Assembly (NCBI GenBank): GCA_903928045.1
Contig: CAIYPH010000807.1
Location: forward strand, 1-6,187
Length of the DNA stretch: 6,187 nucleotides
Direction: 5' to 3'
From: an uncultured Rhodospirillales bacterium
Lineage (GTDB): Bacteria > Pseudomonadota > Alphaproteobacteria > Acetobacterales > Acetobacteraceae
A model generated the notes under the pieces. The model was given only the letters and a program-made list of their open reading frames with translations. It did no database searches and had not been told where the DNA came from. Positions 1 through 6,187 of this stretch are shown piece by piece. Numbering within the stretch: position 1 is the stretch's first letter; the number at the start of each line of letters is the position of its first letter. Both the position numbers and the translations under genes were made by a program.

Positions 1-632
1 AGCGCACCCACCACGATGCCGGGCATGGTCAGCGGCAAGGTGACGCGCCAGAACCGCCGCAGCGGCGCCGCGCCGAGACTGTGCGCCGCCTCCTCCAGCG
101 CCGGATCGAGCCGCGCGAAACCGGCCAGCAATGCCAGCGTGGTGGTCGGCATCATGATTTCGGTGAGCCCGATCAGCACCCCCCAAACCGAGTTCATCGC
201 CCGGATCGGCCCGGTGCCGAACTGCGCGAGAATGCCGTTCACCCAGCCCCGGTCGCCGAGAATGATCATCCAGCCGAAAGTGCGCACCACCGAGCTGACC
301 AGCAGCGGCGCGATCACCAGCACCGTCAATACGCTGCGCCAGCGCGAGCGGCTGCGGAACAGGAACAGGGCGATCGGATAGGAGGCCAGCACCGACAGCA
401 CCGCCACCGATCCCGCCAGCCACACCGAGCGCCACAGCACGCCGAGATAGAAGCGGTCGGTGAAGAAGCGCATGTAGTTGCCGGCGTCCGCGCCATCGAC
501 CAGCACGCCGCCGACGCTGTGCGACAGCGACAGCCTTGCCAGCCAGGCCATCGGCAGCAGGAAGGCGACAAAGGTAATCAGCGCGGCCGGCAATAGCAAA
601 AGAGCAGGGAAGGCAAGGGCTTCTTTTTTCAA
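1..632 (-). CDS. ABC transporter permease, PotB-like (partial, runs off left edge)
   Basis: Inner-membrane permease subunit of a polyamine-type ABC importer. The visible 210 residues, read on the minus strand, begin with a hydrophobic first helix (about residues 9-30, ending FLLPMAWL). A periplasmic loop follows (about 33-65), then helices near 68-92 and 100-112. The segment VVRTFGWMIILGDRGWVN (115-132) is typical of PotB-type permeases. The cytoplasmic EAA loop is clear: E181-A-A, G187 and L199-P200 precede the next helix, and this loop contacts the ATPase. The C-terminal part is beyond the edge. The best start is a TTG at 632-630, with AAGGAAG at 648-642 as ribosome binding site nine bases upstream; no ATG lies near the N-terminus. 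An in-frame GTG at 677-675 would overlap the preceding gene and add a non-hydrophobic leader, so it is less likely. It lies 14 bases after the solute-binding protein stop, in the same operon. The start region coincides with a dispersed repeat arm. Confidence 0.92.
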   Translation of the reverse strand, partial: MKKEALAFPALLLLPAALITFVAFLLPMAWLARLSLSHSVGGVLVDGADAGNYMRFFTDRFYLGVLWRSVWLAGSVAVLSVLASYPIALFLFRSRSRWRSVLTVLVIAPLLVSSVVRTFGWMIILGDRGWVNGILAQFGTGPIRAMNSVWGVLIGLTEIMMPTTTLALLAGFARLDPALEEAAHSLGAAPLRRFWRVTLPLTMPGIVVGA

Positions 633-646
633 AAATAAGCGCTTCC
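619..646 (-). repeat. Solitary half-arm of the palindromic repeat
   Basis: On the minus strand this 28-bp stretch starts GGAAGCGCTT and ends AAAAAAGAAGC. It matches the outer end of the complete repeat at 4531-4686, with a C-to-A change in the left stem and a shortened T-run, so the hairpin is imperfect. After AAGAAGC the match stops: the expected A-run and CTTTTATCC are absent and permease coding sequence continues. The GGAAGC tip follows the solute-binding protein TAA directly. The copy therefore fills the intergenic gap and extends into the permease N-terminus. Confidence 0.8.
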
Positions 647-1705
647 TTACTGCGCCGGGATCACATCCCGGCGCCACCGCCCCGCCCACTGGTCAAGCGC
701 CCCGGCGACGAAGCCCCAATCGACCGGCACCATTTTCGTCAGCGTCGCCGGGGCCGAGGATGTCCTGGCCAGCAGCTCCGGCGCCAGCACGGCCTTCTTG
801 TTGGAGGGGCCGTAGTACATCGCCTTGGCCATCGCCACTTGCGGTTCCGGGCTCAGCGCGAAGTCGATGAACGCCTTGGCCGCCGCCGCATTGCGCGCCC
901 CGGCGACGAGGTTGATGGTATCGAGGTCGAGCACCCCGCCCTCGCGCATCACCACCGACTTCAGCTTGCCCCCCGAGCGGTCGGCGTAATACTGCGCCCG
1001 CGCGTTCCAGCCAATGCCGATGCTGGCCGCGCCGTTGATGATCATGGTGTAATTGTCGGGAGTCGCCTGCCAGGTCTGCACGTTGCCGGCGATCTTCTTC
1101 AGCGCGTCGATCACCGGGTCAACCGGCCCCTTGTAGTCCTGCCCGAGGTATTTCGCGGTCAGGATCTGCACCGAGGTGCCGATCACGTTCGGCGCCGGCG
1201 AGAAGACGATCTTGCCCTTGTTGGCGGGGTTGAGCAGATCGGCGATACCCGTCGGCGCCGGTTGCAGGTCGGCCGCGTAGATCATCACGAGATGGTCGAA
1301 ATCCATCGCCGGGCCCCACTCGCCGCCGCCGGGCGCGGCGCCCATGCGCGCCTCGTCGAAGATGTCGGCGAGGTTCGGCACCTCCTTGCGGTCGAGCGGC
1401 GCGTAGATGCCCTCGGCGTTGCCAATCCGCGAGATCGAGAAATCGATGATCGACACATCCACCTGCGGGCTCGCCTTCTGCGCCCGCAACTGGCCGAGCA
1501 TCTGCGCCGAATTGCCGCCGGCGGAGTAGATCACCTTCACCGCCGGAAACTTCGCCATGAACGGCTCGACGAAGGCCTTCATGTAATTGTCCTGGAAAGC
1601 CCCGCCATAGCCCATCAGCAAGATTTCCCCGGCCGGATCGGCGGCCCGGGCGGAGAGCGGCAGCAGCGCCGCAACGGCAAGCAACAGCCTGGTGACGGTG
1701 TTCAT
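647..1705 (-). CDS. Periplasmic ABC solute-binding protein, PotD-like family
   Basis: Ligand-capturing subunit of the importer, 352 residues. It begins with a Sec signal peptide (residues 1-21, a TRLLLAVAALLPLS core ending A-R-A) with likely cleavage before ADPAG; there is no lipobox cysteine, so the mature protein should be free in the periplasm. The first strand of the mature domain leads into YGGAF (33-37), a family hallmark. IDFSISRIGNAEG, WGPAMDFDHLVMIYAADL and, near the C-terminus, YYGPSNKKAVL match the layout of spermidine/putrescine-type binding proteins, and the length is usual. The start ATG has AGGGGG five bases upstream, and the gene begins 13 bases after the dehydrogenase stop, so the two are very probably co-transcribed. 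Family assignment is secure. The ligand is not: relatives bind polyamines, opines, aminoethylphosphonate or other small organic molecules, and nothing visible decides between them. Confidence 0.94.
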   Translation of the reverse strand: MNTVTRLLLAVAALLPLSARAADPAGEILLMGYGGAFQDNYMKAFVEPFMAKFPAVKVIYSAGGNSAQMLGQLRAQKASPQVDVSIIDFSISRIGNAEGIYAPLDRKEVPNLADIFDEARMGAAPGGGEWGPAMDFDHLVMIYAADLQPAPTGIADLLNPANKGKIVFSPAPNVIGTSVQILTAKYLGQDYKGPVDPVIDALKKIAGNVQTWQATPDNYTMIINGAASIGIGWNARAQYYADRSGGKLKSVVMREGGVLDLDTINLVAGARNAAAAKAFIDFALSPEPQVAMAKAMYYGPSNKKAVLAPELLARTSSAPATLTKMVPVDWGFVAGALDQWAGRWRRDVIPAQ

Positions 1706-1718
1706 TGGGCCCCCCTGG

Positions 1719-2750
1719 TCAATACATCATGGTCTTGTCGAGCACGTTGCGCATCTCGCCGATGCGCCCGTCGAGCCAGCACCGCAGATTGTAGCAGAAG
1801 ATATCGGTGATCTTGCGGTTTTCGGTAGTCACCGTGCTGGCGGAATGGGGGCTGATCAGCACGTTCGGGCAGTCCCACAGCGGATGCTCGGGCGGCATCG
1901 GCTCAACTGTGGCGACATCGAGCGCCGCGAAGCCGACATGGCCCGCGCGCAGGGCGTCAACCAAGGCTCCATCGTCGATCACCTGCCCGCGGGCGATGTT
2001 GACGAACGCCACCCCCGGCCGCATGGCGGCAAACGCGGCGCGGTCAATCATGCGCTCGGTCGCCGGGGTATGCGGCACCGTCACCACCACGGCATCCGCC
2101 AACTCAAGCGCGGCGTGCAACGCCTCTCCGGGCAGGATTTGATCGAACAGCGCGTTGTGGGCGCGGTCCTTTGCGGCATCGCGCCCCACGGCGATCACCC
2201 GCATGTCGAGCGCCTTGGCGAGCTTCGCGCAGCCTCGCGCCAAATCGCCGGCACCAACAATCACCAGCGTGCGCCCAGCCACCTCCTGGTAGCACGTCCG
2301 CACCCAGCGATGCGCAAGCCGCTCCGCCTCGAGCTCCCGGAAGGAGCGGAAATGCATCAGCAGCGCCATGAACACGAATTCGGCCAGCGGCCCGGCATGC
2401 ACGCCGCGCGCGGTCGTCACCAACACGTCGCGCGTATCCAACCCGAGGGTGCGCACCGCCTGGCCCACCCCGGTTGAGGTCGTCTGGATCCAGCGTAGCC
2501 GTTGGGCGAACGCCATGTCGTCGACGGCCGGCAGATCCCAGAAAACCTCCGCCTGCCCCACCATCTCGCGCCAACGCTGCTGCTGTTCCGCGCTGCGCTC
2601 GATCGGATGGCCCTTGTGGTCGGCGATATAGCGCACAGGCGGCAGCAGGTCGGGCGCGTAGAGCACGGTGAGCGCCGGATCGACGGCGCGGATGCGCGCA
2701 ACATGCTCGGCCTCGAGCGGGGATGCGATGAAAACCGTCTGTGGCGTCAT
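1719..2750 (-). CDS. D-2-hydroxyacid dehydrogenase, NAD(P)-dependent
   Basis: Cytoplasmic oxidoreductase interconverting a 2-oxo acid and a D-2-hydroxy acid with NAD(P)H; 343 residues from the chosen start. The catalytic domain is split around a Rossmann domain in the usual way. The nucleotide motif is GAGDLA (166-171), with alanine where the third glycine of GxGxxG normally sits. The catalytic triad is intact: R254 in NIARGQVID, E283 in DVATVEPMP and H302 in ISPHSAS. Strand two ends VIAVGR (185-190); the arginine there hints at NADPH preference, which is inference. ATG at 2750 is preferred because MTPQTVFIASPL matches the family's first strand and GGAGG lies 13 bases upstream. An in-frame GTG at 2786 would add 12 residues but has no clear ribosome binding site and sits just after a candidate -10 box. 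It is first in the ABC operon, suggesting it acts on the imported compound or a product of it. The exact substrate cannot be assigned. Confidence 0.94.
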   Translation of the reverse strand: MTPQTVFIASPLEAEHVARIRAVDPALTVLYAPDLLPPVRYIADHKGHPIERSAEQQQRWREMVGQAEVFWDLPAVDDMAFAQRLRWIQTTSTGVGQAVRTLGLDTRDVLVTTARGVHAGPLAEFVFMALLMHFRSFRELEAERLAHRWVRTCYQEVAGRTLVIVGAGDLARGCAKLAKALDMRVIAVGRDAAKDRAHNALFDQILPGEALHAALELADAVVVTVPHTPATERMIDRAAFAAMRPGVAFVNIARGQVIDDGALVDALRAGHVGFAALDVATVEPMPPEHPLWDCPNVLISPHSASTVTTENRKITDIFCYNLRCWLDGRIGEMRNVLDKTMMY

Positions 2751-2788
2751 GGATCGGATCTGGCCTCCGCCGCGTCGCGCGGCCACCC

Positions 2789-2816
2789 ATCTTATCGGTG
2801 TTCACTCCCGCGGCAA
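2789..2816 (-). promoter_or_regulatory. Candidate promoter of the dehydrogenase-ABC operon
   Basis: On the minus strand, TTGCCG (2816-2811) and TAAGAT (2794-2789) are separated by 16 bases. Each box matches the sigma-70 consensus at four of six positions. Transcription would start near 2782, about 32 bases before the ATG at 2750, which supports that start over the GTG at 2786. The call rests on pattern and position only. Confidence 0.35.
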
Positions 2817-2833
2817 CTCCGCGCCGCGGCGGA

Positions 2834-2861
2834 TTGGCAAGCCCCGCCCATCGTGTAACAT
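2834..2861 (+). promoter_or_regulatory. Candidate promoter of the OPT transporter gene
   Basis: TTGGCA (2834-2839) and TAACAT (2856-2861) lie 16 bases apart. They resemble sigma-70 -35 and -10 boxes (five and four matches of six). The predicted start near 2868 would give a leader of about 37 bases before the ATG at 2905. An 8-bp palindrome GCCGCGGC lies on each side (2823-2830 and 2875-2882), possibly an operator pair, although such words are common in GC-rich DNA. Confidence 0.4.
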
Positions 2862-2904
2862 CGCAGTCAATCGTGCCGCGGCGCGTCAACAGGGGGCTAA
2901 AAAC

Positions 2905-4509
2905 ATGAGTGTGTCGACCGGCCGGCATCCGGCATTCTTCAGCTTGTCCAGCCTGATCCTCATCGCACCCTTGTGCGTGCTTGGCGCCATCATCGGTACC
3001 GAGCTGATCACCACCCTCGGCATCACCACCAACTCCTCGCTGATCGGCGCCCTCGCCGGCATGGCGCTAGCCCGCCTGCCGATGGCGATCTTCTCCCACT
3101 ACAAATCCACCCACATGCAGAACCTGGCGCAGTCCGCCATTTCGGCCGCCACCTTTGGCGCCGGCAACGCGCTGCTGCTGCCCATCGGCATCCCCTTCGT
3201 ACTCGGCCGGATGGACCTAGTGATGCCGATGATGGTCGGCGTTTTCCTCGCCACGCTGCTCGACGGCTACATGCTCTACCGCATGTTCGACAGCGAGGTA
3301 TTCCCCGCCGAGGGCGCCTGGCCGCCCGGCGTCGCTGCCGCGGAGGCGATCAAGGCCGGTGATGAAGGCGGCCGCAAGGGCGTCGTCCTCCTCGGCGGCC
3401 TCGCCGTCGGCATCATCGGCTCCATCGGCCTCGGACCCATCCCCGCGATCCCCATGTCCGCTTTCGGTGTCGCCTTCATCGGCAACATCTGGGCCCTCAC
3501 CATGTTCGGCGTCGGCCTTCTCGCCCGCGGCTATTCCACCACCCTGTTCCCCTGGCTTACCCCCGATGGCGACCTCATGAAGGCCTACATCCCCCACGGC
3601 GTCATGGTCGGCGCCGGCCTCGTCGCGCTGATCCAGGTCGTCATGCTGATGTTGAAGCAGGACGGCGCCACCACCGGCACCCGCACCCCCGCCACCGAAG
3701 TCCGCCGCACCATCGTCGGCGGCACCCTCACCTACGCGCTGATCGCCGTCATCATCGCCCTGCTCGGCGGGCTCTACGCCGAAATGTCGGTCGGTATGCT
3801 GATCGCCTTCGTCATCTACGCCGCCTTCGCCGCCCTCATCCATGAGCTGATCGTCGGCCTCGCCGCCATGCATGCCGGCTGGTTCCCCGCCTTCGCGGTG
3901 GCCCTGATCACGCTCGTCATCGGCATGCTGATCGGCTTCCCCGCCCCCGCCCTTTGCCTCATGGTCGGCTTCTCCGCCGCCACCGGCCCCGCCTTCGCCG
4001 ACATGGGCTACGACCTCAAGGCCGGCTACATGCTCCGCGGCTACGGAACCGACCCCGAATTCGAGCGCGACGGCCGCCGCCAGCAGCTCTACGCCGCCCT
4101 GTTCGCCTTCGTGGTTGCCGGCATCGTCGTGCTGATCTCCTACAAAGGCTATTTCGCCGCCGGCAAAGTCGCGCCGGTCGATAAGGTCTACGTCGCCACC
4201 ATCAAGGCCGGTGCCTCTTGGGAGGTCGCCAAGCAATTGCTGATCTGGGCTATCCCCGGCGCAGTCATCCAGTTCCTCGGCGGCCCGCAGCGCCAGCTCG
4301 GCGTGCTGCTCGCCACCGGCCTGCTCCTGCTCAACCCCATCGCCGGCTGGGCCGTCCTCGTCGGCGTCGCGCTGCGCATCGTCTGGACGCGCGCAACCGC
4401 GGGCAAGCAGCAATCCGAAATGGAGGTCTTCGCCGCCGGCGTCATCGCCGGAGACGCCCTCTATGGGTTCTACGACACCACCTCGAAGACCTTCCTGCCC
4501 AAGAAGTAG
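2905..4509 (+). CDS. OPT/YSL-family (oligopeptide transporter family) membrane protein
   Basis: Polytopic inner-membrane transporter of 534 residues with about a dozen hydrophobic segments. OPT proteins are proton-coupled importers of small peptides or metal-chelate complexes in eukaryotes; substrates of most bacterial members are unknown. Three stretches support the family. FPAEGAWPPGVAAAEAIKAG (133-152) parallels the FPEG...A..LKAGE block. YIPHGVMVGAGLVALIQ (228-244) matches the conserved glycine-rich helix. PALCLMVGFSAATGPAFADM (348-367), followed by GYDLKAGYMLRG, matches the late conserved loop. The C-terminus, EVFAAGVIAGDALYGF, is also family-like. The protein is shorter than many bacterial OPT members (often above 600 residues as I recall) and I see no eukaryotic NPG motif. 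The ATG has AGGGGG eight bases upstream; an upstream in-frame start at 2668 would overlap the divergent dehydrogenase and add polar sequence, so I reject it. Family call is good; substrate unknown. Confidence 0.86.
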   Translation: MSVSTGRHPAFFSLSSLILIAPLCVLGAIIGTELITTLGITTNSSLIGALAGMALARLPMAIFSHYKSTHMQNLAQSAISAATFGAGNALLLPIGIPFVLGRMDLVMPMMVGVFLATLLDGYMLYRMFDSEVFPAEGAWPPGVAAAEAIKAGDEGGRKGVVLLGGLAVGIIGSIGLGPIPAIPMSAFGVAFIGNIWALTMFGVGLLARGYSTTLFPWLTPDGDLMKAYIPHGVMVGAGLVALIQVVMLMLKQDGATTGTRTPATEVRRTIVGGTLTYALIAVIIALLGGLYAEMSVGMLIAFVIYAAFAALIHELIVGLAAMHAGWFPAFAVALITLVIGMLIGFPAPALCLMVGFSAATGPAFADMGYDLKAGYMLRGYGTDPEFERDGRRQQLYAALFAFVVAGIVVLISYKGYFAAGKVAPVDKVYVATIKAGASWEVAKQLLIWAIPGAVIQFLGGPQRQLGVLLATGLLLLNPIAGWAVLVGVALRIVWTRATAGKQQSEMEVFAAGVIAGDALYGFYDTTSKTFLPKK

Positions 4510-4530
4510 TCCCGCGCGAGGAAGACAGGA

Positions 4531-4686
4531 GAAGGAAGCGCTTCTTTTTTGGAAAAAAAGAAGCAAAAAACTTTTATCCACTTGCTGTGCGCCGCTCCCA
4601 CCTATCCGCGGGGTGTACGCCAACGGCATCGATGGAACAGAAAGTTTTTTTGGTTCTTTTTGTTCACAAAAAGAACAGCTTCCTTC
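4531..4686. repeat. Complete 156-bp MITE-like palindromic repeat (module I)
   Basis: Two imperfect inverted ends of about 46 bp face each other around a core. Both tips read GAAGGAAGC inward. The left end has an 11-bp stem (4540-4550 with 4554-4564, loop GGA) followed by an A-run and CTTTTATCC to 4579. The right end (from 4641) has a 10-bp stem (4653-4662 with 4667-4676, loop TTCA) flanked by AAAG and a T-run. The core (4580-4640) contains the complement of TGCCGTTGGC. No transposase lies inside and I see no target-site duplication. It starts 21 bases after the OPT stop codon. The T-runs lie within the stems, so these are not textbook terminators, though an effect on RNA 3' ends is possible. 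The plus strand contains no stop triplet in any frame. I recall similar elements in Acetobacteraceae; this was not checked. Confidence 0.88.
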
Positions 4687-4754
4687 CCTGACTGACGAAC
4701 CACAGCCTTGCGCCCACCGCAGTTGCGCCACACGCCATCACCCCGCTACGACAC

Positions 4755-4768
4755 CTCCCGAACGGGAG
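4755..4768 (+). promoter_or_regulatory. 14-bp palindrome covering the presumed MFS ribosome binding site
   Basis: CTCCCGAACGGGAG is a perfect inverted repeat ending 12 bases before the MFS start codon. Its right arm, GGGAG (4764-4768), is the best Shine-Dalgarno match for that gene, so an RNA hairpin (CTCCC paired with GGGAG, loop GAAC) could hide it. The same sequence could instead be a DNA operator. The rest of the leader (4687-4754) shows no convincing promoter; TTGCGC at 4723-4728 with TACGAC at 4747-4752 is weak. Confidence 0.4.
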
Positions 4769-4780
4769 CGAAGAACAACA

Positions 4781-5968
4781 ATGAACGGCAAAATGCGGCG
4801 CAACCTTCTGCTCCTGGCCTCCTGCCAGGCGCTGGGACAGGCGGCCGGAACCATGATGTTCGCCGCCACCGCCTTATCGGTCGCCACCTTCATCGGCACC
4901 GGCAACCTCGCCACCCTGCCCATCACCATGCAGCATCTCGGCGTGATGCTGTCGGTCTTCCCCGCCGCCCTCCTCATGCAGCGCTATGGCCGCCGCTTCG
5001 GTTTCCGCCTCGGCTCCCTTGTCGGCATGCTCGGCGCCGCCCTCTGCGGCATCGGCCTGACCAACGGCAGCCTGGTGACGATGTGCGCCGGCGGCGTCGT
5101 GCTCGGCTTCTCCGTCGCCAATCTCCAGATGTACCGCTTCGCCGCGGCCGAACTTGTCCCCGGCGCGCTGCGCGCAAAGGCGATCTCCTGGGTCACCTCC
5201 GGCGGCATCGTCGCCGGCTTCATCGGCCCGAGTCTGGTGCGCCTGACCTACGACAGCTTGGTGCCGATCTACCTCGCCACCTACATCGCGATGTTCGCCA
5301 TCCACCTCATCGTGTTCGTCGTGATGTCCTTCATCGACTTCCCGCCGCCGATCGCGCCCGAGGTGGTGCAGGGCCCCCAGCGCTCGCTGCTCGAAATTGC
5401 CCGCCAGCCCACCTACATCGTCGCCGTCGCCGCCGCCATGGTCGCCTTCGGCACCATGTCCTTCCTCATGAGCGCCTCCCCGCTCGCCATCGTCGGCTGC
5501 GGCCTGCCGCAAACCGAGGCGCATTTCGTCATTTTCCTCCACGTCATGGGCATGTTCGTGCCCTCCCTCTTCACCGGCAACCTCATCAACCGCTACGGCG
5601 TGCTCCGCATCATGTCGATCGGCGGCATCATCCTCGCGCTCGCCGTCGTCCCCGCCCTGTCCGGCCAGGATGCCTGGAACTTCCGCATCGCGCTCGCCAT
5701 GGTCGGCATCGGATGGAACCTGATGTTCATCGGCGCCACCACCCTGCTCACCACCACCTACCGCCCCAGCGAACGCGGCAAGGCCCAGGCGATGAACGAC
5801 TTCCTGATGTTCAGCACCACTGCCACCTCCACCTTCCTCGCCGCCTATCTGCTCGACATCTACGGCTGGCACGTCCTCAACGCCATCGCCGTGGTTCTCG
5901 TCCTGCTCGCGCTTGGCGCTATCGCTTGGTTGCATTTTGCCCGCCGGGCAACGCCGTCGACGCTTTGA
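4781..5968 (+). CDS. MFS transporter, 12-helix
   Basis: Major facilitator superfamily secondary transporter in the inner membrane, 395 residues with a hydrophobic pattern fitting 12 helices. The loop between helices 2 and 3 reads MQRYGRRFGFRLG (66-78), a version of MFS motif A with the GRR core but no preceding aspartate. MYRFAAAE (117-124) and ISWVTSGGIVAGFIGPSLVR (135-154) form a block I recognise from a proteobacterial MFS subfamily related to sugar and drug efflux carriers. A polar cytoplasmic loop (186-208) separates the halves, and NRYGVLR (270-276) is the second-half counterpart of motif A. ATG at 4781 is chosen; ATG at 4793 (MRRNLLLL) is an alternative four residues in. Reading further upstream runs through the repeat and is rejected. 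The gene lies 271 bases after the OPT gene on the same strand, across the repeat, so co-transcription is uncertain. Substrate and direction of transport are unknown. Confidence 0.92.
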   Translation: MNGKMRRNLLLLASCQALGQAAGTMMFAATALSVATFIGTGNLATLPITMQHLGVMLSVFPAALLMQRYGRRFGFRLGSLVGMLGAALCGIGLTNGSLVTMCAGGVVLGFSVANLQMYRFAAAELVPGALRAKAISWVTSGGIVAGFIGPSLVRLTYDSLVPIYLATYIAMFAIHLIVFVVMSFIDFPPPIAPEVVQGPQRSLLEIARQPTYIVAVAAAMVAFGTMSFLMSASPLAIVGCGLPQTEAHFVIFLHVMGMFVPSLFTGNLINRYGVLRIMSIGGIILALAVVPALSGQDAWNFRIALAMVGIGWNLMFIGATTLLTTTYRPSERGKAQAMNDFLMFSTTATSTFLAAYLLDIYGWHVLNAIAVVLVLLALGAIAWLHFARRATPSTL

Positions 5969-6097
5969 AGGAAGCAGTTCTTTTTGTGAACAAAAAGAAC
6001 CAAAAAAACTTTTTCTGACTTCGTTGCCGTTGGCTTACACTCAGGGGATGGTTGGTAGTGGTACCAATCAGGCGGATAAAAGTTTTTCGCTCTTATT
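5967..6097. repeat. Second palindromic repeat (module II), inverted and truncated
   Basis: This copy is in the opposite orientation to module I. Its left end, GAAGGAAGCAGTTC onward, matches the complement of module I's right end at 45 of 46 positions, including the stem 5977-5986 with 5991-6000 (loop TGAA) and the trailing A-run with CTTT. The core keeps TGCCGTTGGC (6025-6034) and is diverged after it. The match resumes at GGATAAAAGTTTTT (6074-6087) and fades by about 6097, so the right hairpin and outer tip are missing. Gapless hand alignment gives about 105 of 131 identical positions. The first two consensus bases are the GA of the MFS stop codon TGA. Confidence 0.85.
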
Positions 6098-6154
6098 GCG
6101 TCATCTGTTGAGATCTGCGATTCTACTCCCCGGCGTCAGGGGAACATCTCAGGT

Positions 6155-6187
6155 ATGGACAAAGTGGCGTTTGGGCGGTGGCTTGCC
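6155..6187 (+). CDS. Possible start of a gene running off the right edge
   Basis: An ATG opens 11 codons to the end of the window (MDKVAFGRWLA). AGGGG at 6138-6142 lies 12 bases upstream, which is long for a ribosome binding site, and AGG at 6151-6153 lies almost next to the ATG. The leader holds two nested inverted repeats: TGAGAT/ATCTCA (6109-6114 and 6146-6151) and CCCC/GGGG (6128-6131 and 6139-6142). The fragment is too short to assign a family; a transposase is one possibility because the neighbouring repeat is cut off just before it. Weak call. Confidence 0.25.
   Translation, partial: MDKVAFGRWLA

Follow-up and report, generated by a model that had tools for sequence, protein, structure and literature searches.

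MITEs of DDE insertion sequences are short and non-coding, have inverted ends, insert as a unit, and occur in many copies. BIMEs, RIMEs, and similar mosaic palindromes are composite palindromes that lie between genes. Near stop codons, bidirectional intrinsic terminators present an A-run, a stem, and a U-run whichever strand is read. According to the published account, the REPINs of Pseudomonas and E. coli are intergenic doublets of inverted hairpin repeats with a pairing spacer, which also occur as singlets and have two folds, including a clover (PMC3116915). GTAG and CGTC are the tags of two large REP superfamilies, and CGTC repeats have been stated to be missing in Acetobacteraceae (PMC3733652).

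The element described here, present as copy A in a 6,187-nucleotide stretch of DNA (the window), shares with REPINs the intergenic inverted doublets, the pairing spacer, the singlets, and the two folds. It is also short, non-coding, inverted-ended, many-copy, and apparently inserted as a unit, as MITEs are, and by description it is a composite intergenic palindrome like BIMEs and RIMEs. It resembles bidirectional terminators in its A-run, stem, and U-run, which can be read from either strand and are found close to stop codons; it differs from these in being apparently mobile and in having an extra hairpin outside each run. In contrast to MITEs, it has no parent among the scanned genes, its ends are imprecise, and its flank duplications are not constant. 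In contrast to REPINs, its stems are AT-rich, it has no clear tie to a RAYT (REP-associated tyrosine transposase), its units are about 130 to 160 bp, and its other end is a second hairpin type in five of seven genomes. The consensus before the hairpin is GGAAGGAAGC, which is neither the GTAG nor the CGTC tag. Because the tag is lacking and the RAYT tie is not clear, we did not file the element as a REPIN. An Rfam search of the window gave no family at or above the gathering score, and we found no description of the element family in the open-licence PMC literature. This agrees with a preliminary description of the locus, which knew of no described family to name.

That description had read positions 4531 to 4686 as a nested palindrome built as tip, hairpin, A-run, core, T-run, hairpin, and tip. 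We located each of these parts in the sequence at its given position. The parts of copy A, and two further copies in the window, are as follows.

4531..4539, + strand: left tip of copy A, GAAGGAAGC (from the sequence; the tip consensus of relatives is GGAAGGAAGC)
4540..4564, + strand: first hairpin, C-G closing type (from folding and compensatory changes in relatives)
4565..4575, + strand: A-run plus CTTTT, AAAAAACTTTT, the outer part of the central stem (from the sequence and aligned relatives)
4576..4640, + strand: core, of a subfamily with 72 to 75 nt from A-run to T-run in G001 and G002 (from core comparison)
4641..4652, + strand: T-run, AAAGTTTTTTTG, which pairs with the A-run (from the sequence and aligned relatives)
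4653..4676, + strand: second hairpin, G-C closing type, with a TGTTCACA-type loop (from folding and aligned relatives)
4677..4686, + strand: right tip, AGCTTCCTTC (from the sequence)
5967..6087 (to about 6088), − strand: copy B, of the subfamily of copy A and in the opposite orientation (from the repeat search and core comparison)
610..649, − strand: copy C, a lone half that lies at a solute-binding-protein gene's stop codon (from the repeat search and open frames)

A repeat search of the window gave outer arms of 40 nt each for copy A, with a 78% match. The minimum-energy RNA fold of copy A is a four-way junction (clover) at −64 kcal/mol on one strand and −64.4 kcal/mol on the other, compared with shuffle means of −38.2 (SD, 3.7) and −36.2 (SD, 3.6) (z = −6.97 and −7.80), and none of 200 shuffles reached its energy. 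This supports the earlier proposal that a single strand can fold into two local hairpins. The centroid structure of the + strand is longer and rod-like, and thus the clover is not the sole fold. The element had also been called A/T-rich in its arms and without a protein of its own. Consistently with this, we found that GC drops to 0.584 in the 500-base segment at 4501 to 5000, compared with 0.61 to 0.69 elsewhere, and we read the open frames that cross copy A as run-throughs rather than as a gene of the element. Copy A lies between an OPT-family transporter gene, whose stop codon it follows by 21 nt, and an MFS gene. The piece inserted in congeners seems to reach about 10 to 20 nt past the tips of copy A, so that 4531 to 4686 may be slightly short.

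The repeat search also gave an inverted second copy (4562 to 4686 against 5967 to 6091; 82%). This copy B, which has the core of copy A, begins directly on the MFS gene's stop codon. It lacks the far hairpin because another sequence, also repeated in G003, starts near position 6088. The same sequence, CGCTCTTATTGCG..., interrupts copy B (6088 to 6187) and halves of the element in G003 (L084, L137, and L337). It passes into an open frame, which in the window reads MDKVAFGRWLA, and several of its G003 copies lie at contig ends. A 66-aa fragment of it had no Pfam match. What breaks copy B is probably an insertion sequence with the repeat as its target. There is precedent for insertion sequences with REPs as targets (PMC1525189), and the interrupted copy B is consistent with it. 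A second repeated sequence, TTCCGTTCGCTGGAAAACCCGCA... followed further on by GTCATTGCGAGG, cuts other G003 halves (L119 and L125).

We searched for the repeat in 150 genomes of one bacterial family, which we judged to be Acetobacteraceae from named records and a match on an Acidiphilium plasmid. The tip-plus-hairpin pattern was found in 25 of the 150 genomes, with a maximum of 287 copies (G086) and none in the reversed control. Only 2 of 385 genomes of the class had it (G003 and G062), both within the 150. The hairpin plus A-run, counted with up to 3 mismatches, occurred in 3 to 1,259 copies per genome in 19 element genomes, again with none in the reversed control. The genome search and copy count that had been proposed as a check thus revealed a dispersed family, and with many copies in relatives and no Rfam match, the repeat is not confined to the window, nor did it match a named family in these searches. 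The nearest relatives in a protein scan were lake MAGs (loci L001 to L003 of genomes G001 to G003), which share one genus with G006 and G026. A plasmid search with copy A gave one partial match of 44 bases, in Acidiphilium multivorum; copy B gave no plasmid match, and viral contigs gave no match to the strict pattern. On A. multivorum pACMV3, the annotation places hypothetical protein WP_154653566.1 over a copy (L336, 2411 to 2557) that lies between ABC transporter genes. For Lichenicola cladoniae, a count of 1,369 predicted REPs has been reported, which may include the element family (PMC12306157).

The main locus set, 1.03 Mb in length, was selected for the presence of the repeat, and L208 and L210, subsets of other loci, were excluded from counts. 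In this set, the strict detector (up to 2 substitutions) found 308 halves, compared with 1 in a block-shuffle control, and these made up 96 full units and 116 lone halves. A looser detector (3 substitutions) found 342 halves, compared with 73 in reversed sequence, which near-palindromes partly survive; on block shuffles it found 0 to 7 per set, compared with 9 to 159. Looser forms were used for halves at RAYT loci, stop-codon distances, junctions and orientations at unbiased loci, and the unbiased partner search. Genes were called by a simple self-trained script, so gene starts are uncertain. The script placed six full units and 14 lone halves within genes, apparently through N-terminal frame extensions, and these were excluded from context counts.

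As in REPINs, inverted pairs are the commonest arrangement. Among neighboring halves up to 220 bp apart in the chosen loci, 96 of 103 pairs faced inward, 7 faced outward, and none faced the same way. At loci not picked by pattern, the counts were 48 inward, 1 outward, and 2 the same way. We found that 58 of the 96 cores fall into six clusters, most of them lineage specific with near-constant length, and that 38 match no other core. G001 has the core of copy A at 13 places and G002 has it at 2, and these include two orthologous pairs. Since cores recur at unrelated sites, hairpin, core, and hairpin travel together. In two aligned subfamilies, hairpin pairs switch from C-G to G-C or from U-A to C-G with pairing kept, and the closing pair is complementary in 472 of 494 halves from seven genomes, nearly always as C-G, G-C, or T-A. 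The two ends of a unit were unlike more often than shuffled ends in G001 (22/24), G003 (22/33), G068 (9/9), and G133 (17/24), and G002 leaned the same way (8/9; P = 0.054); unlike ends were not in excess in G086 (14/39) or G026 (0/4). With unlike ends, two local hairpins would be favored rather than a single long rod. Conservation of the tips is poor past about 10 nt. Inside-out pairs, with hairpins back to back and the A- and T-runs outside, were seen at L330, L327, and L331 in G002 and G003 and also at L238, L241, and L252.

A comparison of occupied and empty sites had also been suggested, and we compared ten G001 sites with four congeners. At eight of the ten, the corresponding junction is element-free in at least one congener, as expected of MITE-like unit insertion. 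Some version of the element is present in all four congeners at L222 (an inside-out pair in G002 and G003 and a single hairpin in G026 and G006), and L228 was counted as neither occupied nor empty. L216 carries a full unit in G001 and a lone half in G002, with nothing in the three others. G002 also has a lone half at L218, and at L219 its orthologous junction holds a unit with a different core of 56 nt. The OPT-MFS junction of the window is without the element in L001 and L002. The element thus appears, by these alignments, to have inserted as a unit into gene junctions, and we infer gain rather than loss as the direction at each site. At the place of copy A, the intergenes of L001 (4180 to 4260) and L002 (11590 to 11660) are short and contain GC-rich inverted stretches whose sequence is unrelated.

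Flanks overlapped by 3 to 12 bp at four of the eight sites in at least one comparison, and none were usable at the remaining sites; overlaps of 20 and 31 bp at L224 and L226 were judged to be alignment artefacts and excluded. Over 94 copies, the longest flank repeat was 5.20, slightly above the 4.97 of mismatched pairs (SD, 0.09). The short overlaps, with so weak a statistic over all copies, at most suggest target duplication. We found no excess of outer-flank complementarity (6.60 compared with 6.58).

We conclude that copy A is probably a member of a non-autonomous mobile element family, REPIN-like or hairpin-ended-MITE-like, whose enzyme would be encoded elsewhere. Core-sharing dispersed copies, occupied and empty versions of junctions, inward pairing, and compensatory changes in the hairpins all point this way. 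The preliminary description had proposed a non-autonomous mobile element or a clover-like RNA unit, and the many copies in relatives and the element-free orthologous junctions strengthen that proposal. Counted against a mobile element are the lack of a transposase or autonomous partner among the proteins scanned, the inconsistent flank duplications, the poorly kept tips, and the unmatched cores (38/96). Junctions with a version of the element in every congener also fit local rearrangement or a conserved role. According to the mobile-element model, a trans-acting enzyme, presumably a transposase, would copy the core into gene junctions together with its two flanking hairpin units, which face inward and are often of unlike type. 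Recognition would likely depend on the folding of a single strand into a four-armed clover with a hairpin close to either end; the hairpins would then matter as DNA. Lone halves and inside-out pairs are likely products of deletion or rearrangement.

If the element were instead a REPIN in the strict sense, it would be moved by a RAYT. RAYT matches (NF047646) were present in 13 of 25 element genomes compared with 16 of 125 others, kinship ignored, and at 3 of 13 RAYT loci of element genomes an element hairpin lies 49 to 89 nt past the RAYT stop codon. Inverted doublets with singlets as their remnants and an alternative clover fold, described for REPINs (PMC3116915), also fit. However, six element genomes (G026, G058, G061, G095, G124, and G133) have no RAYT match, allowing that MAGs may be incomplete, and genomes without a match reach 483 hairpin copies. 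Halves were found at 4 of 14 RAYT loci in element genomes, where about 2 are expected from copy numbers; a poor half match at a fifth locus, L304, was taken as chance and excluded. Other GC-rich palindromes flank 11 of 13 RAYT loci, compared with 130 of 400 random windows, and a like GC-rich palindrome stands on both sides of the RAYT at 4 of 13. The half itself is untagged. A RAYT vehicle was not supported, though it is conceivable, and we consider a strict REPIN quite improbable. At L281, L287, L288, and L301, the like palindromes on both sides of the RAYT gene differ between genomes and are probably the RAYT's own REPs.

The IS200/IS605-type Y1 transposase (PF01797) was rejected as a candidate; it occurs in 18 of 150 genomes and is absent in element genomes G003, G026, G058, G086, G124, and G133. 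Nine genes closely flanked by inward halves encoded no transposase domain (three had no Pfam family), nor did the 24 proteins scanned of the 27 between halves 221 to 3,000 bp apart. A transposase gene flanked by the same ends had been suggested, but no such autonomous relative appeared among the genes that we scanned, which lay between inward halves in about 1 Mb and in the unbiased loci, a minor part of each genome.

The element could also be chiefly an RNA signal used by the host at gene ends, such as a bidirectional terminator or mRNA 3′ end, that has multiplied. Its A-run, stem, and U-run can be read on both strands. In the chosen loci, 110 of 331 hairpins lie within 15 nt of a stop codon, compared with 31 of 329 random intergenic points, and 2 of 85 full units lie between divergent genes, compared with 97 of 551 gene pairs. 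By a simple test, only 1 of 81 element-free convergent junctions in three genomes has a classical terminator-like structure. In contrast, the bias at unbiased junctions was weak both in G086 (element in 11/23 convergent, 40/101 tandem, and 9/29 divergent junctions) and in G133 (13/44, 51/218, and 11/40, respectively). Avoidance of divergent junctions is thus strong in chosen loci and weak in unbiased ones, and we put no weight on it. Several units lie between overlapping same-direction genes, apparently in ABC transporter operons by flank sequence. Inner cores are mostly no more structured than shuffles (median z, −0.39; z below −2 in 26/94), and a simple terminator scan of copy A found the left hairpin on the − strand only. 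We therefore rate a primarily host-used signal as unlikely; a putative RNA role for the mobile element is possible.

More tentatively, and less likely than not, the repeats may be a family-restricted, RAYT-independent class of hairpin-ended mini-elements with distinct left and right ends and an undescribed enzyme, which would fill about 40% of the sampled junctions of one genome and supply much of the U-tract RNA structure there. The element is present at 60 of 153 gene junctions in the unbiased loci of G086, a density at which effects on mRNA ends, operon layout, and annotation must follow. If a RAYT is not the mover, what else moves REP-like doublets becomes testable.
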